A DNA stretch of 64,000 nucleotides from Runella sp. SP2 (GTDB lineage Bacteria; Bacteroidota; Bacteroidia; Cytophagales; Spirosomataceae): NCBI RefSeq assembly GCF_003711225.1, contig NZ_CP031030.1:7308501-7372500 (forward strand), in the 5' to 3' direction. A program made the translations under genes and the position numbers. Shown here one piece after another: positions 1 through 64,000 of the stretch. The notes below the pieces were generated by a model that made no database searches, was not told where the DNA came from, and saw only the letters and a list, made by a program, of their open reading frames with translations. The number at the start of each line of letters is the position of its first letter. Within the stretch, counting starts at the first letter, position 1.

Positions 1-128
1 ATAGGAAGGCAGACTTTACGTTCGCCCACTTCCCCGAAAAAACAAACCAACTGTGGGTAAAAAAGGAGGGGAGGGACACTTTAATTAAAAATTCTCACCC
101 CTTTCTAAACTCCTTTTTCTCCCCAAAA

Positions 129-1295
129 ATGAAAACGTATTCGTTGTCTCTAGCCTTTGGGCTACTTCTAGTGTGGATGAGCTTGCCTGCTTCTGCGCAA
201 ACCAACCGCCCCATCAAATTTCAAAAACAAGTGCTCACGAAAATGTTCTTCTCCGAAGGCGTAGCCGTGGGCGATGTCAACCGCGACGGAAAAAAAGACG
301 TGTTGTCGGGGGCGTTTTGGTACGAAGCCCCCAACTGGAAACAGCACGAAATTGCCAAAGGCGATACATTTACGGTCAATGGTGGCTACAGCAATTCGTT
401 TTTGAACTTTAGCATGGACGTCAACCAAGACGGTTGGATAGATTTTATTCGGGTCGATACCCCAGGCGAATCGGTGGTTTGGTACGAAAATCCCAAAAAC
501 AAAGCTGGACACTGGAAAGCCTATACCATTCACAAATCCATTGGGAATGAGTCGCCTGCGCTGTGCGATCTCGACGGTGACGGACGTCTTGATATCATCG
601 GTAATGACCCCGAAGCCAAGCAAATGATTTGGCTCAAAGCTCCTTCCAAAAAAGGCGATACCGAATGGAAACGCTACGTGATTAGTACCGACAATATTGG
701 CATTCACAAATATACCCACGGCTTGGGTGTGGTGGACATGAACGGCGATGGGCGGTTGGATGTGCTCATGCGTGAAGGTTGGTGGGAAGCACCTGCGGAT
801 CGTACGCAGCCAAATTGGACGTTTCATCGGGCTAATTTGGGGGAAGAATGTTCGCAAATGTACCTACTTGACGTCAATAAAGACGGCCTGAAAGACGTGA
901 TTAGCATGTCGGCGCACAAATACGGTATGTGGTGGCATCAGCAAGGCAAAGACGCGCAAGGAAATCCGACTTGGGAAAAACACGAAATTGGGAAGCTATT
1001 TTCACAAACCCACGGCTTAGCTTTGGCCGACATCAACAAAGATGGTAATCCTGATTTGGTGACGGGAAAACGCTATTTTGCCCATAATGGCAAAGACCCA
1101 GGGGCGTTTGAGCCTGCGGTATTGTACTGGTTTGAGTTTAAACCTGGCCCTAATCCAGCGTGGATTCCGCATCAAATTGACGATAACTCAGGCGTAGGGC
1201 TGCATTTGGTAGTCGAAGACATGAACCGCGACGGGTTGCTAGACATCATTACTGCAAACAAAAAAGGAGCCCACGTGTTTCTTCAACAGAAATAA
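129..1295 (+). CDS. Secreted FG-GAP/VCBS repeat protein
   Basis: A 388-residue exported protein. The first ~23 residues form a signal peptide ending in a typical ASAQ site. The mature part carries about seven Asp-rich motifs of the form D-x-N/D-x-D-G-x-x-D (for example DVNRDGKKDV, DLDGDGRLDI, DMNGDGRLDV, DINKDGNPDL, DMNRDGLLDI). They are spaced roughly 45-60 residues apart, as in FG-GAP/VCBS calcium-binding beta-propeller blades, so a seven-bladed propeller is likely. No catalytic motif is visible; such proteins in Cytophagales are usually surface or periplasmic and of unknown ligand. The frame stays open upstream of the ATG, but the signal peptide fixes the start. No sorting tail is present. 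Function beyond a secreted propeller is unknown. Confidence 0.85.
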   Translation: MKTYSLSLAFGLLLVWMSLPASAQTNRPIKFQKQVLTKMFFSEGVAVGDVNRDGKKDVLSGAFWYEAPNWKQHEIAKGDTFTVNGGYSNSFLNFSMDVNQDGWIDFIRVDTPGESVVWYENPKNKAGHWKAYTIHKSIGNESPALCDLDGDGRLDIIGNDPEAKQMIWLKAPSKKGDTEWKRYVISTDNIGIHKYTHGLGVVDMNGDGRLDVLMREGWWEAPADRTQPNWTFHRANLGEECSQMYLLDVNKDGLKDVISMSAHKYGMWWHQQGKDAQGNPTWEKHEIGKLFSQTHGLALADINKDGNPDLVTGKRYFAHNGKDPGAFEPAVLYWFEFKPGPNPAWIPHQIDDNSGVGLHLVVEDMNRDGLLDIITANKKGAHVFLQQK

Positions 1296-1351
1296 ATAAA
1301 ACAGGTGCGTACAGGACAGAATTTTGAAAGAAGCTGTCGTATGTTTGTCGT

Positions 1352-2089
1352 ATGAAAGTTGGTTTATTCATCCCGTGTTATGTAGATCAGTTTTACCCCA
1401 AAGTGGGTATTGCTACACTCCAATTGTTAGAGAAATTTGGTTGTGAGGTGGGGTATCCTGCCAACCAAACCTGCTGTGGTCAGCCCATGGCCAATTCTGG
1501 CTATGAACACCTGACGCATGATTGCAACCGCCTTTTTGTTCAAAATTTTGCTGATTTTGATTACATCGTGGGGCCGTCGGGGAGTTGTGTCTTGCACATC
1601 AAAGAACACTTGCACACCGAAGGCGAAGGTGAAGCGAAAGCGACGCACATCCGTCAACGGGTGTATGAACTGACGGAGTTTTTGACCGATGTGCTCAAAG
1701 TCGAAAACCTATCGGCGCATTTTCCGTATCGGGTGGGGTTGCACCAAAGCTGCCACGGGCAGCGCGGATTGCACCTTTCGCAGATGTCGGAGTTGGTAGC
1801 GCCTGCATTCTCAAAACCTGAAAAACTCTTGAGAATGGTCGATGGAATCGAATTGGTTCAACTCACACGTAGAGACGAATGCTGTGGATTTGGGGGAACG
1901 TTTTGTGTGGCGGAAGAAGCAGTTTCGGCGCGTATGGGTGTTGACCGCATCGAAGACCACATCAAGAACGGTACTCAAGTCCTGACGGGAGGCGATATGT
2001 CGTGTTTGATGCACTTGGAAGGCATCATTCGGCGCCGTGAGTTGCCCATCAAAGTAATGCACATCGCCGAAATTTTAACTGCGAATTAA
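1352..2089 (+). CDS. lutA: L-lactate utilization protein LutA (Fe-S oxidoreductase)
   Basis: A 245-residue cysteine-rich protein of the LutA/YkgE family, one of three subunits of the non-flavin L-lactate dehydrogenase that oxidises lactate to pyruvate. Two CCG-type domains are visible: NQTCCGQPMANSGY near residue 40 and DECCGFGGTFC near residue 175, with further conserved cysteines and histidines between (GPSGSC, LHQSCHGQRG). This cysteine pattern binds Fe-S clusters in the heterodisulfide-reductase-like family. Length matches the family. Only 2 bp separate it from lutB, and lutC follows, giving the canonical lutABC order. No lactate permease or LutR-type regulator is next to it. Confidence 0.95.
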   Translation: MKVGLFIPCYVDQFYPKVGIATLQLLEKFGCEVGYPANQTCCGQPMANSGYEHLTHDCNRLFVQNFADFDYIVGPSGSCVLHIKEHLHTEGEGEAKATHIRQRVYELTEFLTDVLKVENLSAHFPYRVGLHQSCHGQRGLHLSQMSELVAPAFSKPEKLLRMVDGIELVQLTRRDECCGFGGTFCVAEEAVSARMGVDRIEDHIKNGTQVLTGGDMSCLMHLEGIIRRRELPIKVMHIAEILTAN

Positions 2090-2091
2090 CC

Positions 2092-3450
2092 ATGAATCAC
2101 TCTGAGGCTGCTGATAAATTTAATAAAGACTTTGACCGCACTACCTGGCACGACGAAACGCTCTGGTGGGTGCGCCAAAAACGCGACCGAGCGGCGTTTG
2201 CCATTCCCGAATGGGAAGATTTACGCAACATGGCGTCGCAGATTAAACACAACGTACTGTCTAACTTAGACACGTACTTGATGGAGTTTGAAAAAAACGC
2301 CAAGGCCAACGGCGTCACCGTCCACTGGGCCGCCGATGCGCACGAACATAACCAAATCGTTCTTTCGATTCTGAAAGAGCAAGGCATTCAACAAATTGTG
2401 AAAAGCAAGTCGATGCTGACCGAAGAGTGTCATTTGAATCCTTTTTTGGCCGAAAATGGGGTTGAGGTCATTGATACTGATTTGGGTGAACGCATCGTTC
2501 AATTGGCCGACGAGCCCCCAAGTCACATCGTCATGCCCTGTATTCACTGGAAAAAAGAGGAGATTGGCGTCTTGTTTCACAAACATTTGGGTACGCCCGA
2601 AGGTTGCGCCGACCCATCTACGTTGACATTGGCCGCCCGCGAACACCTGCGCGAAAAGTTTTTGACGCGCCGCGTGGCACTGACGGGGGTGAACTTTGCT
2701 ATTGCCGAAACGGGAGAATTTGTGGTCTGTACCAACGAAGGTAACGCCGACATGGGTACGCACTTGGCCGACGTCCACATTGCGTGCATGGGCATCGAAA
2801 AAATCGTCCCTAAACGCAAGCATTTGGGGGTTTTCTTACGGTTGTTGGCGCGTTCTGCTACGGGACAGCCTATTACAACTTATTCGAGTCATTTTGCCAA
2901 GCCCCGCGAAGGGCAACAAATGCACATCATATTGGTGGACAATGGCCGCTCTCGGCAGCTGGGACGGGAGGAGTTTCGTAACTCGCTCAAATGTATCCGT
3001 TGTGGGGCTTGTATGAATACCTGTCCTGTGTACCGTCGCAGTGGCGGACACAGTTACCACAATGCCGTAGCGGGACCGATTGGATCGATTTTGGCGCCCA
3101 ATTTGGACATGACCAAAAACGCCGATTTGCCGTTTGCAAGTACGTTGTGCGGAAGTTGTTCAAATGTTTGTCCCGTGAAAATCAACATCCACGAACAACT
3201 TTACAGCTGGCGACAAGTACTTACCAAAAGCGGACATTCACCCACTGCCAAAACGATAGGGATGAAAGCAATGGCGGCGGTATTGTCTAGCCCATCGGTG
3301 TATCGTTTTTCGGGGAAAATAGGCCGTTTGACGTTGTCAAACACGCCGTTTGTGGTCAACAATTCCCTGAATCCGTGGTATAAACAACGCGAAATGCCAG
3401 AGCCTCCCAAAGAGTCGTTTGGCGAATGGTATAAAAAGAATCGGAAGTAA
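2092..3450 (+). CDS. lutB: L-lactate utilization protein LutB (Fe-S, LUD domain)
   Basis: A 452-residue LutB/YkgF subunit of the lactate dehydrogenase complex. The N-terminal two thirds is a LUD domain (motifs TEECHLNPFL, TGVNFAIAETG, VVCTNEGNADM). The C-terminal part is a di-cluster ferredoxin module with CIRCGACMNTCP near residues 301-312 and CGSCSNVCP near residue 352, which should hold two [4Fe-4S] clusters for electron transfer. The sequence and length agree closely with known LutB. It starts 2 bp after lutA and is probably translationally coupled. Electrons are expected to pass to the respiratory chain, but the acceptor is not encoded here. Confidence 0.95.
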   Translation: MNHSEAADKFNKDFDRTTWHDETLWWVRQKRDRAAFAIPEWEDLRNMASQIKHNVLSNLDTYLMEFEKNAKANGVTVHWAADAHEHNQIVLSILKEQGIQQIVKSKSMLTEECHLNPFLAENGVEVIDTDLGERIVQLADEPPSHIVMPCIHWKKEEIGVLFHKHLGTPEGCADPSTLTLAAREHLREKFLTRRVALTGVNFAIAETGEFVVCTNEGNADMGTHLADVHIACMGIEKIVPKRKHLGVFLRLLARSATGQPITTYSSHFAKPREGQQMHIILVDNGRSRQLGREEFRNSLKCIRCGACMNTCPVYRRSGGHSYHNAVAGPIGSILAPNLDMTKNADLPFASTLCGSCSNVCPVKINIHEQLYSWRQVLTKSGHSPTAKTIGMKAMAAVLSSPSVYRFSGKIGRLTLSNTPFVVNNSLNPWYKQREMPEPPKESFGEWYKKNRK

Positions 3451-3557
3451 ATTCTGCGGTTTGACTATCGCCTACGGTCTGACTATCGTCTGACCTTTGT
3501 TTGATGAAAATAATTTAAACAATCATTCCCCCATTGGGGGGCAGGGGGCTAAATAAA

Positions 3558-4136
3558 ATGAGTCGTGAAAAAATACTGGCGGCCGTGGCCAAAAACAAAC
3601 CCACGTTGACACCGCTACCAGATATACAAGATTTTGGGAATCCTTACAGCGATTTGGTGGCCCAGTTTACGTCGGTACTGACGACCATCGGTGGTACGGT
3701 GGTGGAAGCGCGCAGTTGGGAAGAAATCCAACAGTACGTTCAAACGCACTTTGCGGGACGGCGAATGGTTACCAACCTTGCACCATTGGCAGACATGGCC
3801 CAACAAAGTTGGCTAACGTCTGATCCTCATTCGTTGGACGACGTAGGGTTGGCCATTTTACAAGGACAATTTGCCGTGGCCGAAAATTCGGCGGTATGGG
3901 TTACAGAAGCCGAGATGGGGCAGCGCGTGACGCCTTTTATTGCTGAAACGCTGGCATTAGTGATAAAAAAATCGGCGATTTTGCCCAAGATGCACCACGC
4001 CTACGCCCAAATTGGTGCGGCCGAATACGGTTTTGGGGCTTTCATCGCAGGGCCTTCCAAAACCGCCGACATCGAACAATCGCTGGTCTTGGGCGCGCAC
4101 GGCCCTAAGTCGATGGTGGCCTTTTTGATAGATTGA
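3558..4136 (+). CDS. lutC: L-lactate utilization protein LutC (LUD domain)
   Basis: A 192-residue LutC/YkgG protein, the third LutABC component, made of a single LUD domain. Typical motifs are ATLAPLADMAQQSW-like core, AVAENSAVWVTE and the Gly-rich FIAGPSKTADIEQ near the C terminus, the family hallmark. The start is placed at ATG 3558 (MSREKILAAV); an in-frame TTG at 3534 would add eight residues read from a GC-rich spacer and is unlikely. It lies 107 bp after lutB; the spacer holds a short CCCCC-ATT-GGGGG inverted repeat (3528-3540) and a poor direct repeat around GACTATCG. The intrinsic terminator at 4165-4201 closes the operon. Confidence 0.93.
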   Translation: MSREKILAAVAKNKPTLTPLPDIQDFGNPYSDLVAQFTSVLTTIGGTVVEARSWEEIQQYVQTHFAGRRMVTNLAPLADMAQQSWLTSDPHSLDDVGLAILQGQFAVAENSAVWVTEAEMGQRVTPFIAETLALVIKKSAILPKMHHAYAQIGAAEYGFGAFIAGPSKTADIEQSLVLGAHGPKSMVAFLID

Positions 4137-4164
4137 AAAAAAGGTGAAACTTTGCTAAAAGTGG

Positions 4165-4201
4165 CTTCCCGAAAGTGCATTAACTTTCGGGAAGTTTTTT
4201 T
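4165..4201 (+). terminator. Intrinsic terminator after lutABC
   Basis: Perfect 11-bp stem CTTCCCGAAAG (4165-4175) / CTTTCGGGAAG (4184-4194), 8-nt loop, then seven T residues. The stem sequence is the same palindrome that recurs at 50661-50709, so a dispersed repeat appears to serve as the terminator here. Confidence 0.85.
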
Positions 4202-4223
4202 ATACAAGCAATTCTTCATTCGT

Positions 4224-5603
4224 ATGCGATTCTTAAAGATTCTTCTCAAAGTACTTGGCGTTATTTTATTGCTAATTGTCGCCTTGTTGGCCTGTATGAT
4301 CGCCCCCGTCGATGATACGCCTTACCAACAAACCAGCTATTACCAAGACTGGAAAAACTCGGTAAGCGGTTTAACCTCCACTGTCACAGATGCTAGTCAT
4401 AATTCCTCATCCGTAATTCCTAATTCATTAAAAGTCGGTTGGGCCAAAGTAAATTTTACGCCCAAATCTCCGACTCCTACGGCGGGTTACGGAGTGCGTC
4501 GCGGGGCCTTGTACAAATCGGTGCATGATTCTATTTACGTTCGGGCGGTGGTGTTTGACAATGGAAGTACCAAAGCGGCGATGGTGGTGGCCGATTTATT
4601 GATTCTTCCCCCCGCCGTGACTGAGCAAGTAAAAACCAAGCTTTCGGCTACGGGCATTCCGTTTGAACAAGTGTATTTTGGTGCTACCCACACCCACAAC
4701 AGCATGGGTGGATGGAGTGGCGGCATTGTAGGCGAACTCTTTGGTGGAAAATTTAATCCCGACAATGTGAGGTGGGTGGCCGATGCCATCGTAAAAGCCG
4801 TGACTTTGGCACAAAAAGACCTAAAACCTGCTACGGTGGCCTATCATCAGTTGGCCGATACGGCAAAAGTACGCAATCGGGCGTTTGATGAAGGAACGAT
4901 TGACCCGTTTGTGCGCACCATCCAACTCGTCCGCAGCGATGGGCAAAAAGCCTTGATTTGCTCGTACGCGGCTCATTCTACGATTACAAGTTCGGACAAT
5001 ATCGTTTTATCGCGTGACTACCCAGGTGTACTGGTCGATTCGTTGGAAAAAGGCGAAGCTAACTTTGCGGTATTTCTTTCGGGAGCGGTTGGAAGCATGG
5101 GGCCTAAGGTGGGTGTAGAGTCAGATTCGGATTGGGTCAAAGTGGCCACCGAAGCCGACAGCTTGGAGTCGGACGTGCAAAAACAATTGGCGCAACTGAA
5201 GCCTATCGAAAACCCTGCCCTGCGCATCGAAACGCTCACCATTCCGCTTCGCGAGCCTAATCCCCGCGTTACGTTGGGGTGGCGACTACGTCCGTGGGTA
5301 TTTCACTGGGCGTTTGGCGATTTTCCCAATTACGTAAAAGCGCTACGCATTGGCAACGTTCTGATGGTAGGTTTTCCTTGCGATTTTTCGGGGGAATTGG
5401 TGGCAGAGATGAGCGCCTACGCCGAAAAAAAGGGGCTTAAATTGATGGTAACAAGCTTCAATGGTGGGTATATCGGCTACATCACCCCCGACAAATACTA
5501 CGGCAGAGACACCTACGAAACCCTCACCATGAACTGGTTTGGACCTTTTAACGGAGCTTATTTTCAGGAAATTGTGCGGGATTTGGTGGATAAGATGTCG
5601 TAG
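4224..5603 (+). CDS. Neutral/alkaline ceramidase N-terminal domain protein, membrane-anchored
   Basis: A 459-residue protein with an N-terminal membrane anchor (about residues 5-25, IL-rich), followed by a domain of the neutral/alkaline non-lysosomal ceramidase family. Recognisable features are GWAKVNFTP and GYGVRRGAL at the start, GATHTHNSMGG (zinc-binding His pair as in ceramidases) and a second metal/active-site region around SYAAHSTIT and FLSGAVGSMGP. In known ceramidases this fold hydrolyses N-acyl-sphingosine in the periplasm or outside the cell. Bacteroidota that make sphingolipids could use it, but many homologues have unknown substrates. The start is set at ATG 4224, downstream of the lutC terminator; the TTG at 4152 is inside that terminator region. 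Confidence 0.8.
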   Translation: MRFLKILLKVLGVILLLIVALLACMIAPVDDTPYQQTSYYQDWKNSVSGLTSTVTDASHNSSSVIPNSLKVGWAKVNFTPKSPTPTAGYGVRRGALYKSVHDSIYVRAVVFDNGSTKAAMVVADLLILPPAVTEQVKTKLSATGIPFEQVYFGATHTHNSMGGWSGGIVGELFGGKFNPDNVRWVADAIVKAVTLAQKDLKPATVAYHQLADTAKVRNRAFDEGTIDPFVRTIQLVRSDGQKALICSYAAHSTITSSDNIVLSRDYPGVLVDSLEKGEANFAVFLSGAVGSMGPKVGVESDSDWVKVATEADSLESDVQKQLAQLKPIENPALRIETLTIPLREPNPRVTLGWRLRPWVFHWAFGDFPNYVKALRIGNVLMVGFPCDFSGELVAEMSAYAEKKGLKLMVTSFNGGYIGYITPDKYYGRDTYETLTMNWFGPFNGAYFQEIVRDLVDKMS

Positions 5604-5617
5604 GGGAAGCAAAAAAG

Positions 5618-5716
5618 ATAAACGAGCAGGTTGTAAGCAGCCTTGGAAAGGTTGTCAAACCTTTCCAAGGTTCAATGCTACTTCTCAGGTCGGCGGTAGC
5701 GAATAGGATGGGGACT
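5618..5716. repeat. Direct repeat copy 1 with CCTTGGAAAGG palindrome
   Basis: Contains ATAAACGAGC (5618-5627), the 13-bp inverted repeat CCTTGGAAAGGTT (5641-5653) / AACCTTTCCAAGG (5658-5670) with a 4-nt loop, then TTCAATGCTACTTCT and GAATAGGA. A second copy with the same order of elements is at 6551-6650. The two copies bracket the toxin/antitoxin locus. Confidence 0.8.
5678..5716 (-). pseudogene. Relic of the 3' end of a tricorn-like protease gene
   Basis: Read on the minus strand, the last codons before the TAG at 5678-5680 encode SPHPIRYRRPEK. The intact tricorn gene at 6616 ends PPAPIRYKRPQK, with its TAG in the same position relative to the shared downstream repeat. Nucleotide differences are mostly conservative (K/R, E/Q). 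The frame is closed by a TAA at 5717-5719, so only 12 codons survive. This is a remnant of a duplicated tricorn 3' end, not a working gene. Confidence 0.55.
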
Positions 5717-5723
5717 TTATGAT

Positions 5724-5957
5724 TTAATCCAACTCATCCAATAGTTCTTTCAATTCTTTTTCAGAAATAGTACCTCTGACTTGCTTATCATAAATAGTTG
5801 GTAAAATAACTTCTTCATTGTCAGTAACAACATAAGTAATAATCCTTGCCCCTCCACTTTTGCCCTTACCCTTGCTTTTGATGGCTAATCGTATTTTATA
5901 ACAATCTTGCCCTAACGGAGTACCAGGCGTTGGGTTTTCTTGAAGTTGTTCGCCCAA
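5724..5957 (-). CDS. Putative RelE/ParE-family toxin of a type II toxin-antitoxin pair
   Basis: A 77-codon frame whose product contains GTPLGQDCYKIRLAIKSK, GKSGGARIITYVV and the helical tail ELKELLDEL. This pattern is that of small RelE-like mRNA interferases found in Bacteroidota (YKIR core strand, Lys/Arg-rich active-site region, SGGAR). Homologues usually start with a residue run like AKPLIKKYASLKQEL. Here that segment is present in the open frame up to 6004 but the codon where ATG is expected reads TAA, leaving TTG 5957 as the first ordinary start and removing about 17 residues. It may therefore be N-terminally damaged or start at a non-standard codon. The partner antitoxin lies upstream at 6040-6297. 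Confidence 0.6.
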   Translation of the reverse strand: MGEQLQENPTPGTPLGQDCYKIRLAIKSKGKGKSGGARIITYVVTDNEEVILPTIYDKQVRGTISEKELKELLDELD

Positions 5958-6039
5958 TGTAGCTAATTCTTGCTTGAGTGAAGCATATTTTTTAATTAAT
6001 GGCTTGGCTTACCTCTCAAAACTTCGGGCAGCTCTTACG

Positions 6040-6297
6040 CTATACATCCTCTAAAAATTCGGTCAAAGTTCTCAGTTTTATTTTGCCTTCACGGTGTAAT
6101 TTGGCATCTTGCAAACCTTCTTTTATGTTAGCTTTTAGCTCTTTTTTACTCATAACAGCACTATCAGTATCTGCATCTGCTTCAATAAGCATCGAAGCCA
6201 ATTTAGCTCTATCTTTTGGTGGCAATTGCCTTGCCAATTCTACCAACTGACTAAGCGTTAGTTGAATGTTGGCACTAAAATTTAGTGTTGTTTCCAT
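6040..6297 (-). CDS. Putative antitoxin partner of the RelE-like toxin
   Basis: An 85-residue, strongly helical acidic/basic protein beginning METTLNFSAN with the segment LTLSQLVELARQLPPKDRAKLA, typical of small antitoxins that pair with RelE-like toxins in Bacteroidota (N-terminal dimerising part, C-terminal toxin-wrapping helix ending LRTLTEFLEDV). It precedes the toxin on the minus strand, the usual antitoxin-first order. Its ATG overlaps by one base the stop codon of a short relic frame (6297-6374). Family assignment rests on composition and context; the exact antitoxin class is unknown. Confidence 0.6.
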   Translation of the reverse strand: METTLNFSANIQLTLSQLVELARQLPPKDRAKLASMLIEADADTDSAVMSKKELKANIKEGLQDAKLHREGKIKLRTLTEFLEDV

Positions 6298-6374
6298 TAT
6301 TCTAATGAATAAGTTTTTTTGGCTTTAAAATCAGGAATAAGGGCATCAATGACCATAAAAAGCTGCTTACGGTC
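6297..6374 (-). pseudogene. Possible C-terminal relic of an XRE-type regulator
   Basis: A 25-codon open stretch encoding DRKQLFMVIDALIPDFKAKK then TYSLE and a stop. From memory, many Bacteroidota helix-turn-helix regulators end in a similar RKxLFxVIDALIRDFKxKxAY helix. No start codon or DNA-binding domain remains upstream. The rest of 6375-6550 shows no gene or repeat I recognise and is AT-rich. Tentative. Confidence 0.3.
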
Positions 6375-6550
6375 TTAACAATGGTCTCTATTCAAGTCAA
6401 AAATTATGTACAAGTATAGAACAAATCTTATTAGTTTGAAACATAATTAGCCTGTAAAATATTGCCAATTGTTTTTCAATTTGTGCTCCAGTTTATATAC
6501 CAAACCTTGGTTTAGGACAAGCATGGAATTGTATTTCTAACGAACAAACA

Positions 6551-6650
6551 ATAAACGAGCGAAGCGGATTGTAAATAACCTTGGAAAGGTTGAAAAACCT
6601 TTCCAAGGTTCAATGCTACTTCTGCGGTCTTTTATAACGAATAGGAGCTG
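6551..6650. repeat. Direct repeat copy 2 with CCTTGGAAAGG palindrome
   Basis: Same order of elements as 5618-5716: ATAAACGAGC (6551-6560), CCTTGGAAAGGTT (6579-6591) / AACCTTTCCAAGG (6596-6608), TTCAATGCTACTTCT, GAATAGGA. This copy runs into the 3' end of the intact tricorn gene, so its last ~35 bases are coding. Confidence 0.8.
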
Positions 6651-9600
6651 GAGGCTCGGGTTTGAGCGTTACCCCTTGGGTTTTTAGCAAGTCTAACGCT
6701 ACTTGCACCGATTTTTCGAGTTGCGGGTCTTCTCCCTTGGCCACTTTAGCGGGGTCTTGGTGTACTTCAATGTCAGGGGCAATGCCTTCGCCTTCTACCG
6801 CCCATTTTCCGTCCACATCATAAAAACCTCCGCGCGGAGCCACCATGCGCCCACCGTCGATAAACGGTGGCGTGTCCCACGTACCGACCAATCCGCCCCA
6901 CGTGCGCGTGCCTACGAGTGGGCCTACCTTGGCTTGGCGAAACAAGAACGGCATCAAGTCGCCGCCCGAACCCGCGCGCTCGTTGACAATCATTACTTTA
7001 GGCCCCCACAAGCCCGACATCGGTGTCGTGAAAGGTTTATGGTCGTTAGCGCGGCTGTTGAAATATCCTTGCAGTTTTCGGGCCAATACGTCCACGATGT
7101 AGTCGGCAGCCGAGCCACCGCCGTTGTTGCGTTCGTCGATAACTGCCCCTTTTTTATCTTGTTGGGCAAAATAATAGCGGTTAAAATATTCGTAACCACC
7201 GTTACCCGTGTTGGGAATCCAAACGTAGGCCAATTGTCCCTTTGAAAGCTCATCCACCTTACGGCGATTCCCTTCCACCCAAGCCCGCGTGCGAAGCTGG
7301 GTTTCGTTGGCGACGGGCACCACCGTAAGCGATTTGGCCGTGGCCAAATCAGGCGTAGCATTGACCTTTATTTTGATTTGTCGGTTGGCCGTGCCTTCGA
7401 GCAAACTGTAAATATCCACGTCGGCCGTGAGCGGAATGCCGTTGATTTCCAACAAATAATCGCCTTCTTTTACGTCGATGCCAGGGCTAGACAGAGGCGC
7501 TCGCAAATCAGGGTTCCAGTTTTCACCCGTCAGAATGCGCTTGATGCGGTAAAAGCCGTTCACAATCGTAAAATCAGCCCCCAAAAGCCCCGCAGGGTTG
7601 TTGTTGTCGAGGGTTGGGAAATCACCTCCTGAGGTATAGGAGTGCCCCACGGCCACTTCGCCCCCCAAAATATCCACCACGTAGTTGAGGTCGGTGCGGT
7701 GGCGTACATGTTCTACCCAAGGCGAGTACCACTTATAGATGTCGTTCCAAGGAGCACCGTGTACATTGCTGACGTACAAGAAATCGCGCTGATAACGCCA
7801 TCCTTCGCGGAAAATCTGCTTGTATTCGGCTTTTGGATCCACCCAAAGTTTCATTTCGCTAGTGTTGAGGCGACCGTCGCCCATTTTTGCCGTAGCGGCG
7901 GTTGCATTGGCGATTCCCCACGTGCCTCCACTGCGGTAAAGCAAGTTTTTGCGGTCGTGTGAGGTAATTGCTCCCTGAATTCCTTTCAAAAACTCTTCCC
8001 GTTTTTGGTCTTTCAAGGTGTATTTGTGCAGCGTAACGCCCGCTTGGTCAGGGACATTTTCGGTAAAAAATAAACTACCTTCAGGCCCTGCAATGATTTC
8101 GTCGTATTCTTTCAATGCTACTTTGGGAAGTGCCAAAATCCGCTGGTCGATGCCTTCTAGGTCAATTTTTACCAAAACTTCTTTTTTGGCTTCCGTGGGT
8201 TTTTCGTCTTTTTTAGGCTCGGTTTTGGTCTTCTCGTCTGTTTTAGCGGGGGTAGCTTCTTTCTTTTCTACTTTGGGGGCTTCTTCCTCGTCGCTTTTGG
8301 GCAAAAAAGGCGAAGGTTCACCTTTGGCCAGAATGACCATATACACGCCGCGCGTAACGGGGCGCTCGTACGAACTCATGTCGAGCCAACCCGTATTGAG
8401 GGCAAAGTTGGTACTGGCCAAAAAATACAGATACTTTCCGCTGGCATCCCACACGGGCGACATCGCATCTGACATCCCGTCAGTCAGTTGGTGACTAGCG
8501 CCTGTCTCGATGTTATAGACTTTGATGGCTTTGTATTGATTGTCCAAAAGGCGGGCGTAGGCAATCCATTTGCCATCAGGCGACCATACAGGGTTAAGGC
8601 TGCGGTTGGGATGGGCGTAGCGCTCGGTGTCTATCTTTTTGGGTTGTCCCGTTTCGGTATTTATCACCCATAAATTATAATCAGTGTCGGTGTAGGCAAG
8701 GTGTTTGTTGTCCGACGACCACGCGGGGCGGAAATAAAACGTAGGCGAAGGCAACGAAATCGCTTTGGGTTTTTGAAGCCCTTCTTGGTCCGAAACCATC
8801 AATTGATATTCACCGCTCGCGTCCGAAAACCAGGCTATTTTTTGCCCGTCGGGCGACCAAGTAGGATAACGGTCAGCCACGCCTGAACTGTGACTGATGT
8901 TGCGCCAGTCACCGTTTTCTTTGGGTACGGTAAAAATATCGCCACGGTATTCAAACAACGCACGCTTGCCCGTCGGAGACAGCGACGCATTGAGTAAACC
9001 TCCCGAACGTACGTCCTGCCAACGCGGTGCCGCCCACGTAAAATCTCCTTGAACGTTGATAACGAGCTGCTTGGCTTGTCCCGTTTGGGGGTCGAGCAAA
9101 TGCAAATAGCCGCCTTGTTCATACACAATGCGGTCGTTGGAGGCGTCTAAGCTTTTTACATCAAAATCTTTGTGAAACGTTACCTGTTTGAGTTCGTTGG
9201 TTTTGGGATTAAACGACCATACGTTGTTGGCATAATCGCGTTCTGACAAAAAGTAAACGACGTTTTTGTACCAAACAGGGTCGGTATGGCGTTCGCGATC
9301 GGTTTGGGGAGTGGTTTTGAGCGAGAGCGTTTTCAAATCCACAATCCAAATCGGCTGCGATTGTCCGCCTCGGTAGTTGCGCCATTCGGGATCCCAAAAA
9401 CCAATGGTTTGGTAAGCAGCCATTTGGCCATCGGGCGAGACTTCCCCCGCGTAGGCTTGCGGCATGGGAAGTTCTTCTTGGAAGCCTCCTTTAAAACTCA
9501 CTTTTAATAATTTGGTTAGGGCCGTTGGGTAGCCGCTTCGTCCCGAACGAAAGACAATGCTGGCGCCGTCGGGTGTCCAACCTTGCACAGCATCTTCGCC

Positions 9601-9918
9601 TGGGTGCCACGTAAGGCGTTTGGGTTCACCGCCCGTGGCGGGCATTACATACACGTCGGTGTTGCCGCCGTACTGGGCCGAAAAGGCAATCATGCTGCCA
9701 TCGGGCGAAAAATGCGGGAGCGATTCTGTGCCTTCGTGCGTGGTGAGTCGGCGGGCAGCGCCACCGTCGCGGTCGGCCATCCACAAATCATCGGCATAGA
9801 CAAAGACCACGGAGCGGTCGCTGACGGTAGGCTGGCGCAACAGTCGTGTGCCTTGGCCAATGGCCGACACGCTGCACAAAACCCCCGCCGCGAGGGAGAG
9901 TAAAGAGGTTAGTTTCAT
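6616..9918 (-). CDS. Tricorn-like S41 protease, secreted
   Basis: An 1100-residue exported protein with a signal peptide (residues 1-22, ending SAIGQ). Residues ~30-530 hold repeated SPDG/W motifs of TolB/PD40-type beta-propellers (for example HFSPDGSMIAF, SPDGQKIAW, SPDGKWIAYA). A Lys/Glu-rich linker follows (~545-595), then a tricorn C1-like region, a PDZ domain near 780-850 (IDVKEGDYLLEINGIPL) and an S41 catalytic domain with ERNNGGGSAADYI and the nucleophile motif NERAGSGGDLMPF near the C terminus. Size and order match bacterial tricorn proteases, which degrade peptides; here the signal peptide suggests a periplasmic role. It starts 9 bp after the upstream ABC ATPase gene, so the two are probably co-transcribed. 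Confidence 0.92.
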   Translation of the reverse strand: MKLTSLLSLAAGVLCSVSAIGQGTRLLRQPTVSDRSVVFVYADDLWMADRDGGAARRLTTHEGTESLPHFSPDGSMIAFSAQYGGNTDVYVMPATGGEPKRLTWHPGEDAVQGWTPDGASIVFRSGRSGYPTALTKLLKVSFKGGFQEELPMPQAYAGEVSPDGQMAAYQTIGFWDPEWRNYRGGQSQPIWIVDLKTLSLKTTPQTDRERHTDPVWYKNVVYFLSERDYANNVWSFNPKTNELKQVTFHKDFDVKSLDASNDRIVYEQGGYLHLLDPQTGQAKQLVINVQGDFTWAAPRWQDVRSGGLLNASLSPTGKRALFEYRGDIFTVPKENGDWRNISHSSGVADRYPTWSPDGQKIAWFSDASGEYQLMVSDQEGLQKPKAISLPSPTFYFRPAWSSDNKHLAYTDTDYNLWVINTETGQPKKIDTERYAHPNRSLNPVWSPDGKWIAYARLLDNQYKAIKVYNIETGASHQLTDGMSDAMSPVWDASGKYLYFLASTNFALNTGWLDMSSYERPVTRGVYMVILAKGEPSPFLPKSDEEEAPKVEKKEATPAKTDEKTKTEPKKDEKPTEAKKEVLVKIDLEGIDQRILALPKVALKEYDEIIAGPEGSLFFTENVPDQAGVTLHKYTLKDQKREEFLKGIQGAITSHDRKNLLYRSGGTWGIANATAATAKMGDGRLNTSEMKLWVDPKAEYKQIFREGWRYQRDFLYVSNVHGAPWNDIYKWYSPWVEHVRHRTDLNYVVDILGGEVAVGHSYTSGGDFPTLDNNNPAGLLGADFTIVNGFYRIKRILTGENWNPDLRAPLSSPGIDVKEGDYLLEINGIPLTADVDIYSLLEGTANRQIKIKVNATPDLATAKSLTVVPVANETQLRTRAWVEGNRRKVDELSKGQLAYVWIPNTGNGGYEYFNRYYFAQQDKKGAVIDERNNGGGSAADYIVDVLARKLQGYFNSRANDHKPFTTPMSGLWGPKVMIVNERAGSGGDLMPFLFRQAKVGPLVGTRTWGGLVGTWDTPPFIDGGRMVAPRGGFYDVDGKWAVEGEGIAPDIEVHQDPAKVAKGEDPQLEKSVQVALDLLKTQGVTLKPEPPAPIRYKRPQK

Positions 9919-9927
9919 AGAAAGTGG

Positions 9928-10917
9928 TTAGTAGGTTGTTGGAAAAATATACCTCAAAAATACGCTTTTCTCTTTGGGAAACGCAATCGGAGCATACACG
10001 ATAAACGATTGTTGTTCAGCGGTTACCTGAATTCGGTAGCGACTGCCTTCAAAAATGCTTCGCTCTACCGTTGCCCAAATGCCTTGCGTGCCTTCGGTTT
10101 CGGTAATGATCAGTTGCTCAGGGCGAATCAGCAAGGTGTCAGACGGTCGGGGAGGAGTTCCAAAAAACTGCTCAAACGTATTGCGAGGCACAACATTGAT
10201 TTCTCCCGTCAACTCCGCTACGTACTCACTGATGGGTTGTTGATATACTTCTTGGGGCGTGCCCATTTGTAATAACTTCCCTTGGTATAAAATCCCCATT
10301 CGGTCCGACAAACTGAGGGCATCGGGGGCATCGTGGGTGACAAAAATGCAGGCAGTCCCCGTTTCTTCGGCCAGTGTGCGGATGGTTTGGGTGAGGCGAC
10401 GGCGGTTGGCAAAATCCAAGTGTGCAAACGGTTCGTCGAGGAGCAATACTTTGGCTTCTTCGGCTAGCGCGCGGGCAATAGCGGTGCGCTGTTTTTCCCC
10501 GCCCGACAGTGATTTTGCAGGTTTATCGGCCACCGTTTCTAAGTGGCAAAGCTCGATAAGCTCGTCCACCCGCTCGTCGCGATAGGCTTTTTGGTAATAC
10601 CGAAGCGCGTAAGCAATGTTTTCCCGAACACTGATGGGCAACGATAGATTATAGTCTTGGTGGACAATTTTAATGTCAGGATGCCCAGGAATGAGCTGGT
10701 CGCTGGCAAGGCGTAATTTTTCGCCATTGAGCCAAATTTCACCTTCATCGGGGTCAATCAGCCCCGCTGCCAAACGCAATAACGTACTTTTTCCCGAACC
10801 ACTTTCGCCCAAAAGGCCAAGAATTTCTCCTGTTTGAAGTTCTAGCTGAATGTCGGATAAAACCGATTGAGGTGGGTAGTTTTTAGAAAGATGACGTAAT
10901 TCTAACAAAGAGTACAT
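9928..10917 (-). CDS. ABC transporter ATP-binding protein (FbpC/PotA-like, TOBE tail)
   Basis: A 329-residue ATPase. Walker A is GESGSGKST (residues 37-45), the signature is LSGGEKQR, Walker B is VLLLDEP followed by FAHLD, and the H-loop is FVTHD. The region after ~240 is a TOBE-like regulatory tail (LLIRPEQL, IWATVERSIFEGSRYRI) as in importers of the CUT1/ferric-iron/polyamine type. The start is ATG 10917 (MYSLLELRHLS); the longer frame to 11121 would run through the divergent gene's coding region. No permease or binding protein is next to it; instead the tricorn protease follows at 9 bp. Substrate unknown. Confidence 0.85.
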   Translation of the reverse strand: MYSLLELRHLSKNYPPQSVLSDIQLELQTGEILGLLGESGSGKSTLLRLAAGLIDPDEGEIWLNGEKLRLASDQLIPGHPDIKIVHQDYNLSLPISVRENIAYALRYYQKAYRDERVDELIELCHLETVADKPAKSLSGGEKQRTAIARALAEEAKVLLLDEPFAHLDFANRRRLTQTIRTLAEETGTACIFVTHDAPDALSLSDRMGILYQGKLLQMGTPQEVYQQPISEYVAELTGEINVVPRNTFEQFFGTPPRPSDTLLIRPEQLIITETEGTQGIWATVERSIFEGSRYRIQVTAEQQSFIVYAPIAFPKEKSVFLRYIFPTTY

Positions 10918-10965
10918 TCCGACGTTTAGTTTCTTTTGTTGGTGAACACAAAACAAGTTGATAAA

Positions 10966-11898
10966 ATGCCATTTCTCCGAATTCTTCTCTTTTTGTTGGT
11001 TGCTCAACTGAGTTTCTCCCAAGGCATTCCACCGCAGGTACGTCGGGTGTTGTTTGTGGGAAATAGCATTACGTACGCAGGAAGTTACGTGACCGACATT
11101 GAAGCCTATTTTGTAACGCATTATCCGCAGCGTTCGATTGAATTTATCAACGTAGGGCTACCCAGTGAAACCGTTTCGGGGCTGTCGGAAGAAGGCCACG
11201 CGGGGGGACGTTTCCCCCGTCCCGATTTGCACGAACGCCTCGACCGTGTCCTCAAAGCCACCAAACCCGACTTGGTCTTTGCCTGCTACGGCATGAATGA
11301 CGGTATTTATCTGCCGTTTGGGGAAGACCGTTTTCAAAAGTTTCGGGAAGGAATCGAGTGGCTGCACGAAGAAGTAGAAAAAACGGGCGCAAAAATTGTT
11401 CACCTTACTCCCCCTATTTTTGACGAATTGCGCGGAAAAAATGCAGGCTACGCTGCCGTCCTCGACCGTTATTCTGACTGGTTGCTAAGTTTACGAAAAA
11501 CCAGAAAGTGGGAAGTTATCGACATTCATTACCCCATGAAAACCTACCTCGACGCCCACCGCAAAATCGACGAGCAATTTGGTCTTTCGGGCTTTGCTTT
11601 GGCCGAGGATGGCGTGCATCCTGGCGAGGTTGGGCACTGGATTATGGCCAAACAAGTGCTTTTGTATTTGGGTGAAAAACAGGTCGCTAAAGCGGGGACG
11701 CCCAAGAGTGCTTTACCCGACCGCCCCTCGTCGGAAGCGGTTTTTAAGTTGGTTCAACAACGCCAAACGCTGATGAAAGACGCGTGGCTGACGGCCACAA
11801 AACACCAACGCCCCGAAATGAAAGTAGGGCTTCCGCTGGAAGAAGCGCAAAAGAAGGCGGCGGAGATAGAGCAAGAAATTAGGGCATTGTTAAAATAA
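10966..11898 (+). CDS. Secreted SGNH/GDSL-family hydrolase
   Basis: A 310-residue protein with a signal peptide (MPFLRILLFLLVAQLSFSQ) and the SGNH blocks: VGNSITY (block I, nucleophile Ser in a GNSI variant of GDS), a Gly in block II (LPSETVSG), CYGMNDG (block III Gly-x-Asn-Asp) and EDGVHPGEVGH (block V Asp-x-x-His). It should act as an esterase or carbohydrate deacetylase outside the cytoplasm; substrate unknown. The C-terminal ~50 residues are charged and helical. ATG 10966 is chosen because the TTG at 10936 precedes a non-signal sequence. It diverges from the ABC ATPase with only 48 bp between start codons. Confidence 0.85.
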   Translation: MPFLRILLFLLVAQLSFSQGIPPQVRRVLFVGNSITYAGSYVTDIEAYFVTHYPQRSIEFINVGLPSETVSGLSEEGHAGGRFPRPDLHERLDRVLKATKPDLVFACYGMNDGIYLPFGEDRFQKFREGIEWLHEEVEKTGAKIVHLTPPIFDELRGKNAGYAAVLDRYSDWLLSLRKTRKWEVIDIHYPMKTYLDAHRKIDEQFGLSGFALAEDGVHPGEVGHWIMAKQVLLYLGEKQVAKAGTPKSALPDRPSSEAVFKLVQQRQTLMKDAWLTATKHQRPEMKVGLPLEEAQKKAAEIEQEIRALLK

Positions 11899-12024
11899 AA
11901 AAGAAGCCAAAACTTCGCCTTATCTCTATACAAATTTGGTTTTTATCGCTCTCTTTACCTGATTGGGTAGAAGAGTCACATTTCTTGTAGTAAATTGCCG
12001 TGTCAAACTAAAAACCAAACCCAA

Positions 12025-13821
12025 ATGATTCGTCAATTACTCTACGGAGGAGTGGTGGCGTTGGTAGGAATGGCGTCCGTCAGTCAGGCGCAGACGTCCT
12101 ACAACAATCACGCCCAACTTTCCACTCGTCTCAAAAACCTCTCCACAAAATACGCTGCCCAAGCCACCGTTAGCTCGATTGGCAAGAGCTCGGGCGGGCG
12201 CGACCTGTGGTTGCTTACGCTAGGAAAAGGAGATGCTACCAAAAAACCCGCCATTTTGGTCGTTGCAGGTTTAAACGGTACGCACTTGGCTGGAACTGAG
12301 TTGGCCATTCAAACGGCTGAAAAAATGCTTGCTTCTGCCAATGCCGATAGTATTGCTAAATTGTTGACTACCAAAACGTTTTATTTTTTGCCAAGCATGA
12401 ATCCTGATGCCCAGGAGCAGTTTGCGGCAAAGCTAAAATTTGAACGTACTGGAAATGATACCAAAGCCGATGACGATCGCGATGGTCGCATCGACGAAGA
12501 CCCGTTTGAAGACCTCAACGGCGACGGAATGATTACTTGGATGCGCGTAGAAGACCCAACAGGGTCGTTTGTTGCGAGCAAAGAAGACCCACGTATCATG
12601 GTGAAAGCTGACCCTACCAAGGGAGAAGTGGGTAAGTATTTGTTGCACAGTGAAGGTATTGACAACGACAAAGACCGCGTCTATAACGAAGACGGTCAAG
12701 GAGGTATCAACCCAGAGCGCAACTTTACATTTGACTATCAAATTTTCGTGACAGGCTCGGGCGAGTACGCTGCTTCTGAACCCGAAGTACGCGCCTTGCT
12801 TGACTTCTTGTACCGTGCTCCCAACATTTTTGCAGTATTGACTTTTGGGCCTAACAACAACCTCAGCGAAGCGCCGCGTTTTGATGCGTCTAAAGTAGCT
12901 CGTCGTATCATCACGGGGCCGCTATCTAAAGATGCCAAAGCGATGGAGCAAGTGTCGAAGTTGTACAACAGCCGCACGGCTATGAAAGATGCGCCAGCGA
13001 TGCCACAAACCCGTGGGAACTTCTCGCAAACGGCCTATTTCCACGCGGGTCGCTACAGCTTTACTACCCCAGGTTGGTGGGTGCCTAAAATAGAAGCCCC
13101 ACGCGACTCTACACGTCGTGGTACTGGCGCTGCTGCTCCTTCGGGTGCAGGGGCTACTCCATCAGGTGCCGCAGCTCCCGCAGCAGGTGGTGGCGGCGGT
13201 GGCCGAGCGGGTGGCATGATGGGCGGTGGTGGTGCGGCCGCTGCGGCAGCAGCCGCTGCTTCGGCAAGTGCTGCCAATGCAAGCGAAGACGATACTCGTT
13301 TCTTGAAATGGGCGGACAAAGAAAAGTTGACGGGCGTTTTTGTGGATTGGAAAGCCGTTCAACATCCTGATTTCCCTAACCAAAAAGTAGAAGTTGGTGG
13401 CGTAGCTCCATTTGTAAAATTGAACCCACCACTTTCTTATTTAGAGCCTGTTGCTGACAAACACCTCAAGTTTTTGTCGGGATTAGGTGCTCAAATGCCA
13501 GAAATTCAGTTGGTAAACGTAAAAACCGAATCACTTGGAAATAACTTAACCCGCATCACGGCTACGGTTATCAACAAAGGTTTATTGCCAACGTATGCCG
13601 AAATCGGTGATCGCGTTCGCTTTGTTCAAAAAGTAAAAACGGAACTCAAATTGGGTAGCGGCCAAGCGATTGTTTCAGGAAAACGTCTCAACCTTAGAGG
13701 TGCTTTGGGCGTAGATGAGTCAGAAGAATATACGTGGCTTGTGTCGGGTACTGGCAAACTTACGATTGAGGCTGGATGCCCAACCGCAGGCGTACAATCG
13801 ACCGAAGTGACGTTGAAGTAA
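12025..13821 (+). CDS. M14 carboxypeptidase-like protein lacking the zinc ligands (likely pseudoenzyme)
   Basis: A 598-residue exported protein (signal peptide ending SQAQ) clearly paralogous to the next gene. Ungapped alignment around KPA...GT..A..TA puts Asn84 and His87 where the paralogue has the zinc-binding His115 and Glu118, and Gly275 where it has His310. All three zinc ligands are thus changed. It retains the Asp-rich inserts (DDDRDGRIDED, DLNGDG, GIDNDKD) that resemble calcium-binding loops. A low-complexity Ala/Gly/Pro stretch lies near residues 365-420. The C-terminal beta-domain is conserved. It may be a non-catalytic binding or regulatory partner. ATG 12025 gives the signal peptide; TTG 11995 does not. 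Confidence 0.8.
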   Translation: MIRQLLYGGVVALVGMASVSQAQTSYNNHAQLSTRLKNLSTKYAAQATVSSIGKSSGGRDLWLLTLGKGDATKKPAILVVAGLNGTHLAGTELAIQTAEKMLASANADSIAKLLTTKTFYFLPSMNPDAQEQFAAKLKFERTGNDTKADDDRDGRIDEDPFEDLNGDGMITWMRVEDPTGSFVASKEDPRIMVKADPTKGEVGKYLLHSEGIDNDKDRVYNEDGQGGINPERNFTFDYQIFVTGSGEYAASEPEVRALLDFLYRAPNIFAVLTFGPNNNLSEAPRFDASKVARRIITGPLSKDAKAMEQVSKLYNSRTAMKDAPAMPQTRGNFSQTAYFHAGRYSFTTPGWWVPKIEAPRDSTRRGTGAAAPSGAGATPSGAAAPAAGGGGGGRAGGMMGGGGAAAAAAAAASASAANASEDDTRFLKWADKEKLTGVFVDWKAVQHPDFPNQKVEVGGVAPFVKLNPPLSYLEPVADKHLKFLSGLGAQMPEIQLVNVKTESLGNNLTRITATVINKGLLPTYAEIGDRVRFVQKVKTELKLGSGQAIVSGKRLNLRGALGVDESEEYTWLVSGTGKLTIEAGCPTAGVQSTEVTLK

Positions 13822-13854
13822 ATTTGTTCCGCAAATCGTTAATCGAAATTTCCA

Positions 13855-15672
13855 ATGAAAAAATACATAAAATCAATCATAACTGCTACGCTTTGCGCTC
13901 CCATGTACATGGGCGTAATGGCGCAAACAGCACCCAATATCGACGCTGACCTGACGGGAATGCGGGCGATTGGTTCGCCTGCCAATCCGAAAGTAAAATG
14001 GGCTTGGAATTACTACATGGATTACGCGGGTTTCAACAAACTTACCCAAGAGTTGGCCAAAGCGTATCCTGACTTGGTTAAATACGAATCTATCGGAAAG
14101 TCGTACCAAGGCCGCGAAATGTACGTCATCACCATCACCGATTTTAAGAGCGGCCGCCCCGAGTCTAAGCCTGCTTTTTGGATTGACGGGAACATCCACG
14201 CCAACGAGCTTCAAGGTACACAGTTTGCGATGTACACGGCTTGGTATTTGGCCGAAAGCTTTGGTAAAATGGATTTTGTAACGGACATGCTCAAAGGCCG
14301 TACGTTCTACATTTTGCCATCCTTGAATCCTGATGCACACGAAAATTTTATTTACAAAGCCAATACCACAAGTTCGTCGCGTTCGGGTATGATGCCATTG
14401 GACGATGACGGTGATGGCTTGGTGGACGAAGATTCGTACGATGATTTGGACGGTGATGGGCACATTGTGAACATGCGCCGCAAGTCGCCAACGGGACGTT
14501 ATAAACTTGATCCTGATTTTCCTGAACGCATGATTTTGGCAAAACCTGACGAAAAAGGAGAATACGAATTGCTTGGTTTTGAGGGGATTGACAACGACGG
14601 CGACGGACGTGTCAACGAAGATAACCCTGGCGCGTACGACCCGAACCGCGATTGGGGCTGGGGCTGGCAGCCTGATTATATCCAAGGTGGCGCATTGTTC
14701 TACCCTGGAAGTTTGCCCGAAACGCAAAACGTGAAGAAATTTTTCTATTCTCACCCAAACATCGCAGGAGCACAAAGCTACCACAACTTTGGGGGAATGT
14801 TCTTACGTCCTCCTGGCGCGGAAGAAGATGCGATGTACGTTCCACAGTCGGACATCGCTGTGTATGATGTCATCGGAAAAACGGGGGAAAAGATGATTCC
14901 TGGGTACCGTTATTTTGTACTTTGGAAAGATTTATACACTGTTTATGGTGGCGAAATCGACTGGATTGGCCTTGGACGTGGGGTGTTTATGTTCTCCAAT
15001 GAAATCAATACTGCGTACCGCATGTTTAACAAAAATTCAACCGAAAATAGAAATCAAAACGTTGAATTTGAAGAGTTTGATAAGTATTTGTTGTTGGGCG
15101 ATAGCTACGTAAAATGGAAGCCATTCAAGCACCCACAATACGGTGATATTGAGATTGGTGGAACGAAAAAGAATTATATCCGTAACACCCCAGGTTTCTT
15201 GTTGGAAGAAGAAGGACACCGTAACATGGCCTTCACGATGTTGCACGCGTATCACATGCCTAAAATCGAGATTGTGGACATCAAGTCACGCGCTTTAGCC
15301 AATGGACTAAGCGAAGTAACGGCCACGATTCAAAACCAACGGGCTATCCCAACGCACTCAGCGCATGACCTTCGTTTCAAAATCGAACGTCCTGATTACA
15401 TTACCCTGAAAAACGCGCAAGTAGTAGCGGGTATGATTGTGGAAAACGATGATTTGGGTCTTACGCGTGAGCAAAAATACAACCCACAAACGATTGAAGT
15501 CCCTAACCTTCCTGGTACGGTTGGTGGTGGCTTTGGCGGCGGCGGTGGGCCTTTCGGCGGCGGTGCTGGTGGTAATGCCGTGAAAGTTCGCTGGATCGTA
15601 AAAGGTAAAGCCGACAAATGGACGGTAGAAGTCGATAGCCGCAAAGGAGGGATCGTTTCTAAAACCCAATAA
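13855..15672 (+). CDS. Secreted M14-family zinc carboxypeptidase
   Basis: A 605-residue exported protein (signal peptide ending MAQ). The M14 zinc site is complete: GNIHANELQGT gives His115 and Glu118, and AQSYHNFGG gives His310. A catalytic Glu is expected in the LLEEEGHRN segment. Two Asp-rich inserts (DDDGDGLVDED, DLDGDGH, GIDNDGDGRVNED) look like calcium-binding loops within the catalytic domain. The C-terminal part has a Gly/Phe-rich loop (GGGFGGGGGPFGGG) and a beta-sandwich-like tail. It should remove C-terminal residues from peptides in the periplasm or outside. It follows its inactive-looking paralogue by 33 bp and ends at a strong terminator, so the two form an operon. Confidence 0.88.
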   Translation: MKKYIKSIITATLCAPMYMGVMAQTAPNIDADLTGMRAIGSPANPKVKWAWNYYMDYAGFNKLTQELAKAYPDLVKYESIGKSYQGREMYVITITDFKSGRPESKPAFWIDGNIHANELQGTQFAMYTAWYLAESFGKMDFVTDMLKGRTFYILPSLNPDAHENFIYKANTTSSSRSGMMPLDDDGDGLVDEDSYDDLDGDGHIVNMRRKSPTGRYKLDPDFPERMILAKPDEKGEYELLGFEGIDNDGDGRVNEDNPGAYDPNRDWGWGWQPDYIQGGALFYPGSLPETQNVKKFFYSHPNIAGAQSYHNFGGMFLRPPGAEEDAMYVPQSDIAVYDVIGKTGEKMIPGYRYFVLWKDLYTVYGGEIDWIGLGRGVFMFSNEINTAYRMFNKNSTENRNQNVEFEEFDKYLLLGDSYVKWKPFKHPQYGDIEIGGTKKNYIRNTPGFLLEEEGHRNMAFTMLHAYHMPKIEIVDIKSRALANGLSEVTATIQNQRAIPTHSAHDLRFKIERPDYITLKNAQVVAGMIVENDDLGLTREQKYNPQTIEVPNLPGTVGGGFGGGGGPFGGGAGGNAVKVRWIVKGKADKWTVEVDSRKGGIVSKTQ

Positions 15673-15710
15673 ATACTGTCCCGATTGTAGGGAACGAGCA
15701 ATAACTTTAA

Positions 15711-15740
15711 AAGCGGTTGACATCACGTCAACCGCTTTTT
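15711..15740 (+). terminator. Intrinsic terminator after the M14 operon
   Basis: Perfect 11-bp stem AAGCGGTTGAC (15711-15721) / GTCAACCGCTT (15727-15737), 5-nt loop, then a T run. It lies 39 bp past the stop codon of the active M14 gene. Confidence 0.88.
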
Positions 15741-15748
15741 GTTGTGTC

Positions 15749-15830
15749 GAGGGTTGCTCATAACCCACGCCTATGTTGTTAGGGGTACATAACCCCGTCG
15801 CGCAAAGTAATCGGGTTGTGAGAAACCCTC
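15749..15830. repeat. Cluster of GGGTT...AACCC palindromes
   Basis: Three short hairpins in a row: GGGTT/AACCC at 15751-15766, GGGGT/ACCCC at 15782-15796 and GGGTT-GTGAGA-AACCC at 15813-15828. They resemble the GGTTG-TGAG-CAACC elements at 30933-31023 and 40480-40567. They fill the gap before the amidohydrolase gene. Confidence 0.6.
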
Positions 15831-15884
15831 ACCACATAACCCTCAACACAGCACAACGTATTTATCAATCAACCAATTTTTACA

Positions 15885-17453
15885 ATGAAACACTTTTGCT
15901 TGACGCTGGCTGCTCTTTTGATACATCTAACGCTTTTTGCTCAACAGTACGATTTGCTGATTCGAGGAGGAAAAGTAGTAGATGGGACGGGAAATGCGTG
16001 GTTTTATGCCGATGTGGCCATCAAAGACGGAAAAGTTGCAAAGGTAGGGAAGCTTCCTTCTGCCACGGCCACGCGCATTGTAGATGCCAAAGGTCTCATT
16101 GTTTGTCCAGGTTTTATTGATGTTCATACCCATATCGAAGAAGACGAATTTCGTGTCCCCACGGCTGATAACTTTATTTATGACGGTGTTACGACCGTCG
16201 TGACTGGAAACTGTGGCTTGTCGAACGTAGATTTAGGCCGTTATTTTAGGCAATTGGACAGCCTCAAAACTTCGGTTAACGTAGCGTCGATGATTGGCCA
16301 CAACGACGTCCGCCAAGCCGTGATGGGTACCGTCAACCGCCCTGCCACGCCTGACGAACAAAAAAAGATGGAAGCCCTTGTCGAAAAAGCGATGAAAGAC
16401 GGAGCCGCAGGGCTGGCAACGGGCTTGATTTACATTCCTGGGACTTTTTCGACTACCGACGAAATCGTGGGACTAGCGCGGGTAGCGGCTCGCTATGGCG
16501 GCGTGTATGCGTCGCACATTCGTTCGGAAGGTGATGACGTTCTCAAAGCCATCGAAGAAGCAGTGCTAATAGGCCGCGAAACGGGCATTCCTGTTCAAAT
16601 TTCACACTTTAAAGTAAGTGGACAAAACAACTGGGGGCGCTCGAAAGAAACCTTGGCGGCGGTCGAAAGTGCGCGCCGCGAAGGCATCGACGTCACGATT
16701 GACCAATACCCTTATACCGCCAGTAGCACGGGTTTAACGACTTTGCTGCCGAGTTGGGCACTGGCGGGTGGGCAAGATTCTATCAAAGCCCGCGTGGCTA
16801 ATCCTATCACGCACGAGCGGATGGTGAAAGACATGGTAGCCACCCTCAAACGCCGCCAACAAAAACATTTTACGTATGCGGTGGTGGCTTCTTACGACCC
16901 CGATCCGACGCTTAATGGGAAAAACTTAGAGGAAATTAATCTCCTCAAAGGGCGTAAACACAAAGCGGAAGCCGAGGCCGAAACCATTCTAGAATTGGTG
17001 CTGAAAGGCAACGCCAGCATGGTTTTCCACGGAATGGGTGATTGGGATGTGGAAAACATCATGCGTTATCCCCAAAATATGTTTGCTTCTGATGCTTCGA
17101 TTCGGGTCTATAACTTTGGTGTCCCTCATCCACGTGGGTATGGTACCAACGCGCGCGTGCTGGGCTACTATGTTCGTCAAAAGAAAGTCATTCCCTTGGA
17201 AGAAGCTGTTCGCCGTATGACGTCGCTTCCTGCCCAAAAGTTTAGATTGCAAGGAAGAGGCTTGTTGCAATCAAACATGGAGGCAGATGTAGTGGTTTTT
17301 GACGAAAATACCATCATTGACGCCTCAACCTACGACCGCCCTCACCAGTATTCCAAAGGGATAAAATACGTGGTAGTGAATGGTCAATTGGTGGTGGATG
17401 AAGAGAAACACACGGGGCTTCGGATTGGAAAAGTGCTTCGATTGTTTAACTGA
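15885..17453 (+). CDS. Secreted N-acyl-D-amino-acid deacylase-family amidohydrolase
   Basis: A 522-residue exported enzyme (signal peptide ending LFAQ) of the D-aminoacylase branch of the amidohydrolase superfamily. It opens with the YDLLIRGGKVVDGTG start of the family, then FIDVHTHIEED (HxH metal pair), VTTVVTGNCGLS (the zinc-binding Cys of D-aminoacylases), PVQISHFKVSG (metal His) and a C-terminal EADVVVFDENTI small-domain strand. Known members release D-amino acids from N-acylated forms. With the adjacent M14 pair it could take part in extracytoplasmic peptide or cell-wall fragment breakdown, but that link is only positional. Confidence 0.88.
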   Translation: MKHFCLTLAALLIHLTLFAQQYDLLIRGGKVVDGTGNAWFYADVAIKDGKVAKVGKLPSATATRIVDAKGLIVCPGFIDVHTHIEEDEFRVPTADNFIYDGVTTVVTGNCGLSNVDLGRYFRQLDSLKTSVNVASMIGHNDVRQAVMGTVNRPATPDEQKKMEALVEKAMKDGAAGLATGLIYIPGTFSTTDEIVGLARVAARYGGVYASHIRSEGDDVLKAIEEAVLIGRETGIPVQISHFKVSGQNNWGRSKETLAAVESARREGIDVTIDQYPYTASSTGLTTLLPSWALAGGQDSIKARVANPITHERMVKDMVATLKRRQQKHFTYAVVASYDPDPTLNGKNLEEINLLKGRKHKAEAEAETILELVLKGNASMVFHGMGDWDVENIMRYPQNMFASDASIRVYNFGVPHPRGYGTNARVLGYYVRQKKVIPLEEAVRRMTSLPAQKFRLQGRGLLQSNMEADVVVFDENTIIDASTYDRPHQYSKGIKYVVVNGQLVVDEEKHTGLRIGKVLRLFN

Positions 17454-17536
17454 TTGACCACTAACTAAATTGTTGTAGCTAGGATGGAAGAAAATTAGGA
17501 AATTCGCCTAATAAAATCTGAAGAGAAAATTCTTGT

Positions 17537-19369
17537 ATGATACTTAGGCGATATATCGGAATCGTGCTCTGGGCGTTGGGAACGGTGGTGTGTGCTCAGA
17601 ATAAAATGGTCGATAGCTTACGGCATTGGCTAGATACGCATCCAGCACTCGATAGTGCGCGGGTAGTGACCTTACACCGCCTTTCGTATCGGTTGTCAGA
17701 AATCGATCAAGCTGCTGCTTGGCGTTATGCCAACGAGGCCAATCAGTTGGCCAAACAGCTTAATAATCAGGTGAATTTGGGTCAAAGCTTTATCAATTAC
17801 GCCATTTTGGAGTCGTTGGAAGGGAATTATGCCAAAGGACAAGAGTATTATTTAAAAGCCCTTCGACTGTTTGAACAATCGGGCTGGGAGCGGGGACAAG
17901 CGATTTGTTTGAATAACATTGCCGAAAATTATAAGTCGATGAATCAGCTTCCCAAAGCGTTGGAATATACTTTTAAGGCACTGGAACTGAACCAAAAGCA
18001 AGAAAAGCCCGAAAAACGAGGAATGGCCGTGAATCACGAACAAATTGGGGACTTGTATCGACGAATGGGACGTTATGAAGAATCGTTAAAATACCTCCAA
18101 AAAGGCTTGGTTTTGGCCAAGGATGCCGATCAAAATTATCAGATTTTGCCCCAAATTTTGCTCGGCATTGGCCGTAATTACAACCACCGCCGAGAGTTTA
18201 GTACGGCGCTCGACTACCTCAACCAAGCCATTGAACGAAGCCAAATTCACGGCGAAAAACTGCTTCAAATTCAGTGTTATCAAGAAATAGCCCAAACGTA
18301 CCGACTGCAACAAAACTTTGAAAAGGCCAAAGAATATTTACAAAAGGCGTTTGAGACGGCGCAGGAATTTGGGTCGTTGGTTGAAACGGCCAAACTGAAC
18401 AAAGAATTGGCCGCTTTGGAAGAACTGCAGGGAAATTTTCGCGAGGCGCTGGCTTATTTTCAGAAATATAAAGTACTCAACGATTCGATTGAACAAAAGA
18501 AAAATGTGGTGCGGGCGGAGTTGGTGGAATTGAAATACAACGCATTTGAAAAAGACAAAGAAAACCAACGTTTGAAGCAGATTAAGGCTGCTCAAGAGGC
18601 CGAATTACACCAAAAAACGGCATTGATTGTAGCTTTGGCGCTGATAGTGGTGTTGTTGATGGGCTTTATTGGTTATGCTTTTTACCAAAATCGCTTGAAG
18701 GAAATCCGAGATGCTCAGAAAGTTCAGGCTGAAACCATCCGCCAAATGCAATTGTCGGACAAAATTCGGACCCAAATTGCCCGCGATTTGCACGATGATT
18801 TGGGCGCAACCTTGAGCGGCGTCGCTATGCTGAGTCAGGCCGCCAAACGCCAAGTGAGAGAAACCGACAGTCAACTGCGGGAACTGCTGGATTTGATAAG
18901 CGTTAATTCCCAACGGACGGTTGCAACGATTCGCGATATTATCTGGACCACCCGCCCCATGAACGACAGTTTGGAGAGTATGTTGAACAAAATGAGAATT
19001 TTTGCCTCCGAAATGCTCGATCCCAAAGGGATAAATTACGAATTTTGTGTCGCGAACGACCTAGAAGAGTACAAACTCCCGTCGAACCAACAGTACAATT
19101 TCTATTTGATTTTTAAAGAAGCCATCAATAACGTCGCCAAATACGCCCAAGCCCGACACGTTTGGGTGCAAGTGTTCAAAGAAAACGACCGCCTGCATCT
19201 GCGTATCAAAGACGACGGCGTAGGCTTTGATAAAGAGGCGGTGCGGGGCAGCGGCAATGGCTTGTTTAACATGGAAAAACGAGTAGAAGAACTGGATGGG
19301 AACTTACTGGTGCGCTCGGCCATTGATGAAGGAACGGTGATTGCCCTTACGCTGCCCTTGGCGGCCTAA
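17537..19369 (+). CDS. TPR-containing sensor histidine kinase (NarX/LytS-like, HisKA_3)
   Basis: A 610-residue membrane kinase. A signal peptide/first membrane segment (1-20) is followed by about six to seven tetratricopeptide repeats (~60-320, for example GNYAKGQEYYLKALRLFE), a coiled coil, one membrane helix (~362-383) and a DHp domain with the phospho-acceptor His419 in ARDLHDDLGATLS, the HisKA_3 motif. The ATPase domain has NNVAKYA (N box), KDDGVGF and GSGNGLFNMEKR. The TPR part should sense or bind something in the periplasm. Partners of this family are normally LuxR-type response regulators, but none lies beside it, so it is an orphan here. It starts from ATG 17537. Confidence 0.92.
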   Translation: MILRRYIGIVLWALGTVVCAQNKMVDSLRHWLDTHPALDSARVVTLHRLSYRLSEIDQAAAWRYANEANQLAKQLNNQVNLGQSFINYAILESLEGNYAKGQEYYLKALRLFEQSGWERGQAICLNNIAENYKSMNQLPKALEYTFKALELNQKQEKPEKRGMAVNHEQIGDLYRRMGRYEESLKYLQKGLVLAKDADQNYQILPQILLGIGRNYNHRREFSTALDYLNQAIERSQIHGEKLLQIQCYQEIAQTYRLQQNFEKAKEYLQKAFETAQEFGSLVETAKLNKELAALEELQGNFREALAYFQKYKVLNDSIEQKKNVVRAELVELKYNAFEKDKENQRLKQIKAAQEAELHQKTALIVALALIVVLLMGFIGYAFYQNRLKEIRDAQKVQAETIRQMQLSDKIRTQIARDLHDDLGATLSGVAMLSQAAKRQVRETDSQLRELLDLISVNSQRTVATIRDIIWTTRPMNDSLESMLNKMRIFASEMLDPKGINYEFCVANDLEEYKLPSNQQYNFYLIFKEAINNVAKYAQARHVWVQVFKENDRLHLRIKDDGVGFDKEAVRGSGNGLFNMEKRVEELDGNLLVRSAIDEGTVIALTLPLAA

Positions 19370-19400
19370 TCATTGTTTCGTAACTATTTCAACCAAAAAC

Positions 19401-20156
19401 GTGCCTGTGTTACTTCCCCTTTCGGCGGTGATTATTACCGTAAACCAAGAGAAAAAAATCGCTAAAACGATTGAAGCCCTCAAAACCCTGACCGACGACA
19501 TCGTGGTGGTGGACTCAGGTAGCAAAGATGCCACCCGCACTGTGGCCGCAGCCTTGGGTGCGCGCGTGTTTGAGCGGCCGTGGCCTGGGTATTCGGAGCA
19601 AAAAAATTTTGGAAACGACCAAGCTAAGTACGATTGGATTTTGTCGGTGGACGATGACGAGGTCGTCAGCGACGAACTTGCAAAAAGTATTCGAGCGGCG
19701 TTTGCTTCGGAGCCGAAGGCCGACGCGTTTAATTTACCTTTCCGAACCGTTTTTGCGGGAAAACTCATTCGTTTTGGCGGCTGGAATCCCGAAGCCCACA
19801 TTCGGATTTTTAACAAGAAAAAAATCCATTGGAACACCGACGCCGTCCACGAGGGACTCACCATTCGCCCTGAACATTCGGTTCAAAAACTCTCGGGATA
19901 CGTGTATCATTATACGGTAGATACTTTGGAGCAGTTTGCCCAAAAGACGAACCGTTATAGTACGTTATTTGCCGAAAAAGGAGTAAAAGCAGGAAAAAAA
20001 GCAAGTTTTGTAAAGATTTACCTCAGCCCAGCCTTTCGCTTTTTAGTAGAATACGTGGTGAAATTGGGTTTTTTAGACGGGTACTACGGCTGGTTTATCG
20101 CCAAAGAAAACGCGCGCTATACGTATTTGAAGTATAAGAAGTTGGGGGAGGGGTAA
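19401..20156 (+). CDS. Glycosyltransferase family 2 (WaaE/KdtX-like)
   Basis: A ~251-residue GT-A glycosyltransferase. The N terminus has LSAVIITVNQEKKIAKTIEA, then DDIVVVDSGSKDAT and the metal-binding ILSVDDDEVVSDEL. The middle HIRIFNKKKIHW and AVHEGL segments and the Tyr-rich C terminus (DGYYGWFIAKENARYTYLKY) match the LPS core/ lipid-linked glucosyltransferase group WaaE/KdtX. It should transfer a sugar to lipopolysaccharide core or another surface glycan at the inner membrane. The start is taken as GTG 19401, 31 bp after the kinase stop; the TTG at 19341 lies within the kinase gene. Confidence 0.82.
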   Translation: MPVLLPLSAVIITVNQEKKIAKTIEALKTLTDDIVVVDSGSKDATRTVAAALGARVFERPWPGYSEQKNFGNDQAKYDWILSVDDDEVVSDELAKSIRAAFASEPKADAFNLPFRTVFAGKLIRFGGWNPEAHIRIFNKKKIHWNTDAVHEGLTIRPEHSVQKLSGYVYHYTVDTLEQFAQKTNRYSTLFAEKGVKAGKKASFVKIYLSPAFRFLVEYVVKLGFLDGYYGWFIAKENARYTYLKYKKLGEG

Positions 20157-20164
20157 AGTAGTTA

Positions 20165-20590
20165 CTAGCGTAAATTAGTAAGTTTAGATTTGAAAGCGAT
20201 TGTAAATTCACCTACTCTGAGCCAATTTACTTTTGGAAATGGTAGCTTCTTTAAGACTTTAAAATGCCCATCTTCCGAAACTATACAAACCGCGTCTGAA
20301 GCTACCGCACAATCTACAAACTTATCATCATCAGGGTCAGCTTTGATGGCTGACCAGCGATAATAACGAGTAATCAGTTTGACATTTGGTAAGTGGTCGA
20401 AGGTACTTAAAACTGTTTCAGAAACCTCGAAACCAAGTTTTTGAGTCATAATCTCAGCATATTCATCTAAAATATCAGTAGTTACGCAGAGAGTAATCGT
20501 GCCATCTAAAATAGCTCGAAAAATCCAATGCGTTTCAGAACGTCGAGAGATAGAAACCCACAGGATATTTGTATCTAGGACAATTTTCAA
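20165..20590 (-). CDS. PIN-domain toxin (VapC-like ribonuclease)
   Basis: A 141-residue PIN-domain protein. The acidic active-site residues are visible in MKIVLDTNILWV (first Asp), ILDEYAEIM (Glu) and IKADPDDDKFVDCAV (Asp cluster), and the ending SEDGHFKVLKK is typical of the PIN_3 group. Such proteins are Mg-dependent RNases that cut tRNA or other RNA when released from an antitoxin. It overlaps the upstream 74-residue gene by 4 bp (start codon inside the stop region), giving a coupled two-gene unit on the minus strand. Confidence 0.82.
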   Translation of the reverse strand: MKIVLDTNILWVSISRRSETHWIFRAILDGTITLCVTTDILDEYAEIMTQKLGFEVSETVLSTFDHLPNVKLITRYYRWSAIKADPDDDKFVDCAVASDAVCIVSEDGHFKVLKKLPFPKVNWLRVGEFTIAFKSKLTNLR

Positions 20591-20811
20591 GAAGCTTTCG
20601 ATTGACGGTTATGTTCTTTTAGAAAGGCAGCTGTGTCTTCAGCTTTCCAGCCGTTTTTATCCCAAACTTCATCGGCCAAATGGATAGCTTTTTCACTAAA
20701 ATACGTAGCTAACATTTTTTGGATTGCAACCATATCTTCATCAGATACGTGCCTAGAGTAAACTCGTAATAGTTCTAATTGAATGTTACTTAATGTTGAT
20801 GTAGTAGCCAT
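20587..20811 (-). CDS. Putative antitoxin of the PIN toxin
   Basis: A 74-residue helical protein starting MATTSTLSNIQLELLRVYSR and ending WKAEDTAAFLKEHNRQSKAS. It has the size and position of the antitoxins that accompany PIN_3 toxins in Bacteroidota, with an N-terminal helix pair and a basic C-terminal tail likely to bind the toxin groove. No classical AbrB or RHH motif is visible. It precedes and overlaps the toxin gene by 4 bp. Confidence 0.65.
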   Translation of the reverse strand: MATTSTLSNIQLELLRVYSRHVSDEDMVAIQKMLATYFSEKAIHLADEVWDKNGWKAEDTAAFLKEHNRQSKAS

Positions 20812-20868
20812 TGCTTTACAGATTATGCTATGTTCTAAACAAACAAATATACTACTTTCTTATTTCTT

Positions 20869-20907
20869 AAAAAAAGCGTCAGCTGATTCAGAATCGGCTG
20901 ACGCTTT
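20869..20907 (-). terminator. Intrinsic terminator of ilvE
   Basis: Stem AAAGCGTCAGC / GCTGACGCTTT with an inner GATTC/GAATC pairing, so the hairpin is nearly continuous from 20873 to 20907, followed on the minus strand by seven T residues. Confidence 0.87.
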
Positions 20908-20927
20908 GAGTGTATATCAACAAGAAA

Positions 20928-21995
20928 TTACGCCTTCACAATCCAGCCAAACGGGTCTTCAGTTTTACCTGTGCGGAGGTCAGTTAAGAAAGCTTTTACT
21001 TTTGCTACAAAAGAGTCTTCGGTCACGGCAGGGAGTTCGTAATCCACGCCTTCGTAACCGATAACGCCAAACGGCGACACTACTACGGCTGTTCCAGCGC
21101 CAAAAGCAGCTTCCAAACGACCTTCTTTCAAAGCGTCGATTATTTCTTTTACCGCCACTTTACGCTCTTCGACTGGAATCCCCCAATGACGCGCAATGTC
21201 CACGATGCTCTTGCGAGTCACGCCGTTGAGGATAGTGTCAGAAGTAGCAGGAGTGATGAGTTTGCCATCCATGAAAAACATCACGTTCATCGTACCTGAT
21301 TCTTCCACGTACTCGTGGTCGCGGGCATCGGTCCAGATGATTTGGTCGTAGCCTTGTTGCTGAGCCAAACGTGCAGGATATAACGAACCAGCGTAGTTGC
21401 CAGCGCATTTTGCATAACCTACGCCTCCTTCTGCCGCGCGGATGTAGTGTTGTTCTACTTTCACACGAGGAGGTTTTGAATAGTACTTGCCTACGGGGCT
21501 AGTGAAAATGATAAACTTGTACGTGTCAGAAGCTTTTACGCCAATGTACGCATCTGTCGAAAACATGTACGGACGAATGTAAAGCGATGTATCAGGAGCA
21601 GTAGGAACCCAAGCAGAATCCAAACGGAGCAATTCTGTGAGGCCGCCCATAAAAATTTCTTCTGGGATTTCGGGCATGCACATCCGTACGGCGGATTTGT
21701 TGAAACGCGCCCAGTTGTCCAATGGACGGAACATGAGCACTTCACCCGCGTCGTTTTTGTAGGCTTTCATACCTTCAAAAATCGCCTGTCCGTAGTGGAG
21801 AGAAGCAGTAGCAGGGCTGAGGCTGAGGTTGGCGTAGGGCACAATTTGAAGGTTAGTCCATTCGCCGTTGACGTAATCGGCGACAAACATGTGGTCAGCA
21901 TAATGGCGACCAAATACCAAATTGTCGAAATCTACTTCATGGATACGCGAAGCTTCTACGCGTTGAATTTCCATGGCCAATGTGTCCGTTGTCAT
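20928..21995 (-). CDS. ilvE: Branched-chain amino acid aminotransferase IlvE
   Basis: A 355-residue fold-type IV PLP transaminase that makes the last step of Val, Leu and Ile synthesis reversible with glutamate. Family motifs are present: LHYGQAIFEGMKAY, RPLDNWARFNKSA, the PLP Lys196 in GGVGYAKCAGNYAGS, DYVEESGTMNVMF-type EEXGTMN loop and ILNGVTRKSI. Length agrees with the 350-360 residue bacterial/mitochondrial class. The start is ATG 21995 (MTTDTLAMEI); the upstream extension to 22076 lacks conservation features. It is a single-gene unit ending in a strong terminator. I saw no leader peptide upstream, in contrast to leuA. Confidence 0.95.
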   Translation of the reverse strand: MTTDTLAMEIQRVEASRIHEVDFDNLVFGRHYADHMFVADYVNGEWTNLQIVPYANLSLSPATASLHYGQAIFEGMKAYKNDAGEVLMFRPLDNWARFNKSAVRMCMPEIPEEIFMGGLTELLRLDSAWVPTAPDTSLYIRPYMFSTDAYIGVKASDTYKFIIFTSPVGKYYSKPPRVKVEQHYIRAAEGGVGYAKCAGNYAGSLYPARLAQQQGYDQIIWTDARDHEYVEESGTMNVMFFMDGKLITPATSDTILNGVTRKSIVDIARHWGIPVEERKVAVKEIIDALKEGRLEAAFGAGTAVVVSPFGVIGYEGVDYELPAVTEDSFVAKVKAFLTDLRTGKTEDPFGWIVKA

Positions 21996-22111
21996 TGTAA
22001 TTGGTGGTTTACTGTATAGAGATTGACTGAAATTAGTTGTCAATGCAAATATTTTTATTTTTCCTCGAAAACCCAAGAAAATCTTGATTTACTTATTAAA
22101 TGGGGGGAAAT

Positions 22112-22243
22112 TGACAAGGGGCAAGTTTGCAAGGAGCAAATAGGCAAGAGGCAAATAGGCAAGGGGCAAGTTTGCAAGAGGCAAAAAAGAAAAACTTGCT
22201 TTTTGCCCTTTGTTAATTTGCTTCTTGCCCTTTGCGAACTTGC
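22112..22243. repeat. Purine-to-pyrimidine array of GGCAAG-type words (array 1)
   Basis: The left part repeats GGCAAG, GCAAGTTTGCAAG and GGCAAATAG on a purine-rich strand. The right part is the inverse (CTTGCTTTTTGCCC, GCTTCTTGCCC, GAACTTGCC), so the whole forms a large imperfect hairpin. It abuts the stop codon of the cobalamin adenosyltransferase gene at 22244. A second array of the same kind is at 61864-62010. Confidence 0.7.
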
Positions 22244-22795
22244 CTACTTCTTCCGCCCAGCCCATTTAATTTCTTCTATCCCCAATTCTTGTGCCATTTT
22301 ACGCGAAAGCACAAACAAATAGTCAGAAAGGCGATTTAAGTACCGAATGACCTCCGATTCTACTGTTTCGGCTTCGTTGAGGGCAATCACCAAACGCTCA
22401 GCTCGGCGGCATACTGTGCGAGCCACGTGCGCAAACGATACCGATTGATGTCCGCCAGGCAAAATAAACGCCCGCATTGGTTCTAGCTCGGTGTTCATTT
22501 CGTCCATGGCGAGTTCGAGGGCGGTAATGTCTTCTTCGTGCAGGTCGGGGATGAAATGTTTTTTGTTGTCGGGTTCCGAAGCCAAAATAGAACCAATTGT
22601 GAACAAGCGGTCTTGGATGTATTTCAAAAAATCGCGCCGAGCGGCGTTGACTTCTTGGTCGCGCACCAAACCGATGTACGAATTAAGCTCATCGACGGTA
22701 CCATACGTATCAATGCGCAAGTCGGCTTTGCTCACCCGCGTTCCGCCCACAAGCGAAGTCGTGCCTTTATCTCCCGTTTTTGTGTAAATTTTCAT
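22244..22795 (-). CDS. Cob(I)alamin adenosyltransferase, PduO type
   Basis: A 183-residue ATP:corrinoid adenosyltransferase of the PduO/MMAB family, which converts cob(I)alamin to adenosylcobalamin. Hallmarks are the ATP-binding N terminus MKIYTKTGDKGTTSLVGG, YGTVDELNSYIG, LPGGHQSVSFAHVARTVCRRAER and the C-terminal LNRLSDYLFVLSR. The five-helix bundle forms a trimer. Start ATG 22795 precedes the conserved TKTGD segment; the longer start at 22822 adds a non-conserved MTGETLVLL. No other B12 gene or B12-dependent enzyme is visible in the window. Confidence 0.93.
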   Translation of the reverse strand: MKIYTKTGDKGTTSLVGGTRVSKADLRIDTYGTVDELNSYIGLVRDQEVNAARRDFLKYIQDRLFTIGSILASEPDNKKHFIPDLHEEDITALELAMDEMNTELEPMRAFILPGGHQSVSFAHVARTVCRRAERLVIALNEAETVESEVIRYLNRLSDYLFVLSRKMAQELGIEEIKWAGRKK

Positions 22796-22914
22796 AAGTA
22801 GTACGAGCGTCTCGCCCGTCAAAAAGATGATTCAAAAAGTAGAATATGGTATTCCAAACAACAAACTTACCCCAAAAAGGGTTTTAGGTACAAACGCTAA
22901 AGCTCAGTTAAACG

Positions 22915-23346
22915 ATGGAAACCGCCTTTCAAATTGCCAATCTGTTGGTATTCCCGCAGTGGATGCTCATGATTTTTGCCCCCCAATGGAAAGGAACGCA
23001 ATGGCTGGTCAAAAGTTATCTAGTGCCTGTGCTACTAGCTTGTATCTATGCGTATTACATTTTTAGCGGAGCACCGCTTGATTTTCAGGATTTTAGTAGT
23101 TTTTCTGGAATCAAAAATCTATTTGCCAAAGGGGGAGATACGGCGTTGTTGGCAGGATGGATTCATTACTTGGCCTTCGACTTGGTGGCAGGAAGTGCGG
23201 TGCTTCAAGATGCTAAGCAAAAAAATATCCCCCACCGTTGGGTGGTTTTACCGCTATTTTTCTGTTTTATGTTAGGGCCTGTGGGGCTGCTAATGTATTG
23301 GGTGGTGCGTTTGGTCTTGACTAAACAAGTTGCAGGTCAAAATTAG
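22915..23346 (+). CDS. ABA4-like membrane protein
   Basis: A 143-residue protein with about four membrane helices: ~5-23, 32-50, 78-97 and 112-133. Sequence features such as QIANLLVFPQWMLMIFAP, GWIHYLAFDLVAGS and a final PLFFCFMLGPVGLLMY match the ABA4-like family, named after a plant neoxanthin-synthesis protein. In bacteria the function is not established; a role in carotenoid or pigment metabolism is possible. Its last four bases overlap the convergent Uma2 gene. Confidence 0.82.
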   Translation: METAFQIANLLVFPQWMLMIFAPQWKGTQWLVKSYLVPVLLACIYAYYIFSGAPLDFQDFSSFSGIKNLFAKGGDTALLAGWIHYLAFDLVAGSAVLQDAKQKNIPHRWVVLPLFFCFMLGPVGLLMYWVVRLVLTKQVAGQN

Positions 23347-23933
23347 GCAGCTGGTGAATTGGATTCGTCGGTAGGGGTTGGTAGCTGAACTTTTTTGTAG
23401 ATAACTGATAGAGGCAGTTGAATATTCAATGCGGGTAAATCAATTCGTTCGTTAATGTCACTGTAAAACTCTACATACCAGCGCTTTCCTTCACGGTTGA
23501 ATACTTCGACCAAACATTCTTCTTGTTCAATAATTAAGTAATACTCCAACGTAGGTAGTTGGGTGTATTCGGCCAATTTCGTCACACGGTCGGTATTGAT
23601 ACTGCTTTCTGACAATACTTCTACAATGAAAATAGGCTCGGTTGCGTATTTTTTTTGATTGCCTGTTTCATGAAAAATAAAAAAGTCAGGGATGCGGAAA
23701 GCTTTCCCATTTTTGACTTGAAGTTTTACGGCATTTTGGACAAAAATAAAAGGTTGATCTTCTAAAAGATTTCCTAGGTAGCGGTGAATATTACCCGCAA
23801 TCTGATTTGCTGCTACTGATTCGCCTGACATTTCAATAATTTCTCCGTTTACGTATTCAAAACGACCTTCATTTTTTTCGCAAAAAGCGAGATACTCTTC
23901 CACTGTATATAGTTTTTCGGCTACCCCTTGCAT
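23343..23933 (-). CDS. Uma2-family putative endonuclease
   Basis: A 196-residue protein of the Uma2/DUF820 family with a PD-(D/E)xK-like fold. Visible are YTVEEYLAFCEKNEGRFEYV with NGEIIEMSG at the N terminus, IPDFFIF (Asp), PIFIVEVLSESS (Glu and neighbouring residues) and KLAEYTQLPTLEYYLII. Family proteins are abundant in cyanobacteria and Bacteroidota; nuclease activity is predicted, biological role unknown. A second, distant Uma2 gene is at 37564. The two 3' ends of this gene and the ABA4-like gene overlap by 4 bp. Confidence 0.85.
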   Translation of the reverse strand: MQGVAEKLYTVEEYLAFCEKNEGRFEYVNGEIIEMSGESVAANQIAGNIHRYLGNLLEDQPFIFVQNAVKLQVKNGKAFRIPDFFIFHETGNQKKYATEPIFIVEVLSESSINTDRVTKLAEYTQLPTLEYYLIIEQEECLVEVFNREGKRWYVEFYSDINERIDLPALNIQLPLSVIYKKVQLPTPTDESNSPAA

Positions 23934-24091
23934 GGCTAGTAAGTTGATTTGTTCAAAAATACATCTTCTGTCTCAAAACTACAACTATTAGATTTTGCAC
24001 CTTTTTGCCTTTTGTAAATGAACTCAGGGCTTGTTACCTGGCTACTTATCAGTGTCACTACAAACGGTGCAATCGCACTTTTCAGAATTAA

Positions 24092-25807
24092 ATGGAACAG
24101 AAACTACGCAGCCAAGACTGGTTTGGCAAAGAAGGTAAAGACGGTTTTATTTACCGTAGTTGGATGAAAAACCAAGGCCATGCGCCGCATCAATTTAAGG
24201 GAAAACCTGTCATCGGGATTTGCAATACATGGTCAGAAGTAACGCCTTGTAACGCTCACTTTCGTGATTTGGCACAAAGCGTGAAAAACGGGGTGTACGA
24301 AGCAGGAGGCTTTCCTTTGGAGTTTCCAGTGATGTCGCTGGGGGAAACCTTGATCCGTCCTACGGCTATGTTGTATCGCAATTTGGCAAGTATGAGTGTC
24401 GAAGAAAGTATCCGTGCCAACCCGTTTGACGCCATTGTGCTGTTGACAGGTTGTGATAAAACCACTCCGTCGCTCATCATGGGGGCCGCGAGTGTCGATT
24501 TACCGACGATTGTATTGCCAGGTGGGCCGATGTTGGCAGGACGTTTTCAGGGCAAAGCCATTGGTTCGGGTACCGACGTATGGCGTTTTGCGGACGACGT
24601 AAAAACGGGTAAAATGACGCCCGAGGAGTTTGAAGAAGCCGAAAGTTGCATGAGCCGTAGTATAGGTCACTGCTCTACGATGGGAACTGCTTCTACGATG
24701 GCTACCATGGCCGAAGCGCTTGGATTGACGCTCCCAGGCTTGTCGGCGATTCCTGCGGCCGATTCCCGTAAAAAAATGAACGCGCACATGACAGGGATGC
24801 GCATCGTTGAGATGGCGAAAGAAAACCTGACGCTCTCAAAAATATTGACGCGCGAAGCGTTTGAAAACGCCATTATGGCCAATGCTGCCGTGGGTGGTTC
24901 TACCAACTTCGTCTTGCATTTGTTAGCCATTGCAGGACGAGTGGGGATTGATTTGACACTGGATGATTTTGACCGTGTAGGCTCACGGATGCCTTTTTTG
25001 CTGAACGTGATGCCTTCAGGAAAGTATTTGATGGAAGACTATTTCTACGCGGGAGGTTTGCAGGTGGTGATTAATGAGATAAAAGAATTTTTGCACAAAG
25101 ATGTTATCACGGTCAATGGTAAATCGTTGGTAGAAAACTCAGAAAGCGCTAGAAACTGGAATCCAGATGTGATTGCTTCACGCGCTGAGCCAATTTTGGA
25201 AGAAGGAGGTATTGCGGTAATCAAAGGTAATTTATGTGAAAATGGTGCGGTGATTAAGCCTTCGGCGGCTTCGGCGCATTTGATGAAACACACGGGGCGT
25301 GCGGTGGTGTTTGAAACCATCGAAGACTACCACGCGCGCATTGATGACCCTGAGTTGGACATCGACGAAACTTGCGTAATGGTGCTCAAAAACGTAGGGC
25401 CAAAAGGCTATCCAGGGATGCCCGAAGTAGGAAATATGGCCTTGCCGAAAAAGATTTTGGACAAAGGTGTTTCGGACATGGTGCGGATTTCGGATGCGCG
25501 CATGAGCGGAACGGCCTACGGAACGGTGTTGCTGCACGCGTCGCCCGAAAGTGCCATTGGTGGTAACTTGGCTTTGGTCAAAGACGGTGATTTGATTGAA
25601 ATCGACATTCACGAACGCTACATTCACTGGCACGTATCTGACGACGAAATCGCCCGCCGCCGCGCCGAATGGAAGCCGATTGATTTGGGCTATAACCGTG
25701 GTCACAACAAATTATACATCGAGCACGTGACGCAGTCGCACGAAGGCTGTGATTTTGATTTTCTCGTGGGTAAATCGGGTAGCGAAGTAAGCCGCGAATC
25801 GCATTAA
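24092..25807 (+). CDS. IlvD/Edd-family sugar-acid dehydratase (L-arabinonate dehydratase-like)
   Basis: A 571-residue [2Fe-2S] dehydratase. It would be called IlvD by name, but its features fit the sugar-acid group better. These are the N-terminal RSQDWFGKEGKDGFIYRSW, the PSGKYLMEDYFYAGG insert and the SH C terminus, all as in Rhizobium L-arabinonate dehydratase. Cluster ligands are Cys53, Cys121 and Cys194; spacings of 68 and 73 match the Rhizobium enzyme (Cys59/127/200 as I recall). Lys123 in GCDKTTPS is the likely Mg-binding residue. It should dehydrate an aldonic acid to a 2-keto-3-deoxy acid. It stands alone, with no ilvBNC or sugar genes beside it. Substrate is inferred, not proven. Confidence 0.85.
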   Translation: MEQKLRSQDWFGKEGKDGFIYRSWMKNQGHAPHQFKGKPVIGICNTWSEVTPCNAHFRDLAQSVKNGVYEAGGFPLEFPVMSLGETLIRPTAMLYRNLASMSVEESIRANPFDAIVLLTGCDKTTPSLIMGAASVDLPTIVLPGGPMLAGRFQGKAIGSGTDVWRFADDVKTGKMTPEEFEEAESCMSRSIGHCSTMGTASTMATMAEALGLTLPGLSAIPAADSRKKMNAHMTGMRIVEMAKENLTLSKILTREAFENAIMANAAVGGSTNFVLHLLAIAGRVGIDLTLDDFDRVGSRMPFLLNVMPSGKYLMEDYFYAGGLQVVINEIKEFLHKDVITVNGKSLVENSESARNWNPDVIASRAEPILEEGGIAVIKGNLCENGAVIKPSAASAHLMKHTGRAVVFETIEDYHARIDDPELDIDETCVMVLKNVGPKGYPGMPEVGNMALPKKILDKGVSDMVRISDARMSGTAYGTVLLHASPESAIGGNLALVKDGDLIEIDIHERYIHWHVSDDEIARRRAEWKPIDLGYNRGHNKLYIEHVTQSHEGCDFDFLVGKSGSEVSRESH

Positions 25808-25851
25808 TTGTTCGGTTTCGGTAAAGTTTCCCCGCAGATAGCGCGGATTTA

Positions 25852-25899
25852 AAAAGCGCAGAGTTTCGCAGACTTTGTTCTGTGGAACTCTGCGCTTTT
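25852..25899. terminator. Bidirectional terminator between dehydratase and ppx genes
   Basis: Perfect 14-bp stem AAAAGCGCAGAGTT (25852-25865) / AACTCTGCGCTTTT (25886-25899) with a further inner CGCAGA/TCTGTG pairing. A and T runs on both sides serve the two convergent genes. Confidence 0.85.
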
Positions 25900-25927
25900 A
25901 TTATTCAGCGAGTAAAAAACAGATACA

Positions 25928-26854
25928 CTACCCCAGTGCCCACTGCATCATCCCTTCCTTTAGGGCGTAAGTCGTACTGCGTATGTGCTTGATTTGCAGG
26001 CTACGTAGTACGTGCGCAATCAGCACTACCCCTGGTACAATCATATCAACTCTCAATTCAATCATGCCAGGGATTGCCATGCGTTCTTCGCGAGGGAGGG
26101 TAGTAAGTAAATCGTAAGCACGGTAAAATTCGGCCAGGGGCAATTCAAAACTCGTCTGCGTAGGGGAGGGGAGTTGGCCTAATCGGTGCATAAAATCCAT
26201 GTCAACGAGTGTATCAAACGAACCCGATGACCCTACTAATGTTTGGGGGGCATACTGATGGGCGGCGTTGACAAGAGGCAATAGTTGTTCTTGAAAATAG
26301 CTGTGCATTCGCTGAATCGCGGATGGGGAAATGGGGTCTGTCAAAACAAATTTCTCTAACAAACGCTGACCACCGATTTCAAAACTTTGCTTCCAAAATG
26401 TGCGCGAAGCATTCCCAATGATAAACTCAACGCTGCCGCCGCCAATGTCCATCAGCAGTGATGGAGCTTCGCCAAGATCAATGCCTAGCCGAACGCCTTC
26501 ATAAATGAGCTCAGCCTCGCGAGCTCCGCTGATGACTTCGATAAGAATACCCGTTTCGCGGGCGACAATCTGACAAAATTCCGCTCCGTTTTTAGCATTG
26601 CGAATGGCACTCGTTCCTACTGCTTTCACGTTTTGCAGTAAAACGCCGTGCGCGTCGATGTGTTGGCGGAACAATCGTAGTACCGTCAACGCGCGCTCAG
26701 TCGCCTCTTCTGTAATTTGCCCTTGATTGATTCCAGCTTTCGCGATTTTAGTAGGAAGCTGTTCTTTGAAGCATTGTTGGAGGGTATCCCCTTGTTTTTC
26801 AACAATCAATAGGTGGAAGGTGTTGCTTCCAAGGTCAATAATGGCGTATTTCAT
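25928..26854 (-). CDS. Ppx/GppA-family phosphatase
   Basis: A 308-residue ASKHA-fold phosphatase: exopolyphosphatase or (p)ppGpp pentaphosphatase type. It starts MKYAIIDLGSNTFHLLIVE (phosphate 1 loop), has VGTSAIRNAKNG, the catalytic Glu region ISGAREAELIYEGV and the phosphate 2 loop LLMDIGGGSVEFI. It is the short, single-module form (two ASKHA subdomains) without the C-terminal HD-like part of E. coli Ppx. It probably hydrolyses polyphosphate ends or pppGpp in the cytoplasm; which one cannot be told from sequence. Confidence 0.9.
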   Translation of the reverse strand: MKYAIIDLGSNTFHLLIVEKQGDTLQQCFKEQLPTKIAKAGINQGQITEEATERALTVLRLFRQHIDAHGVLLQNVKAVGTSAIRNAKNGAEFCQIVARETGILIEVISGAREAELIYEGVRLGIDLGEAPSLLMDIGGGSVEFIIGNASRTFWKQSFEIGGQRLLEKFVLTDPISPSAIQRMHSYFQEQLLPLVNAAHQYAPQTLVGSSGSFDTLVDMDFMHRLGQLPSPTQTSFELPLAEFYRAYDLLTTLPREERMAIPGMIELRVDMIVPGVVLIAHVLRSLQIKHIRSTTYALKEGMMQWALG

Positions 26855-26916
26855 GCCTGCAAGAATGTACTCAGGGGAGTGTTATGAATAAGTTGAAAGA
26901 AAAAGTACAAAGAAAA

Positions 26917-26947
26917 TTGATTTTTTAAAAGGAGACACTTATTTTTG
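26917..26947 (+). promoter_or_regulatory. Bacteroidota-type promoter of rpsU
   Basis: TTG (26917-26919), 20-nt spacer, TATTTTTG (26940-26947), fitting the TTTG/TAnnTTTG consensus of the Bacteroidota primary sigma factor. Transcription should start near 26953, about 33 nt before rpsU. Confidence 0.6.
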
Positions 26948-26986
26948 CACTCCGTTTTATAAAAAGAGAAAAAAACACTAACAAAT

Positions 26987-27181
26987 ATGTTGCTTATACA
27001 AGTTAAAGAAAACGAATCAATTGACAAGGCACTTAAGCGTTTCAAAAAGAAATTTGAAAAAACTGGTGTTTTGAAAGAGTTGCGTTCACGCTCGGCTTTT
27101 ACGAAAAAATCTGTACAACGTCGCAAAGAAGTAATTCACGCAACTTACGTGCAGAAAATGCGCGAAAACGAAGTAATCTAA
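26987..27181 (+). CDS. rpsU: 30S ribosomal protein bS21
   Basis: A 64-residue, highly basic protein with the full bS21 pattern: IQVKENESIDKALKRFKKKF, an ELRSRSAFTKKS middle and a RRKEVIHA-type basic helix. It binds the small subunit near the 3' end of 16S rRNA and aids initiation, which in Bacteroidota is known to involve sequestration of the anti-Shine-Dalgarno tail together with bS18 and bS6. Monocistronic, with promoter and terminator both visible. Confidence 0.96.
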   Translation: MLLIQVKENESIDKALKRFKKKFEKTGVLKELRSRSAFTKKSVQRRKEVIHATYVQKMRENEVI

Positions 27182-27211
27182 GTCGATATTCTTCCTTAGA
27201 AAATATACTTT

Positions 27212-27241
27212 AAGGCACTACGCTACGGCGCAGTGCCTTTT
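27212..27241 (+). terminator. Intrinsic terminator of rpsU
   Basis: Stem AAGGCACT (27212-27219) / AGTGCCTT (27232-27239), inner CGC/GCG pairing, then T residues; 31 bp after the stop codon. Confidence 0.82.
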
Positions 27242-27248
27242 GTTGCTT

Positions 27249-27536
27249 CTATACATCTGCTTTCCGAAACAGCTTGACGTCTATCTTCTCCCAGACTTTG
27301 CCCGTTACGTAAGGGTCGTTTTGTAGCCACTCGTTCATTTGGCTTTCGGTGTCAAAATCAACGACCATCATCGAACCCATCATTTTCCCTTCGGGACTAA
27401 GCAAAGCGCCTCCCATTACAAAATGGCCACCTGCCTTTAAAATTTTAGCCCCCTCTAAATGACGCTCCCGAACCGACATGCGGCGCTCAAGGGCCTGCTC
27501 GTCGGTATAATCATAAGCATGTACTACGTAAAGCAT
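27249..27536 (-). CDS. YciI-like protein
   Basis: A 95-residue ferredoxin-like alpha/beta protein of the YciI family. Visible are YVVHAYDY at the N terminus, the conserved RERHLEGAKILKAGGHFVMG with the family His and Asp/Glu region, then PEGKMMGSMMVVDFDTESQMNEWLQNDPYV. The fold resembles muconolactone isomerase; a few relatives have dehydrochlorinase-like or regulatory roles, but the function of most is unknown. Short single-gene unit. Confidence 0.85.
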   Translation of the reverse strand: MLYVVHAYDYTDEQALERRMSVRERHLEGAKILKAGGHFVMGGALLSPEGKMMGSMMVVDFDTESQMNEWLQNDPYVTGKVWEKIDVKLFRKADV

Positions 27537-27592
27537 ATTGGTTAAGTTTAATAAATGTGAAAGATACGCATGTTGGAAGAAAGGAGTGAAAT

Positions 27593-27634
27593 AAAAAAAG
27601 GTTAGAGAACAGGATGCTGTTACTCTAACCTTTT
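27593..27634 (-). terminator. Intrinsic terminator of ftsH
   Basis: Stem GGTTAGAG-AACAG (27600-27612) / CTGTT-A-CTCTAACC (27617-27630), GATG loop, one bulged base; seven T residues follow on the minus strand. Confidence 0.87.
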
Positions 27635-27655
27635 AAGAAGTGAACGAACTACCTT

Positions 27656-29632
27656 TTAGGCGTTATTTTCGGTCGAATTTTCTTCTTTAGATTTGCTATT
27701 CATGAACTCTTGGTAAACCGTTTCTCTTTCAAAAGGACGTTTGCCAATCAAGCGCTCTAGGTCGCTTTGGAACAAAATTTCTTTTTCCAAAAGCTCTTGC
27801 GCGATGATTTCAAGAGCAGCAAGGTGCTGGGTAAGAAGTGCCTTACTACGGTTGTAGGCTTCGTCAATGATTTTGCGAACTTCTTCGTCAATCATACGCG
27901 CAGTTTCTTCCGAATAAGGCTTGTTGAATGAGTACTCCGACTGTTTAGAGTCGTAATACGACATGTTACCGATTTTATCGTTTAAACCATAGACCGTAAC
28001 CATGCTGTGAGCAAGTTTTGTTACACGCTCAAGGTCGCTAAGGGCACCTGTCGATACTTTTCCAAATACGACATCTTCAGCGGCGCGACCTCCAAGGGTC
28101 ATACACATTTCGTCTAAAAGCTGTTCTGAACGGTACAAATACTGTTCGCGAGGTAAATACTGGGCATATCCCAAAGCCGTCATACCACGTGGTACAATCG
28201 TCACTTTGACCAATGGATCAGCATGTTCCAAGAACCACCCTGCTACGGCGTGACCTGCTTCGTGGTAAGCCACAATTTTCTTCTCGTCGGGCGAGATAAT
28301 TTTGTTTTTCTTTTCCAAACCACCAATAACGCGATCCATCGCATCTTGGAAATCTTGCATTGTTACTTCCTCACGGTCGCGACGAGCGGCAATAAGGGCA
28401 GCTTCGTTACAAACGTTGGCAATTTCTGCCCCTGCAAAACCTGGCGTTTGGGTAGCCAATTTTTTAGGGTCAACGTCTGGAGATAATTTAATAGGTTTCA
28501 AATGCACCTTGAAGATGGCCTCACGACCAACAATATCGGGTTTGTCCACCGAAATCTGACGGTCGAAACGGCCTGGGCGTAGAAGCGCAGAATCGAGTAC
28601 ATCAGGACGGTTGGTGGCCGCCATAATGATGATACCAGAGTCGGTAGCAAAACCGTCCATTTCAACCAAAAGCGAGTTAAGTGTATTTTCGCGTTCATCG
28701 TTTGCGCCTGGCATACCACCACGGCCACGTGAGCGACCCACGGCGTCGATTTCGTCAATAAAGATAATACAAGGTGCTTTTTCTTTGGCTTGTTTGAAAA
28801 GGTCACGTACACGAGCGGCACCTACCCCTACAAACATTTCAACGAAGTCAGAACCAGAAAGCGAAAAGAAAGGTACACCTGCTTCTCCTGCTACAGCTTT
28901 GGCGATAAGGGTTTTACCTGTACCTGGAGGGCCTACTAGAAGAGCGCCTTTTGGGATTTTAGCACCAAGCTTTGTGAATTTGGTAGGGCTTTTGAGGTAA
29001 TCCACGATTTCCATGATTTCCTCTTTGGCTTCTTCCAAACCAGCCACGTCATTGAAGGTAATCTTAACTTTATTTTCAGCGTCAAAGAGCGTTGCTTTTG
29101 AGCGTCCAATGTTAAAGATTTGACCACCAGGGCCACCTCCACCTGTCATGCGACCTAGCAAGAAGTACATGGCCAAAATCATAATGATAAGGAAGCCCCA
29201 AGTACCTAAGAAGCCTGTCCAGTCGCTTCGACGATCAAAATCGTAATCAATGGAATCACTGTCGGGTTTGAGTTTTTGAAAATCGTCCAAAAATTTGTCG
29301 GCCGATGTCACCTCAAACTGAAAGTGAGGCCCGCCGTTGTTGAAGTACGCCTTGTTATCAAAAAGAGCGCGGTATTTCGGATCTTCGAGGGCTTTGGTGT
29401 TAAGGGTTACTTCTACGTATTCACTATTAACGATAACGATGCTTTGCACTTCGTGCGCTTGCACCATCTTCTCAAATTTCTTTTGCGTAATGGGGCGAAT
29501 GGCCGTATTGCGACTGAAAAAGGTGATTCCCAAAATCGCTAACACCAAGGCCGCAATAATCCATCCCTGATAGCCCGTACGGCGTGGATTGCGGTTGTTG
29601 GGGTTTAGCGGGTTGCCATTGTTTTCGGACAT
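27656..29632 (-). CDS. ftsH: ATP-dependent zinc metalloprotease FtsH
   Basis: A 658-residue membrane AAA+ protease that degrades unassembled or damaged membrane proteins and some cytoplasmic regulators. Order of parts: membrane helix 1 (~22-41), periplasmic FtsH_ext domain, membrane helix 2 (~143-160), AAA module with Walker A GPPGTGKT (234-241), Walker B IIFIDEID (289-296) and [20 protein letters not shown]. The zinc protease domain has HEAGH (457-461). The C terminus is acidic/polar. All key residues are present. rsfS lies just upstream in the same direction (118 bp), as in many Bacteroidota genomes. Confidence 0.97.
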
Positions 29633-29750
29633 GATTATTTATTGAATTAAATTAACGGGTTTTGTGGTGTATTCGCCTGAATAGGTTTGGAGTGGTAGGT
29701 AACTACAAACGTATTATCAGACCAACACTATTTTTAAGGGTAATGTTCAA

Positions 29751-30134
29751 TTAGGCGAACTCTTCCTCCACCAGTGTGATTTTGGCGTCACCCCAAAGTT
29801 GTTCGAGCCCATAAAATTCGCGCCGTTCTTTCTTGAAAACGTGAGCAACTACGTCCACATAGTCAATGAGTATCCACTCTTTGGCTTCTTTGCCTTCGCG
29901 CTGCCAAGGGTGTTCTGAGATAATTTTATATACCTCTGTCTCAATAGAATCGGCGATGGCATCGACTTGGGTGTCGGAGTTACCAGTACAAATTACAAAG
30001 AAGTCCGTAATGGCGTTTTTAATGTCGCGCAGGTCCATCACTACTACGTCCACTGCCTTTTTTTCCTGCATTCCTTTTACTACAAGATGGCACAGTTGTT
30101 CTGAAGATATACTATCTGATTTGCGTTGTTTCAT
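29751..30134 (-). CDS. rsfS: Ribosome silencing factor RsfS
   Basis: A 127-residue RsfS/Iojap protein. It binds uL14 on the 50S subunit and blocks subunit joining when nutrients are short. Typical motifs are VVVMDLRDIKNAITDFFVICTG (as DLR..T..T/ADFFVI.G), DTQVDAIADSIE, and HPWQREGKEAKEWILIDY with VDVVAHVF then RREFYGLEQLWGDA. Slightly longer than the E. coli protein at its N terminus. It is divergent from birA and upstream of ftsH. Confidence 0.95.
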   Translation of the reverse strand: MKQRKSDSISSEQLCHLVVKGMQEKKAVDVVVMDLRDIKNAITDFFVICTGNSDTQVDAIADSIETEVYKIISEHPWQREGKEAKEWILIDYVDVVAHVFKKERREFYGLEQLWGDAKITLVEEEFA

Positions 30135-30172
30135 GCGTTAGTCTTAAATTGCATCCCTAAAAATAAGAAATA

Positions 30173-30937
30173 TTGTACAAAATTAAGTCCAAAACGCTTT
30201 TTATTGGAAAAAATTTGATTTATCTGCCAACTTGTCAGTCAACAAACGATGAAGCGGCGGATTTGGTGCGCCTTGGGCAGGGCTGGGAAGGTACTGTTGT
30301 CATAACTGACTTCCAAACGGCAGGCCGTGGGCAGCGCGGAAATCAATGGTTGGCGCAGGCTGGAGAGAACTTTATGCTCTCGCTCATTCTACGTCCTCAT
30401 TTTTTGAGTCCATCTCAACAGTTTCGTCTCAACGTCGCCATTTCAGTGGGGATATACGAATTCTTTAAGCCTTATTTGGGAGAATCTCTTAAAATAAAAT
30501 GGCCTAATGATGTCTATGTGGGCGAGCAAAAGCTGGGTGGAGTATTGATAGAAAATTCTATTCAAGGCGGCCGACTGGAAGCGTCTGTTGTGGGAATGGG
30601 GCTAAATATCAACCAACTTTTATTTGAAAACCCACGGGCTACCTCCTTGCGTAAAGCCACCCAAAAAGAATACGTGCGGGAAGAGCTTTTGCCCGATTTG
30701 TTGGCCTCGCTTGAAAAAAACTACCTGCTTCTTCGCAATGGCCATTTTGATGCTTTGAAGATGCGTTATTTACAAAGTTTGTTTCGTTATCAAGAACAAC
30801 ACAATTTTCGGCAGGCAGAAAACGTATTTACGGGGATGATTGTGGGCGTAACCGATGCAGGACTCTTGGCGGTTCAAATTGAGAACCGATTGGTGTATTT
30901 TGACTTTAAAGAGATTAGTTACGAGTTTGAGCGTTAA
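30173..30937 (+). CDS. birA: Biotin--[acetyl-CoA-carboxylase] ligase
   Basis: A ~254-residue class I biotin protein ligase, which activates biotin with ATP and attaches it to the carboxyl carrier domain. Motifs are GRGQRGNQWLAQAG (biotinyl-adenylate loop), FMLSLILRP, LKIKWPNDVYVGEQKLGG and VVGMGLNIN. It lacks the N-terminal helix-turn-helix of the E. coli repressor form, so it is an enzyme only. No ATG is available at the expected position; TTG 30173 is the best start. A 39-bp tandem repeat begins inside its last codons and includes its stop codon. Confidence 0.92.
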   Translation: MYKIKSKTLFIGKNLIYLPTCQSTNDEAADLVRLGQGWEGTVVITDFQTAGRGQRGNQWLAQAGENFMLSLILRPHFLSPSQQFRLNVAISVGIYEFFKPYLGESLKIKWPNDVYVGEQKLGGVLIENSIQGGRLEASVVGMGLNINQLLFENPRATSLRKATQKEYVREELLPDLLASLEKNYLLLRNGHFDALKMRYLQSLFRYQEQHNFRQAENVFTGMIVGVTDAGLLAVQIENRLVYFDFKEISYEFER

Positions 30938-31023
30938 ATTCGGTTGTAAGCAACCTCATGCACGTTTGTGAGTTAAATTCGGTTGTGAGCAACCTCATAC
31001 ACGTTTGGTTGTGAGCAACCAAA
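30933..31023. repeat. Tandem 39-bp repeat with GGTTG-TRAG-CAACC hairpins
   Basis: GTTAAATTCGGTTG begins at 30933 and again at 30972 (period 39). Each unit carries GGTTG-TRAG-CAACC (30942-30955; 30981-30994), and a third hairpin TTTGGTTG-TGAG-CAACCAAA is at 31004-31023. The first unit contains the birA stop codon. The same hairpin type occurs at 40480-40567 and, less exactly, at 15749-15830. Confidence 0.8.
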
Positions 31024-31073
31024 CACACTGTATGAGCTTTATTGGTAAAAATAAATAGTTTTGATAGAATAAA

Positions 31074-31694
31074 ATGGTAAATGTCAGCAAAAGATTGGTT
31101 AAAAAAATGGTTTGGGCAATCATGCCACTTTGCGCGAGCATGGGCGTGAGTTGTTCTTCTTCTGAATCCGATTATGTCCCCAAACCCAAAGGATTCCCTC
31201 GCCTCGATTTGCCTGCCCAAGTTTACCAACCGATGAAAGAAGACCATCCGTACTCGTTTGAATATTCAAAAAGTGCGGTGATATTGCCTGATACCTTTAG
31301 CGACGCCGAACCTCACTGGATATTTATTGCGTATCCTTCCCTGAAAGCCAGTATTCAGCTAACCTACAAACCTGTCCAAAACAATCCACAGCGCCTTGGT
31401 GGATTTATCAATGATGCCTATAAATTGGCTGGTCGGCACCAGATTAAAGCGACAGGGATTCGGGAACAAGTAGTAAAAACAAAGTCGGGGCAGCGGGCCG
31501 TGATGTTTGATTTGGAGGGTGATGTGCCAAGCTACGTCCAATTTTTTACCACCGATACCACCACCAACTACCTTCGTGGGGCGCTTTATTTTTCGGTAGC
31601 CGATAAGCAAGATTCGTTACAACCCGCCATCGACTACCTTCGCAAGGACATTGTTCACTTGCTGAATACCCTGAAGTGGAAGAAAAAAAACTAA
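31074..31694 (+). CDS. gldD: Gliding motility lipoprotein GldD
   Basis: A 206-residue lipoprotein with a lipobox at MGVSC near residue 27 and then the GldD signature DYVPKPKGFPRLDLP. Later segments HPYSFEYSKSAVI, WIFIAYPSLKASIQLTYKP and the terminal YLRKDIVHLLNTLKW also match. GldD is required for gliding and for function of the type IX secretion/gliding machinery in Flavobacterium. In many genomes gldD sits apart from gldKLMN, as here. It overlaps the convergent UbiA-type gene by 4 bp at the 3' ends. Confidence 0.92.
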   Translation: MVNVSKRLVKKMVWAIMPLCASMGVSCSSSESDYVPKPKGFPRLDLPAQVYQPMKEDHPYSFEYSKSAVILPDTFSDAEPHWIFIAYPSLKASIQLTYKPVQNNPQRLGGFINDAYKLAGRHQIKATGIREQVVKTKSGQRAVMFDLEGDVPSYVQFFTTDTTTNYLRGALYFSVADKQDSLQPAIDYLRKDIVHLLNTLKWKKKN

Positions 31695-32566
31695 TACGCT
31701 AACCAGATCATACTCAGCATTCCGATAAGCATAACAAGTTTACACAAACTACTTAACGAACCAAATTCTTTTTTGGTGTCGGCGCGGATAAGACGATACA
31801 CCAGCCAGCCAATGAGTCCAAGAAGCCCTACAAACATCCACGTCAATTGGGAGTTTTGTAGCCAATGCGCGGCCAGAAACAAACTGGGAACAAAAATTGC
31901 AATGAGCCCGTAAAGAAAGACCTTGGTGCGTCGAATTCCCCAAATGATAGGCAGGGTTTGACAGCCGTGGGAAGCGTCGCCGCGTACATCTTCCATGTCT
32001 TTGATGATTTCACGAATGAGTGAGATACCAAAGGCAAACAAGGCATACAAAATAACCAACGAGCGATTTTGGGGATAATAAACAGCTAGAATAATGAGGG
32101 AAAGACCCGTTAGAAGGGCAACAATAAAATTGCCAATGAAAGGTCGTTTCTTGAAATAAGAGGCATAGACCCAAAGAAGCGTGACCGACAGTACACTGAG
32201 CAGAAACACCCATTTATTCACCAATAGCCCTAAGCCACAGCCCAGAATATTAAAAGCTTGGTGGGTGGTCATGGCGACACGTCGCTTGAGGTATCGCCCA
32301 ATGATGACGCGGTCGGGTTTGTTGATAAGGTCGATTTTGATGTCAAAATAGTCGTTGATGACATAACCTGCTGCCGCGACAAGTACGGTAGAAAGTGTAA
32401 TAAGAAAAATCTCTTTTTCGAGCAGAATACTTTTCCAGTCGCTGATGGGGCCAATTAAAAACAGGCGGGTCATGTATTGCGTCAGGGCAATCATGAGTAA
32501 GTTAGGCCAGCGGATAAGCCGCATAAACCCAAACGAAATGTCTTTGATGGTAAGGCGGCGTTTCAC
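31691..32566 (-). CDS. UbiA-family prenyltransferase (GGGP synthase-pathway type)
   Basis: A 291-residue membrane prenyltransferase with about eight to nine helices. The first Asp-rich motif is NDYFDIKIDLINKPDRV (the NDxxDxxxD motif), and the second region is SLIREIIKDMEDVRGD, both cytoplasmic and Mg-binding. The start RLIRWPNLLMIALTQY is typical of Bacteroidota members annotated as geranylgeranylglycerol-phosphate geranylgeranyltransferase. A role in menaquinone or another prenyl lipid is equally possible, since substrate cannot be read from sequence. Starts at GTG 32566. Confidence 0.82.
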   Translation of the reverse strand: MKRRLTIKDISFGFMRLIRWPNLLMIALTQYMTRLFLIGPISDWKSILLEKEIFLITLSTVLVAAAGYVINDYFDIKIDLINKPDRVIIGRYLKRRVAMTTHQAFNILGCGLGLLVNKWVFLLSVLSVTLLWVYASYFKKRPFIGNFIVALLTGLSLIILAVYYPQNRSLVILYALFAFGISLIREIIKDMEDVRGDASHGCQTLPIIWGIRRTKVFLYGLIAIFVPSLFLAAHWLQNSQLTWMFVGLLGLIGWLVYRLIRADTKKEFGSLSSLCKLVMLIGMLSMIWLAY

Positions 32567-32733
32567 AAATAGGACGAATTATGGGTTGGTGGATGTTTTC
32601 AAAGCTGTATGCAAAACAACGGATAAGTTAGATGCGTTTCGGGACTTCACAAAATCTTTATACAGAATGTGGAGAAAAAATTGCATTTTTTTTGTTGTGC
32701 CGAATAATACCTCAACTAACTCCCCGTCCGCGA

Positions 32734-33927
32734 ATGAAAATCGGAATTGTTTGTTATCCAACATTTGGTGGTAGTGGCGTAGTCGCTACTGAACTTGGAA
32801 AGGCGCTTGCTGCCGTCGGACATCAGGTTCACTTCATCACTTACTCACAACCTACGCGCTTAGATTTTTTCAGTGAAAATATTTTTTACCACGAAGTTCA
32901 TATTCCCAACTACCCCTTGTTTCAGTACGCCCCGTACGAGTCGGCGCTGTCGAGCGCGATGGTGAACGTGGTGAAGACCGAAAAACTGGATGTTTTGCAC
33001 GTGCATTATGCCATCCCGCACGCCTCAACGGCCTACATGGCAAAGCAAATTCTCAAATCTCAAGGCATTCATATCCCCGTCATCACGACTTTGCACGGAA
33101 CCGACATCACGCTCGTGGGCAAAGATCGCTCGTACGAACCCGTGATTACGTTTAGTATCAACCAATCGGACGGTATTACGTCGGTGTCGGAGTTTTTAAA
33201 ACAAGCTACCTACGATTATTTCCCCATCACCAAAGACATTGAAGTGATTCCTAACTTCATTGACTTAGATCGTTTTAAGAAACAGAAAAAAGACCATTTC
33301 AAGTTGGCAATTTGTCCCAACGGTGAAAAGTTGCTGGTGCATACCTCCAATTTCCGAAAGGTAAAACGGATTGAAGACATTGTGTTGATGTTTGAAAAAG
33401 TACGCCACGAAGTACCCAGCAAATTACTGTTGGTGGGTGATGGCCCCGAACGTGCCAAAATAGAAAATATGTGCCGTGACTTGGATTTGATGCAATGTGT
33501 TCGCTTCTTGGGGAACTTAGATGCGATTGAGGAAGTACTTTCGGTGGCCGATTTGTTTGTAATGCCCTCTGAAACAGAGAGTTTTGGCTTGGCAGCGTTG
33601 GAGGCAATGGCTTGCGAAGTTCCTTTGATTACATCCAACGCAGGTGGATTGCCAGAGTTGAACGTGCAAGGTGTCACTGGTTTTATGAGCAACGTGGGCG
33701 ACGTTGAAGACATGGCAAAAAATGCAGTTTACATTTTACAAGACGAAAATTTGCCTCGTTTTAAAGCCAACGCATTGGCCCGGGCCAAAGAATTTGAGTT
33801 GGCGAATATTTTGCCACAGTACGAAGCCTATTATGAAAAAGTAGTGGCCGAAAGTCTAAGCGCATTAGAACCATTGGAAGCATCAACCGACCGCCCAATG
33901 CGTGAAGTATTGGTAGGTAAACACTGA
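32734..33927 (+). CDS. bshA: N-acetyl-alpha-D-glucosaminyl L-malate synthase BshA
   Basis: A 397-residue GT4 glycosyltransferase that makes GlcNAc-malate, the first step of bacillithiol synthesis. BshA signature parts are MKIGIVCYPTFGGSGVVATE, ITYSQPTRLD, HVHYAIPHASTAY, TTLHGTDITLVG and the nucleotide-sugar EX7E motif SETESFGLAALEAMA. The start ATG 32734 is the conserved one; the 34-residue extension from 32632 is not. bshB and bshC are not in the window. The gene implies bacillithiol as the low-molecular-weight thiol, as in other Cytophagales. Confidence 0.95.
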   Translation: MKIGIVCYPTFGGSGVVATELGKALAAVGHQVHFITYSQPTRLDFFSENIFYHEVHIPNYPLFQYAPYESALSSAMVNVVKTEKLDVLHVHYAIPHASTAYMAKQILKSQGIHIPVITTLHGTDITLVGKDRSYEPVITFSINQSDGITSVSEFLKQATYDYFPITKDIEVIPNFIDLDRFKKQKKDHFKLAICPNGEKLLVHTSNFRKVKRIEDIVLMFEKVRHEVPSKLLLVGDGPERAKIENMCRDLDLMQCVRFLGNLDAIEEVLSVADLFVMPSETESFGLAALEAMACEVPLITSNAGGLPELNVQGVTGFMSNVGDVEDMAKNAVYILQDENLPRFKANALARAKEFELANILPQYEAYYEKVVAESLSALEPLEASTDRPMREVLVGKH

Positions 33928-33947
33928 GGAATCAATAAACAAAAACC

Positions 33948-34709
33948 ATGAGAAAAATTGTATTACCGTTGGTGTTACTGGCTCTTTCTTTAGGAGCTTG
34001 TACGCGCTATTTTGTAGGAAAGCCCGTTAAGCTTCAGCCGATTGCAATCAGTGACACCGTCACTGCACCGTCTTCAGCTTTGTCACAAACGGTGGATAAA
34101 TACCTCAAACCTTACCACGACACTTTGGATGCCCAGATGACGGCAGTGCTGACGACTTCACCTCGTCGGCTGACAAAAGGTACGCCTGAATCAGAATTGG
34201 GGAATTTGATGGCAGATCTTTTTCGGGAAATGGGACAAGAACGTTTTGGTAAACCCATTGACGTGGCCGTGACCAACAACGGGGGAATTCGTACAGACTT
34301 GCCTCAAGGAAATATTACCCTTGGAAAAGTATATGAAGTAATGCCTTTTGATAACGATTTGGTGGTGCTTACGCTTTCGGGCACAACCATGCAAAAAGTG
34401 GTTGACTATTTGGCACAACGTAAAGAACCGCAGTCGGGTCTGAAACTTGTTGTTGACAAGGCGACTAGCAAACCAAAAGAAGTGCTGATTGGGGGAAAAC
34501 CGCTTAATACGGAGCAAACTTATACGCTCATTACGAGCGACTACATGGCAATGAGTAGTGACTTAGCTCCTATTGTGAAGAATAATAAGGGGTATCAAGC
34601 ACTCAACTACCTCATGCGCGATGCGATGGCGGACTATCTGCGCCGAAAAGGAAAACAAGGGCAGTCGATTGACCCTAAAAAAGACGGCAGAACGACCGTC
34701 GTTGAGTAA
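33948..34709 (+). CDS. Lipoprotein with 5'-nucleotidase C-terminal (substrate-binding) domain
   Basis: A 253-residue lipoprotein (lipobox LSLGAC, Cys18) made only of the 5'-nucleotidase C-terminal domain. The nucleotide-binding features are NNGGIRTDLPQGNITLGKVY, EVMPFDNDLVVLTLSG and the late SDYMAMSSDL. In UshA-type enzymes this domain follows the metallophosphatase domain in one chain. Here it is a separate gene placed before the metallophosphatase gene (39 bp apart). The two products probably form one split nucleotidase in the periplasm. Confidence 0.88.
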   Translation: MRKIVLPLVLLALSLGACTRYFVGKPVKLQPIAISDTVTAPSSALSQTVDKYLKPYHDTLDAQMTAVLTTSPRRLTKGTPESELGNLMADLFREMGQERFGKPIDVAVTNNGGIRTDLPQGNITLGKVYEVMPFDNDLVVLTLSGTTMQKVVDYLAQRKEPQSGLKLVVDKATSKPKEVLIGGKPLNTEQTYTLITSDYMAMSSDLAPIVKNNKGYQALNYLMRDAMADYLRRKGKQGQSIDPKKDGRTTVVE

Positions 34710-34748
34710 GTAGTCATATTTGAATCAACTTGTTGCTTTATCATTATC

Positions 34749-35669
34749 ATGCAAAGACGTATATTTCTTCAACATATTTTTGGGGCCACGGGAGCAGTAG
34801 CTTTAGGGTCGTTACCTTTTGAAACATGGGCGTCGCCTCAGGCAAAAGAAGTTAAAATCACTATTTTACATACCAACGACCAACACAGTCGCCTAGAGCC
34901 ATTTCCAAAAGGCGACCGCATGGCGGGGCGCGGTGGCGTGGTGAATCGGGCGCGAATTTTGAGCAAGATTCGTTCGGAAGAACAGAACGTGTTGCTTTTT
35001 GACGCGGGTGATATTTTTCAGGGAACGCCTTATTTTAATTTCTATAAAGGTCGTCCCGAAATCGAATTGATGAGCCAAATGGGCTACGACGCTGTGACAA
35101 TGGGCAACCACGATTTCGACGGTGGACTCGACCTGTACGTGAACCAAATCAAGGCGTATGCCAAGTTTCCTGTGCTGGTAGCGAATTACGATTTTGCGGG
35201 GACGTCAATGGAAGGCTTGGCGCAGCCGTACAAAATTTTCAACGTTAAAGGTGTGAAAGTGGGCGTTTTTGGGATTGGAATTAGCCCCGATGGCTTAATT
35301 CCGCAGAAACTATTTGGTGGAACCAAGTACCTCGACCCCGTAAAAACTGCGAACGAAACCGCCGCGATGCTCCGCAATGAAAAGAAGTGTAGTTTGGTGG
35401 TTTGTCTTTCGCATTTGGGATATAAAATGAGTGATGGTGAAATGTCAGATTTAGTGATGGCACCGCAAACCAAAGACATCGATCTGATTATCGGAGGACA
35501 TACGCATACGTTTTTAAACGAACCTACAATACTCAAAAATCAAGCAGGAAAGTCGGTGATTATCAACCAAGCAGGTTGGGGCGGTGCAAGCCTTGGACGT
35601 TTGGATTTTAGATTTGACCGCGTTTCTAAAAAAGTCTATTTCGAAAGTCAAGCCGTACCTGTCCAATAA
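34749..35669 (+). CDS. Metallophosphatase, 5'-nucleotidase N-terminal domain
   Basis: A 306-residue calcineurin-like phosphatase with an N-terminal export signal that begins MQRRIFLQH, a twin-Arg type motif, followed by a hydrophobic stretch. Metal-binding motifs are HTNDQHSRLEP, LFDAGDIFQG, GNHDFDGG, VCLSHLGYK and GGHTHTF, complete for a dinuclear site. It ends before the substrate-binding domain, which is the preceding gene. Together they should remove phosphate from nucleotides or UDP-sugars in the periplasm. Immediately downstream starts a 73-bp tandem repeat. Confidence 0.9.
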   Translation: MQRRIFLQHIFGATGAVALGSLPFETWASPQAKEVKITILHTNDQHSRLEPFPKGDRMAGRGGVVNRARILSKIRSEEQNVLLFDAGDIFQGTPYFNFYKGRPEIELMSQMGYDAVTMGNHDFDGGLDLYVNQIKAYAKFPVLVANYDFAGTSMEGLAQPYKIFNVKGVKVGVFGIGISPDGLIPQKLFGGTKYLDPVKTANETAAMLRNEKKCSLVVCLSHLGYKMSDGEMSDLVMAPQTKDIDLIIGGHTHTFLNEPTILKNQAGKSVIINQAGWGGASLGRLDFRFDRVSKKVYFESQAVPVQ

Positions 35670-35681
35670 TGGTGTCGCGGG

Positions 35682-35872
35682 TATTCATTCGTGCGGGTTC
35701 TACAAACGTTGCGCATCTCCGATGCTTGAAAATGATGTTCATCTGTGCAGCAGGTTTCTCAAAACCTGCTGACTACAAACGTTGCGCATCTCCGATGCTT
35801 GAAAATGATGTTTATTCGTGCAGCGGGTTTCTCAAAACCCGCTTATTACAAATGTTGAGCATCTCCGATGCA
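35682..35872. repeat. 73-bp tandem repeat, about 2.5 units, with covarying hairpin
   Basis: TACAAACGTTG at 35701 and 35774 and TACAAATGTTG at 35847 mark a constant 73-bp period; a remnant of an earlier unit precedes 35701. Each unit holds GCATCTCCGATGC and a hairpin: AGCAGG...CCTGCT in unit 1, AGCGGG...CCCGCT in unit 2. The A-T to G-C change on both arms is compensatory. The rest of the 387-bp gap (35873-36056) is AT-rich with nothing I can name. Confidence 0.85.
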
Positions 35873-36056
35873 AATCCTGCTTATTTTGTTGGTCAAAATG
35901 ACTCAATGAGTTGAAATAAAGTAAATTGTTTTTTCTAAAAATTAGAATTTTACGTCTTTTTGTCTTATAAATCCTTTGTTTTAAGTCAAAAGTGTATTTT
36001 GCGAAAAAACAAAAAAACACTGCGGCTTATCAAGCTCTTTTCACCAAGTTTTCCTT

Positions 36057-37502
36057 ATGACATTCGACAATCAACTCAGAGTATCGTCCGAGGTAGGGAC
36101 GCTTCGTAGATTGCTTATTCACAGCCCCGACCGTGGTTTGGGTAAAGTTGTTCCCTCTAAAGCGCAGGACTGGCTTTTTGAGGACATAGTTCACCTCGAT
36201 ACCATGCGTCGCGAAGAGTACGATTACTATGTCAAAATCTTGCTCTATTTTCTGGATCCTGAAAAAGTACGAGGAAAAATAAAAGAGATAGATGCGGACC
36301 CTAAGCGTTTGTTCTACAAACCAGGAAGTCCCGAATATTTTAACTCTGATAAAGTCGTAGATATACAAAAACTGTTAGCGGAAATCCTTGAAGACGACGC
36401 CATTCGGGTAAAACTCATTGCTTCTATTTGTGCTGTCGAACGTTGTTCGTTTCGGATTCAGGAAAAACTCAAAGAATATGACCCAATTGAGTTAGCGAAA
36501 ATCCTGATTTCAGGCTCTTTACCTGACCGTCACATGATTTTTGCCCCGCTGCCCAACTTCATTTTTACGCGTGACATTGGCATTGTAATTAATGACCATG
36601 TGCTACTTAACAAACCCGCGAAGACGGCCCGTACGCGGGAGTCGTTGTTGACCCAATATATCTTTTTTTACCACCCGCAGTTTGAAAGTTATCGCAATAA
36701 TATCATCGAAATTCCTGACAATGAACACCATTTCTTACTGACGGAAGACGAGCTTAAAAGTGATTATCTCCGATCTACGCTCGAAGGAGGCGACGTGATG
36801 ATGGTCGCGCCAAGGCATTTGTTGATTGGATGCAGCGAGCGTACGACCTTGTACGCAGCCCAGCAGGTGATGAAATCTTTGTTTGAACGTAACGTGGTGG
36901 ACACCATTACCATCGTGAAAATCCCTAAAAAAAGGGATTATATGCACATCGACACGGTTTTTACGCAAGTAAAACGCAACGTCTGGGTATTGCTAGGTTC
37001 GATTGCTCGTCAGGGCGATGAAGCCAAAAAACGAGATGTACTCCACTTTTTTGCCCCGAAAGAAGACCCCGACCGTTTGCAAATCATGCAATTCAACAAA
37101 GGCTGGGAAAACAAACCTACTGAAATCGAGAATTTGGAAGACTTGTTGACTGACATCAGCAAAAACGACTTGGGTTGCAATGAGCCCGTGGAGTTTATTT
37201 ATTCGGGAAACAACGAATTCCCGTTTGGCGCCCGCGAACAATGGACCGACTCCTGCAATTTGTTGGCGCTTAAAGATGGCGTGGTGATTGGCTACGACCG
37301 CAACGACAAAACCCTTGAAGCATTTCGGGCCAAAGGCTTCCGTACGATTCGGGCCAAAGATCTATTGGAAGAATTTGAAGCAGGAATTTCATCGCCCGAA
37401 ACGATTCAAAATACATTCATTATGCTTCCTTCAGCCGAGCTTTCGCGGGCGCGAGGTGGTTCACATTGCATGAGTTTACCGATTTTGCGGGACGGATTTT
37501 AA
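36057..37502 (+). CDS. Arginine deiminase-family protein
   Basis: A 481-residue guanidino-group modifying enzyme. The catalytic set of arginine deiminases is complete in order: Asp in FIFTRDIG, Glu in LEGGDVMM, His and Asp in MHIDTVFT, and the nucleophile Cys in ARGGSHCMSLP near the C terminus. It is ~70 residues longer than classical ArcA, with extra helical sequence after the first ~60 residues. The likely reaction is arginine to citrulline plus ammonia. No carbamoyltransferase or carbamate kinase is nearby; instead the citrulline hydrolase CtlX is two genes downstream. Starts at ATG 36057. Confidence 0.85.
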   Translation: MTFDNQLRVSSEVGTLRRLLIHSPDRGLGKVVPSKAQDWLFEDIVHLDTMRREEYDYYVKILLYFLDPEKVRGKIKEIDADPKRLFYKPGSPEYFNSDKVVDIQKLLAEILEDDAIRVKLIASICAVERCSFRIQEKLKEYDPIELAKILISGSLPDRHMIFAPLPNFIFTRDIGIVINDHVLLNKPAKTARTRESLLTQYIFFYHPQFESYRNNIIEIPDNEHHFLLTEDELKSDYLRSTLEGGDVMMVAPRHLLIGCSERTTLYAAQQVMKSLFERNVVDTITIVKIPKKRDYMHIDTVFTQVKRNVWVLLGSIARQGDEAKKRDVLHFFAPKEDPDRLQIMQFNKGWENKPTEIENLEDLLTDISKNDLGCNEPVEFIYSGNNEFPFGAREQWTDSCNLLALKDGVVIGYDRNDKTLEAFRAKGFRTIRAKDLLEEFEAGISSPETIQNTFIMLPSAELSRARGGSHCMSLPILRDGF

Positions 37503-37563
37503 GCACCCTGCCTTTTTGATTCATTGGCTTTATCATTAACTTTAGGATAAAATCAAGCAAGTT

Positions 37564-38130
37564 ATGATTACTACACTGGTTCAGACTGACGTATTACCAA
37601 CCGATCTTCAAACAGTCGAAGCGTTTGAAAATTGGCAGCGCCAACACGTGGTGGAAGGTAGTTTTGAGTTTTTAGATGGTAAAATCATTCAAAAGGAGGC
37701 TATGAAACAAGATGAGGCTTTTATTGCCAATTTTTTATTACGTGTTTTTATACAAACAACCGCATTTCAAAAAGGGGATGTATTATTACCAGAGCTAGAT
37801 TCTTACGTAAGCCAAACCCGCAAGCGAGTGCCTGATTTGACCTATTTTACTGCGGATGAAATCAAACAAATGCGGCAAGGAGCACGAATAAAAACGCGAT
37901 TTGCCATTGAAATCTTGTCGGATTCGGAGTCGTTTGAAGATGTGATTGAAAAAGTACAGGACTATTTCGACGCAGGAGGAGAGTTGGTATGGTACATTGC
38001 GCCAAAACAGCAAAAAATATACGTCTATACTAATCCTGATGAATCAAAAGCGTACAAAGGAAACGACTTGATTGTGGCTACACCCGTCGTCTCCGATTTT
38101 CAATTTGAAGTTTCCCAATTATTTTCCTAA
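37564..38130 (+). CDS. Uma2-family putative endonuclease
   Basis: A 188-residue Uma2/DUF820 protein. Motifs are VEAFENWQRQHVVEGSFEFLD then GKIIQKEAM, the Asp of VPDLTYF, FAIEILSDSES (family core Glu) and VQDYFDAGGELVWYIAPKQQKIYVY. Only loosely similar to the Uma2 gene at 23343. It sits between the arginine deiminase gene (62 bp) and ctlX (16 bp) in the same direction, so it is probably co-transcribed with them, but a functional link is not evident. Role unknown. Confidence 0.83.
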   Translation: MITTLVQTDVLPTDLQTVEAFENWQRQHVVEGSFEFLDGKIIQKEAMKQDEAFIANFLLRVFIQTTAFQKGDVLLPELDSYVSQTRKRVPDLTYFTADEIKQMRQGARIKTRFAIEILSDSESFEDVIEKVQDYFDAGGELVWYIAPKQQKIYVYTNPDESKAYKGNDLIVATPVVSDFQFEVSQLFS

Positions 38131-38146
38131 AAATCAGCAACGAGAG

Positions 38147-39097
38147 ATGAGCAGTATGTCGTACAAAATGCAACCTCAAGCCACCACGCACATTATGATG
38201 ATTCGGCCTGTGCGTTTTGGGTTTAATGAAGAAACGGCCGAAAGTAACGCGTTTCAAGACGCTGCCTTGGCTGCGCAAACCAAAGACAGTGCGCAACAAG
38301 ATGCCTTGGCCGAGTTTGAAAACATGGTAGCACAACTCACAGCCGCAGGCGTGGATGTGATTACGTACGAGGATACGCCTGAACCTTATACGCCCGACTC
38401 TATTTTTCCAAATAATTGGATTTCGTTCCACCAAAGCGGCAAGGTGATTTTATACCCAATGCAAGCCGAAAATCGCCGTTTGGAGCGTCGTATGGACATT
38501 GTTGAGGGCCTGAAAGAGCATTTTCAAGTGGATGAAGTCATTGATTTGACCCATTTTGAAAAGGAAGGAAAGTTCTTGGAAGGAACGGGAAGTATGGTGC
38601 TCGACCGTCGGTATAAAATAGCGTATGCCTGCCTTTCACCACGTACGCATCCCGAGGTTTTGGACGCATTTTCGGAAGCGACTGGCTTTAGCGTTGTGAA
38701 ATTTAACGCGGCTGATGCCAACGGAAAGGCAATTTACCATACCAACGTCCTTATGTGCGTAGGTGACGCGTTTGCGGTAGTTTGTTTACAAGCCATCACC
38801 GACCCCGACGAGCGCCTGTACGTGCGCGAAGAGCTTGAAAAAACGGGCAAACAAGTGATAGAAATTACGCTGGAACAGATGAACAGCTTCGCAGGAAATA
38901 TGTTATTGGTATATAACAAACGTGGCGAAAAACTGCTCGTGATGTCCACGCAAGCGTTTGAGTCATTGACCGCCAAACAGCGTGATGAACTCGATGATTA
39001 TGCTGTATTGCTCCACTCCGATTTGTCAATTATCGAAAGAAATGGCGGTGGTTCTGCGCGCTGCATGATGGCCGAAGTGCATCTTACTGAGAAATAA
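38147..39097 (+). CDS. ctlX: Citrulline hydrolase CtlX (arginine deiminase-related)
   Basis: A ~317-residue member of the CtlX branch of the guanidino-modifying superfamily. It begins QATTHIMMIRPVRFGFNEETA, then SIFPNNWISFH, FLEGTGSMVLDR (Glu), IYHTNVLMCVGDAF (His) and NGGGSARCMMAEVHL with the nucleophile Cys at the end. CtlX in Francisella splits citrulline to ornithine. Paired with the upstream arginine deiminase it would give a two-step arginine to ornithine route without carbamoyl phosphate. ATG 38147 and 38156 are both possible starts. Confidence 0.88.
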   Translation: MSSMSYKMQPQATTHIMMIRPVRFGFNEETAESNAFQDAALAAQTKDSAQQDALAEFENMVAQLTAAGVDVITYEDTPEPYTPDSIFPNNWISFHQSGKVILYPMQAENRRLERRMDIVEGLKEHFQVDEVIDLTHFEKEGKFLEGTGSMVLDRRYKIAYACLSPRTHPEVLDAFSEATGFSVVKFNAADANGKAIYHTNVLMCVGDAFAVVCLQAITDPDERLYVREELEKTGKQVIEITLEQMNSFAGNMLLVYNKRGEKLLVMSTQAFESLTAKQRDELDDYAVLLHSDLSIIERNGGGSARCMMAEVHLTEK

Positions 39098-39108
39098 GTC
39101 GTACCTTT

Positions 39109-39134
39109 GTGGCTTATTACGATGAATAAGCCAC
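39109..39134 (+). promoter_or_regulatory. Perfect hairpin abutting the helicase start codon
   Basis: GTGGCTTATT (39109-39118) and AATAAGCCAC (39125-39134) form a 10-bp perfect inverted repeat with loop ACGATG, ending at the base before ATG 39135. A TACCTTTG box (39102-39109) just upstream looks like a -7 element, though its -33 partner is poor. The loop ATG at 39122 opens a 7-codon out-of-frame ORF that runs past the real start. Confidence 0.6.
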
Positions 39135-40469
39135 ATGAAATTTGACGAACTAAATCTGAACAAATCCCTGTTGAAATCCCTTGATGACTTGGGTTTTACG
39201 ACGGCAACAACCATCCAATCGAAGGTTTTTCCAGTCGTGATGTCAGGGAAAGATGTATATGGAATTGCACAAACTGGTACGGGAAAGACCTTTGCGTACT
39301 TGTTGCCATGCTTGCGTCTGTTTCAGTTTTCCAAAGAGAAATCTCCGCAATTAGTGATATTAGTACCCACCCGCGAGTTGGTGGTGCAGGTCGTGGAGTC
39401 GGTAAAACAGCTAACGACCTACATGAACCTACTCGTGGTGGGTGTCTATGGAGGGGTAAATTTTAAACCCCAAGTGGCTGAGGTGTCCAACGGCGTTGAT
39501 GTGCTGGTTGCTACGCCAGGCCGACTGGTCGATTTGCTGTCGAGCGGGGTGGTAAAGCCAAAGAATATCAAGCGATTAGTGCTCGACGAAGCCGACGAAA
39601 TGCTCAACTTAGGGTTTCGAGCGCAGTTGAAGTTAATTTTGGATACCCTGCCCGAACGCCGCCAAAACCTTCTTTTTTCGGCTACCATTACCGACGAAGT
39701 AGAAGCGTTGATGAACAGCTACTTTGAAAGCCCCGTGCGGGTGGAGGCGACCCCTGTAGGAACACCTTTGGATAATATTTACCAAACGGCCTACGATGTT
39801 CCCAATTTTTATACCAAAATCAATTTGTTGACATTGCTTCTTGGTCACGACCCCGACATGACAAAAGTGTTGGTGTTTGTGGCAACCAAGCAATTGGCCG
39901 AGTTGGTGTACAACGAATTGTCGGTAGAATTTGGCGAAGAATTAAGCGTTATTCACTCAAATAAAGCCCAAAACCAGCGTTTTGAGGCCGTTAATCGTTT
40001 TGAAAAAGGCGAAGCACGTATTTTGGTGGCGACCGACGTGATTGCGCGCGGCTTGGACATTGCCGAAGTGTCGCACGTCATTAATTTTGACATGCCTGAA
40101 TTTCCCGAAACGTACATTCACCGCATTGGCCGTACAGGGCGGGTGGATAAAAAAGGCGTGGCCATTAGTTTTATTACCGAAAACGAGAAAGAACAGCAGT
40201 TGGAGGTAGAAGTGCTAATGCAGCAAGAAATTCCAATGCGGCCGTTGCCCAAGCACCTCGAAATTTCGGATGAACTGATTGAGGATGAAAAACCGAAACA
40301 AATGATGAAACTGCCGCAAGTCAAGATTGCGTTGAGCGAATCGTTTGGGGGGGCGTTTCACGAAAAATCGGAGAAAAACAAAAAAGTAAACGTGCGCCGC
40401 GACCATGCCAAGGAAATGATGAAAAAGTACGGCAAACCCATCAGAAAAACGCGCCCTAATAATGGGTAA
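39135..40469 (+). CDS. DEAD-box RNA helicase (RhlE/DeaD-like)
   Basis: A 444-residue ATP-dependent RNA helicase with all core motifs: Q motif region (TTATTIQ), AQTGTGKT (I), PTRELVVQ (Ia), TPGRL (Ib), LDEADEML (II), FSAT (III), RGLDIAEV (V) and HRIGRTGR (VI). The C-terminal ~80 residues are basic and probably bind RNA. It most resembles the RhlE-type helicases that act in ribosome assembly or cold adaptation. The start codon lies directly behind a perfect hairpin, so its own translation may be structure-controlled. Confidence 0.94.
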   Translation: MKFDELNLNKSLLKSLDDLGFTTATTIQSKVFPVVMSGKDVYGIAQTGTGKTFAYLLPCLRLFQFSKEKSPQLVILVPTRELVVQVVESVKQLTTYMNLLVVGVYGGVNFKPQVAEVSNGVDVLVATPGRLVDLLSSGVVKPKNIKRLVLDEADEMLNLGFRAQLKLILDTLPERRQNLLFSATITDEVEALMNSYFESPVRVEATPVGTPLDNIYQTAYDVPNFYTKINLLTLLLGHDPDMTKVLVFVATKQLAELVYNELSVEFGEELSVIHSNKAQNQRFEAVNRFEKGEARILVATDVIARGLDIAEVSHVINFDMPEFPETYIHRIGRTGRVDKKGVAISFITENEKEQQLEVEVLMQQEIPMRPLPKHLEISDELIEDEKPKQMMKLPQVKIALSESFGGAFHEKSEKNKKVNVRRDHAKEMMKKYGKPIRKTRPNNG

Positions 40470-40479
40470 TAGCTCACGG

Positions 40480-40567
40480 CTGTGTGCTTCTGGTTGCTCT
40501 TAGACGTGCCTCTGGTTGCTTACAACCAGAGGATGTGAGATGTGTTTCTGGTTGTGAGCAACCAGAA
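40480..40567. repeat. GGTTG...CAACC hairpin cluster
   Basis: CCTCTGGTTG-CTTA-CAACCAGAGG (40509-40532) and TTCTGGTTG-TGAG-CAACCAGAA (40546-40567), preceded by a half element CTTCTGGTTGCTC. Same core and loop words as the elements at 30933-31023. A related weaker hairpin TTTTCGGT...ACCGAAAA lies at 52035-52058. Confidence 0.8.
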
Positions 40568-40582
40568 GATTAAAAAAATAAG

Positions 40583-40613
40583 CCTCTCTATTGACATGTA
40601 TGGAGAGGTTTTT
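40583..40613 (+). terminator. Intrinsic terminator of the helicase gene
   Basis: Stem CCTCTC (40583-40588) / GAGAGG (40603-40608) followed by TTTTT. The -33 element of the next operon's promoter lies in its loop. Confidence 0.65.
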
Positions 40614-40622
40614 ATATGTTTG
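40591..40622 (+). promoter_or_regulatory. Promoter of the ABC/GntR operon
   Basis: TTG (40591-40593), 21-nt spacer, TATGTTTG (40615-40622), matching the Bacteroidota consensus. The predicted start near 40628 lies inside the palindrome at 40624-40647. Confidence 0.6.
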
Positions 40623-40623
40623 T

Positions 40624-40647
40624 AGTGTATTAGTTAAATAGTACACT
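40624..40647. promoter_or_regulatory. Putative operator of the YtrA-like GntR regulator
   Basis: AGTGTA (40624-40629) and TACACT (40642-40647), 12 bp apart, with partial inner symmetry. These are the half-sites I recall for Bacillus YtrA. Location over the predicted transcription start suits repression, and a YtrA-type gene is in the operon. Confidence 0.6.
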
Positions 40648-40663
40648 AAATCTCAAAGATTCC

Positions 40664-41368
40664 ATGATTCATTTAGACGCTATTTCGTTCAGCTATGAAA
40701 AGAAACCCCTGTTTTCGGGGTTGACAATGCACTTGCAGCCAGGGCATATTTATGGGCTTTTGGGGGCAAACGGGGTGGGAAAAACGACTTTGCTCAAGTT
40801 ACTGGCAGGATTGGTTTTCCCAAAAGGAGGGATGTGCAAGGTGTTGGAGCAGGAGCCACGCCACCGCAAGCCTTCGTTGATGAGTCAGCTGTATTTTGTG
40901 GCCGATGAGCCTCATTTGCCGCACGCAACGGCGGCGCGGTACGCGGATACCTACGGCGTTTTTTACCCAAATTTTGACAAATCGCTGTATTTGGAGTACT
41001 TAAAAGAGTTTCAAGTCCCTGCCGAACAGGTCTTTTCTAAACTGTCGTTTGGGCAGCGGAAAAAGGTGGTCATCAGCTTTGCATTGGCGACCAAAGTGCC
41101 GCTGGTACTCATGGACGAACCTACCAATGGCTTGGACATTCCTTCAAAAAGTACCTTCCGAAAGTTGGTAGCGGGGGCCATGACCGACGAACGCTGCATC
41201 GTGATTTCGACCCACCAAGTGCGCGATTTGGATAGCTTGATAGACGCCGTTTTGATTCTTCATCAGGGCAAAATCGTTTATAACGAAGACCTCAATGCCT
41301 TGGCCGCCGAGGCAACCGCGCAGCCCAACCTCGAAAGTTTATTCCAAGAAGTCATTCAATTCCACTAA
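40664..41368 (+). CDS. ABC transporter ATP-binding protein
   Basis: A 234-residue ATPase with Walker A GANGVGKT (34-41), Q-loop region QLYFVADEP, signature LSFGQRKK (a variant of LSGGQ), Walker B LVLMDEPTNGLD and H-loop STHQ. The type is the exporter/ABC-2 class, close to YtrB/CcmA-like. Its last base is shared with the start of the next gene (ATG at 41368), so the membrane partner is translated with it. The operon continues with two membrane proteins, a GntR regulator and a membrane-anchored protein. Confidence 0.92.
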   Translation: MIHLDAISFSYEKKPLFSGLTMHLQPGHIYGLLGANGVGKTTLLKLLAGLVFPKGGMCKVLEQEPRHRKPSLMSQLYFVADEPHLPHATAARYADTYGVFYPNFDKSLYLEYLKEFQVPAEQVFSKLSFGQRKKVVISFALATKVPLVLMDEPTNGLDIPSKSTFRKLVAGAMTDERCIVISTHQVRDLDSLIDAVLILHQGKIVYNEDLNALAAEATAQPNLESLFQEVIQFH

Positions 41369-42174
41369 TGATGAACGATACGTTTGACCTTCGCCGATTT
41401 GGGTGGTATGCCCAGAGAGAGTTACGCGAAAACTGGAAAGCCTATGCGTTGGGTTTAGTCGGAATGGTGGCATTAATGGCCTTTTTCATCTACTCAGAAA
41501 GAAGTAAAGTGCCAGAAAAATATCGGGCGCTTCCCATTGACATCTACCCTTCGTTGGTGATAACAATGGGTATGATGGTATGGGTAAGCAGTGGATTTAG
41601 CCTGAGAGGTTTTTCGACGGCAGACGAACGTTTTGGGACGTTGCTTTTGCCCGTTTCCAACCTTGAGCGTTTGCTGTATGCGTGGTTGGTGTCGCTACCC
41701 GTGCCGATGTTGGTTTGTGCGTTTGTGTGGAAAATAAGTTGGTTGCTAATCATTGAACAATGGAAACAAGACATTCCTACCTTAAAAATCAACACTGATT
41801 TTGCCTACTGGGCCGACGCTTCTTACTTTTCTATTTTTATCTTGACGGGTTCGGCGGTTTTTATGCTGGGTGCAATGACCCTCGGCAAACTCAATTTCCT
41901 CAAAACGATGGGAGTTTTATTGCTCGCTGGCGTTGCGGTACTTCAATGGGGGCAAGGGTATTTGTTGCGTGCGATGTTTCCTGCCGAAGGGTTGCGACAA
42001 CCTACGCCCGCGCCTTGGGTACCTCCAACGATTACGGTGCGTAGCCCAGAAGGTATTTCGGTCGAACGTATTCACTCTGTGTATGAGAACCTTTATCAGT
42101 TTTGGTGGGTACTATGTTTACCGATTTGTTTGTACGTTATCGTATTTCTAAAAATGAAAGAACGAGAGGGGTAG
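41368..42174 (+). CDS. ABC-2-type membrane protein (permease candidate)
   Basis: A 268-residue protein with about six membrane helices (for example ~27-43, 63-80, 107-125, 148-170, 180-197, 242-260). It starts MMNDTFDLRRFGWYAQREL and RENWKAYAL, a pattern shared with the following paralogue. Conserved LPVSNLERLLYAWLVSLPVP occurs after the second helix. It is the likely membrane partner of the upstream ATPase. What is exported is unknown; YtrA-type operons in Firmicutes respond to cell-wall antibiotics. Confidence 0.78.
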   Translation: MMNDTFDLRRFGWYAQRELRENWKAYALGLVGMVALMAFFIYSERSKVPEKYRALPIDIYPSLVITMGMMVWVSSGFSLRGFSTADERFGTLLLPVSNLERLLYAWLVSLPVPMLVCAFVWKISWLLIIEQWKQDIPTLKINTDFAYWADASYFSIFILTGSAVFMLGAMTLGKLNFLKTMGVLLLAGVAVLQWGQGYLLRAMFPAEGLRQPTPAPWVPPTITVRSPEGISVERIHSVYENLYQFWWVLCLPICLYVIVFLKMKEREG

Positions 42175-42199
42175 AGGATTTTAAAACAAATTAATCTTA

Positions 42200-43024
42200 T
42201 TGATGATGAATGACCTATTTGATATTCGACGTTTCGGACTCTATGCCCGAAAAGAGTTTCGTGAAAACTGGAAAGTGTATGCGCTGTTTGCCGTAGGCAT
42301 TGTGGTAATGCAGCTGGTATTCATTTATTTATTGTGTAAACCGCTAGAGAATAAATTTTATTATAACCAGTTGAAAGGGTATGATTTAAACCCTTTTGCT
42401 GGGCTTTTTAACTCTGCCGTAATAGCCACCTGGATTTCAGGAAGCTATGCTTACTCTTATTTTTCTTCTTCTTCCAAAACTTTTTCTTCTCTAACATTGC
42501 CCGTTTCCCCCTTAGAACGATTTTGTTTTGCTTGGCTTCTTACTATCCCTTTAAGCTTGATCATAACGGCTATTTTATGGCGAGTGACTTGGTTATTTAC
42601 AACCCCATTTGTTCTTTCGACCTTTCCTAAAGTAAGCATTGTAATGGATTATTCGAAGGCATTTAGGAATGTAGTTCAAACAAGTTTAGCGATTGGAGTT
42701 TTCGGCATTTCGGGAGCGTTTATGTTGGGAAGTTTGGTTTTTAGGAAATATAGCTTTTTTAAAACATTGGCAATTGGGTTAGGAGCGATATTACTTCTCT
42801 ATGCGTTTCAACAAAATGTACTAACAGCAATTTTACCAAATGCCGATAGAGTGGAAACCTACCCTTATCCAGGTTTTATATATGCAAGTGTAAGAACCAT
42901 TTCCAAGCTTCATATCCAATTTGGTTCGACCCTTGAATTGCCCTACCTCATTTGGTGGGTGTGGTGTTTACCTGTCATCTTGTGGGTAGCGACGTACTTG
43001 AAAATCAAAGAAAAAGAAGTTTAA
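42200..43024 (+). CDS. ABC-2-type membrane protein, tandem paralogue
   Basis: A 274-residue membrane protein clearly duplicated from the previous gene: MMMNDLFDIRRFGLYARKEF, RENWKVYAL, SSLTLPVSPLERFCFAWLLTIP and a final LPYLIWWVWCLPVILWV correspond one to one. About six helices. The two may form a heterodimeric channel with one ATPase. Codon use seems more AT-rich than in its twin, suggesting that the copies have drifted for some time. It ends 5 bp before the GntR gene. Confidence 0.78.
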   Translation: MMMNDLFDIRRFGLYARKEFRENWKVYALFAVGIVVMQLVFIYLLCKPLENKFYYNQLKGYDLNPFAGLFNSAVIATWISGSYAYSYFSSSSKTFSSLTLPVSPLERFCFAWLLTIPLSLIITAILWRVTWLFTTPFVLSTFPKVSIVMDYSKAFRNVVQTSLAIGVFGISGAFMLGSLVFRKYSFFKTLAIGLGAILLLYAFQQNVLTAILPNADRVETYPYPGFIYASVRTISKLHIQFGSTLELPYLIWWVWCLPVILWVATYLKIKEKEV

Positions 43025-43029
43025 CAGCC

Positions 43030-43392
43030 ATGAATTTTCATAACCAAATCCCGATTTATCTGCAAATCGCTGAACACATCGGCGAGCAGATTCTGACCCA
43101 ACGTTGGAAACCCGATGACAAAATTCCGTCCATTCGGGAATTAGCAGTACAATTGGAGGTAAACCCCAATACGGTGCAGCGTACTTACGATTTTTTGCAA
43201 ACGCAAGAGGTGATTTTTACCAAGCGTGGGTTGGGGTATTTTGTGGCACCTAATGGCGAACAAAATTACCTCAATTGGCGCAAGGAAACGTTTGTACAAA
43301 ACGAACTACCGATTTTTTTTAAACAAATTCGCTTACTAAAAATGAGTTTTGAAGAACTCGAAAAACGATTTTACGAATATGAAACCATCTAA
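43030..43392 (+). CDS. GntR-family regulator, YtrA subfamily
   Basis: A 120-residue protein: a winged helix (IPIYLQIAEHIGEQIL, KIPSIRELAVQLEVNPNTVQ, IFTKRGLGYFV) followed by only ~45 residues of dimerising helix. This short form without ligand domain is the YtrA subfamily, which controls neighbouring ABC transporters. The start is ATG 43030; the 26-residue extension from 42952 overlaps the upstream gene. A palindrome fitting this subfamily lies over the operon promoter (40624-40647), so autoregulation is likely. Confidence 0.88.
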   Translation: MNFHNQIPIYLQIAEHIGEQILTQRWKPDDKIPSIRELAVQLEVNPNTVQRTYDFLQTQEVIFTKRGLGYFVAPNGEQNYLNWRKETFVQNELPIFFKQIRLLKMSFEELEKRFYEYETI

Positions 43393-44038
43393 TCTATTGC
43401 TAACCGTGGCCGTCGTTGTGACGCTGGTCGTTCAGGCGCTTTTAGTGTTTGGGTACAAGAGTGCCTATTTGGAACAACTGACCGCCAAACAAGAAAAAGC
43501 GCATACGATTTTTGAAGCATTTCGAATTGAAAATAAGCCAATTAAAGTATTGAGAGCCAAAGGTATTCGCTTTGTGTTACATCTAGGAGAAGAAAAACAA
43601 GGCTTTCGTCACGATTACCGTCGGGTAGGTTTTGGTTATAGTAAGAGGGGAGACACGCTCGAAATTTCAGCCGTAACGGGACGGCAGGATGATGTCGATT
43701 TTTGTGAGTTGTATTTTTCTGAAATGCCCGCGATTGAGCTGTATGATTCAAACGTCAGTATCGTTACTACCAAGCCCATGCAGGCGTCGCTTTTGGTGAA
43801 GAAAAATAGCGTGTGTGCGCTGCAAAAAGGGACGTGGGAAAAGCTAGACACACGGGTAGAAGATACTTCTAAACTCCGATTGGCAGAAGGAAGCGAAATC
43901 AGCCAGTTGACGGTGAGCTTGGCAGACAAAGCAGGATTGGAGGACGCGGGAGCAACGGTGAAAAAAATTCGATTGGCTTCTCAGTCCGATAGCAGTGAGG
44001 TAACACTTTCGGGTAAATCACTGAAAAATTTACAATAA
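43379..44038 (+). CDS. Membrane-anchored protein of unknown function in the ABC operon
   Basis: A 219-residue protein with one N-terminal membrane helix (~5-25, LLLTVAVVVTLVVQALLVFGY) and a soluble beta-rich domain outside. The C-terminal half has repeated hydrophobic strands (LRLAEGSEISQLTVSLADKA, VKKIRLASQSDSSEVTLSG) resembling the repetitive beta-helix-like domains of putative auto-transporter adhesin head proteins. It overlaps the regulator gene by 14 bp, so it belongs to this operon. I do not recognise a family with confidence. Confidence 0.7.
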   Translation: MKPSNLLLTVAVVVTLVVQALLVFGYKSAYLEQLTAKQEKAHTIFEAFRIENKPIKVLRAKGIRFVLHLGEEKQGFRHDYRRVGFGYSKRGDTLEISAVTGRQDDVDFCELYFSEMPAIELYDSNVSIVTTKPMQASLLVKKNSVCALQKGTWEKLDTRVEDTSKLRLAEGSEISQLTVSLADKAGLEDAGATVKKIRLASQSDSSEVTLSGKSLKNLQ

Positions 44039-44079
44039 AAAATTGTACATTTCCTGCAAAATAAACCCTTTTCACGGAA

Positions 44080-45693
44080 ATGACATTCGATTACATCATC
44101 ATCGGGGCGGGCTCGGCGGGTTGTGTGCTGGCGCATCGTCTTTCGGCAAATCCAGCCATCCAAGTATTGTTGTTGGAAGCAGGAGGGCCTGACAAAAAAA
44201 TGGAAATTCATATTCCAGCGGCTTATTCCAAACTCAATCGTACGGAGGTCGATTGGGGATTTGAAACTGAGCCTCAGCCCCATGTCCTGAATCGAAAAAT
44301 GTATTTGCCGCGCGGAAAAGCATTAGGCGGAAGTAGTTCCACCAATGCCATGGCCTACGTGAGGGGAAACCGCGCCGATTATGACGAATGGGCAGCGCTT
44401 GGGAATGAGGGCTGGAGTTATGATGAGGTGTTGCCTTATTTTAAAAAATCAGAACATAACGAGCAGATTCACAACGAGTACCACGGGCAAGGTGGACCGC
44501 TCAACGTAACCTACGCGACGGGCTATCGTACTCCCGTGGCGGAGGCGTTTGTGAAAGCCTGTGCCGAAAAGGGAATTCCCGAAAACCCCGATTACAACGG
44601 AGCCGAGCAAGCAGGAACGAGCCTGTTTCAGTTTACCATCAAAGACCAAAAACGGTGGAGTACGGCAACGGCATTTTTGAAACCTATTTTGCAGCGTTCT
44701 AATCTGAAAGTCATTACGTTTGCGCACACAACTCAACTCATTTTGGAGAATGACCGTGCGGTGGGCGTGGAGTTTTTGACGGGAAAAAATACGACCGAAA
44801 AAGCGTTTGCCAACAAAGAAATCATCTTGTCGGCAGGAGCGTTTAATTCTCCTCAAATCTTGATGCTGTCGGGGATTGGCGACAAAGACGAGCTAAAAAG
44901 GCACGGAATAAAGGCTAAAAAACACTTGCCAGGGGTGGGTAAAAACTTACAAGACCACTTATTTACGGGGGTGAGTGCCTTGGCGAATGTGCCTACCGCC
45001 AACGATTATCTGTCGGTGTGGGGACAGGTGAAGGGATTAGCGCAGTACGTATTTATGAAAAAAGGGCCGATGACGATTAGTCCGTTGGAAGCCAATGCGT
45101 TTACCAAAATTCATACAGGCCCCGACCCAGTCGATTTTCAGTTTCATTTTGCGCCAGTTCACATGGGCAACGACGGGAAAGCTGATTTTTATAACATTGA
45201 AACCTTTCCACACACCAGTGGTTTTACCGTTTTACCAACGCTCCTCAAACCAAAAAGTGTAGGATTTGTAGGTTTACGTTCGTCAAATCCGTTGGATGCA
45301 CCACTCATTGATCCTCGCTTTTTATCGGAGGAAGACGATGTGCTAACGCTGTTGAAGGGTACCAAAAAAGCGTTGGAGATTATGGATGCCAAGGCATTTG
45401 ATGTGGTGCGAAAAGAAGTAATTCTACCACTTCAACGTAGTTCCGATGAGGCACTTATTTTGCACATCAAAACGCTATTGGAAACGGTGTATCACCCCAT
45501 CGGGACGTGCAAAATGGGCAATGACGAAATGGCGGTGGTGAACAGCAAATTGCGGGTGCATGGCATCGAAGGGCTTCGGGTAGCCGATGCGTCGATTATG
45601 CCGCGTATCATCGCGGGCAATACCAACGCCGCCTGCATTATGATTGGTGAAAAAGCTGCTGATTTGATTTTGGGGGATATTCGTCATAGTTAA
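44080..45693 (+). CDS. GMC-family oxidoreductase (choline dehydrogenase-like)
   Basis: A 537-residue FAD-dependent alcohol oxidoreductase. The ADP-binding fold DYIIIGAGSAGCVLAHRLS is at the N terminus, followed by LPRGKALGGSSSTNAMAYVRG (GMC signature 1), SAGAFNSPQILMLSGIG (signature 2) and the C-terminal catalytic HPIGTCKMG and AGNTNAACIMIGE. Length and order fit choline/alcohol dehydrogenases of the BetA group. No betaine genes are beside it, so the alcohol substrate is open. Preceded by 41 bp after the ABC operon. Confidence 0.92.
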   Translation: MTFDYIIIGAGSAGCVLAHRLSANPAIQVLLLEAGGPDKKMEIHIPAAYSKLNRTEVDWGFETEPQPHVLNRKMYLPRGKALGGSSSTNAMAYVRGNRADYDEWAALGNEGWSYDEVLPYFKKSEHNEQIHNEYHGQGGPLNVTYATGYRTPVAEAFVKACAEKGIPENPDYNGAEQAGTSLFQFTIKDQKRWSTATAFLKPILQRSNLKVITFAHTTQLILENDRAVGVEFLTGKNTTEKAFANKEIILSAGAFNSPQILMLSGIGDKDELKRHGIKAKKHLPGVGKNLQDHLFTGVSALANVPTANDYLSVWGQVKGLAQYVFMKKGPMTISPLEANAFTKIHTGPDPVDFQFHFAPVHMGNDGKADFYNIETFPHTSGFTVLPTLLKPKSVGFVGLRSSNPLDAPLIDPRFLSEEDDVLTLLKGTKKALEIMDAKAFDVVRKEVILPLQRSSDEALILHIKTLLETVYHPIGTCKMGNDEMAVVNSKLRVHGIEGLRVADASIMPRIIAGNTNAACIMIGEKAADLILGDIRHS

Positions 45694-45698
45694 TTGGG

Positions 45699-45791
45699 AA
45701 ACACATAGCTCACAATAGAATTTTTCACAATAGGGTACATAGCTATATCTTATGTTTTCTATGTGTTTATTCTACTGTTTTCTATGTGTTT
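45699..45791. repeat. Short direct and inverted repeats with CTATGTG/CACATAG
   Basis: TGTTTTCTATGTGTTT occurs at 45753-45768 and 45776-45791 (period 23), and its inverse AAACACATAG at 45699-45708. The region lies between two convergent genes. Confidence 0.65.
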
Positions 45792-45805
45792 TAAAAAAAT
45801 GACAA

Positions 45806-45838
45806 AACAAAACCCCCGCAAAAGTGATTCTGCGGGGG
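45806..45838 (-). terminator. Intrinsic terminator of leuA
   Basis: Stem CCCCCGCA (45813-45820) / TGCGGGGG (45831-45838); on the minus strand the hairpin is followed by TTTTGTTTTG. Confidence 0.75.
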
Positions 45839-45883
45839 AGGAATGATTTTCGGATAAACAGATAATGGTTAACCAATAACTGT

Positions 45884-47041
45884 TTAATCAGCAACAACTA
45901 GCTCACGAGCAAGCTCTACTAAGTCTTTGTCGTTTACTTCTTTTTTGATGTCGGCTACGTCCAAGAACTGCTTGTAAATAACGTCCAACGTTGCTTTATC
46001 GAACGTATAACCCAACAATTCCAAACGGTGCTTCAACGCGTGGCGACCGCTACGAGCCGTCAACACAATCATTGATTTATCCACGCCCACGTCGGTAGGG
46101 CTCATAATTTCGTAATTGAGGGTATGTTTCAAGAAACCATCTTGGTGAATACCCGAAGAGTGTGCAAACGCGTTACGCCCTACAATCGCCTTGTTGGCTT
46201 GCACAGGCATACGCATCATTTTTGAAACCAACTGGCTAGTAGGGAAAAGCAATTGCGTATTGATTCCCGTTTCGTATCCTAATTCTTTGTGTACGTTGAG
46301 GGCCATTACCACTTCTTCCAACGACGTATTTCCAGCCCGTTCACCAATTCCGTTCATCGTTACTTCTACCTGACGTGCTCCGTTCATAATACCTGCCAAA
46401 GAGTTGGCCGTTGCCAAACCGAGGTCATTATGGCAGTGAATTGAAATGGTTGCTAAGTGAGCGTTTGAGGTATTTTCAAAGATATACTTGATTTTGTCGC
46501 CGTACTCATTAGGCAAACAATAGCCCGTTGTATCTGGGATATTTACAACCGTAGCTCCTGCTTTGATTACTGACTCTACCAAGTGTGCCAAGAAAGCCAC
46601 ATCCGCACGTCCCGCATCTTCACAATAAAACTCCACATCTTCCACGTACGACTTGGCGTGTTTTACGGCGCCAATCGCTTGTTCTACGATTTTCTCACGC
46701 GTGCTGTTGAATTTGTGCTGAATGTGAATATCGGACGAACCAAGTCCTGTGTGAATCCGTCCGCGTTGAGCGTATTTGAGGGCTTCTCCAGCGGCATCAA
46801 TATCCCCTTTTACGGCGCGTGAAAGGGCGCAAATAACAGGCTGACGAACAGCTTTTGAAATTTCTACCACCGAACGAAAATCACCAGGGCTCGAAACAGG
46901 AAAGCCCGCTTCGATGATATCAACACCCAGTTTTTCGAGTTGTTGTGCTACCACAATCTTTTCATCGGTTGTCAATTGGCAGCCAGGCACTTGCTCGCCG
47001 TCCCGCAACGTGGTGTCGAAAATTTGGACTTTTTGGCTCAT
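45884..47041 (-). CDS. leuA: 2-isopropylmalate synthase, short form without regulatory domain
   Basis: A 385-residue LeuA-type enzyme condensing acetyl-CoA with 2-oxoisovalerate, the first committed step to leucine. The TIM barrel is complete: [28 protein letters not shown], the metal His pair [27 protein letters not shown] and the linker [10 protein letters not shown]. The chain ends about 60-70 residues after that. The ~120-residue C-terminal allosteric LeuA domain that binds leucine in ~510-residue homologues is missing. Its 5' leader carries a leucine-rich peptide and an attenuator, so control by leucine seems to be at transcription. Homocitrate-synthase-like specificity is possible but less likely given the leader. 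Confidence 0.9.
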
Positions 47042-47099
47042 TGTGTGTAAAGAGAAATTATAAATTGGTTAGATTTCGACTTTTGGGATTTTTATTCAC

Positions 47100-47174
47100 A
47101 AAAAACCCTTTCTCAACGTGAGAAAGGGCCTTTTTACTATAAAGGTTTCCTTTCTCACATGACCTGTGTGAGAA
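47100..47174 (-). promoter_or_regulatory. Leucine attenuator: alternative RNA hairpins upstream of leuA
   Basis: On the minus strand: segment 1 TTCTCACA (47174-47167), segment 2 TGTGAGAAAGG (47159-47149), segment 3 CCCTTTCTCAC (47128-47118), segment 4 TGAGAAAGGG (47115-47106). Pairings: 1:2 is 8 bp, 2:3 is 10 bp (GTGAGAAAGG/CCTTTCTCAC), 3:4 is 10 bp with a 3-nt loop and six T residues (47105-47100), an intrinsic terminator. Segment 1 overlaps the Leu codons of the leader peptide and its stop codon lies in segment 2. This is the classical ribosome-mediated attenuation layout. Confidence 0.85.
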
Positions 47175-47208
47175 GAAGACCGAGAATATTATTAGATGCT
47201 AATGTCAT
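47155..47208 (-). CDS. leuA leader peptide (attenuation)
   Basis: ATG 47208 opens a 17-residue peptide, MTLASNNILGLLLTQVM, ended by TGA at 47157-47155. Five of 17 residues are Leu, three of them adjacent (CTT CTT CTC, codons 11-13), plus one Ile and one Val. It sits ~36-40 nt after the predicted transcription start and is followed by the four-segment attenuator. Ribosome stalling at codons 11-13 would cover segment 1 and leave segment 2 free to pair with segment 3, preventing termination. Confidence 0.8.
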   Translation of the reverse strand: MTLASNNILGLLLTQVM

Positions 47209-47249
47209 AAATTGTGTTGCGAATTTTCGCTGTACGCGTATTTCTTCTA

Positions 47250-47280
47250 CAAAAATAGCGGAATAATTTTTTGGTGCAAA
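47250..47280 (-). promoter_or_regulatory. Promoter of leuA leader transcript
   Basis: On the minus strand TTTG (47280-47277), 19-nt spacer, TATTTTTG (47257-47250), an exact fit to TTTG-N19-TAnnTTTG. The predicted start near 47244 places the leader peptide at once downstream. Confidence 0.75.
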
Positions 47281-47398
47281 AAGTTTTTTAAAAAAATGTA
47301 GCGGTATATAAATTTTGTTCTTGCAGGAGATTTACCTATTTTTCTACAAATAAAGCAGAAATACCTAGTTTTGTAAAAGACATACGTTCCCGAATCAG

Positions 47399-48289
47399 AT
47401 GAAACCCCGCTTTTTGTTTATTTTTCTCCTAACTATTGGTATGGAAGTTACTTTTGCCCAAACGCCACTTTTCAATTGGCAAGGCCACCGTGGCTGCCGT
47501 GGATTGATGCCCGAAAACACCATTCCCGCGTTTTTGAAAGCACTCGACTACGGAGTGAATACCTTAGAGTTGGATGTCGTTATTTCTAAAGATAAGAAAG
47601 TAGTCGTTTCGCACGACCCTTATTTTCACGCCGACTTTTCGATAAAACCCGATGGTACACCCGTACCAAAGAGTCCCAAAATTGTGTTGTACGACCTCAA
47701 TTACGACGAAATTAAACGCTACGATGTGGGCAGCAACGGAAACCCGAATTTTCCTGAACAACAAAAACAGAAGACCTACAAGCCGCTTTTAAGCGAGATG
47801 ATTGAGGCCGTGGAGGTGTACCGAGTTAAAAACAAACTGCCGCTTTTTTTGTACAACATCGAAATCAAGAGCGAAGAAAAAGAATACGATAAGTCGCAGC
47901 CACAACCTGCAGAGTTTTCGGACTTGGTCTATCGGGAAATCATGGCTCAATTACCACCCGAACGGATTGTTCTCCAAAGCTTTGATTTCAACGTTTTAAA
48001 ACATTGGAAGAAACAAATCGACGCGGGCAAGTACAAAAAAGTAGCCTTGTCGGCGCTGGTCGCCAATGCCAAAGGGATTGAAAAAAACATCGAGGATTTA
48101 GGGTTCACCCCCGACATTTACAGTCCTTACTATTTATTACTTTCGACGGAACGGGTGCAGCAGCTTCACAAGATGGGAATGCAAGTGGTGCCTTGGACGG
48201 TAAATACGACCGAAGAAATGCGCAAAGTGAAGGCCATGGGCGTCGATGGCATTATTACGGACTATCCCAATCGCATCCCGAAATCCTGA
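47399..48289 (+). CDS. Secreted glycerophosphodiester phosphodiesterase
   Basis: A 296-residue exported GDPD/GlpQ-type enzyme (signal peptide ending TFAQ). The catalytic HRGCRGLMPENTIPAF gives the first His and Glu, NTLELDVVISKD the metal Glu and Asp, VVVSHDP the second His; YNIEIKSEEKEY carries the third metal Glu, and VVPWTVNT plus GIITDYP close the barrel. It cleaves glycerophosphodiesters to glycerol-3-phosphate and an alcohol in the periplasm. Divergent from leuA. A TAGTTTTG (47366-47373) may be its -7 box, without a clear -33 element. Confidence 0.93.
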   Translation: MKPRFLFIFLLTIGMEVTFAQTPLFNWQGHRGCRGLMPENTIPAFLKALDYGVNTLELDVVISKDKKVVVSHDPYFHADFSIKPDGTPVPKSPKIVLYDLNYDEIKRYDVGSNGNPNFPEQQKQKTYKPLLSEMIEAVEVYRVKNKLPLFLYNIEIKSEEKEYDKSQPQPAEFSDLVYREIMAQLPPERIVLQSFDFNVLKHWKKQIDAGKYKKVALSALVANAKGIEKNIEDLGFTPDIYSPYYLLLSTERVQQLHKMGMQVVPWTVNTTEEMRKVKAMGVDGIITDYPNRIPKS

Positions 48290-48369
48290 TTTTTGTCAAA
48301 ACCCATTAGGAGGGTAGTGTATGATTCATTGCTTTTATTTATGTTTGAGAAAATAAAACCTGATTTTCT

Positions 48370-49899
48370 GTGTCTCTACTGAACGACATAATGGTCTTTT
48401 TTATGAAGCGTCGTGCCGAGCGTATCGAACACTTCAAGGCGAATCCCATCGAGGTTCAGTACAAAGTATTCCACGATTTGCTGGAAGCGTCTCGCTATAC
48501 TGATTGGGGACGAAAGTACCGCTATGATTCGATTCAAACCATCAAACAATACCAAGAACGCGTACCGATTTCGAGCTACGAAGATTTGTATCCGTCGATT
48601 GAGCGGGTGTTGCACGGCGACCAAAACGTTCTTTGGCCGTCGGATGTAGAATGGTTTTCAAAATCGTCGGGAACGACCAATGCCCGTAGCAAATATTTGC
48701 CCATTACGCCCGAATCGTTGGAAGAATGTCATTACCGAGGTGGCCGAGATGTAATGACGTTGTACGCCCAAAACCGCCCAGGAACATTGGTTTTTGAGGG
48801 AAAAGGGTTGTCGATTGGCGGAAGTTTGCACGATAACCCCTTCAACAGCGAGGGCGGAATGGTGGGAGATGTGTCGGCGGTGATTATGCGGAATTTACCC
48901 GCGTGGGCTGATTACATTCGCACGCCACCCATCGAAATTGCTTTGATGGATAAATGGGAAGAGAAGTTGGTCAAGATGGCTGAAATTTGTGGCAACGAAA
49001 ACGTAACAAGTATATTGGGTGTACCAACTTGGACGATTGTCCTCCTCGACCGCATCATGGAGGAACGTGGAGCGCAGCACATGCTTGATATATGGCCTAA
49101 TTTTGAGGTGTTTATCCACGGAGCAGTTGCCTTTCAGCCTTACCGTGAGCTGTTTATGAAAAAATACTTTCCGAGCGACAAAGTAACCTACATGGAAACG
49201 TACAATGCTTCGGAAGGATTTTTTGCGGTGCAAGACGACCTTGCCCACCCAGGCGAAATGCTGTTGATGCTCGATTACGGTATTTTTTACGAATTTGTAC
49301 CCGTAGAAGAATGGGATAAACCGCACCCCAAAGCCGTCACGCTGGATGAAGTGGAGCTGGATAAAAACTATGCGCTTATCATTTCGACCAACAGCGGTTT
49401 GTGGCGTTATCAGATTGGAGATACCATTAAGTTTACCTCAAAATATCCTTTTCGTATCAAAATAAGCGGCCGTACGAAGCACTTCATCAATGCGTTTGGT
49501 GAAGAAGTCATCATCGAAAACGCCGACGAGGCCGTTACCTTTGCTTGTGAAAACACGGGAGCCGTGATCAATGACTACACCGCAGGGCCTGTCTATATGG
49601 AGGATGGCAGTAAAGGCCGCCACGAATGGGTGATTGAATTTAGTACAGCCCCGTCTGACTGGCAAAAGTTTTGTCATTTGCTCGACAAACGCCTTCGGGA
49701 AGTGAACTCCGACTACGATGCCAAGCGTTATCAAGACCTTGCGTTGTTGGCGCCGCTCATGCACAATGTTCCGTCGGGCACATTTTATGAATGGATGGGT
49801 CGTCGAGGAAAATTAGGCGGCCAAAATAAAGTACCACGCTTGAGCAATTCGCGGGAATATTTAGAAGGAATTTTACAAATGGTGTATCAAATGGAGTAA
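48370..49899 (+). CDS. GH3 auxin-responsive promoter-family protein
   Basis: A 509-residue GH3-fold acyl-adenylating protein. Visible are a family N-terminal MKRRAERIEHFKANPIEVQ, the phosphate-binding FSKSSGTTNARSKYLPIT, YNASEGFF (adenylate site), GLWRYQIGDTIKF and the C-terminal HEWVIEF region. Plant GH3 enzymes join amino acids to acyl acids. The bacterial members are widespread in Bacteroidota with unknown substrates. Start is GTG 48370 (MSLLNDIMVFF); ATG 48391 is an alternative. Confidence 0.87.
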   Translation: MSLLNDIMVFFMKRRAERIEHFKANPIEVQYKVFHDLLEASRYTDWGRKYRYDSIQTIKQYQERVPISSYEDLYPSIERVLHGDQNVLWPSDVEWFSKSSGTTNARSKYLPITPESLEECHYRGGRDVMTLYAQNRPGTLVFEGKGLSIGGSLHDNPFNSEGGMVGDVSAVIMRNLPAWADYIRTPPIEIALMDKWEEKLVKMAEICGNENVTSILGVPTWTIVLLDRIMEERGAQHMLDIWPNFEVFIHGAVAFQPYRELFMKKYFPSDKVTYMETYNASEGFFAVQDDLAHPGEMLLMLDYGIFYEFVPVEEWDKPHPKAVTLDEVELDKNYALIISTNSGLWRYQIGDTIKFTSKYPFRIKISGRTKHFINAFGEEVIIENADEAVTFACENTGAVINDYTAGPVYMEDGSKGRHEWVIEFSTAPSDWQKFCHLLDKRLREVNSDYDAKRYQDLALLAPLMHNVPSGTFYEWMGRRGKLGGQNKVPRLSNSREYLEGILQMVYQME

Positions 49900-50054
49900 A
49901 TGAGCCGAAGGTAGCCCCAAAAACTAGGCTTGGTCATTTTTTTGAAACGTAAAAAGCCTATTTTGCCACGAAAAGAAACCATCGGTGTAAATAGTCCACC
50001 AGAAATTTTAGAATTACACAACTTTGCAACCGTTAACTAAAACCTAACAAAACC

Positions 50055-50636
50055 ATGTCAAAAACCACATTAATTGTCATTGTCGTCCTTGCCATTTTTG
50101 GAATGTACGGCTGTAGTACTTACAATGGCCTCGTGAGCAAAGACGAAACTGTCAACAATGCGTGGGCCAACGTTCAAAGCGCCTACCAACGTCGTGCAGA
50201 TTTGATTCCAAACTTAGTAAATACGGTCAAAGGAGCGGCTGATTTTGAAAAAAGTACGCTTACCGCAGTGATTGAAGCTCGTTCAAAAGCTACGTCTATT
50301 CAGTTGAAACCTGATGAGTTGACTCCTGAAAACATGCAGAAGTTTCAGGCGGCTCAAGACCAATTGAGTGGTTCTCTTTCGCGCCTTTTGGTATCGGTAG
50401 AGCAGTATCCGCAACTAAAAGCCAACCAAAACTTTTTGGAATTGCAGGCACAGTTGGAAGGAACCGAAAACCGTATCAAGGTAGAGCGTGACCGTTTCAA
50501 TGAGGTTGTGAAAGGCTATAACCAATCGGTACGTACGTTTCCTGCCAACATTTTTGCTGGTATGTTTGGCTTTGCGCAAAAGGGCTATTTTGAAGCCTCT
50601 CAAGCAGCACAAACGGCACCTACGGTGAAGTTTTAA
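50055..50636 (+). CDS. lemA: LemA family protein
   Basis: A 193-residue LemA protein: one N-terminal membrane helix with a possible lipobox (MYGCS), then a long helical domain with YNGLVSKDETVNNAWANVQS, YQRRADLIPNLVNTVKG, ENRIKVERDRFNEVVKGYN and the conserved NxxVRTFPANIFAGMFGF. LemA is usually encoded with TPM-domain proteins, as here. Its biochemical role is not settled; it is thought to act at the membrane. Confidence 0.93.
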   Translation: MSKTTLIVIVVLAIFGMYGCSTYNGLVSKDETVNNAWANVQSAYQRRADLIPNLVNTVKGAADFEKSTLTAVIEARSKATSIQLKPDELTPENMQKFQAAQDQLSGSLSRLLVSVEQYPQLKANQNFLELQAQLEGTENRIKVERDRFNEVVKGYNQSVRTFPANIFAGMFGFAQKGYFEASQAAQTAPTVKF

Positions 50637-50660
50637 TTTAGAAACTTTCCGAAAAACAAT

Positions 50661-50709
50661 CTTCCCGAAAGTTTAAGAATCTTCCCGAAAGTTTTAAACT
50701 TTCGGGAAG
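50661..50709. repeat. Tandem CTTCCCGAAAG palindromes
   Basis: CTTCCCGAAAGTTT at 50661 and again from 50681, where it forms a perfect 14-bp palindrome with AAACTTTCGGGAAG (50696-50709) around a single T. The same stem serves as terminator at 4165-4201. Here no T run follows, so it is not a clear terminator; it separates lemA from the TPM genes. Confidence 0.75.
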
Positions 50710-50758
50710 ATGTGCCTTCCCAACCGTAAACTTGTAAACTCTAAACCGTAAATTGCTC

Positions 50759-51190
50759 ATGTCTCTTCTTCTGACTCCTTCCCAACAAGAGCAAGTAGTA
50801 GCGGCGATTCGTTCGGCCGAACTGGTAACTTCGGGCGAAGTACGTGTGCATATTGAGACCAATTGCCTCGAAAGCGATGTCATCGAACGCGCCAAACAAG
50901 TCTTTGCCGACCTTGGAATGCACCGCACTGATTTGAAAAACGGGGTGTTGTTTTATTTGGCCACAGACGACCGAAAGTTTGCCGTGCTGGGAGACAAAGG
51001 CATTAACGAACGAGTCCCTGATAACTTTTGGAATAATGTGCGCGATACAATGCGAGCTCATTTCAAAAACAATGAATTTGCCGAAGGTCTCAGTAAAGGG
51101 ATTCAGTTGGCAGGTGAGCAACTGAAAACGTTTTTCCCTCGCCAAGCAAACGACATCAACGAACTCTCCGACGATATTTCGTTCGGGTAA
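50759..51190 (+). CDS. TPM-domain protein (cytoplasmic form)
   Basis: A 143-residue TPM-domain protein without signal peptide. It has LTPSQQEQVVAAIRSAEL, TSGEVRVHIETNC, NGVLFYLATDDRKFAVLGDKG and the end FAEGLSKGIQLAGEQLKTFF. TPM domains have been reported to have phosphatase activity in some plants and as membrane-protein quality factors, but for this branch no role is proven. It follows lemA and precedes a second TPM gene, the usual trio. ATG 50759 is the start; TTG 50753 just before is less likely. Confidence 0.88.
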   Translation: MSLLLTPSQQEQVVAAIRSAELVTSGEVRVHIETNCLESDVIERAKQVFADLGMHRTDLKNGVLFYLATDDRKFAVLGDKGINERVPDNFWNNVRDTMRAHFKNNEFAEGLSKGIQLAGEQLKTFFPRQANDINELSDDISFG

Positions 51191-51200
51191 CTTTTTTCCA

Positions 51201-51971
51201 ATGCGTCATTTCTTTTCTCTTTTGTTGATAACCTTGTGTACCATTCGTGTTTGGGCACAAGATATTCCTGAACCGATGAATCCTCGGCGTTTGGTCAATG
51301 ACTACGCGGGTATGCTAAACGGGACAGAACGTGAAACCCTCGAACAAAAACTGCGGGTTTTTAATGATTCCACTTCGACACAAATTACGGTGGTGATTGT
51401 GAAATCAACGTTGCCGTATCCTCCAGGCGACTATGCGTTTGAGCTGGGACGACGTTGGGGTGTGGGACAAAAAGACAAAGACAATGGGGTAGTGTTGTTG
51501 TGGGCGTCGGACGACCGCAAGATTTTTATTGCTACGGGTCGAGGCATAGAAGGCGCTCTCCCCGACGCGATAGCCAAACGGATTATTTCGACGGTTATAT
51601 CCCCCGAATTTAAACAAAAAATGTATTACCGTGGCCTTGACCGAGGAACGGATGAAATCATCAAGTACACGGCGGGAGAATACAAATCGGATGGCACCGA
51701 GGGCGGTGACGGAGAGTTTCCTTTAGGTGTTATTATTTTCCTAATCATTATTGTCATCATTATTATTATTATCATTTCCAAAGCCAATAAAGGCGGTGGC
51801 GGTGGTGGCCTAAGCCGACGTGGCGGCGGCTGGTATCCTTACACGACCTACACAGGCTGGGGTAGCTCGTCGGGTAACTGGGGCAGTAGTGGCGGCGGTG
51901 GCGGCGGTTCAAGCTTTGGTGGTTTTGGCGGGGGAGATTTTGGCGGTGGGGGCGCTGGAGGAGATTATTAG
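51201..51971 (+). CDS. TPM-domain protein, exported, Gly-rich tail (YgcG-like)
   Basis: A 256-residue protein: signal peptide (ending VWAQ), TPM domain (~28-155; LVNDYAGMLNGTERETLEQ, NGVVLLWASDDRKIFIATGRG), one membrane helix near 173-192 that is almost all Ile/Val, then a Gly/Ser-rich tail (SSGGGGGGSSFGGFGGGDFG type). The tail is a common feature of YgcG-like proteins and should lie in the cytoplasm if the TPM domain is periplasmic. Third gene of the LemA/TPM cluster, 10 bp after the previous one. Confidence 0.9.
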   Translation: MRHFFSLLLITLCTIRVWAQDIPEPMNPRRLVNDYAGMLNGTERETLEQKLRVFNDSTSTQITVVIVKSTLPYPPGDYAFELGRRWGVGQKDKDNGVVLLWASDDRKIFIATGRGIEGALPDAIAKRIISTVISPEFKQKMYYRGLDRGTDEIIKYTAGEYKSDGTEGGDGEFPLGVIIFLIIIVIIIIIIISKANKGGGGGGLSRRGGGWYPYTTYTGWGSSSGNWGSSGGGGGGSSFGGFGGGDFGGGGAGGDY

Positions 51972-52077
51972 GAGTATCGAGTGAGGGAGTGTAGAATGTC
52001 GAATAAAACCGTGTTATGGGTTACAATAACTGTGTTTTCGGTTGCTTACTACCGAAAAAATAACAAAAATATTCTTT

Positions 52078-52518
52078 ATGAAAGTACGGCCTGCGGCGCT
52101 TATTATTGAAAATAACCATTTGCTTTTGCTGCGTTACAACTACAGTGGCAACGACGTATTTGCTTTGCCAGGCGGTAATCCCGACCGTGGGGAAGCTCTC
52201 CCACAAACGATTGAACGCGAACTAAGCGAAGAGTTAGGAATTGAGGTAGAAGTTCAGGGAATGCTTTTTTCGGGCGAGGTGCTGTTGTCACACCAAAAAG
52301 ACGATGTACTTCATGTGATTTTTGGAGCACAAATCATCGGAGGAATCCCGCGACTCAACCCCAATGAGACGACAGCCCTGGAAATTTGTTGGAAGCCTGT
52401 GAATGTGCTACACCAATTAAACCTCTATCCCAACGTTGGGCAATACATTCAGGATGGGTTACTAGGCAGTCCGCCCCATCCCTACATCGGGCAAATCAAT
52501 CAACCTTTTTTTAGTTAA
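52078..52518 (+). CDS. NUDIX hydrolase
   Basis: A 146-residue NUDIX protein: MKVRPAALIIENNHLLLLRY, then the NUDIX box GGNPDRGEALPQTIERELSEELGIE with the REL-SEE core intact. It should hydrolyse a nucleoside diphosphate linked to another moiety; substrate unknown. Start is ATG 52078. Its 3' end overlaps the convergent symporter gene by 57 bp, an unusually long overlap. A hairpin TTTTCGGT...ACCGAAAA (52035-52058) lies just upstream. Confidence 0.88.
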   Translation: MKVRPAALIIENNHLLLLRYNYSGNDVFALPGGNPDRGEALPQTIERELSEELGIEVEVQGMLFSGEVLLSHQKDDVLHVIFGAQIIGGIPRLNPNETTALEICWKPVNVLHQLNLYPNVGQYIQDGLLGSPPHPYIGQINQPFFS

Positions 52519-53877
52519 CAACGACCCTCCAAGCATTCCTAACAAGCTTGCGGCTGTTCCGTAGAGAATGGCAGGAAACGTTGTGTGCCACACAAATGCG
52601 CACAACACCCAAACGACAAGCCCAAGAATCATTGATGCCATACATCCTACGGCATTGGCGCGTTTCCAATAAAGTCCAAAAGTAAGTGGTACAAAAAGAG
52701 AAACTAAACTAAAGGCCGACGACTCTCCCACTAATTCAAAAATATCCTGCCGTGTTTGGGCCATCCAAATAGAGGCAAACGTCACCAAAACGACTCCCAA
52801 GCGAATGACCAACAAAAGGCGGGTATCGGATAGATGAGGAAGGTAAGGTTTGACAAGGTTTTCGCCCAATACTGCCGCAGGGGCCAAAATAGCGCCACTA
52901 CTGGTGCTCAATAAAGCCGAAATCAACGCCCCAAAAAACAAAATTTGAATCCATAACGGCGCGTGCTGAAGCACCATGTTGGGGATGATTAGGGAAGTAT
53001 CTCCGTTCATTAATTCAGGGTAGAGCGTTTTGGCAGCCAAGGCAATAAACAATGGCAAAAGCGCCACCGTTAAGTAAAGCCCCCCCGCAAAAACCGAAGA
53101 CTTCACGGCAGTATCGGCATCTTTAGAAGCCATAACGCGCTGGAAAATATCTTGTTGCGGAATAGAACCTAGACCTACCGTAATCCAAGCCGCAAGGTAT
53201 TCAGCGTAGCTTTGTAAACTCATTTCTTTGGGGGTAATGCGGAAAAAATCAGCAGGCTGTTGGCTCGTGACAGGTGTGATTCCTCCCGTTTTGGAAAAGA
53301 GAATAATGGCCAAAATGATAAGCCCAAAAATCAAGATAATATTGTGTAAAAAGTCAGTAATAGATACCGACCACATCCCGCCCATAAACGTATAGAACAT
53401 AACGAGGATGGCGCCAACCCAAATGCCAGTGCTCAACGGTAGCCCAAACACCACTTGCCCCACAATGCCCATGGCGACAAACTGAGCAGCAATCCATCCA
53501 AAGTAGGAAGGGATAATCATCACTGCCGAGATAAACTCCGACGCTCTGCCAAAACGCATCAAGAAAAAATCACAAAAAGTAATGATGTTCCAACGATAAA
53601 AAGTTCGGGCAAAAAATATACCTACAAGTATCAAACATAAGGCCGCGCCGAAAGGCTCTTCAATGACATTTAAGAAACCACCTTCGATAAATTCTTTGGG
53701 AGCCCCCATCATGGTTTCGGAGCCAAACCAAGTCGCAAAGGTAACCATCGTGGCCAATCCCATGGGTAAACGGCGCCCAGCCAACACAAAATCTTGGGTG
53801 CTGTGTACTCGCCGAGACGCCCAAAAACCGACGGCGACGTTGATAAGAAGATATATACCAATGGAAAAAATGAGCAT
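52462..53877 (-). CDS. Sodium:solute symporter family transporter
   Basis: A 471-residue membrane protein with about 12-13 helices, of the SSS/SLC5 family. Characteristic parts are the first helix followed by STQDFVLAGRRLPMGLA, TWFGSETMMGAPKEF, VMFYTFMGGMWSVSITDFLH and GALISALLSTSSGAILAPAAV, the last holding the sodium-site Ser/Thr. Substrate cannot be told (proline, pantothenate, sugars, and others in the family). Divergent from the Rpn-type gene. Confidence 0.9.
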   Translation of the reverse strand: MLIFSIGIYLLINVAVGFWASRRVHSTQDFVLAGRRLPMGLATMVTFATWFGSETMMGAPKEFIEGGFLNVIEEPFGAALCLILVGIFFARTFYRWNIITFCDFFLMRFGRASEFISAVMIIPSYFGWIAAQFVAMGIVGQVVFGLPLSTGIWVGAILVMFYTFMGGMWSVSITDFLHNIILIFGLIILAIILFSKTGGITPVTSQQPADFFRITPKEMSLQSYAEYLAAWITVGLGSIPQQDIFQRVMASKDADTAVKSSVFAGGLYLTVALLPLFIALAAKTLYPELMNGDTSLIIPNMVLQHAPLWIQILFFGALISALLSTSSGAILAPAAVLGENLVKPYLPHLSDTRLLLVIRLGVVLVTFASIWMAQTRQDIFELVGESSAFSLVSLFVPLTFGLYWKRANAVGCMASMILGLVVWVLCAFVWHTTFPAILYGTAASLLGMLGGSLLTKKRLIDLPDVGMGRTA

Positions 53878-53967
53878 AAATCAAGCGAAAATGTGGGAAG
53901 GAGACGAATTTGGGAACATTAACTGGTTTTTGCAATTTTGTTTGAGTAAAACAATAAACTTGAACCT

Positions 53968-54807
53968 GTGGCAAACGATTACGACAAGATTTTTAAAGAA
54001 AATATCGAAAATTTGATTCCATTTCTTGCCCGAAAAGTGCTTGGAATTGATGTTGATATTTTGATCGAGCTTCCCGATGATATTCAGTTGACGGTAGAAC
54101 GAAAACCTGACTTTTTGAAGAAAGTCGTACCAAATGATGGCTCTGAACCCTACTTACTTCATTTGGAGTTTCAAACGGCATTGGACAAGGATATGCCTTA
54201 CCGAATGCTGGAATATTATGCACTTCTTTTACGAAAATATCGTTTACCAGTACGACAGTACATCGTTTATCTTACAAAAAATGGAGGTGATAAATGGGAA
54301 GTGAAGCATGATTTTGGCACTTGTCAGTTTGAGTACAACCAACGTAGTCTGCAATCTTTCGACTATGAGCTGTTTTTAAATAGTACTTCGCCTGAAGAGG
54401 TATTGCTGGCGATTTTAGCAAACTTTAAAAATATTCCACCCATTGAAGTCGCGCATAGGATTATTACAAAACTTCAAGAATTGGAGCCTAACCATTTTTC
54501 TTTGGGGCGGTACGCCAACCAGTTGGTAATTTTATCAGGAATCCGTAATTTAGATGAGACAACCTTAAAACTTTTAGAAGATATGCCAATCACAGATATT
54601 TCACTGGAAGATTTCTACAGCTACCGCAAAGGAATGGAAAAAGGAATGGAAAAAGGGGTGCAGAAGGGGATGCAGCAAAAGCAACGAGGAATTATTACTA
54701 AAATGCTACAATCAAACCTACTGACGATAGAGCAAATCGCTGATATTGTGGGGGTAGAGGTGTCGGTGGTAGTAGAAATTCAATCTGCAATTAAATCAAA
54801 CGATTAA
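53968..54807 (+). CDS. Rpn/YhgA-like PD-(D/E)XK nuclease family protein
   Basis: A 279-residue protein of the recombination-promoting nuclease/putative transposase family. The N terminus is DYDKIFKENIENLIPFLARK. The nuclease core is ERKPDFLKKV (Asp) and LLHLEFQTALD (Glu-x-Gln). After a helical middle part comes a repeated charged stretch KGMEKGMEKGVQKGMQ near residues 225-240, often seen in this family, and a final helix-turn. Such proteins can promote RecA-independent recombination in E. coli. Start is GTG 53968. It is 9 bp before the esterase gene. Confidence 0.83.
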   Translation: MANDYDKIFKENIENLIPFLARKVLGIDVDILIELPDDIQLTVERKPDFLKKVVPNDGSEPYLLHLEFQTALDKDMPYRMLEYYALLLRKYRLPVRQYIVYLTKNGGDKWEVKHDFGTCQFEYNQRSLQSFDYELFLNSTSPEEVLLAILANFKNIPPIEVAHRIITKLQELEPNHFSLGRYANQLVILSGIRNLDETTLKLLEDMPITDISLEDFYSYRKGMEKGMEKGVQKGMQQKQRGIITKMLQSNLLTIEQIADIVGVEVSVVVEIQSAIKSND

Positions 54808-54816
54808 GGTTTTTAT

Positions 54817-55548
54817 ATGCAACGTTTTTTAGATGGATGGCACAGCCCATCTCTTAATAAACACATGGAAATCGCGGTGTATGGTCACTACGGATTCGCT
54901 CTATTGATGATTCCAACCGCCGCCGCTGATTACCTCGAATACGAACGTTTCCAACTCATTGATACGATTGCAAAACCTATCAACGAAGGGAAAGTGAAAG
55001 TTTTTTCGGTCAATAGTATCAATACCGAGAGTTGGTTAAACAATCACATGAGCGGACGCGACAAAGCGGTGCGTCATCAACAGTTCAATGAGTATATTTT
55101 TAACGAAGTGATTCCGTACATCAAAAGCCAAACAAGCCCTGATACGCCGATTATTGCGGCAGGAGCGTCGTTTGGGGCGTTACATTCGGCCAACCTTTTC
55201 TTTCGCCGTCCTGATTTGATTAATGGGGTGATTGCCATGAGTGGGTGCTATGACCTAACAGCTTATACCAAAGGGCATTATGACGACAATGTCTATTTCA
55301 ACTCACCTGTTCATTATTTGCGAAACCTTTCGGATGAAGCTTATTTGGCAAAGTACCGTGCGAGTAAACACATCCACATTGTCACGGGCTCGGGTAGTTA
55401 CGAAGACCCTGATTCGTCACGCTACCTTTCGAGCGTGTTGAACTCTAAAAATATCCCGCATGAGTTAGACGTTTGGGGGCACGATATTCCGCACGATTGG
55501 CCATCTTGGCGAAAAATGTTGCCTTATTACCTCGAAACTCGCTTCTAA
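54817..55548 (+). CDS. Putative esterase (alpha/beta hydrolase)
   Basis: A 243-residue cytoplasmic alpha/beta hydrolase of the esterase D/enterochelin-esterase type. The nucleophile is Ser in IIAAGASFGALHSANLFF; the Asp is probably in the TGSGSYEDPD region and the His in GHDIPHDWPSW near the C terminus. The start WHSPSLNKHMEIAVYGHYG is a family feature shared with the gene at 63354. Substrate unknown. Confidence 0.85.
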   Translation: MQRFLDGWHSPSLNKHMEIAVYGHYGFALLMIPTAAADYLEYERFQLIDTIAKPINEGKVKVFSVNSINTESWLNNHMSGRDKAVRHQQFNEYIFNEVIPYIKSQTSPDTPIIAAGASFGALHSANLFFRRPDLINGVIAMSGCYDLTAYTKGHYDDNVYFNSPVHYLRNLSDEAYLAKYRASKHIHIVTGSGSYEDPDSSRYLSSVLNSKNIPHELDVWGHDIPHDWPSWRKMLPYYLETRF

Positions 55549-55551
55549 CTC

Positions 55552-58500
55552 TCAGCGAATTACCACGATTTTTCCTGTTGCCTTGACTCCGTCGGCAACA
55601 GGAATATCTTCTCCGTTTTTCTTGACAGTCACCCGATATATGTACGTTCCTGCGGGTAGGTCGGCGGTATTTGTCCAAATCCATTCATTAAAACCAACGC
55701 GGGGCACAAACGAAGCAGTTTTGAAGGTTCGTCCCGTCATATCTACCAGTGCAATTGTGGCTTCGGTGGGGTTTTCTTTGCCCGAAACCGTAAACGAAAC
55801 TTTAATAAGATCACTAGCTGGGTTGGGAGTGGCTTCTACCGAAACCAGTTTTTGTTCATTTATCACTCGGAAATTGATTTGATAAACGCCTGTTCGGTTT
55901 AAAGTGGCATCGGCGCCCTGAAAACGAAGGGTATAAACTCCGTCGGGAAGGGCTGAGGGGCGAAATTCAATCCGAGCTACGTTTTGGTTGTCGGCGGGTA
56001 CAAATCGAATGACTGAGCTAGAAAAAGCAATGCGCTGGAAGGTCGTTTGTGAGGGGCGTTGCAAAAACAAATCCATGCCCAACGTATCTCTTTTGAAAAG
56101 AAAACGATTCTCGTCTTTAAGTTGAAACAAAATCGTTGGTGTAGCCGAAACTACTTCTCCGTCGCGGATGCGCTGTCCGTCAAAAAACACATCAAGCGTA
56201 GGTGCAAAGCGGTCGGGTACAACCGTAAACGGTAGATTGATGGTGTTGTTGTCATAGTTTTGCTCAGGCTGACGGCGTGGGTTTATCGTTACCAACAAAC
56301 GGTTATCTCCGCCTTTTCCCAACGTAGGCATTGCAACGGTAAACGCCGCTTCTTCATTGGGCTGTAAGCGTCCCAATTTTCGCTCACTCATTTGGGGCGC
56401 ACCTGTGGGACTAAAAATCGTTTGCTGAACAACCAGCGAATCGCGAAAAGCAACAGGAGAGATATTTTTGAACGAAACATTGACTGAAACCACTTCCCCT
56501 TCTTGACGTTCAAGCGCGCCGTTCAGGCTTGCGGTGGCACTTCCTTCGGGAACGGGAGTATAATTGACCCACCAATTTCGTAATTGCAAGGGTGTACTCA
56601 CTCGGGCATCATTGTTGGCCAGTTGAAGCCTTAAACGAAGGTAAGGATACGTATTGGCGTCAACGTCTTGGAGAGAAACGGGTCCCGTGGATACGCCTGT
56701 TTTTACTACCTTTTCAGTACCGTTGAGGGCGACGCCAATAACCTCTAAGGTCGCTTGTGTTTGCTTGGAAGTGAGCGGTTCTGTGTTGTAATTCAGCATT
56801 TTCCATTGACTAGCTGGCCCCACCAATGAAGAGGTAATTTGCCCTTTTCCACTGTTACTTTTCAACGTAAAGTTATCCAATGTAAGTCTCCTAAGGCTTG
56901 GGGCAAGGTCATTGGGGTCAGGAACAACCTCAACGGCAAGTTGTTTGGCTCCTTTCTGAACAATCAGCAAATAAGGGCTTTGAAGACGTGCCATACTCGC
57001 CTGCGTCAGTCCCAGCTCAGCCAGTTTAGTAAGCTCTGAGGTAGGCCATAAATCAAATTGAATACCGTTGAGCGTCATCAGTACAATCCAATCACCGTCA
57101 GGAACGGCATCTACCCATTTACTAAAAAGCTTATCGTTTACAATCTCGCGTTGGCGGAGGGTATTCATAACGTAAGGCGGATTTCCGCAATTACGGCTGG
57201 GCATCACCGAATAGGCTTGCAGGTTGTCGCGGTGAAGCGCTGTAACCGCAAGATTGGCGCCAGGTCGCCAATTGTCGATTTGGTCGAAGGTGGTGCAATT
57301 GCCTTCCACTACTAACAAAATGTCGTTGATGGATAATTGTGACGCTTTATAACCCTCATTAAAAGCCCCGACGGAACTTCCTGCCACTACGGCTTTTACA
57401 TTGGTGGAAACGGTTTTGTACGACCAAGTAGGTTGGGCGTTGACAGATAAATTTACCTCCAACGGAGTAGCTTTGGTAAACTGAGGAGGCTGACGCTGTG
57501 CCCAACCTTCGCCGCCATTTTTGACAAAGGTAAACGAACTTTCGGTCCAGACGTTGTCGCTGTTTGCGGGGCGGTCGGCATAGCGAATGCGCCAATAATA
57601 GGTCGTTGAGTCGCGGTTAAGAAGTGTTACTTTCCAACTTGGGAGCACCGTTGCAGAGACGGCTTGGGTACGTTTGAAAGGACTGTCAAAACGGGCAGTA
57701 GTATCAATTTCAAAGGTGTAATTTCGGTTACTATTATCAATTTGCTGCGCTACAAGCAGGGTAGTTGGCAGACCATTTTCGGTCGTAGAAACCACGGAAT
57801 ACTCAGCAGGCAACAAAGGGTAAGCCCCTGCAACGGGTAAACTTAGCTCAACAGAAGCTACATTATTCGTACGACTGTTTTCGGACAAAATAGTGTTGGG
57901 GTCAATTTGAACCTCAAAACGATTCAAGCCACTCTGGCTACGGTCGTGGGGAAGGCTGAAGGTAAGTGTATCAAGGTACGCAACGGCTGAGAAACTAGCG
58001 TCATAGGCCGAAACAATTCCGTCGCGGGTAGTACGGGTAAGGCGAATGGGAAGTTTTTCGTTGCGATGAAGTCCCAAGTTAGAGACTATTACCTTGATTT
58101 TAAGCGAGTCACTAAACGCAGAAACAGCAGCTCCGTTTTTGCCTTGAACCAAAATACTTTGGCTGTTAACAGCATAGTCAGGTTTTTGGGTGGGGAAAAT
58201 CACCACGGCAGGGTCGCCTTGAAGTGTCATTTGTTGGGCATCTGCTTGGTACGTAGGGTCTTCGGGGTAAAGCGCCAACGTTTTACGGATAATTTGCTGG
58301 TAAACCTCCCCAAACGGACGATTGAAGTTGGTACTGTCACCCAGCATGACGTTGTAAAAGGTATTGGCATAATCATTCAGCGAGTACACATAAGCCACGT
58401 TGGAATGTGCTAAAAACAAAATAGCCCCGCGGTCTTTGGTCGTAATCCAGTCTTGGGCGTAGGTTCGGCTGTAGCCAAACGTAAAATTCCCCACCACGCA

Positions 58501-60516
58501 GCCATTGGCAAATACCAACGGATAGCGGCCTTTGTTGCGGTAACCAAACACGTCGTTGGACACCATGCCCAAGTCAATATCGGTGACGTTGAGGGCCGAA
58601 TGACCAAATAGCGTCATAATCCCCGCTCCTTCGTTGACTTCGTTGGTAATGCCCACGTACTCAATGGCTTCGTCAGTTTTTTTGGTGATGGTTGTTACTT
58701 TGGCACCTAAAAATTCTTTTTGGGCTTTTTTCCTGAAAGACTCCATGATACCCAAAAATTGCCCTTGCTCAAAAGAATTGGTGCCACCACTCAAATGCAG
58801 GATGTTTTTTCGCCAAAGTGCATTCATCGGCGTGGCTTCGTGCTCTTTTACTTTTTCCAAATAGTTAAGCACTTCCTGCGGATTATCAGTCCAAATTCGC
58901 CCCGTCGGAAGGGCAGGCACGAGCGGGGGTTGCCCCTTCAATCCGTGTGAAAACAGATTGTCGGAGCCAGGCCATCCAAACGTTGGCACCATGTCCACAT
59001 TCGCAAGGTTAGAATTGGTACGGTTAAAGTCAATTTGTTGGGTACGCCCTACAATAAACAAAAACTTGGGACTACCTTTTTCGACCATAAATTGTACAAA
59101 ACGACGCACTGCCAAAGGGCTAAATTCACCATAATTAAACTGATTAACAAGCAAATCCATTTGCACGGTGAGGGTGTCGTATTTCCCTCCTGCGACAGAC
59201 GCTCGGTAGCCACCAAACTGTTTGGCGACGTTGATAAGGTTACGGTGCGTCACCACCAGATAATTGGCTTTCGTAGGGTCAATGTTGCGGAACGAAACGC
59301 GCTGTATGCTCGGAACGGCCAATGTTGCACGTGTGGCAAAAAGCGTTTTTTCGGCGGCAGTTTCCCGCACTACGGCTTTGAGGGTGCTGTTTTCGAGGGT
59401 TGAACCAACGCGACCTACGTTGTTTTTATCGCTGATGTCAAATAAGCGTGTGGCAGCGGTAGCATTGGCAATTTCGAGGTACGATTTGTTTTGAGAATTG
59501 GGTAAAAGGTAAAAGTATTTCTGAGAAGTATTGAGTACATCAAAACGTTGGGGATAGCGGAGGCGGTAATAAGTCACGCTATAAACATCTTCGGCTTGGT
59601 TGGGAAAACCACCTCTTGAAACCGTGGCAATTGAAATACGATTGCTATCGAGCGAGACGTCCGAAAATGAAATAGGATACTGAACCAACAACGCATTTTG
59701 GTAACTAAACCGAACCGTATCCACCAATCGATTGGCATTGACCGTACTTCCAACGCTGATTTCGATAAAATGGGCGCGGTGGTCGCGACCCATCAAATGC
59801 AGCTCAAGCTGAGGTTGAAAAGCCGTTCGGACGGGATTTTCGAGGGTGAATCTTCGCTGGTTTCGTTTGTTGATGGAAATTTCTGGCCCTGTCCATCCTT
59901 CACCATAATCATAAAAAGAATTTTGTGCCCCACTAGAGGAACCTAAAGGGTACATCAACCCTTCTGACATGCCCGTGTAATTGTAACTAGCGATATTGGA
60001 AACCAGTAAATCTTCGCGGTGATAAGGCTCAGGACTGAGCGTCGGTGTTGGATTTTCCTGATAAAAACCCATGCGCTTGCCTGCTTGCCCATCAAGTCGC
60101 CACGTCAAAAAGTAGGCAGTAGTGTCTGAATAAAGATTGTATAGTTTGTGAGGTTGTGCGCTGTGGGGAAGATAGAGAAGCGAATCTTGCGTTCCGTCGT
60201 TGCCTTCCCCGTAAAACTCAAGATAATCGCCCTCGTCCAATCGATTATCGCTTTCACCTTGAATAAAAATAGCCTGTTCTTGCCCCCTGAAAAACAACTG
60301 AATGCTGGTAGGGTTGAGGGTCGAAACGGGAACGCCCGCTTGCCGAAGTTCATTGGTAGAAATACGATAAAGCCCTTTTTGCGCAACAGGAATTTTAAAA
60401 TACGTTTGCTGAAAATTTATCCACTCGTTGCCGTAGCGCTGGGCGTTGGTTGAGAAAGCAACAATAAAAAAGAGAAACGTAGCAATTTTCGCCTCTACCT
60501 CAAATCTAAGTTTCAT
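55552..60516 (-). CDS. porU2: C25 gingipain-family protease with T9SS sorting domain, PorU2-like
   Basis: A 1654-residue exported protein. Signal peptide (ends STNAQ), a beta-rich N-terminal region, then a peptidase C25 domain with catalytic His in LFGHSALNVTD and Cys in VFANGCVVGNF, then several Ig-like/adhesin domains. The last ~75 residues, from VEATPNPASDLIKVSF to VTVKKNGEDI, form a type IX secretion C-terminal sorting domain. PorU, the T9SS sortase, has a C25 domain but lacks such a sorting tail; this arrangement is that of the paralogue called PorU2. It should be exported by T9SS and act on or at the cell surface. The 3' end is 3 bp from the convergent esterase gene. Start ATG 60516. 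Confidence 0.82.
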   Translation of the reverse strand: MKLRFEVEAKIATFLFFIVAFSTNAQRYGNEWINFQQTYFKIPVAQKGLYRISTNELRQAGVPVSTLNPTSIQLFFRGQEQAIFIQGESDNRLDEGDYLEFYGEGNDGTQDSLLYLPHSAQPHKLYNLYSDTTAYFLTWRLDGQAGKRMGFYQENPTPTLSPEPYHREDLLVSNIASYNYTGMSEGLMYPLGSSSGAQNSFYDYGEGWTGPEISINKRNQRRFTLENPVRTAFQPQLELHLMGRDHRAHFIEISVGSTVNANRLVDTVRFSYQNALLVQYPISFSDVSLDSNRISIATVSRGGFPNQAEDVYSVTYYRLRYPQRFDVLNTSQKYFYLLPNSQNKSYLEIANATAATRLFDISDKNNVGRVGSTLENSTLKAVVRETAAEKTLFATRATLAVPSIQRVSFRNIDPTKANYLVVTHRNLINVAKQFGGYRASVAGGKYDTLTVQMDLLVNQFNYGEFSPLAVRRFVQFMVEKGSPKFLFIVGRTQQIDFNRTNSNLANVDMVPTFGWPGSDNLFSHGLKGQPPLVPALPTGRIWTDNPQEVLNYLEKVKEHEATPMNALWRKNILHLSGGTNSFEQGQFLGIMESFRKKAQKEFLGAKVTTITKKTDEAIEYVGITNEVNEGAGIMTLFGHSALNVTDIDLGMVSNDVFGYRNKGRYPLVFANGCVVGNFTFGYSRTYAQDWITTKDRGAILFLAHSNVAYVYSLNDYANTFYNVMLGDSTNFNRPFGEVYQQIIRKTLALYPEDPTYQADAQQMTLQGDPAVVIFPTQKPDYAVNSQSILVQGKNGAAVSAFSDSLKIKVIVSNLGLHRNEKLPIRLTRTTRDGIVSAYDASFSAVAYLDTLTFSLPHDRSQSGLNRFEVQIDPNTILSENSRTNNVASVELSLPVAGAYPLLPAEYSVVSTTENGLPTTLLVAQQIDNSNRNYTFEIDTTARFDSPFKRTQAVSATVLPSWKVTLLNRDSTTYYWRIRYADRPANSDNVWTESSFTFVKNGGEGWAQRQPPQFTKATPLEVNLSVNAQPTWSYKTVSTNVKAVVAGSSVGAFNEGYKASQLSINDILLVVEGNCTTFDQIDNWRPGANLAVTALHRDNLQAYSVMPSRNCGNPPYVMNTLRQREIVNDKLFSKWVDAVPDGDWIVLMTLNGIQFDLWPTSELTKLAELGLTQASMARLQSPYLLIVQKGAKQLAVEVVPDPNDLAPSLRRLTLDNFTLKSNSGKGQITSSLVGPASQWKMLNYNTEPLTSKQTQATLEVIGVALNGTEKVVKTGVSTGPVSLQDVDANTYPYLRLRLQLANNDARVSTPLQLRNWWVNYTPVPEGSATASLNGALERQEGEVVSVNVSFKNISPVAFRDSLVVQQTIFSPTGAPQMSERKLGRLQPNEEAAFTVAMPTLGKGGDNRLLVTINPRRQPEQNYDNNTINLPFTVVPDRFAPTLDVFFDGQRIRDGEVVSATPTILFQLKDENRFLFKRDTLGMDLFLQRPSQTTFQRIAFSSSVIRFVPADNQNVARIEFRPSALPDGVYTLRFQGADATLNRTGVYQINFRVINEQKLVSVEATPNPASDLIKVSFTVSGKENPTEATIALVDMTGRTFKTASFVPRVGFNEWIWTNTADLPAGTYIYRVTVKKNGEDIPVADGVKATGKIVVIR

Positions 60517-60680
60517 GGGTTTTACTCGCTGATATTGAAGATGCAAGTTAACGACTCAGCGAAGAAATGGCAAGTATTTAAAAATATGTTATGCTTGCAG
60601 AGTATTTTTTACAAAAAAAATGGTTGTTTTGTGGTAAGGAATCTAAAACGTTAAACAATAAGACGAAACAACCTTAAAAC

Positions 60681-61859
60681 ATGAACGCATACATTGTAGC
60701 AGGATACCGCACCGCCGTGGGAAAAGCCCCGAAAGGTGTTTTTCGTTTTACCCGCCCCGACGACCTTGGCGCAGAAGTAATCAAACACATGATGGCGCAG
60801 TTGCCGCAGCTTGACCCTGCTCGGGTGGATGACCTCATTGTAGGAAACGCCGTGCCCGAAGCCGAACAAGGAATGCAAATTGCGCGTTTTATTTCGCTGC
60901 TTGCTTTGCCTAAAAGCGTCCCTGGTTTTACGATTAACCGTTACTGCGGGTCGGGAGTAGAGGCGATTGCGATTGCAGCGGCTAAAATCAACGCGGGTAT
61001 TGCGGATTGTATCGTGGCAGGAGGCGTAGAGTCGATGTCGATGGTGCCAACAACGGGTTGGAAAACAGCCCTTAACTACGAAATCGCCAAAGACCACGCT
61101 GATTATTACATTGGAATGGGGCTAACAGCCGAGCAAGTAGCTAACCAATTTAAAATTGGCCGTGAGGAGCAAGATGCGTTTTCGTTGGCATCGCATCAGA
61201 AAGCCTTAGCTGCGCAAGCTGCGGGTAAATTTGACGGAGAAATTGTGCCTATTACGGTAAAAGAAACGTTTTTCGACGCCAACTCAGGAAAGAAGAAAAC
61301 AAAAGAATACGTAGTAAACAAGGACGAAGGCCCACGCGCTGACACTACCCTCGAAGCTCTAGGGCGTTTGAAACCTGTATTTGCGGCAGGTGGAAGTGTG
61401 ACAGCGGGGAACTCGTCACAAACTTCGGACGGAGCGGCGTTTGTGGTGGTGATGTCTGAAAGAATGGTGAATGAGCTAAACCTCAAACCAATTGCGCGCA
61501 TGATGTCGTACGCATCGGCTGGGGTGGAGCCGCGCATTATGGGTATCGGCCCCGTGGCGGCAATTCCGATTGCGCTTAAACAAGCGGGGCTTACCCTCAA
61601 TGACATTGACCAAATTGAATTGAATGAAGCTTTTGCAGCTCAGTCGTTGGCAGTAATAAAAGAATTAGGAATTGACCCGACTAAACTTAACCCTAACGGA
61701 GGTGCTATTGCGCTTGGACACGCCCTTGGCTCAACGGGTGCGCGTTTGTCGGTGCAGCTTTTCAACGAAATGCGTCGTCGCGAGCAGAAATACGGCATGG
61801 TAACGGCCTGTGTTGGCGGTGGGCAAGGTGTCGCAGGAGTTTATGAGTTTTTGAACTAA
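60681..61859 (+). CDS. Acetyl-CoA acyltransferase (thiolase)
   Basis: A 392-residue thiolase of fatty-acid beta-oxidation. Active residues are Cys89 in NRYCGSGVEAI, His347 in GGAIALGHALGSTGAR and Cys377 in VTACVGGGQGVAG. The end YEFLN is typical. The closest type is FadA/FadI-like 3-ketoacyl-CoA thiolase; acetoacetyl-CoA synthesis cannot be excluded. No FadB-like partner lies next to it. Divergent from the C25 protease. Confidence 0.93.
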   Translation: MNAYIVAGYRTAVGKAPKGVFRFTRPDDLGAEVIKHMMAQLPQLDPARVDDLIVGNAVPEAEQGMQIARFISLLALPKSVPGFTINRYCGSGVEAIAIAAAKINAGIADCIVAGGVESMSMVPTTGWKTALNYEIAKDHADYYIGMGLTAEQVANQFKIGREEQDAFSLASHQKALAAQAAGKFDGEIVPITVKETFFDANSGKKKTKEYVVNKDEGPRADTTLEALGRLKPVFAAGGSVTAGNSSQTSDGAAFVVVMSERMVNELNLKPIARMMSYASAGVEPRIMGIGPVAAIPIALKQAGLTLNDIDQIELNEAFAAQSLAVIKELGIDPTKLNPNGGAIALGHALGSTGARLSVQLFNEMRRREQKYGMVTACVGGGQGVAGVYEFLN

Positions 61860-61863
61860 TACT

Positions 61864-62010
61864 GTGCAAGTTTGCAAAGAGCAGTTTGCAAAAGGCAAGT
61901 TGGCAAGGAGCAAAAGGCAGAATACCAACTTTGCCTTTTGCTTTTTTGCAAACTTGCCCTTTATTTTTACCCTTTGCCTATTTGCTTTTTTGCCTCTTGC
62001 CTTTTTGCCC
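61864..62010. repeat. Purine-to-pyrimidine array of GGCAAG-type words (array 2)
   Basis: Left: GCAAGTTTGCA (61866-61876), GGCAAGTTGGCAAGG, GCAAAAGGCA (61910-61919). Right: TGCCTTTTGC (61932-61941), TGCAAACTTGC (61947-61957), then TTTGCC/TTGCCTCTTGCC words. The arms pair over long stretches. It ends at the base before the ridA stop codon, just as array 1 (22112-22243) ends at the stop codon of another minus-strand gene. Confidence 0.75.
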
Positions 62011-62394
62011 TTAATCTTTCACCGCAATTACTGAAATCTCAACGTTGACATCCTTTGGTAGGCGCGAAACTTCCACTGTTTCACGGGCTGGGTAGTGTCC
62101 CGAGAAAAAGTGTCCATACACTTCATTTACTTTTCCAAAATTATTCATGTCCTTCAAAAAAATGGACGTTTTGATGATGTTGTGGTAGTGCAGTCCTGCT
62201 TCTTTGAGGATTGCTCCAATGTTTAACATCACCTGACGCGCTTCGTTTTCGATATTGCCCGTGACGAGGTCGCCGTTGTCAGGGTCAATGGGAATTTGTC
62301 CTGATACATACAACGTATCGCCAACCATCACAGCTTGCGAATAAGGGCCAATGGGCGAGGGAGCCGCAGTGGTGAAAATGATTTTCTTCGACAT
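62011..62394 (-). CDS. ridA: RidA family enamine/imine deaminase
   Basis: A 127-residue RidA (YjgF/YER057c/UK114) protein. Motifs are APSPIGPYSQAV, TLYVSGQIPIDP, QVMLNIGAILKEAGLHYHNI and the catalytic-Arg region YPARETVEVSRLPKDVNVEI. It hydrolyses reactive 2-aminoacrylate and related enamines formed by PLP enzymes, protecting among others IlvE. Trimeric cytoplasmic protein. Upstream is a 96-bp gap to pdxJ; both are on the minus strand. Confidence 0.95.
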   Translation of the reverse strand: MSKKIIFTTAAPSPIGPYSQAVMVGDTLYVSGQIPIDPDNGDLVTGNIENEARQVMLNIGAILKEAGLHYHNIIKTSIFLKDMNNFGKVNEVYGHFFSGHYPARETVEVSRLPKDVNVEISVIAVKD

Positions 62395-62490
62395 AACTAT
62401 AAAATTATAAGGTTAATTTGGTCACTTCGCCTCCGAATTATCATTCTTAGGCTGGCTGGTACTATTGACTGTGGACAGTCAACTGTGGAC

Positions 62491-63207
62491 TTACTCCAAT
62501 TCGCGTAAATACATCTGGATGGTGTTTTCTAGGCCGTAGTAGAGCGCGTCGCAGATGAGCGCGTGGCCGATAGATACTTCGTCTAAGTGCGGTATTTGTT
62601 GTTTCAAAAATCGCAGGTTATCGAGGCTCAAATCGTGTCCCGCATTCAACCCCAAACCTACTTCTTTGGCAACGTTCGCCGCTCGTATATAGGATTCCAC
62701 GGCTGCCTCACGGTTGTCAAAATACTCAGCGGCGTAGGGTTCGGTATAAAGCTCTACTCGGTCGGCGCCGCAAATTTTGGCACCTTCAACCATGGCTTCG
62801 ATGGGGTCAACGAACACCGAAACCCGAATCCCTGCCGATTTGAAGGTCTGTACCAAATCCGTCAGGCGATCGCGGTGCGAAATCGTGTCCCAGCCTGCGT
62901 TTGAGGTAATCGCCCCCAAAGCATCAGGAACGAGCGTTACTTGAGCGGGCTGCGTTTTCAAGACCAACTCAACAAATTTCTTTTCGGTAGGATTTCCCTC
63001 AATGTTAAACTCAGTGGTGACGACTTCCTTGAGTTCAAGAACGTCTTGGTAACGAATATGACGCTCGTCGGGACGGGGATGAACCGTGATGCCCTGCGCT
63101 CCAAATCGCTCGCAATCAAGCGCAGTTCTCACGACATTTGGATTATCGCCGCCCCGCGAGTTGCGGAGGGTAGCAATTTTGTTGATGTTTACACTAAGAC
63201 GAGTCAT
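62491..63207 (-). CDS. pdxJ: Pyridoxine 5'-phosphate synthase
   Basis: A 238-residue PdxJ barrel that joins 1-deoxyxylulose-5-phosphate and 3-amino-2-oxopropyl phosphate to pyridoxine phosphate. Motifs are [49 protein letters not shown] and the end [12 protein letters not shown]. All expected catalytic residues (Glu in FNIEGNP, His in VHPRPDERH and the late GHAL) are visible. The organism therefore uses the DXP-dependent vitamin B6 route. Confidence 0.96.
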
Positions 63208-63353
63208 AAGCGGTAGTTAATTAATGGTCGAATAGACACACCCAAAGGTATTCGGAAAACGACTTTTTGACAATTTTTAGTTCAGAAACTTGATATTCTG
63301 AGTTTTTATCTATATTTCGTCAAAATATTTATTCATCAAACACTTTATCAACC

Positions 63354-64000
63354 TTGAAAGAAACCTATCACAAATGGTATTCCCCCACCTTGGGGCGCGA
63401 CATTGAGATGCAGGTATTTGGGCATTGGGGGTATCCTATTTTGCTCTTTCCGACGTCGATGGGGCGTTATCACCAAAACAAAGATTTTGGACTGATTGAA
63501 TCGGCGCGATGGTTGGTTGAATCAGGCAAAGTAAAGCTCTATTCGGTTGATAGCATCGACCGAGACAGTTGGTACGCCAAACACCTTCATCCTTCGGTAC
63601 GCGTACACAATCACAGTATTTACGATAGCTTTTTGACCAACGAACTCGTGCCTACGATTCGCCACGAATGTAACGTTGACAAAATTGGGGTAGCAGGTTG
63701 TAGTTTTGGCGGGTACCACGCCCTCAATTTCGCCCTGAAACATCCCGAAAAAGTAGCGTATTTATTCAGCATGAGCGGAGCATTTGACATCCGTAGCTTT
63801 TTGGAGGGCTACAGCGACGAAACGGTCTATTACAACAATCCTGTCGATTTTATGCTCAACGAGGAAGGCTGGAAATACAACCACATGAAAATCGTGCTAG
63901 GGACGTCCGAATGGGATATTTGCCTCAACGATAACGTGCGGATGTCGCAAATCCTGAATTCAAAAGGCATTAATCATTGGCTTGACATTCGTGGATGGGA
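63354..64000 (+). CDS. Putative esterase (alpha/beta hydrolase), 3' end cut by window
   Basis: At least 215 codons, open to the window edge. The product starts (TTG 63354) KETYHKWYSPTLGRDIEMQV, includes VFGHWGYPILLFPTS and the nucleophile Ser in IGVAGCSFGGYHALNFAL, then YLFSMSGAFDIRSFLEGY. It is a paralogue of the esterase at 54817 (same WYSPTL/ WHSPSL start, same VxSVDSID/ VNSINTE segment and GxSFG elbow). The catalytic His would lie beyond the edge. Same family as esterase D/YbbA-type. Start codon is not certain. Confidence 0.85.
   Translation, partial: MKETYHKWYSPTLGRDIEMQVFGHWGYPILLFPTSMGRYHQNKDFGLIESARWLVESGKVKLYSVDSIDRDSWYAKHLHPSVRVHNHSIYDSFLTNELVPTIRHECNVDKIGVAGCSFGGYHALNFALKHPEKVAYLFSMSGAFDIRSFLEGYSDETVYYNNPVDFMLNEEGWKYNHMKIVLGTSEWDICLNDNVRMSQILNSKGINHWLDIRGW

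Follow-up and report, generated by a model that had tools for sequence, protein, structure and literature searches.

Upstream of leuA in Runella (Bacteroidota, Cytophagales, Spirosomataceae), a short leucine-rich reading frame stands before a terminator, and the locus raises the question of whether transcription of this gene is set by leader-peptide attenuation, a classic mechanism. The enterobacterial leu operon attenuator (leuL; Leu_leader in Rfam) has a Leu-rich leader, alternative 1:2, 2:3 and 3:4 pairings and a terminator before leuA, all of which are also found at the Runella locus. The window (the whole stretch of DNA that was analysed, 64 kb of the Runella genome, G000:C1:7308501-7372500) differs from the enterobacterial case in its Bacteroidota-type promoter, in a palindrome before the leader, in a leuA that stands alone, since its 5' neighbour, at 47399 on the plus strand, is divergent and its 3' neighbour is also on the opposite strand, and in a leuB that lies elsewhere in the genome, in a minus-strand row with ilvD.

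Layout of the leuA leader region

Along the minus strand, a TTTG element is followed after 19 nt by TATTTTTG, then by the palindrome AGCGAAAATTCGC, the ATG and stop codon of the leader, the terminator and leuA (Table 1); TTTG/TAnnTTTG is the promoter consensus of the Bacteroidota. The leader MTLASNNILGLLLTQVM has five Leu among its 17 codons, three of them adjacent (47178-47170), also carries Ile8 and Val16, and is too short to appear in an open reading frame list with a minimum of 20 aa. The promoter, the 17-residue leader with its five Leu residues, the four segments able to pair as 1:2, 2:3 and 3:4, the T run, and the placement of the Leu codons in segment 1 and of the stop codon in segment 2 had all been claimed by a sequence-only reading of this DNA, and each of them was located on the minus strand. 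The terminator, which lies between the leader and leuA, has a stem of 12 pairs and the T run, and the RNA from 47230 to 47090 folds at -41.4 kcal/mol (z -5.28), with none of 200 shuffles as stable. Generic scans returned numbers near chance: the sole promoter-like site (47116-47088) was inside the terminator (1.2 expected), the terminator hairpin was called on the plus strand only (0.6 expected), and no promoter-like site was seen at 47280-47250, the scan consensus being that of sigma-70, which is not expected to apply here.

A T-box, a riboswitch or a similar RNA device would be favored only by the presence of a terminator and is scarcely credible, as no Rfam family reached its gathering score in the window, where 12 matches at E ≤ 10 were all under the cut-offs of their own families, or in the 14 of the 80 upstream leuA loci that were searched. 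Leu_leader itself did not reach its gathering score in the window, nor did Bacteroid-trp (RF01692), a trp attenuator, provided that its model is in the Rfam copy used.

Table 1. Positions of the leuA control region in the window and of the other amino-acid leaders in the same genome.
Feature	Position	Strand	Basis or detail
-33-like promoter element TTTG	47277..47280	-	sequence; 19 nt spacer to -7 element
-7 promoter element TATTTTTG, fits TAnnTTTG	47250..47257	-	sequence; 49 nt 5' of leader ATG
Palindrome AGCGAAAATTCGC, candidate operator, early transcribed region	47219..47231	-	conserved GCGAAWWTTCGC
Leader peptide MTLASNNILGLLLTQVM and stop	47155..47208	-	ATG 47208, 17 codons, stop TGA 47157-47155
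Segment 1, holds three adjacent Leu codons	47167..47178	-	1:2 hairpin -14.2 kcal/mol
Segment 2, holds leader stop codon	47149..47158	-	2:3 hairpin -17.8 kcal/mol
Segment 3	47118..47127	-	folding and alignment
Segment 4, terminator 3' arm	47106..47114	-	3:4 hairpin -15.7 kcal/mol
Terminator T run, six T	47100..47105	-	sequence
leuA, 2-isopropylmalate synthase, 385 aa	45884..47041	-	NCBIfam and Pfam profiles
Trp-Trp-Trp leader and terminator at trpE-like gene	L149:1625-1755	-	sequence
Tandem ilvD attenuators	L147:17450-17830, G000:C1 ~7096949-7097329	-	sequence

Conservation, covariation and folding of the leader

Relatives of LeuA were sought in genome contigs, and the best 80 of the 376 found, together with the window, gave 81 upstream regions. 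A Leu-rich leader with a terminator occurs in 61 of these, 49 being of the type seen in the window (Runella, Dyadobacter, Telluribacter, Rhabdobacter, Persicitalea, and MAGs) and 12 of a second type, mostly from Bacteroidales MAGs. A strict detector was passed by 51/81 leuA upstream regions, the window's among them. It demanded a terminator, preceded at -5 to 60 nt by the end of a short ATG frame; three or more Leu among the last 14 codons of this frame, two of them within six codons; and seven or more pairs in a 2:3 helix. The same detector was passed by none of 2000 dinucleotide shuffles of the window upstream region, none of 800 shuffles of the regions and one of 458 upstream regions of other genes. 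Window-type leaders contain at least two Leu in 49/49 cases and at least three in 48/49, all six Leu codons are used across them, and Leu makes up 200 of the 733 residues after the start in frame (the other two frames give 55 and 31 of 733), an excess that is inflated because the frames were picked by a Leu-favouring score (the innermost ATG was taken, and L027 and L036 were set by hand); the detector controls are unaffected, because the same selection was applied to them. A TAnnTTTG element lies 46-61 nt 5' of the leader ATG in L003-L011, L020, L022, L043, and L045, and the exact motif is absent from the corresponding place in most Dyadobacter loci.

The remaining 20 regions are without leader and terminator; in 10 of them an ORF the size of leuB, on the same strand, ends 10-81 nt before leuA, one (L072) has just 144 nt of upstream sequence, and three (L023, L059, and L081), in which a terminator and some frame are present but the Leu number 0-2, were scored as leaderless. 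In L023 (Dyadobacter arcticus), the stretch from the promoter to the leader start has seemingly been lost, with segments 2-4 and the terminator retained. The second-type leaders (L060, L065-L067, L073-L078, L080, and L082) stand upstream of a LeuA of 497-498 aa and mostly have a core like HILLLGIIILLQNK, from which L073 and L077 diverge; 8/12 miss the seven-pair antiterminator rule.

The window LeuA has Runella strains as its nearest named relatives (99% identity, among the best 80 of 376 relatives), matches NF002086 (2-isopropylmalate synthase) above the cut-off and TIGR00973 below it, and contains only the Pfam domains HMGL-like and HCS_D2. The C-terminal LeuA_dimer (allosteric) domain is absent, and leucine feedback at the enzyme level may thus be absent as well. 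LeuA is 384-385 aa long in the 49 loci with a window-type leader and 497-498 aa in the 12 Bacteroidales-type loci with a leader; where the domain was checked, the 497-aa relative L066 (Bacteroidales-type) has LeuA_dimer and L010 (short kind) is without it. A tie between the attenuator and loss of the feedback domain was considered and dropped, since the long LeuA also has leaders.

Pairing was followed in an alignment (A1) of 48 rows, one for the window and 47 drawn from the 52 loci L003-L054; it omits L013, a near copy of L012, and the leaderless L023, L048, L050, and L051, and its window row, which starts at 47223, is short of the first seven columns. Of the cells of helix 2:3, 86.8% are paired and 34 show changes on both sides (shuffled mean 15.7, 0/500 as high; slid controls at most 10), and the covariation score of this helix likewise spoke for covariation. 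For example, pair 89:130 occurs as AU in 24 rows, GC in 14 and GU in 10, and is broken in 0/48. Other measures of this helix were not above chance, with four pairs changed on both sides against a shuffled mean of 3.4 (221/500 as high, and four also in one slid version) and 16 pair types against 16.8, and breaks occur in its two outermost pairs in 26/48 rows. For helix 3:4, pairing is present in 91.8% of cells, five pairs vary on both sides (shuffled mean 1.8, 7/500 as high) and there are 16 pair types (shuffled mean 13.3, 20/500 as high); cells changed on both sides number eight, against nine in one slid version, and the innermost pair is broken in 30/48 rows. As the rows are related, the shuffle numbers are not probabilities. 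RNAalifold on the same alignment displayed 3:4 and the palindrome, and 2:3 is missing from it because one structure cannot hold 2:3 beside 3:4. The covariation thus lends moderate support to stems 2:3 and 3:4; of the alignment check that the sequence-only reading had proposed for upstream leuA regions, the conservation of Leu-rich leaders with a terminator was borne out, whereas the covariation of the two stems appears by some measures but not by all.

Just 3' of segment 2 (columns 95-106 of A1), a stretch like GGTTTTGCAT or GGTTATGTTTTGA is seen in Dyadobacter, Telluribacter, L011, and L049 and is absent from the window. It resembles the his pause, and it is perhaps an RNA polymerase pause site.

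The effect of the ribosome was modeled by masking -15 to +15 of the P site (assumed edges) and folding the RNA as segment 3 just emerges. With Leu9, 11, 12 or 13 of the window leader in the A site, P(2:3) is 1.00, and with the stop codon there it is 0.00. The same holds in 46/49 window-type leaders in the sense that P(2:3) reaches 0.8 or more at some Leu and stays at 0.2 or less at the stop, the low value at the stop being partly built in because the search for the 2:3 helix began 15 nt upstream of the stop codon's end in these 49 leaders and in the trp and ilvD folding described below. The other three reach a best P(2:3) of only 0.57-0.73, and values are often low for Leu codons near the stop. 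In the folding model, a ribosome stalled at the regulatory codons thus frees an antiterminator that is exclusive with the terminator. In ribosome-free RNA of the window before segment 4 emerges, 2:3 is preferred over 1:2 (P 1.00), so that an untranslated leader terminates only if 1:2 forms first. In the complete leader at equilibrium, 3:4 wins in all ribosome states tried, with P(2:3) at most 0.23, and, as the classic model also has it, the choice must therefore fall with RNA polymerase still in motion. On this folding, both the 2:3 versus 3:4 and the 1:2 versus 2:3 outcomes would need the order of synthesis, and not stability, to decide them.

Taken in sequence, RNA polymerase would start ~35-40 nt 5' of the leader ATG with a ribosome following. 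When leucine is ample, the ribosome would reach the stop codon and cover segment 2, and 3:4 would form as the terminator; when leucine is short, it would stall at Leu11-13 over segment 1 and leave segment 2 free, and 2:3 would form once segment 3 emerges, so that transcription continues into leuA. In an untranslated leader, 1:2 would form first and lead to termination. The region is very probably a transcription attenuator of the ribosome-mediated kind, through which the level of charged leucyl-tRNA would govern the reading of leuA.

Two other explanations bear on the same evidence. The hairpin could be an ordinary or bidirectional terminator of a neighbour gene, with the short frame arising by chance, and T-rich sequence does lie beyond the hairpin on both strands, while many Dyadobacter loci have an ORF the size of leuB on the same strand, ending ~260-300 nt before leuA. 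In the window, however, the upstream gene is divergent, so the leader hairpin ends no other gene, and neither the detector result nor the footprint geometry would be expected of a plain terminator, which makes this explanation very improbable. Sensing of branched-chain amino acids generally, and not of leucine alone, is unlikely: Ile8 and Val16 accompany the five Leu of the window leader, and in the 12 Bacteroidales-type leaders 52 of the 246 residues are Ile and 64 are Leu, but in the window's own group Ile accounts for 78 residues against the 200 Leu, and a stall at Val16 would, by the assumed footprint, cover segment 2.

Other leaders and a palindrome shared with ilvD and aceB

The genome holds further leaders of the kind. 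A Trp-Trp-Trp leader, MNPNVKNTSWWWRSSFPR, stands with a terminator just 5' of a trpE-like gene, whose best NCBIfam match is TIGR00564 (anthranilate synthase component I) at 422 bits, below the cut-off of 517.7. Two tandem Ile/Val-rich leaders, MIIRTKNSVILVSIITPSTV and MFNITGVVVVLIISTQTV, with cores VILVSII and VVVVLII and each with its own terminator, precede ilvD, which passes its profile cut-off; the second of them was read by eye and then confirmed as a frame. In the footprint folding of the trpE-like and both ilvD leaders, a ribosome waiting at the main cognate codons leaves 2:3 free, and one at the stop hides it. No leader of such a kind was seen at hisG of the same genome. The match of Leu codons with leuA, Val/Ile codons with ilvD and Trp codons with trpE speaks more strongly than any other evidence for these being amino-acid attenuators, and it suggests that one genome may use leader attenuation for leucine, isoleucine/valine and tryptophan. 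Together with the conserved leaders and the geometry found in relatives, these cognate codons favor the attenuation reading made earlier from the bases.

A palindrome, AGCGAAWWTTCGC, sits between the leuA promoter and the leader. Its conserved form GCGAAWWTTCGC lies at most 330 nt from leuA in 50/81 regions, namely in the window, in L051 and in 48/48 loci with a window-type leader (the 52 loci L003-L054 minus L023, L048, L050, and L051), and was not found near leuA in L023, L048, L050, and L055-L082; its four outer pairs are invariant (47 rows). The exact motif was sought in 23 genomes and every place was followed up. It stands before leuA in 13 genomes, before aceB in six (G000, G001, G004, G013, G018, and G021), the aceB of the Runella genome passing the malate synthase A model, and before ilvD in two (G013 and G014). 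Similarly, ilvD of the Runella genome has a one-base variant of the palindrome between its two tandem attenuators, and ilvD of G013 has the whole module of TATATTTG, palindrome, leader MNISKLVNIVLVVILLSCIV and terminator. The remaining copies are inside or near unrelated genes, and the motif occurs genome-wide at mostly one to four places per genome (five in G013), against zero to four for the reversed control. AGCGAAWWTTCGC was seen in Spirosomataceae and some other Cytophagales, including at L085, L090, L110, L153, and L166, and these places form a candidate regulon.

In three genomes (G013, G014, and G021), the motif adjoins a gene that encodes an XRE regulator carrying an M78 (IrrE-like) domain. 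Such a gene is present in 18/23 genomes, 16 of which have the motif before leuA, aceB or ilvD, the two others being G015 and G005, the latter with a short draft contig; the five genomes without the gene, all from other families, have the motif before none of the three genes. The candidate in the Runella genome (G000:C1:738700-740118) has HTH_3 and a marginal Peptidase_M78 match (22.4 bits, cut-off 22). A protein of the ScfR/RamB kind (ScfRs domain PF09856) was also considered as reader of the palindrome and was rejected, with no PF09856 match in the Runella genome.

The shared palindrome suggests a second control of leuA, at the level of DNA, and we infer that it may be a repressor site read by the XRE/M78 protein. 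It might conceivably act as an RNA hairpin instead, against which stand the four outer pairs that never vary and its place before aceB of the Runella genome, which by reading of the bases is at the -33 region, outside the transcript. A repressor at the palindrome could even be the main control of leuA, with the attenuator minor or a relic. The presence of the palindrome at every locus with a window-type leader, its occurrence before aceB and ilvD and beside the XRE/M78 gene in three genomes, and L051, which has kept it and shows no attenuator, would all suit such a repressor, but Leu-rich leaders, terminator and 2:3 helix are kept across genera, unlike what would be expected of a relic, and a main role for the repressor is rather improbable. 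With the attenuator as the preferred reading, the palindrome between promoter and leader would probably add DNA-level control, perhaps via the XRE/M78 regulator. For Spirosomataceae this can be extended, with the chances about evenly balanced, to a two-layer module (promoter, operator, leader, and terminator) at leuA and ilvD, in which the operator would be read by an XRE/M78 regulator that also controls aceB, the leader would fine-tune expression via charged tRNA, and the glyoxylate shunt and leucine synthesis would have their consumption of acetyl-CoA set jointly.

Known attenuators and meaning for Runella

In the open-access literature, no characterised leucine attenuator in Cytophagales was found. 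A 2010 survey by Lopatovskaya and others, cited in PMC4833913, may include Bacteroidetes. In the same year, the authors of PMC2965389 stated that they knew of no attenuation by leader peptides demonstrated beyond Proteobacteria and Actinobacteria, and they added Firmicutes. Within the phylum, strong clues for leader-peptide attenuation upstream of amino-acid operons have been described in Flavobacterium psychrophilum (PMC9723704), a case that shares with Runella the phylum, the amino-acid operons and the proposed leader peptides, whereas the species belongs to a different class of the phylum and leuA has no occurrence in the main text of that article. Short frames reminiscent of leader peptides are mentioned for Bacteroides thetaiotaomicron (PMC7366714). 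In addition, Bacteroid-trp (RF01692), a Bacteroidetes motif, is listed as likely cis-regulatory (PMC2864571), and it has the Bacteroidetes in common with the Runella leader, whereas the operon differs, going by its name. In Staphylococcus aureus, a Leu-rich attenuator peptide and the DNA-binding regulator CodY are described for branched-chain synthesis (PMC5794164), which likewise joins a Leu-rich peptide with a DNA-binding regulator, but in another phylum and with CodY in the place where an XRE/M78 protein is the candidate in Runella. The unusualness claimed by the sequence-only reading therefore holds for the order, as far as leucine and the open-access papers go, and not for the phylum, where attenuation had already been proposed in Flavobacterium psychrophilum and Bacteroid-trp had been listed, according to the passages cited.

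The leuA leader is thus well supported, on comparative sequence grounds, as a probable case of classic attenuation, a mechanism already predicted elsewhere in the phylum. What appears to be new here, and is the less expected part, is the palindrome AGCGAAWWTTCGC shared by leuA, ilvD and aceB together with a possible regulator. The analysis gives comparative support at the level of bases for classic attenuation in an order in which no characterised case was found, bears on how transcription and translation are coupled beyond Proteobacteria, and directs attention to a regulator that may link leucine synthesis with the glyoxylate shunt.
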